Source: Chloroflexota bacterium (lineage in GTDB: Bacteria; Chloroflexota; Anaerolineae; Anaerolineales; Villigracilaceae). Taken from it: a DNA stretch of 8,453 nt. Made by a program: the position numbers and the translations under genes. This document shows, piece by piece, positions 1 through 8,453 of this stretch (position 1 is the stretch's first letter; the number at the start of each line of letters is the position of its first letter). Below the pieces are notes generated by a model, which made no database searches, had not been told where the DNA came from, and saw only the letters and a list, made by a program, of their open reading frames with translations. The DNA lies in the NCBI GenBank assembly GCA_021796315.1, contig JAJYOH010000243.1:1-8453 (forward strand). The letters are read 5' to 3'.

Positions 1-600
1 CATAATAGGCTTCATAGTTGGATTGGCAGGTTGGAGACGGAAGCCATCTTTTTCTTTATAGAAATACTTGAGGGTTGTCTCGTTTTTGTCCGATAACCAG
101 ATGGCGACCATATCACCGTTTTTTGCATCCTGTGCCGGCTTCAGTATGACAATGTCGCCATCATTGACCATGGCGTCTATCATTGAATTGCCCTGCACTT
201 GAAGTGCGAATAACTCTTTTCCCTTTTCGCGGGCCGGCATCAGCGAGGATGCAATTTCGACCGAGTCTTCAGCGTCAAAGGTGGAAAAGTCCGAAGAAGG
301 GATGAGGATGGGTTCACCGGCTTGAATACGTCCAAGAACAGGCACTCGGAACATTTCTCCGATTGGGGATTGTCCTGTGATGCGTAAGCCACGCGATATC
401 TTTCGGTCCCGCTCGATGTGGCCGGATTTTTCCAGTTGATCGAGATAATAATTAACAACTGAAGTGGAAGAAATCCCGCAATTTTCCCCAATCTCGCGAA
501 TTGACGGGGGATGTTTATGCTCACGCTGATACTCCTGGATAAAATCCAGGATCTTCTGGTGGCGCTCACCCAGACCTTTGCTTTTTCGAACCATCATCAT
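1..600 (-). CDS. lexA: LexA SOS-response repressor (3' end outside the window)
   Basis: LexA binds SOS operators as a dimer and cleaves itself when RecA is activated by DNA damage, which derepresses repair genes. 200 codons are visible with no stop, so only about the last ten residues are missing. Residues ~10-73 form the winged helix DNA-binding domain (HPPSIREIGENCGISSTSVV). The cleavage site is Ala94-Gly95 within GRIQAGEPI. The catalytic pair is Ser139 (QVQGNSMID) and Lys178 (ETTLKYF). The Gly-to-Ser distance of 44 is somewhat longer than in E. coli LexA (34), suggesting a small insertion in the linker. Three ATG codons lie in tandem (600, 597, 594) behind a GGAGG at 606-610. The first is called, but the second has the better spacing. 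The gene has its own promoter with an SOS box, so negative autoregulation is expected. Confidence 0.96.
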   Translation of the reverse strand, partial: MMMVRKSKGLGERHQKILDFIQEYQREHKHPPSIREIGENCGISSTSVVNYYLDQLEKSGHIERDRKISRGLRITGQSPIGEMFRVPVLGRIQAGEPILIPSSDFSTFDAEDSVEIASSLMPAREKGKELFALQVQGNSMIDAMVNDGDIVILKPAQDAKNGDMVAIWLSDKNETTLKYFYKEKDGFRLQPANPTMKPIM

Positions 601-620
601 TCAAGCCTCCTGAGCTAGAT

Positions 621-641
621 TGGTTCTGAAATTCAGAACCA
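621..641. promoter_or_regulatory. Perfect 10-bp inverted repeat in the lexA 5' leader
   Basis: TGGTTCTGAA and TTCAGAACCA are exact inverted copies around a single central A. The element lies downstream of the predicted lexA transcription start and ends about 10 nt before the GGAGG ribosome-binding site. Its half-sites contain GTTC/GAAC in the opposite order to the SOS box. It could be a second operator for LexA or another dimeric regulator. A one-base loop makes it a poor RNA hairpin unless the inner pairs open. Confidence 0.6.
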
Positions 642-663
642 TAAATCGCTCATTTGTGCTAAC

Positions 664-693
664 ATAATAACATGAACAATTGTTCTGTGTCAA
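664..693 (-). promoter_or_regulatory. lexA promoter (-35 TTGACA, -10 TATTAT)
   Basis: Read on the minus strand, a perfect TTGACA at 693-688 is followed by an 18-bp spacer and TATTAT at 669-664. This is a near-consensus housekeeping promoter. Transcription would begin near 655, giving a leader of about 55 nt before the lexA start codons. The -35 element lies only about 20 bp past the stop of the broken corA-like gene. Confidence 0.85.
674..685. promoter_or_regulatory. LexA operator (SOS box) in the lexA promoter spacer
   Basis: GAACAATTGTTC is a perfect 12-bp palindrome that fits the GAAC-N4-GTTC pattern of Gram-positive (Bacillus-type) SOS boxes. It lies wholly between the -35 and -10 elements of the lexA promoter, the ideal place for a repressor to exclude RNA polymerase. 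The palindrome and its position are seen directly. That this LexA binds it is inferred from the position upstream of lexA. Confidence 0.85.
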
Positions 694-712
694 GGCGTTT
701 CCGACATAATTT

Positions 713-1255
713 TTAAAACCTTTGATGGGAACAATCGAAGACCTCGTCCTCGATCTGATCGATGGCTTCGTCAATTTTTTCGACGATGGGCATGTAGTCC
801 GCGACGATGTTATCCACGATCTTGTACAGCAAATGATCGGCTCCTTCCTGGACATGGCGCGGATCCCGTTGGCATGAATTCCACGCTGCGTCGAGAGAGG
901 GGATCGCGTGATCATGGTGCATGACGATGTAGTTGGGCCCGAGAAAAATGTCCAGCTCGTCAATTTCAGTTTCCTAATCTTCGCCGGCGCTTTTGGCGTG
1001 CATGTAATTCAGAACGATATACAGGTAATCGTTCCAGTCATCCAATTTTGGGACATGAGTTTCCTGCAGGGCGTCATCGATGGCGAGAGAGTGAAAATTG
1101 AAGCCCTTTAAAACAGGCTCGGCAATTTCCGGAGCTTCGTCAACAAAATCCGCCCAAAGCAGACCTTTGCGGTTCTGCAAAAGCTTTGAAAATTGCTCGG
1201 GAATCACATCTGTGCGGAGAGGGGAGCCTGGTAGGTAGAAAAGTGCACGAATCAT
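713..1255 (-). pseudogene. corA: Broken CorA-family divalent cation transporter (amber codon, no membrane domain)
   Basis: CorA proteins are pentameric Mg2+/Co2+ channels of about 310-350 residues: a large cytoplasmic N-terminal domain, then two membrane helices with a GMN motif. Here the start at 1255 is intact (GGAGG nine bases before the ATG). The first 93 codons carry family features such as HSLAIDDALQETHVPKLDDW and YLYIVLNYMH. An in-frame TAG (974-976) then interrupts the gene. The same frame continues with clear CorA sequence (ELDIFLGPNYIVMHHDH, then SLDAAWNSCQRDPR, then GADHLLYKIVDNIVADYM) to a TAA at 713-715. No GMN motif or membrane helix follows, because the lexA promoter starts at once. 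Even with amber readthrough the product would lack its pore, so decay is the best explanation. It could be a soluble remnant if the TAG were suppressed. Confidence 0.85.
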
Positions 1256-1286
1256 GAAGCCTCCATTGAAAATGCACCAAACACCC

Positions 1287-1314
1287 TTGACATTATCAAT
1301 TTAATAATTATAAT
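1287..1314 (+). promoter_or_regulatory. Promoter of the DUF2089/SHOCT-like operon
   Basis: TTGACA at 1287-1292 and TATAAT at 1309-1314 are both exact consensus hexamers, 16 bp apart. Transcription should start around 1321, giving a leader of about 85 nt ahead of the DUF2089 gene. Both hexamers being perfect suggests a strong promoter that may need a repressor. Confidence 0.8.
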
Positions 1315-1325
1315 ATCCTCATAAA

Positions 1326-1351
1326 TTGAAATATAATTTCAAGAATTTCAA
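1326..1351. promoter_or_regulatory. AT-rich inverted/direct repeat cluster, candidate operator
   Basis: TTGAAAT (1326-1332) and ATTTCAA (1336-1342) form a 7-bp inverted repeat with a 3-base gap. A second ATTTCAA follows at 1345-1351. The cluster covers the expected +5 to +30 region of the operon promoter, where a bound protein would block clearance. The DUF2089 protein encoded just downstream has a helix-turn-helix and is the natural candidate ligand, but that is inference. Confidence 0.45.
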
Positions 1352-1404
1352 TATTTAGTTCAAGAAAAACAAGCCAGATTTTCTAAAATTAGCAAGGAGG
1401 CCCA

Positions 1405-1785
1405 ATGTATCCTGCTCTTACGCTTTGTCCGGTTTGCAAAAATGAGATGAATGTAACCCGGTTGCATTGCCCGTCTTGTGAAACGGTTGTGGAAGGCCGT
1501 TTCGCGGCGGGACATTTTGCAAACTTGTCTCAGGAACAACTTGATTTTATCTTCACGTTCGTGCGCTGTGAAGGCAAATTGACTCGTGTGGAAACCGAGT
1601 TGGGTATTTCGTACCCAACTATTCGGAATCGTTTGCATGAAGTAATCCGTGCTTTGGGTTACGAGCCTGGCAAGGATGAATCGCCTGAAGTCAGCGATGA
1701 GAAACGGCGCGTGGTTCTTGAAGATCTGGATGCAGGCAAGATTTCACCTGATGATGCCATGCGGATTTTGCGCGGTGAGGAGTGA
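1405..1785 (+). CDS. DUF2089 zinc-ribbon/helix-turn-helix regulator with SHOCT-like tail
   Basis: This 126-residue protein starts with a zinc ribbon, Cys8/Cys11 (CPVC) and Cys22/Cys25 (CPSC), which matches the DUF2089 family. Residues ~40-85 are helical and contain a likely helix-turn-helix (LTRVETELGISYPTIRNRLH), so DNA binding is expected. The last ~30 residues (from VSDEKRRVVLEDLDAGKISP) are a SHOCT-like two-helix module, also found in the next three genes. The start is supported by AAGGAGG seven bases upstream. It is the first gene of the operon, and the next ATG follows its stop by 3 bases. It is probably a transcriptional regulator of its own operon. The family has no firmly established function, so the regulatory role is inferred from its domains. 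Confidence 0.88.
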   Translation: MYPALTLCPVCKNEMNVTRLHCPSCETVVEGRFAAGHFANLSQEQLDFIFTFVRCEGKLTRVETELGISYPTIRNRLHEVIRALGYEPGKDESPEVSDEKRRVVLEDLDAGKISPDDAMRILRGEE

Positions 1786-1788
1786 ATC

Positions 1789-2544
1789 ATGACCACTCGA
1801 ACTTTATCCATCGGCCCTGAACCTGAAATCGAGATCGAACTCATTGGTGGTGATTTGTTAGTTGCAGGTTGGGAGCGGAATGAAATCGCGATAGATGGCG
1901 ACGATCTGGATGAAATGGGGCAGAACAACGAATCTGTCAGCATATCGTGTGGAGGCGATTTGAAACTCTCCGTGCCGCGCGGTGCAGAGTTTGTCATTGG
2001 TCACATTGGCGGTGATCTAAAAATGGAGAACCTTACCGGCTCAATTGAGCTTTCCCTTGTTGGCGGCGATGTGCTTTTACGAAACCTGAGTGGCAATGTC
2101 GCGCTGACCGGATCGATTGGCGGCGAAATGAAAATGGAAAACGTCAGCAAGATCAGTATGAACGCCGGCAGGGGAATGCCCGTTGGCGATATTTCCGAAA
2201 AAGTGCGGCGTAAAGTTGAAGCGGCCACTCGTCGCGCCGAGAAGAAGATTCGCGCTGCCGAACACAAAATACATCGGGCCGAATTCATTGCTGTGGAGCG
2301 TAAAGTACGGCATAGTATCCCGCCAATTCCTCCCATTCCCCCGATCCCTCCAATTCCGCCAATCCAGCATCGAGAGTCAAAGTCGCGGCGTTGGAACTTT
2401 GGCTTCGATGCCTCTGGTACTCCCGAAGCCAGCCAACGAGTTTCGGATGAAGAACGGATGACGATCTTGAAAATGCTCCAGGAGAAAAAGATAACATCTG
2501 AAGAGGCCGATAAATTATTGGCCGCCCTTGAAGGAGGCTCATAA
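1789..2544 (+). CDS. Cytoplasmic GGD-repeat (beta-solenoid-like) protein with IPP tract and SHOCT-like C-terminus
   Basis: This 251-residue protein has no signal peptide or membrane helix. Residues ~1-120 carry a repeat marked by GGD/GGE at 20-22, 55-57, 74-76, 92-94 and 111-113. From residue 55 the period is 18-19, with alternating hydrophobic residues typical of a beta-solenoid or DUF4097/YvlB-like fold. Residues ~137-175 are highly charged and helical. Residues 177-192 are five IPP triplets. Residues ~218-249 (SDEERMTILKMLQEKKITSE) are the SHOCT-like module. It overlaps the next gene by one base (TAATG), a sign of translational coupling. It may be a scaffold whose tail pairs with the matching modules of its neighbours. 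Its function is unknown, and the YvlB/LiaX resemblance is in architecture only. Confidence 0.85.
   Translation: MTTRTLSIGPEPEIEIELIGGDLLVAGWERNEIAIDGDDLDEMGQNNESVSISCGGDLKLSVPRGAEFVIGHIGGDLKMENLTGSIELSLVGGDVLLRNLSGNVALTGSIGGEMKMENVSKISMNAGRGMPVGDISEKVRRKVEAATRRAEKKIRAAEHKIHRAEFIAVERKVRHSIPPIPPIPPIPPIPPIQHRESKSRRWNFGFDASGTPEASQRVSDEERMTILKMLQEKKITSEEADKLLAALEGGS
2317..2364 (+). repeat. In-frame 9-bp repeat coding for five Ile-Pro-Pro units
   Basis: Five successive ATY-CCN-CCN units encode IPPIPPIPPIPPIPP, followed by Ile. The codons differ at third positions between units (CCG, CCA, CCT, CCC), so this is not a fresh slippage tract and selection probably keeps the protein repeat. It would form a stiff polyproline-like spacer between the charged helix and the C-terminal module. 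Translation through it may depend on EF-P. Confidence 0.85.
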
Positions 2545-3182
2545 TGTCTTCTGAAGAGCAGAAACAGATTCTTAAGATGGTCGAAGATGGCAAGATCAGC
2601 GCGGAAGAAGCGATGAAGCTGATCAAAGCTCTGGAAGAATCTGACGTGGAGATGGAGATCATCGAAGCGGCGCCCGCCTCCTCGTCCGGGCCCGAAGCGG
2701 ATTCAACATCCTCAAAAGCCAATGCACCTGAATTCGAAGAGGTTGCACACAAGGCCAAGCGTCTGTGGCGGATCCCGCTGTGGTTTGGCGTTGTCATCAC
2801 TGTCCTTGCATCTTATTGGCTTTATTCACTCGTGCAAACATCCAATTATGGTTTTTGGTTTTTCTGTGCGTGGATGCCGCTTTTATTCGGTATATTGCTG
2901 CTGGCTTTATTCGCCGGCAGTCGGACTTCACGCTGGTTGTATGTAAAAGTGGAACAGGGCAAAGATGAGTGGCCGCGTAATATCACACTCGGCTTTCCGC
3001 TTCCTCTTGGGCTGGTGAGCTGGTTCTTGCGTAATTTTGGACACAACATTGAGGGCTTGGGAAATACAAACTTGGATGAAGTCATCAGACTCGTGTCTGA
3101 TGGCATTTCATCCAAGGAGCCGCTGATCGTGAACGTGGACGAGGGCCAAGGCGGCGATAGAGTGCAGGTTTATATCGGGTAG
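2544..3182 (+). CDS. Two-helix membrane protein with N-terminal SHOCT-like module
   Basis: 212 residues. Residues 2-33 (EEQKQILKMVEDGKISAEEA) are the SHOCT-like module. Residues ~34-70 are an acidic, low-complexity linker. Membrane helices are predicted at ~78-97 and ~102-124, joined by a very short loop, so both ends should face the cytoplasm. Residues ~130-212 form a domain that recurs in the next protein: WLYVKVEQ, then FPLPLGL, then LIVNVDEGQGGDRVQVYIG. The start overlaps the upstream stop by one base and is preceded by GGAGG in the end of that gene. I do not recognise a named family. The layout suggests a membrane anchor that recruits soluble partners through the SHOCT-like helices. Confidence 0.85.
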   Translation: MSSEEQKQILKMVEDGKISAEEAMKLIKALEESDVEMEIIEAAPASSSGPEADSTSSKANAPEFEEVAHKAKRLWRIPLWFGVVITVLASYWLYSLVQTSNYGFWFFCAWMPLLFGILLLALFAGSRTSRWLYVKVEQGKDEWPRNITLGFPLPLGLVSWFLRNFGHNIEGLGNTNLDEVIRLVSDGISSKEPLIVNVDEGQGGDRVQVYIG

Positions 3183-3191
3183 GAGGCAGTT

Positions 3192-3575
3192 ATGGCAAAC
3201 GCAGAAGAACGAATGAAAATTCTGAAGATGATCGAAGAGGGGAAGATCAGCGCCGAAGATGGCGCTAAATTGTTGGCAGCCCTGAGCGAGGGACGGCGCG
3301 GCCCGGGCGGGCAGAGCCCGTCTCGCACGGCGGGAGCAGGGCATTGGCTTCGCATCCGTGTGACGGATACTGTGACAGGTCGTTCAAAAGCATCCGTGCA
3401 GATTCCACTTGGGTTGATCGATGCCGGTATGAAGATCGGCGCGCATTTTGCCCCCGAAGTGGAAGGCGTGGACATGTCTCAGATGATGGATGCTTTGCGT
3501 TCCGGCGTGACAGGCAAGATCATCGATGTGGTCGATGAAGAAGACGGCGAGCACGTTGAAATTTACGTTGAATAA
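3192..3575 (+). CDS. Small soluble protein: SHOCT-like module plus a domain shared with its neighbour
   Basis: 127 residues, no membrane helix. Residues 3-33 (AEERMKILKMIEEGKISAED) are the SHOCT-like module. A Gly/Arg/Pro-rich linker follows (34-50). Residues ~52-127 match the C-terminal domain of the preceding membrane protein: WLRIRVTD aligns with WLYVKVEQ, IPLGL with FPLPLGL, and IIDVVDEEDGEHVEIYVE with LIVNVDEGQGGDRVQVYIG. It therefore looks like a paralogue of that gene without the membrane insert. AGGAGG precedes the ATG, which lies 9 bases after the upstream stop. It probably works with, or competes with, the membrane form. Function unknown. Confidence 0.85.
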   Translation: MANAEERMKILKMIEEGKISAEDGAKLLAALSEGRRGPGGQSPSRTAGAGHWLRIRVTDTVTGRSKASVQIPLGLIDAGMKIGAHFAPEVEGVDMSQMMDALRSGVTGKIIDVVDEEDGEHVEIYVE

Positions 3576-3610
3576 ATACGTATTAGAAATACAAATATTA
3601 GAGTACGTAT
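3575..3610. promoter_or_regulatory. Repeated TACGTA/TATTAGA motifs before the first MFS gene
   Basis: The 55-bp gap between the four-gene block and the first transporter is AT-rich and internally repeated. AATACGTATT (3575-3584) is a perfect palindrome and TACGTA recurs at 3604-3609. TATTAGA occurs at 3581-3587 and 3596-3602. This could be an operator for a TetR- or MarR-type regulator of the exporter. No convincing -35/-10 pair accompanies it, so readthrough from upstream is also likely. Confidence 0.35.
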
Positions 3611-3630
3611 CAAAACATCGCAGAGACTTC

Positions 3631-4944
3631 ATGACCGAAACAACTGCTCAATCTATCGCCACAACTAATCCGATGAAGCGGGTATTTGGAATTCGCGACT
3701 TCCTCCTGCTTTGGATCGGCCAGGGCACATCGCTGCTCGGCGACCAGTTCAACATGATCGCGATGGCTTGGCTGGTGCTGCAAATGACCGGTGATCCACT
3801 GGCGCTAGGTGCGGTCATGGCATTAGCGGGGATTCCACGCGCAATCTTTACCTTGATTGGCGGCGCCATCACTGACCGCATCTCACCGCGTAGAGTAATG
3901 CTTATATCGGATTTTATCCGACTGTTTCTCTCGGCTTCGCTGGCAACGCAGATATTGACCGGTACGTTGCAGGTATGGATGATCTACGTGTATAGCTTGG
4001 CGGCTGGGATCTTTTCGGGCGTATTTGAGCCTGCTGCAATGTCGATTACTCCGCGGATTGTACCGTCTGAAGATTTGCAAACAGGCAATTCGTTGATGCA
4101 GGGGAGTATGCAACTGATCGGGTTTATAGGGCCTGCCGCGGCCGGGATAATGATCGCCATGTTCCCGAATGAAAGAGTCGGCATCGGATTGGCTATTGCT
4201 TTCGATGCGCTGACCTTTGCAGTCTCGGTAATCACATTGTGGATGATGAAGTCCGGAGGCGAAGTCGTTGCAGCTGCGCCCAAAAATGGAGAAGTTGTCA
4301 GCGTGTTTCAATCGATTTGGGAGGGGATCGTCTTTATGTTCAGGGACCCGGTATTGCGCACAGTGTTCATCCTGATCGCGGTAGCTAACTTTGCATTTGG
4401 CGGCCCTGTGATTGTCGGCGTGCCTTATCTTGCAGATACGCGCTTTCCCGAAGGCGCTGCGGCTTATGGCCTGATCATTTCAGGCTTTGCCGGCGGTAAC
4501 TTGTTGGGCGTGATTCTTTCAGGTGTACTGCCGAAATTATCGAAACGGCTCTTCAAGATTTTGATGGTCGTGATGTTCGTGTTGTTCGGTGTGGGACTTG
4601 GTGCACTGGTATGGATCAACCATACTGGAGTAGCGGTTGTGGATATGTTCATCTTGGGCGTGCTGAATGGCTACATAAGCATTTTGTTGATTACCGGGCT
4701 ACAGCGCAATTCGCCCAAGGAAATGCTCGGACGCCTGATGAGTATGATCGTGCTCGCCAACCTGGGGTTGGTGCCGCTTTCACAGGCAATTTCCGGTGCG
4801 GTGCTACGCTGGAATATCTCGCCGGTGTTTTTTGTGGCAGGTGGAATGTTGTTGGCCTGCGCCATTTATTTATCCGTGCCAGGCATCAGTTCTTTGCTGG
4901 CTGATCATTTCGTGGGCGAATCTTCTGATGTCGTATCACTTTAG
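3631..4944 (+). CDS. MFS efflux transporter (12 TM, MFS_3/macrolide-efflux type)
   Basis: 437 residues, mostly hydrophobic with about 12 membrane segments, the usual length for a drug/metabolite:H+ antiporter of the major facilitator superfamily. After a short cytoplasmic N-terminus, helix 1 begins near IRDFLLLWIGQGTSLLGDQF. The loop between helices 2 and 3 has the MFS motif A form GGAITDRISPRRVM (residues ~77-90). The ATG at 3631 is chosen because earlier in-frame codons run into the upstream gene and give an unnatural hydrophilic extension. Its ribosome site is weak, so translation may depend on upstream ribosomes. ATG 3673 is an alternative start. It follows the four SHOCT-like genes by 55 bp on the same strand and precedes a second MFS gene. 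The substrate cannot be told from sequence; export of an antibiotic or other toxic compound is the family expectation. Confidence 0.9.
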   Translation: MTETTAQSIATTNPMKRVFGIRDFLLLWIGQGTSLLGDQFNMIAMAWLVLQMTGDPLALGAVMALAGIPRAIFTLIGGAITDRISPRRVMLISDFIRLFLSASLATQILTGTLQVWMIYVYSLAAGIFSGVFEPAAMSITPRIVPSEDLQTGNSLMQGSMQLIGFIGPAAAGIMIAMFPNERVGIGLAIAFDALTFAVSVITLWMMKSGGEVVAAAPKNGEVVSVFQSIWEGIVFMFRDPVLRTVFILIAVANFAFGGPVIVGVPYLADTRFPEGAAAYGLIISGFAGGNLLGVILSGVLPKLSKRLFKILMVVMFVLFGVGLGALVWINHTGVAVVDMFILGVLNGYISILLITGLQRNSPKEMLGRLMSMIVLANLGLVPLSQAISGAVLRWNISPVFFVAGGMLLACAIYLSVPGISSLLADHFVGESSDVVSL

Positions 4945-4975
4945 AATCCAACTTCTAAGAAAGGACAGGATTACC

Positions 4976-5017
4976 ATGTGCTTTTACTACCTGAGTGTAA
5001 CCAGATGTCTGATGTAA
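4976..5017 (+). other. Possible 13-codon leader ORF overlapping the second MFS start
   Basis: ATG at 4976 opens a 13-codon ORF (MCFYYLSVTRCLM) ending in TAA at 5015-5017. AAGGACAGGA (4961-4970) gives it good ribosome-binding spacing. It overlaps, in another frame, both possible starts of the second transporter (GTG 4978 and ATG 5005). It may be a leader peptide that couples or attenuates translation, as seen with some antibiotic exporters. It may equally be chance, with the same ribosome site serving GTG 4978. Confidence 0.25.
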
Positions 5018-6360
5018 CAAAACGCCCCAGCGGCATGTTCGGTTTTACCATTGTGTGGCTGGGGCAGATCATTTCGTTCCTGGCCAGCGGTATGACGGCC
5101 TTTGCAATGACGATCTACATTTATCAGCAGACTAAATCCGCGACTGCAATGGGGTTGGTGCAGGTGGCGTACATCACACCCTTCCTGATCATGTCTCCGA
5201 TTGCGGGCGTGATGGTGGATCGGTACAACCGCAAGCTGATGATGATGATCAGTGACATCGCAAGCGGGCTGGCTACCTTGAGTTTGTTTATTTTGTACAC
5301 GACAGGCCACTTGCAATACTGGCATCTTTACTTGGCCGTGGCGGTATCAGGCATTGGCACGACTTTTCAATGGCCGGCCTACTCGGCTGCGATCAGTGTC
5401 ATGATTCCCAAGGAACAATATGGGCGGGCCAACGGCATGATGTCGTTGATCGAGGCGGGCCCAGGCGTGGTTGCTCCGCTGCTGGCTGGAATGTTGATTC
5501 CGCTTATTCAGATTGGCGGGATTCTACTGATCGATTCGATCACCTTTGGAACAGCCATTCTTGCCTTGGCAGCAGTTTTTATCCCTCAACCGCCGCCCAC
5601 ATCAGAGGGACAGCAATCCAAAGGAGGCTTTTTGAAGGAGGCCTGGTTCGGTTTCAAATATATCTTTGAGCGCCCCAGTCTCCTCGGCCTGCAAATGGTG
5701 TTCTTCTTCGGTAATCTATTTAGTGGGATTGCCTTCAATGTTTTGGCGCCGATGATCTTGGCGCGCACAGATCAAAGCACAATCGCTCTTGGTTCGGTTC
5801 AATCGGCCGCATCGATCGGTATGGTTATTGGAGGAGTTATCATGAGCGCTTGGGGCGGATTTAAACAACGCGTTCATGGCGTATTATTGGGTTGGATGCT
5901 GACAAGCATGGGAGGCATGATCCTCTTTAGTTTGGGCCGCGGATTGCCGATTTGGATTCCCACTGCATTGATCGGTAGTTTGTTTTCTCCGCTTGTTAAT
6001 GCTTCCAATCAGGCCATCTGGCAGGCGAAAGTTGCTCCCGATTTACAAGGACGTGTCTTTTCTGCTCGCCGTCTGATCGCCTGGTTTACCAACCCCATTT
6101 CTCCCATCATTGGCGGGACTCTGTCAGACTTTGTTCTGGAGCCCGCCATGAAAAATTCAGGGAGTGGCCTGGCCCATATTTTTGGTTCCGTGTTCGGGTC
6201 CGGATCTGGAAGCGGGATAGCGCTTCTGTTCTTTTTGTGCGGCATCTGTGCATTTCTCGTCGGTCTGAGCGGATATTTTATACCTGCCATTCGTAACGCG
6301 GAAAGTGTTTTACCCGATCACGATGCTTTGCCTGCAGTTGACGCTGTTCCTGCCGATTAG
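4978..6360 (+). CDS. Second MFS efflux transporter
   Basis: Up to 460 residues with about 12 membrane helices. Motif A appears as GVMVDRYNRKLMMM at ~77-90. A Gly/Ser-rich stretch (FGSVFGSGSGSG) sits before the last helix, and the C-terminal tail is acidic. The sequence clearly differs from the preceding transporter, so this is not a recent tandem duplicate. Start choice: GTG 4978 has AGGA seven bases upstream. ATG 5005 gives a more natural N-terminus (MSDVTKRPSGMFGFT) but has no ribosome site, and both remain open. The gene lies 33 bp after the first exporter on the same strand and is followed by a terminator, so it closes the transcription unit. Substrate unknown; probably efflux, possibly paired with its neighbour. 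Confidence 0.9.
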   Translation: MLLLPECNQMSDVTKRPSGMFGFTIVWLGQIISFLASGMTAFAMTIYIYQQTKSATAMGLVQVAYITPFLIMSPIAGVMVDRYNRKLMMMISDIASGLATLSLFILYTTGHLQYWHLYLAVAVSGIGTTFQWPAYSAAISVMIPKEQYGRANGMMSLIEAGPGVVAPLLAGMLIPLIQIGGILLIDSITFGTAILALAAVFIPQPPPTSEGQQSKGGFLKEAWFGFKYIFERPSLLGLQMVFFFGNLFSGIAFNVLAPMILARTDQSTIALGSVQSAASIGMVIGGVIMSAWGGFKQRVHGVLLGWMLTSMGGMILFSLGRGLPIWIPTALIGSLFSPLVNASNQAIWQAKVAPDLQGRVFSARRLIAWFTNPISPIIGGTLSDFVLEPAMKNSGSGLAHIFGSVFGSGSGSGIALLFFLCGICAFLVGLSGYFIPAIRNAESVLPDHDALPAVDAVPAD

Positions 6361-6367
6361 AAAAACG

Positions 6368-6399
6368 AAGAGACCAAGGAATATCATCCTGGGCCTCTT
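6368..6399. terminator. Bidirectional intrinsic terminator between convergent units
   Basis: Arms 6368-6380 and 6387-6399 pair over 13 positions with two mismatches, around a 6-base loop (ATATCA). On the plus strand it is followed by TTTATGG, a weak T-run, 7 bp past the MFS stop. On the minus strand it is followed by CGTTTTTC, a better T-run, and would end the DUF2892 transcript. The location between two converging operons fits. Confidence 0.65.
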
Positions 6400-6533
6400 T
6401 ATGGTTATTGCTTTGTTTCGTGAAGTTCCCGAACCGCGTTATTGCAAACCATAATAATGTCCGCGATACCGCGCTGTCCATTCACTGGCCGGAAACGTGC
6501 GTCGTCTCCAGCCAGACTCAAAGGGAATCCGCG

Positions 6534-6743
6534 CTATCGCTTGCTCTCCAGTTTCTTTTTCAGTCCTATGGGCCGCAGGACCAGATCTACCGGACACCAA
6601 TCGGTGAAGACGCTTTGCAAGGTCAAAATGCCTACGAAGATTGCAAGCGCAAGCCCGGCGGTGAGATCAACCCAATAAGCAATTGCGGCGGAAATCAGGA
6701 TCAGGATGCCTCGGAACAGGTCTCTTCCGTTTTCGATGTACAT
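6534..6743 (-). CDS. DUF2892 (YgaP-like transmembrane) family protein
   Basis: A 69-residue membrane protein. It has an amphipathic N-terminus (MYIENGRDLFRG), two hydrophobic helices at ~10-26 and ~29-46, then FTDWCPVDLVLRPIG with Cys50-Pro51 and a basic tail (KKKLESKR). This matches the DUF2892 family, whose members often end in a conserved Cys-Pro near the membrane surface and occur fused to, or next to, rhodanese and thiol-redox proteins. GGAG lies 8 bases before the ATG. It is the last gene of the minus-strand cluster, about 20 bp after the small ORF. Its role is unproven; a redox or sulfur/arsenic-linked role is suggested by its neighbours. Confidence 0.8.
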   Translation of the reverse strand: MYIENGRDLFRGILILISAAIAYWVDLTAGLALAIFVGILTLQSVFTDWCPVDLVLRPIGLKKKLESKR

Positions 6744-6762
6744 GAATTCAACTCCTTAATCT

Positions 6763-6924
6763 TTATAGACAACATTCGATCTTCGTTTCCGGCTTCTTGA
6801 AGGCGCGCACCAAAAGGAGCACTCCAAACGCGATCAGCAGGATTTCAAAGATGGGAATTTCAAACGGCAGGTTTAGGATTTCACGTTTATCTCCTGTGAA
6901 GATGGGTCGGTTCAGGAACTGCAC
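6763..6924 (-). CDS. Small single-helix membrane protein ending in CysCys (start uncertain, possibly frameshifted)
   Basis: From GTG 6924 a 53-residue ORF reads MQFLNRPIFTGDKRE, then a hydrophobic stretch (LNLPFEIPIFEILLIAFGVL), a basic segment (RAFKKPETK) and the ending IECCL. That start overlaps the end of the AhpD-like gene by 13 bp and has GGAGGG six bases upstream. There is a puzzle. A better ribosome site (AGGAG at 6895-6891) sits six bases before GTG 6884, but that frame stops after three codons. One extra A in its AAA run would join it to the hydrophobic frame and give MKILNLPFEIPIFEILLIAF, a very natural N-terminus. The gene may therefore be frameshifted, or hit by a homopolymer error. 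No family recognised. Confidence 0.5.
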   Translation of the reverse strand: MQFLNRPIFTGDKREILNLPFEIPIFEILLIAFGVLLLVRAFKKPETKIECCL

Positions 6925-7172
6925 CCGCACCCCTCCGCCGCTTCGCCCGCGGCGGAGGGGACAGCTTGGCCAAGGCTCGCGGCGAACTTGTCCATTTTGG
7001 CTGACGCGCCTTTTCGGACCATTCTGCCGATTTCAACCGCGTCCGCGATCTCCTGTTCGTCGGCTCCGCTTTCCGAAGCCTTCTTGACGTGATACTGCAA
7101 GCACGGCTGACAGTTCGCGGTGATGGACGCTCCGACCGCGATCAATTCTCCAATTCGATTGTCGAGTTTCAT
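6912..7172 (-). CDS. AhpD-like / carboxymuconolactone decarboxylase-family CxxC protein
   Basis: 86 residues. The AhpD active-site pattern E-x11-C-x2-C-x3-H is complete: Glu9, Cys21, Cys24, His28 (NCQPCLQYH). AhpD proteins use this pair as a thiol peroxidase or disulfide reductase. This one is a short single-motif member, the size of small carboxymuconolactone-decarboxylase-like proteins that oligomerise. The tail is Ala/Gly-rich and ends EGCGCSS, adding Cys82 and Cys84, which could bind metal or arsenite. AAAGGA lies nine bases before the ATG. It follows the ECF sigma gene by 55 bp on the same strand, a pairing known for several ECF groups. A role in redox or thiol stress is likely, but the substrate is unknown. 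Confidence 0.88.
   Translation of the reverse strand: MKLDNRIGELIAVGASITANCQPCLQYHVKKASESGADEQEIADAVEIGRMVRKGASAKMDKFAASLGQAVPSAAGEAAEGCGCSS
6930..6960. repeat. 12-bp GC-rich perfect inverted repeat covering a ribosome-binding site
   Basis: Arms 6930-6941 and 6949-6960 (CCCCTCCGCCGC and its complement) are perfect, with a 7-base loop. In the minus-strand RNA this hairpin lies inside the last codons of the AhpD-like gene. Its second arm contains GGAGGG, the only ribosome site for GTG 6924. It is too far from a T-run to be a terminator. It looks like a translational-coupling device. Confidence 0.7.
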
Positions 7173-7227
7173 GATATTGTTTCCTTTCTGACCTTATAGA
7201 CGGAGCAGGACAGAAAAGGATACATCC

Positions 7228-7800
7228 CTATCGCGCAGCCGCTTTCACGCTACACGGCATTTCCTCGATCCAGTACAGCTCACAATTGGCTTCGAGTTTT
7301 TCCTTCAATTTTGCCTTTGCCCGATGAAGCCTGATCTTGACGGTATCCAACGAGACGCCGAGGATTGCGGCAATTTCGCTGTTCTTGATTCCTTTGTACT
7401 CGCTCAGCACCAGTACGGCTCGGTAGTCATCTGGAAGTTTTTCGATGTAGCCCCGAATGCAGTCGTTCATTTCGTCCCGAATAAGTTCCTTTTCGATGGG
7501 AGGCTTCTGTCTGTCGGCAATCTTCGCTTTGTCGGTTTCATCGGAGATGGACACCTGCTCCACCCGCTGAAAGGACGGCTGGCGCATTTTGTCCAACGCG
7601 GTGTTCGTGGCGATTCGGTAAATCCACGTGGACAGTTGCGCCTCGCCGCGAAAACTTCCCAGCGACTGGTGCACTTTGACGAACGTCTCCTGCGTCAGGT
7701 CTTCCGCATCTTGCTCGTCCGCCAGGCGCGTCAGATAACGAAGGATTTTTGGCTGAAAGGTTTCGTAGATTTGCTGGAAGTCGGTCTCGCTGGCGTTCAT
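7228..7800 (-). CDS. ECF-type RNA polymerase sigma factor with Cys-containing C-terminal tail
   Basis: 190 residues with the two-domain ECF layout. Region 2 spans ~8-75 (DAEDLTQETFVKVHQSL, then STWIYRIATNTALDKMR). A charged linker follows. Region 4 spans ~113-167, with the helix-turn-helix IKNSEIAAILGVSLDTVKIR and the basic end LHRAKAKLKEKL. After region 4 there is a short tail with Cys173 and Cys183 (ANCELYWIEEMPCSV). No anti-sigma factor is encoded nearby in the window, so the tail cysteines may sense redox state or metal directly. The ATG at 7800 has GGAG nine bases upstream, and TGG just before it. The gene lies 60 bp after arsM with a large palindrome between them, and is followed by the AhpD-like gene. 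It probably drives this cluster. Confidence 0.93.
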   Translation of the reverse strand: MNASETDFQQIYETFQPKILRYLTRLADEQDAEDLTQETFVKVHQSLGSFRGEAQLSTWIYRIATNTALDKMRQPSFQRVEQVSISDETDKAKIADRQKPPIEKELIRDEMNDCIRGYIEKLPDDYRAVLVLSEYKGIKNSEIAAILGVSLDTVKIRLHRAKAKLKEKLEANCELYWIEEMPCSVKAAAR

Positions 7801-7818
7801 CCACTTTTACTCCGAAAC

Positions 7819-7853
7819 AGGTGACAGTCACTTCTTAAAAGTGACTGTCACCT
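7819..7853. repeat. 15-bp perfect inverted repeat made of two GTGACwGTCAC palindromes
   Basis: AGGTGACAGTCACTT (7819-7833) and its exact complement (7839-7853) flank a 5-base loop. With one bulged T the stem extends through GAAAC/GTTTT. Each arm itself holds an 11-bp palindrome, GTGACAGTCAC (7821-7831) and GTGACTGTCAC (7841-7851), centred 20 bp apart. It starts 7 bp after the arsM stop and lies 18 bp before the sigma ATG. It may be the arsM terminator, a REP-like dispersed repeat, or a tandem operator. Confidence 0.8.
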
Positions 7854-7860
7854 TGTTTTA

Positions 7861-8453
7861 CTACACGGGCTTGTATGCCGTGATCTTGGCGCTGAAGACG
7901 GCCTTGTAGACATCCTCACGAGCGATGGTCTTGAGTTCGATGGCGTCTTTCATATCATCCAATGCGGAGTCAACAGTCTCCTTGTCAAAGAAGACGGGGT
8001 TGATTGAAATGTCCGTGAAGCCGACCGTTTCCATCATGCCGATGTAATCCTTCGCTTCGACCGCGCCCGCCACGCATCCCGCCCATGCACTCAAACTTTT
8101 TTTGATCGCATCGGGCAATGGGCCGTCGGTGACAATGTCAGATACAGCAAGTCTGCCGCCGGGTTTGAGCACGCGGAAGGCTTCGCCAAAAACTTTGGAT
8201 TTATCGGGCGAAAGGTTGATGACACAATTTGAAATGATGACGTCCACGCTGTCCGCGTCGACCGGCAAATCTTCGAGATAACCCTGACGGAATTCCACGT
8301 TGTCGAGATTCAACCGCTTCGCGCTGGACGTGGCGCGTTCGATCATTTCGGGAGTCATGTCCACGCCGATGACGTGTCCCGTCGCGCCGACTTTTTTCGC
8401 GGCGAGGAAGCAGTCGAGTCCCGCGCCGGAGCCAAGAGCGAGCACGGTCTGTC
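7861..8453 (-). CDS. arsM: Arsenite S-adenosylmethionine methyltransferase ArsM (5' end outside the window)
   Basis: ArsM methylates As(III) using SAM in the cytoplasm, giving mono- to trimethylated arsenicals. The last 196 codons are visible. The SAM-binding motif I is LGSGAGLDC, followed by VIGVDMTPEMIERA. Two family arsenic-binding cysteines are present: SNCVINLSPDK and WAGCVAGA, exactly 50 residues apart, as Cys174 and Cys224 are in characterised ArsM. The first cysteine of the triad (Cys72 in the family) would lie upstream, outside the window. The C-terminal domain ends KITAYKPV with stop TAG. The frame stays open to the last base, so the ATG-like codon at 8445 is an internal GTG, not the start. 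The gene heads the visible part of the minus-strand cluster with the ECF sigma factor. Confidence 0.92.
   Translation of the reverse strand, partial: QTVLALGSGAGLDCFLAAKKVGATGHVIGVDMTPEMIERATSSAKRLNLDNVEFRQGYLEDLPVDADSVDVIISNCVINLSPDKSKVFGEAFRVLKPGGRLAVSDIVTDGPLPDAIKKSLSAWAGCVAGAVEAKDYIGMMETVGFTDISINPVFFDKETVDSALDDMKDAIELKTIAREDVYKAVFSAKITAYKPV

Follow-up and report, generated by a model that had tools for sequence, protein, structure and literature searches.

Introduction

Why do four adjacent genes, which lead into two putative exporter genes, carry the same small helical module, and could this module bring their products together? The question is raised by an operon of an Anaerolineales bacterium lying in a window of 8,453 nucleotides (the whole stretch of DNA analysed, contig JAJYOH010000243.1). 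An earlier note on this DNA had proposed that the module is a docking element joining a DNA-binding protein, a solenoid scaffold, a membrane anchor and a soluble partner, by which envelope state would control the regulator and possibly the exporters. SHOCT-like hairpins are widespread, yet to our knowledge no function has been established for them. Since each of the four core members bears one such hairpin, which seldom occurs elsewhere in the genome, the operon offers a small and complete test set for a docking tag. If such a tag proved true, uncharacterised regulator/Toastrack/exporter operons of environmental bacteria could be read as a way of sensing the envelope other than by two-component systems.

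The Operon and Its Shared Module

All the genes described here are on the forward (+) strand. P1 (1405..1785) is a DUF2089 protein made of a zinc ribbon (residues 8-39; PF22747, 53.4 bits), a helix-turn-helix (HTH, residues 41-87; PF09862, 75.2 bits, both over cut-off) and a C-terminal SHOCT-like module (residues 97-126). P2 (1789..2544) is a short Toastrack-type protein, in which a beta-solenoid (residues 2-124) is followed by a long helix, a Pro-rich linker and a C-terminal SHOCT-like module (residues 219-249). P3 (2544..3182), which shares one base with the stop of P2, has its SHOCT-like module at the N-terminus (residues 2-32), then two predicted transmembrane helices, which agree with its earlier description as a membrane protein, and a C-terminal domain common to P4. 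P4 (3192..3575) also begins with a SHOCT-like module (residues 3-33), followed by a linker and a beta-beta-alpha-alpha-beta-beta domain, and is devoid of transmembrane helix. Downstream lie the genes of two MFS transporters, MFS a (3631..4944), starting 55 bp past P4, and MFS b (4978..6360), whose true start is possibly nearer 5005. The successive intergenic gaps from P1 to MFS b are 3, -1, 9, 55 and 33 bases, and a scan of the window found no terminator-like site in the gap between P4 and MFS a.

The module common to the four proteins is a two-helix hairpin, named SHOCT-like_DUF2089-C in Pfam (PF22746). P2, P3 and P4 score 35.8, 45.7 and 45.3 bits against PF22746, all above the cut-off of 27, and P1 scores 18.5 bits. 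As this last score is under the cut-off, homology of the P1 module is based on a leave-family-out profile, i.e., a profile built without the target family and without the window, with a threshold of more than 10 bits. It was applied to 81 loci, the window and 80 loci kept out of 337 relatives, which come mostly from Anaerolineae or Anaerolineales, some being assigned only to Chloroflexi and one to Herpetosiphon. This profile recovers 74 of 81 P1, 80 of 80 P2, 79 of 79 P3 and 74 of 74 P4 proteins; those of the window score 16.9, 32.7, 36.3 and 46.7 bits, respectively. Besides these, just four of the 10,558 ORFs of the 81 loci pass 10 bits; they are 46-78 aa long and lie inside these same operons. 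The literal motif given in the earlier note (12 specified positions) is matched at 12/12 positions by P2 and P3 and at 11/12 by P1 and P4; none of 2000 shuffles per protein scores as high, and the 157 other stop-to-stop frames of at least 30 aa in the window reach 6 at best. Structure models place a two-helix hairpin at residues 2-33 of P4 and 220-248 of P2. The module is thus confirmed at the ends first proposed, C-terminal in P1 and P2 and N-terminal in P3 and P4, by PF22746 for P2, P3 and P4, and by the leave-family-out profile and shuffling for all four.

The SHOCT domain itself, which we take to be PF09851, is a separate Pfam family with no match in P1-P4 at E up to 1. The two are alike in that SHOCT is also a short two-helix domain found at either end of many proteins (PMC3581485).

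The module is concentrated at one locus. In 15 Chloroflexota genomes, hand-picked mostly for their long contigs, 34 of the 40 over-cut-off PF22746 matches are located within 6 kb of a DUF2089 gene; sub-cut-off matches in the same genomes (E up to 0.1) are found 12 times within this distance and 11 times outside.

The solenoid that had been proposed for P2 is borne out by its model, a beta-solenoid whose twelve strands span residues 2-124, where pLDDT is mostly above 90 (80.6 for the model). The best PDB match is 4ygu (E 3.2e-3), none being found at 1e-3 or better. A Pfam match to DUF4097 (PF13349) is lacking in the window P2; 12 of 18 aligned members of its family have one. With 251 aa, where the median of the 80 loci is 367, the window P2 has a shortened solenoid and retains the module; P2 is likewise short in three other loci (L001, L002 and L009). 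Searches by sequence for solved relatives of the P4 and P1 profiles gave none that is convincing (best E 0.72 and 0.23, respectively).

Conservation and Spread of the Four-Gene Unit

P1, P2, P3 and P4 are all present, in the same order and on one strand, in 72 of the 81 loci (window included), so that the four-gene unit passes among its relatives the test of conserved order set for it beforehand. The closest of the 80 loci kept out of the 337, as judged by P1 (94%), belongs to a Chloroflexi MAG. Seven of the nine incomplete loci reach a contig end, which lies within 89-209 bases in four of them (L008, L044, L058 and L078) and comes after an MFS gene that follows P3 in the three others (L027, L047 and L069). 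Only two truly differ: L029 is devoid of P2, and L024 retains a P3 remnant of 78 aa that comprises the module and the end of the domain, the transmembrane part being gone.

A DUF2089 match was found in 160 of 251 sampled Chloroflexota genomes (153 over cut-off), and one region was examined in each of 120 of these 160 genomes, some of which (e.g., those of L001 and L073) overlap the 80 loci. P3 occurs in the gene run of 14 of these 120 broader regions and is missing from 106. Because of this absence, the membrane link is not general and the wider core is soluble. The 106 regions without P3 carry P2 in 68 cases, P4 in 44 and both in 28; P1 has no labelled partner at all in 11 of them. When those of the first 80 broader regions that lack P3 were considered (these 80 did not comprise the 30 DUF2089 places with the highest scores), Pfam matches of 65 out of 92 run neighbours without a label revealed no dominant partner, the 65 including DUF4097 (5), amino acid permease (4) and ABC permease (3).

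Where the module is detected in the broader regions, it lies at the C-terminus in 89 of 89 P1 and in 48 of 53 P2 (N-terminal in 3, inside in 2), and N-terminal in 51 of 58 P4 (inside in 7) and 11 of 14 P3 (inside in 3). The inside placements may be due to starts called too far upstream.

The association of P1 with P4 extends to plasmids. Among four plasmid loci examined out of eight found, three encode a DUF2089 protein followed by a P4 homologue; these are from Niallia and Paraclostridium (Bacillota) and Embleya (Actinomycetota). No module was found by profile in the Embleya DUF2089 protein, and a tblastn search for P4 on plasmids gave no match. A Phocaeicola plasmid encodes a DUF2089 protein of 93 aa with no detected module, followed by a membrane protein.

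Ahead of the operon of the window, a sigma-70-type promoter, TTGACA-16-TATAAT (1287..1314, + strand), matches the consensus at 12/12 positions in a scan, a match that alone is no evidence of use. Just 3' of it lies a 17-bp palindrome, TTGAAAT-ATA-ATTTCAA (1326..1342, no strand assigned), a candidate operator with no match in 200 shuffles; it is absent from the P1 leaders of 17 relatives, which makes the case for an operator weak. A search upstream of P1 in 79 loci (dyads and k-mers) returned mainly promoter-like or Shine-Dalgarno-like words and no trustworthy shared palindrome, the most frequent dyad being counted 4 times and shuffles giving 3 at most.

P3 as a Paralogue of P4

P3 and P4 have a whole C-terminal domain in common, which had escaped the earlier note, and are thus paralogues and not unrelated proteins that have just the tag in common. 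BLASTP aligns both their modules (E 2e-9) and their C-terminal domains (E 2e-5), and profile-profile comparison gives E 5e-24 over nearly all of P4, the transmembrane hairpin of P3 corresponding to a gap. Judged by these alignments, P3 is a P4 paralogue in which a transmembrane hairpin has been inserted. Basic residues flank this hairpin, KRLWR before and SRTSR after. As basic residues mark the cytoplasmic side according to the positive-inside rule, these flanks suggest that both ends of P3 would be cytoplasmic. The P4 model is moderately sure (pLDDT 73.6), and no convincing match to its fold was found in the PDB (best E 0.29).

In a FastTree tree of 86 P3 and 119 P4 C-terminal domains, all P3 domains form one clade (support 0.98). 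From this single clade we infer that P3 is a later addition, the older core being DUF2089, P4 and the Toastrack protein.

Exporters in the Operon

Both MFS proteins of the window match MFS_1/MFS_3 over cut-off and are described here as putative exporters; on both, the NCBIfam models specific for drugs fall far short of their cut-offs. The link with exporters that had been suggested from the window holds among relatives. An MFS gene belongs to the same-strand run in 43 of the 62 loci (out of 81) flanked on each side by 1.5 kb or more, compared with 0 of 372 genes located beyond 4 kb, and 12 of the 19 loci outside this count (window included) also have one. By the profile used (E 1e-15), the run lacks an MFS gene in 19 of the 62 loci; as this profile was made from the MFS genes of the operon itself, MFS genes of other types are possibly missed, in the background as well.

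These genes form three clusters, found at three places: immediately before P1, between P3 and P4, and after P4. For example, an MFS gene separates P3 from P4 in 26 of the 73 loci holding both, and the MFS b cluster follows the module genes in 36 of the 81 loci; one locus (L022) has an MFS gene between P2 and P3. In the broader regions, MFS genes are present in 14 of 14 runs with P3 versus 16 of 106 without P3, an association that may be the product of kinship alone.

Relation to Known Systems

This kind of locus and its tag are already described in outline in a 2024 phage-shock study (PMC11237479). That paper reports a Toastrack-centred four-gene context with DUF2089, divides DUF2089 into zinc ribbon, HTH and SHOCT-like domain, notes SHOCT-like domains at either end of the partners and proposes Lia-like signalling; the model of the earlier note is thus in print there in outline. 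The window fits this context by its DUF2089 protein with a C-terminal SHOCT-like domain beside a Toastrack gene. However, the partners reported in that study are LiaI-LiaF-TM, B-box or PspC, whereas the role of membrane partner is taken in the window by a paralogue of P4 that bears a transmembrane hairpin; furthermore, the module is here on all four members and MFS exporters are embedded in the operon. Ten window proteins were scanned, and none has a Pfam match to LiaI-LiaF-TM, PspC or B-box or is a PspA/LiaH effector. In the main text of PMC11237479 there are 0 occurrences of MFS, major facilitator, CorA or Anaerolin, nor were the paralogy of P3 and P4, the frequent MFS members and the restriction of P3 found there.

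The B. subtilis Toastrack protein YvlB makes two-hybrid contacts with PspA, LiaH and Yvl proteins (PMC9239133). In the yvlABCD operon, related to envelope stress, YvlB has N-terminal SHOCT-like domains and small membrane partners (PMC9239133, PMC11237479). This arrangement, with the module N-terminal on the Toastrack protein, is that of 3 of the 53 broader P2. LiaX of E. faecalis begins with the same kind of SHOCT-like domain, and its match to P3 is insignificant (E 0.12). Within liaXYZ, LiaX acts with the PspC-type LiaY (PMC11601895). The yvl and lia systems differ from the present operon by their PspC or holin-like partners and their control by sigma-W or LiaFSR; the parts of these papers considered here do not mention a DUF2089 regulator.

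A short DUF2089 protein also lies beside membrane/export genes in the leaderless bacteriocin clusters of enterocin DD14 and bawcin (PMC7332713, PMC10707071). These proteins have 89-98 aa and ABC or PH-domain partners, and neither the module nor Toastrack is mentioned in the parts of the two papers considered.

What the Shared Module May Do

The distances between modules were compared by a partial Mantel test with the four protein bodies held constant (72 four-gene loci, 300 permutations). The partial r is 0.18 for P2-P3, a value attained in 0 of the 300 permutations, and 0.19 for P2-P4, attained in 1 of the 300; it is not notable for P1-P2 (-0.11), P1-P3 (0.01), P1-P4 (0.06) and P3-P4 (0.05). 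As six pairs were tested on related loci, for which the partial Mantel test is liberal, and as 72 loci are too few, the co-variation of the P2 module with those of P3 and P4 is only a hint of docking. A SHOCT domain fusion protein was found to be monomeric, with no oligomerisation (PMC3581485), a result that speaks against self-pairing and not against pairing of different modules. The module-module contacts initially proposed thus have the weak P2-P3 and P2-P4 co-variation in their favour; the P1 module, which does not co-vary, and the SHOCT monomer count against them.

We favour, with a probability of about 0.5, a membrane-proximal stress switch over efflux genes resembling the Lia and Yvl systems, although with no PspA gene in the window. 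The hairpins would keep the regulator P1, the scaffold P2 and the membrane paralogue P3 assembled beneath the membrane; a signal, from the membrane or from a drug, would alter this assembly, and the altered assembly would free or activate P1, which would then raise the expression of the operon, exporters included. Several results argue for this switch: the presence of the module in all four proteins, the kept gene order, the confinement of most modules to the locus, the DUF2089-P4 pairs on plasmids, the MFS genes in the runs, the P2 co-variation and the YvlB two-hybrid contacts (PMC9239133). It is weakened by the monomeric state of SHOCT (PMC3581485), the lack of P1 co-variation, the rarity of P3, the 19 of 62 loci without MFS gene, the absence of PspA, PspC and LiaI-LiaF matches among the ten window proteins scanned and the failure to find a shared operator. 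What stands of the signalling model proposed earlier is the conserved unit, with its solenoid and its membrane protein, and the link with exporters; the regions devoid of P3 speak against it as a general envelope model.

The proteins could also be brought together indirectly, by anchoring of each in a membrane leaf, as PMC11237479 proposes for SHOCT-like domains. This explanation, which we hold to be possible but doubtful, agrees with the monomeric behaviour of SHOCT in the published test (PMC3581485) and with the lack of an own transmembrane helix in P1, P2 and P4 (hydropathy count, broader loci). However, the grouping of 34 of 40 module matches at one locus is more in keeping with partner-specific docking than with a general membrane anchor, and P3 already has its own transmembrane hairpin.

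It is rather unlikely that the operon is a titration switch, in which membrane-bound P3 and soluble P4 would compete for the C-terminal tags of P1 and P2. The balance between P3 and P4, or a signal on their shared C-terminal domain, would then set whether P1 is at the membrane or free, and free P1 would control the exporters. Such a competition fits the fact that only the opposite-end pairs P2-P3 and P2-P4 co-vary, but the opposite-end pairs with P1 do not.

Alternatively, the modules might be no more than duplication relics that act as small separate folding caps, the regulator being merely kept beside its efflux targets with no physical complex. P3 and P4 are indeed plain paralogues, the module is mobile in P2 (its N-terminal and inside placements among the 53), and free-standing module ORFs of 46-54 aa exist in three loci (L022, L025 and L076). 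Against this, the module is retained in divergent loci, as is the C-terminal one of P1, and is kept where P2 loses much of its solenoid, as in the window; we regard this explanation as unlikely.

Finally, it is highly improbable that the system serves divalent-cation or general envelope homeostasis through a divergent CorA gene, with MFS genes as passengers not acting in drug efflux. Such a CorA gene does lie at most 5 kb upstream in 52 of the 81 loci and is the immediate upstream neighbour in 33 of 78. However, CorA and the LexA gene (54 of 81 loci) may reflect old synteny, the MFS genes involved belong to three clusters and occupy three positions, and the CorA gene of the window is broken while its module genes are intact.

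Neighbourhood of the Operon in the Window

In 52 of the 81 loci (the window and its 80 retained relatives), a divergent CorA gene lies upstream of the operon. Its counterpart in the window, a CorA-like gene on the minus strand (734-1255), is a broken copy: the match is restricted to residues 1-174 of a 328-residue relative while the ORF starting at 1255 stops at 974. Downstream, the gap between P4, the soluble protein, and the first MFS exporter gene contains ATACGTAT and TACGTAT, separated by about 20 bases (3576-3610); this pair is a possible second operator. On the minus strand at the far end of the window (6912-8451) lie genes for an AhpD-like protein, for an ECF sigma factor and for a protein resembling arsenite methyltransferases, the last of which is truncated by the window end.

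Variant Arrangements in Other Loci

Free-standing ORFs of 46-54 aa, consisting of hardly anything but the SHOCT-like module, immediately follow the gene of P2, the Toastrack-type protein, in L022 (8760-8924), L025 (11496-11639) and L076 (10469-10609). In three DUF2089 loci (L211, L214 and L224), the module sits at the N-terminal end of the Toastrack protein, as in YvlB of B. subtilis, and not at the C-terminal end. Another Chloroflexota arrangement is that of L150, L153, L161, L186 and L188, where a protein of 243-264 aa with an N-terminal module is encoded immediately 5' of DUF2089.

L006 harbours a second Toastrack gene 3' of P4 (14073-14960; DUF4097, 75.1 bits), and the same cluster is present in L003 and L054. 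In the Bacillota loci L191 (5252-5533) and L192 (5348-5644), a small third gene without the module resembles, by eye, the C-terminal domain of P4.
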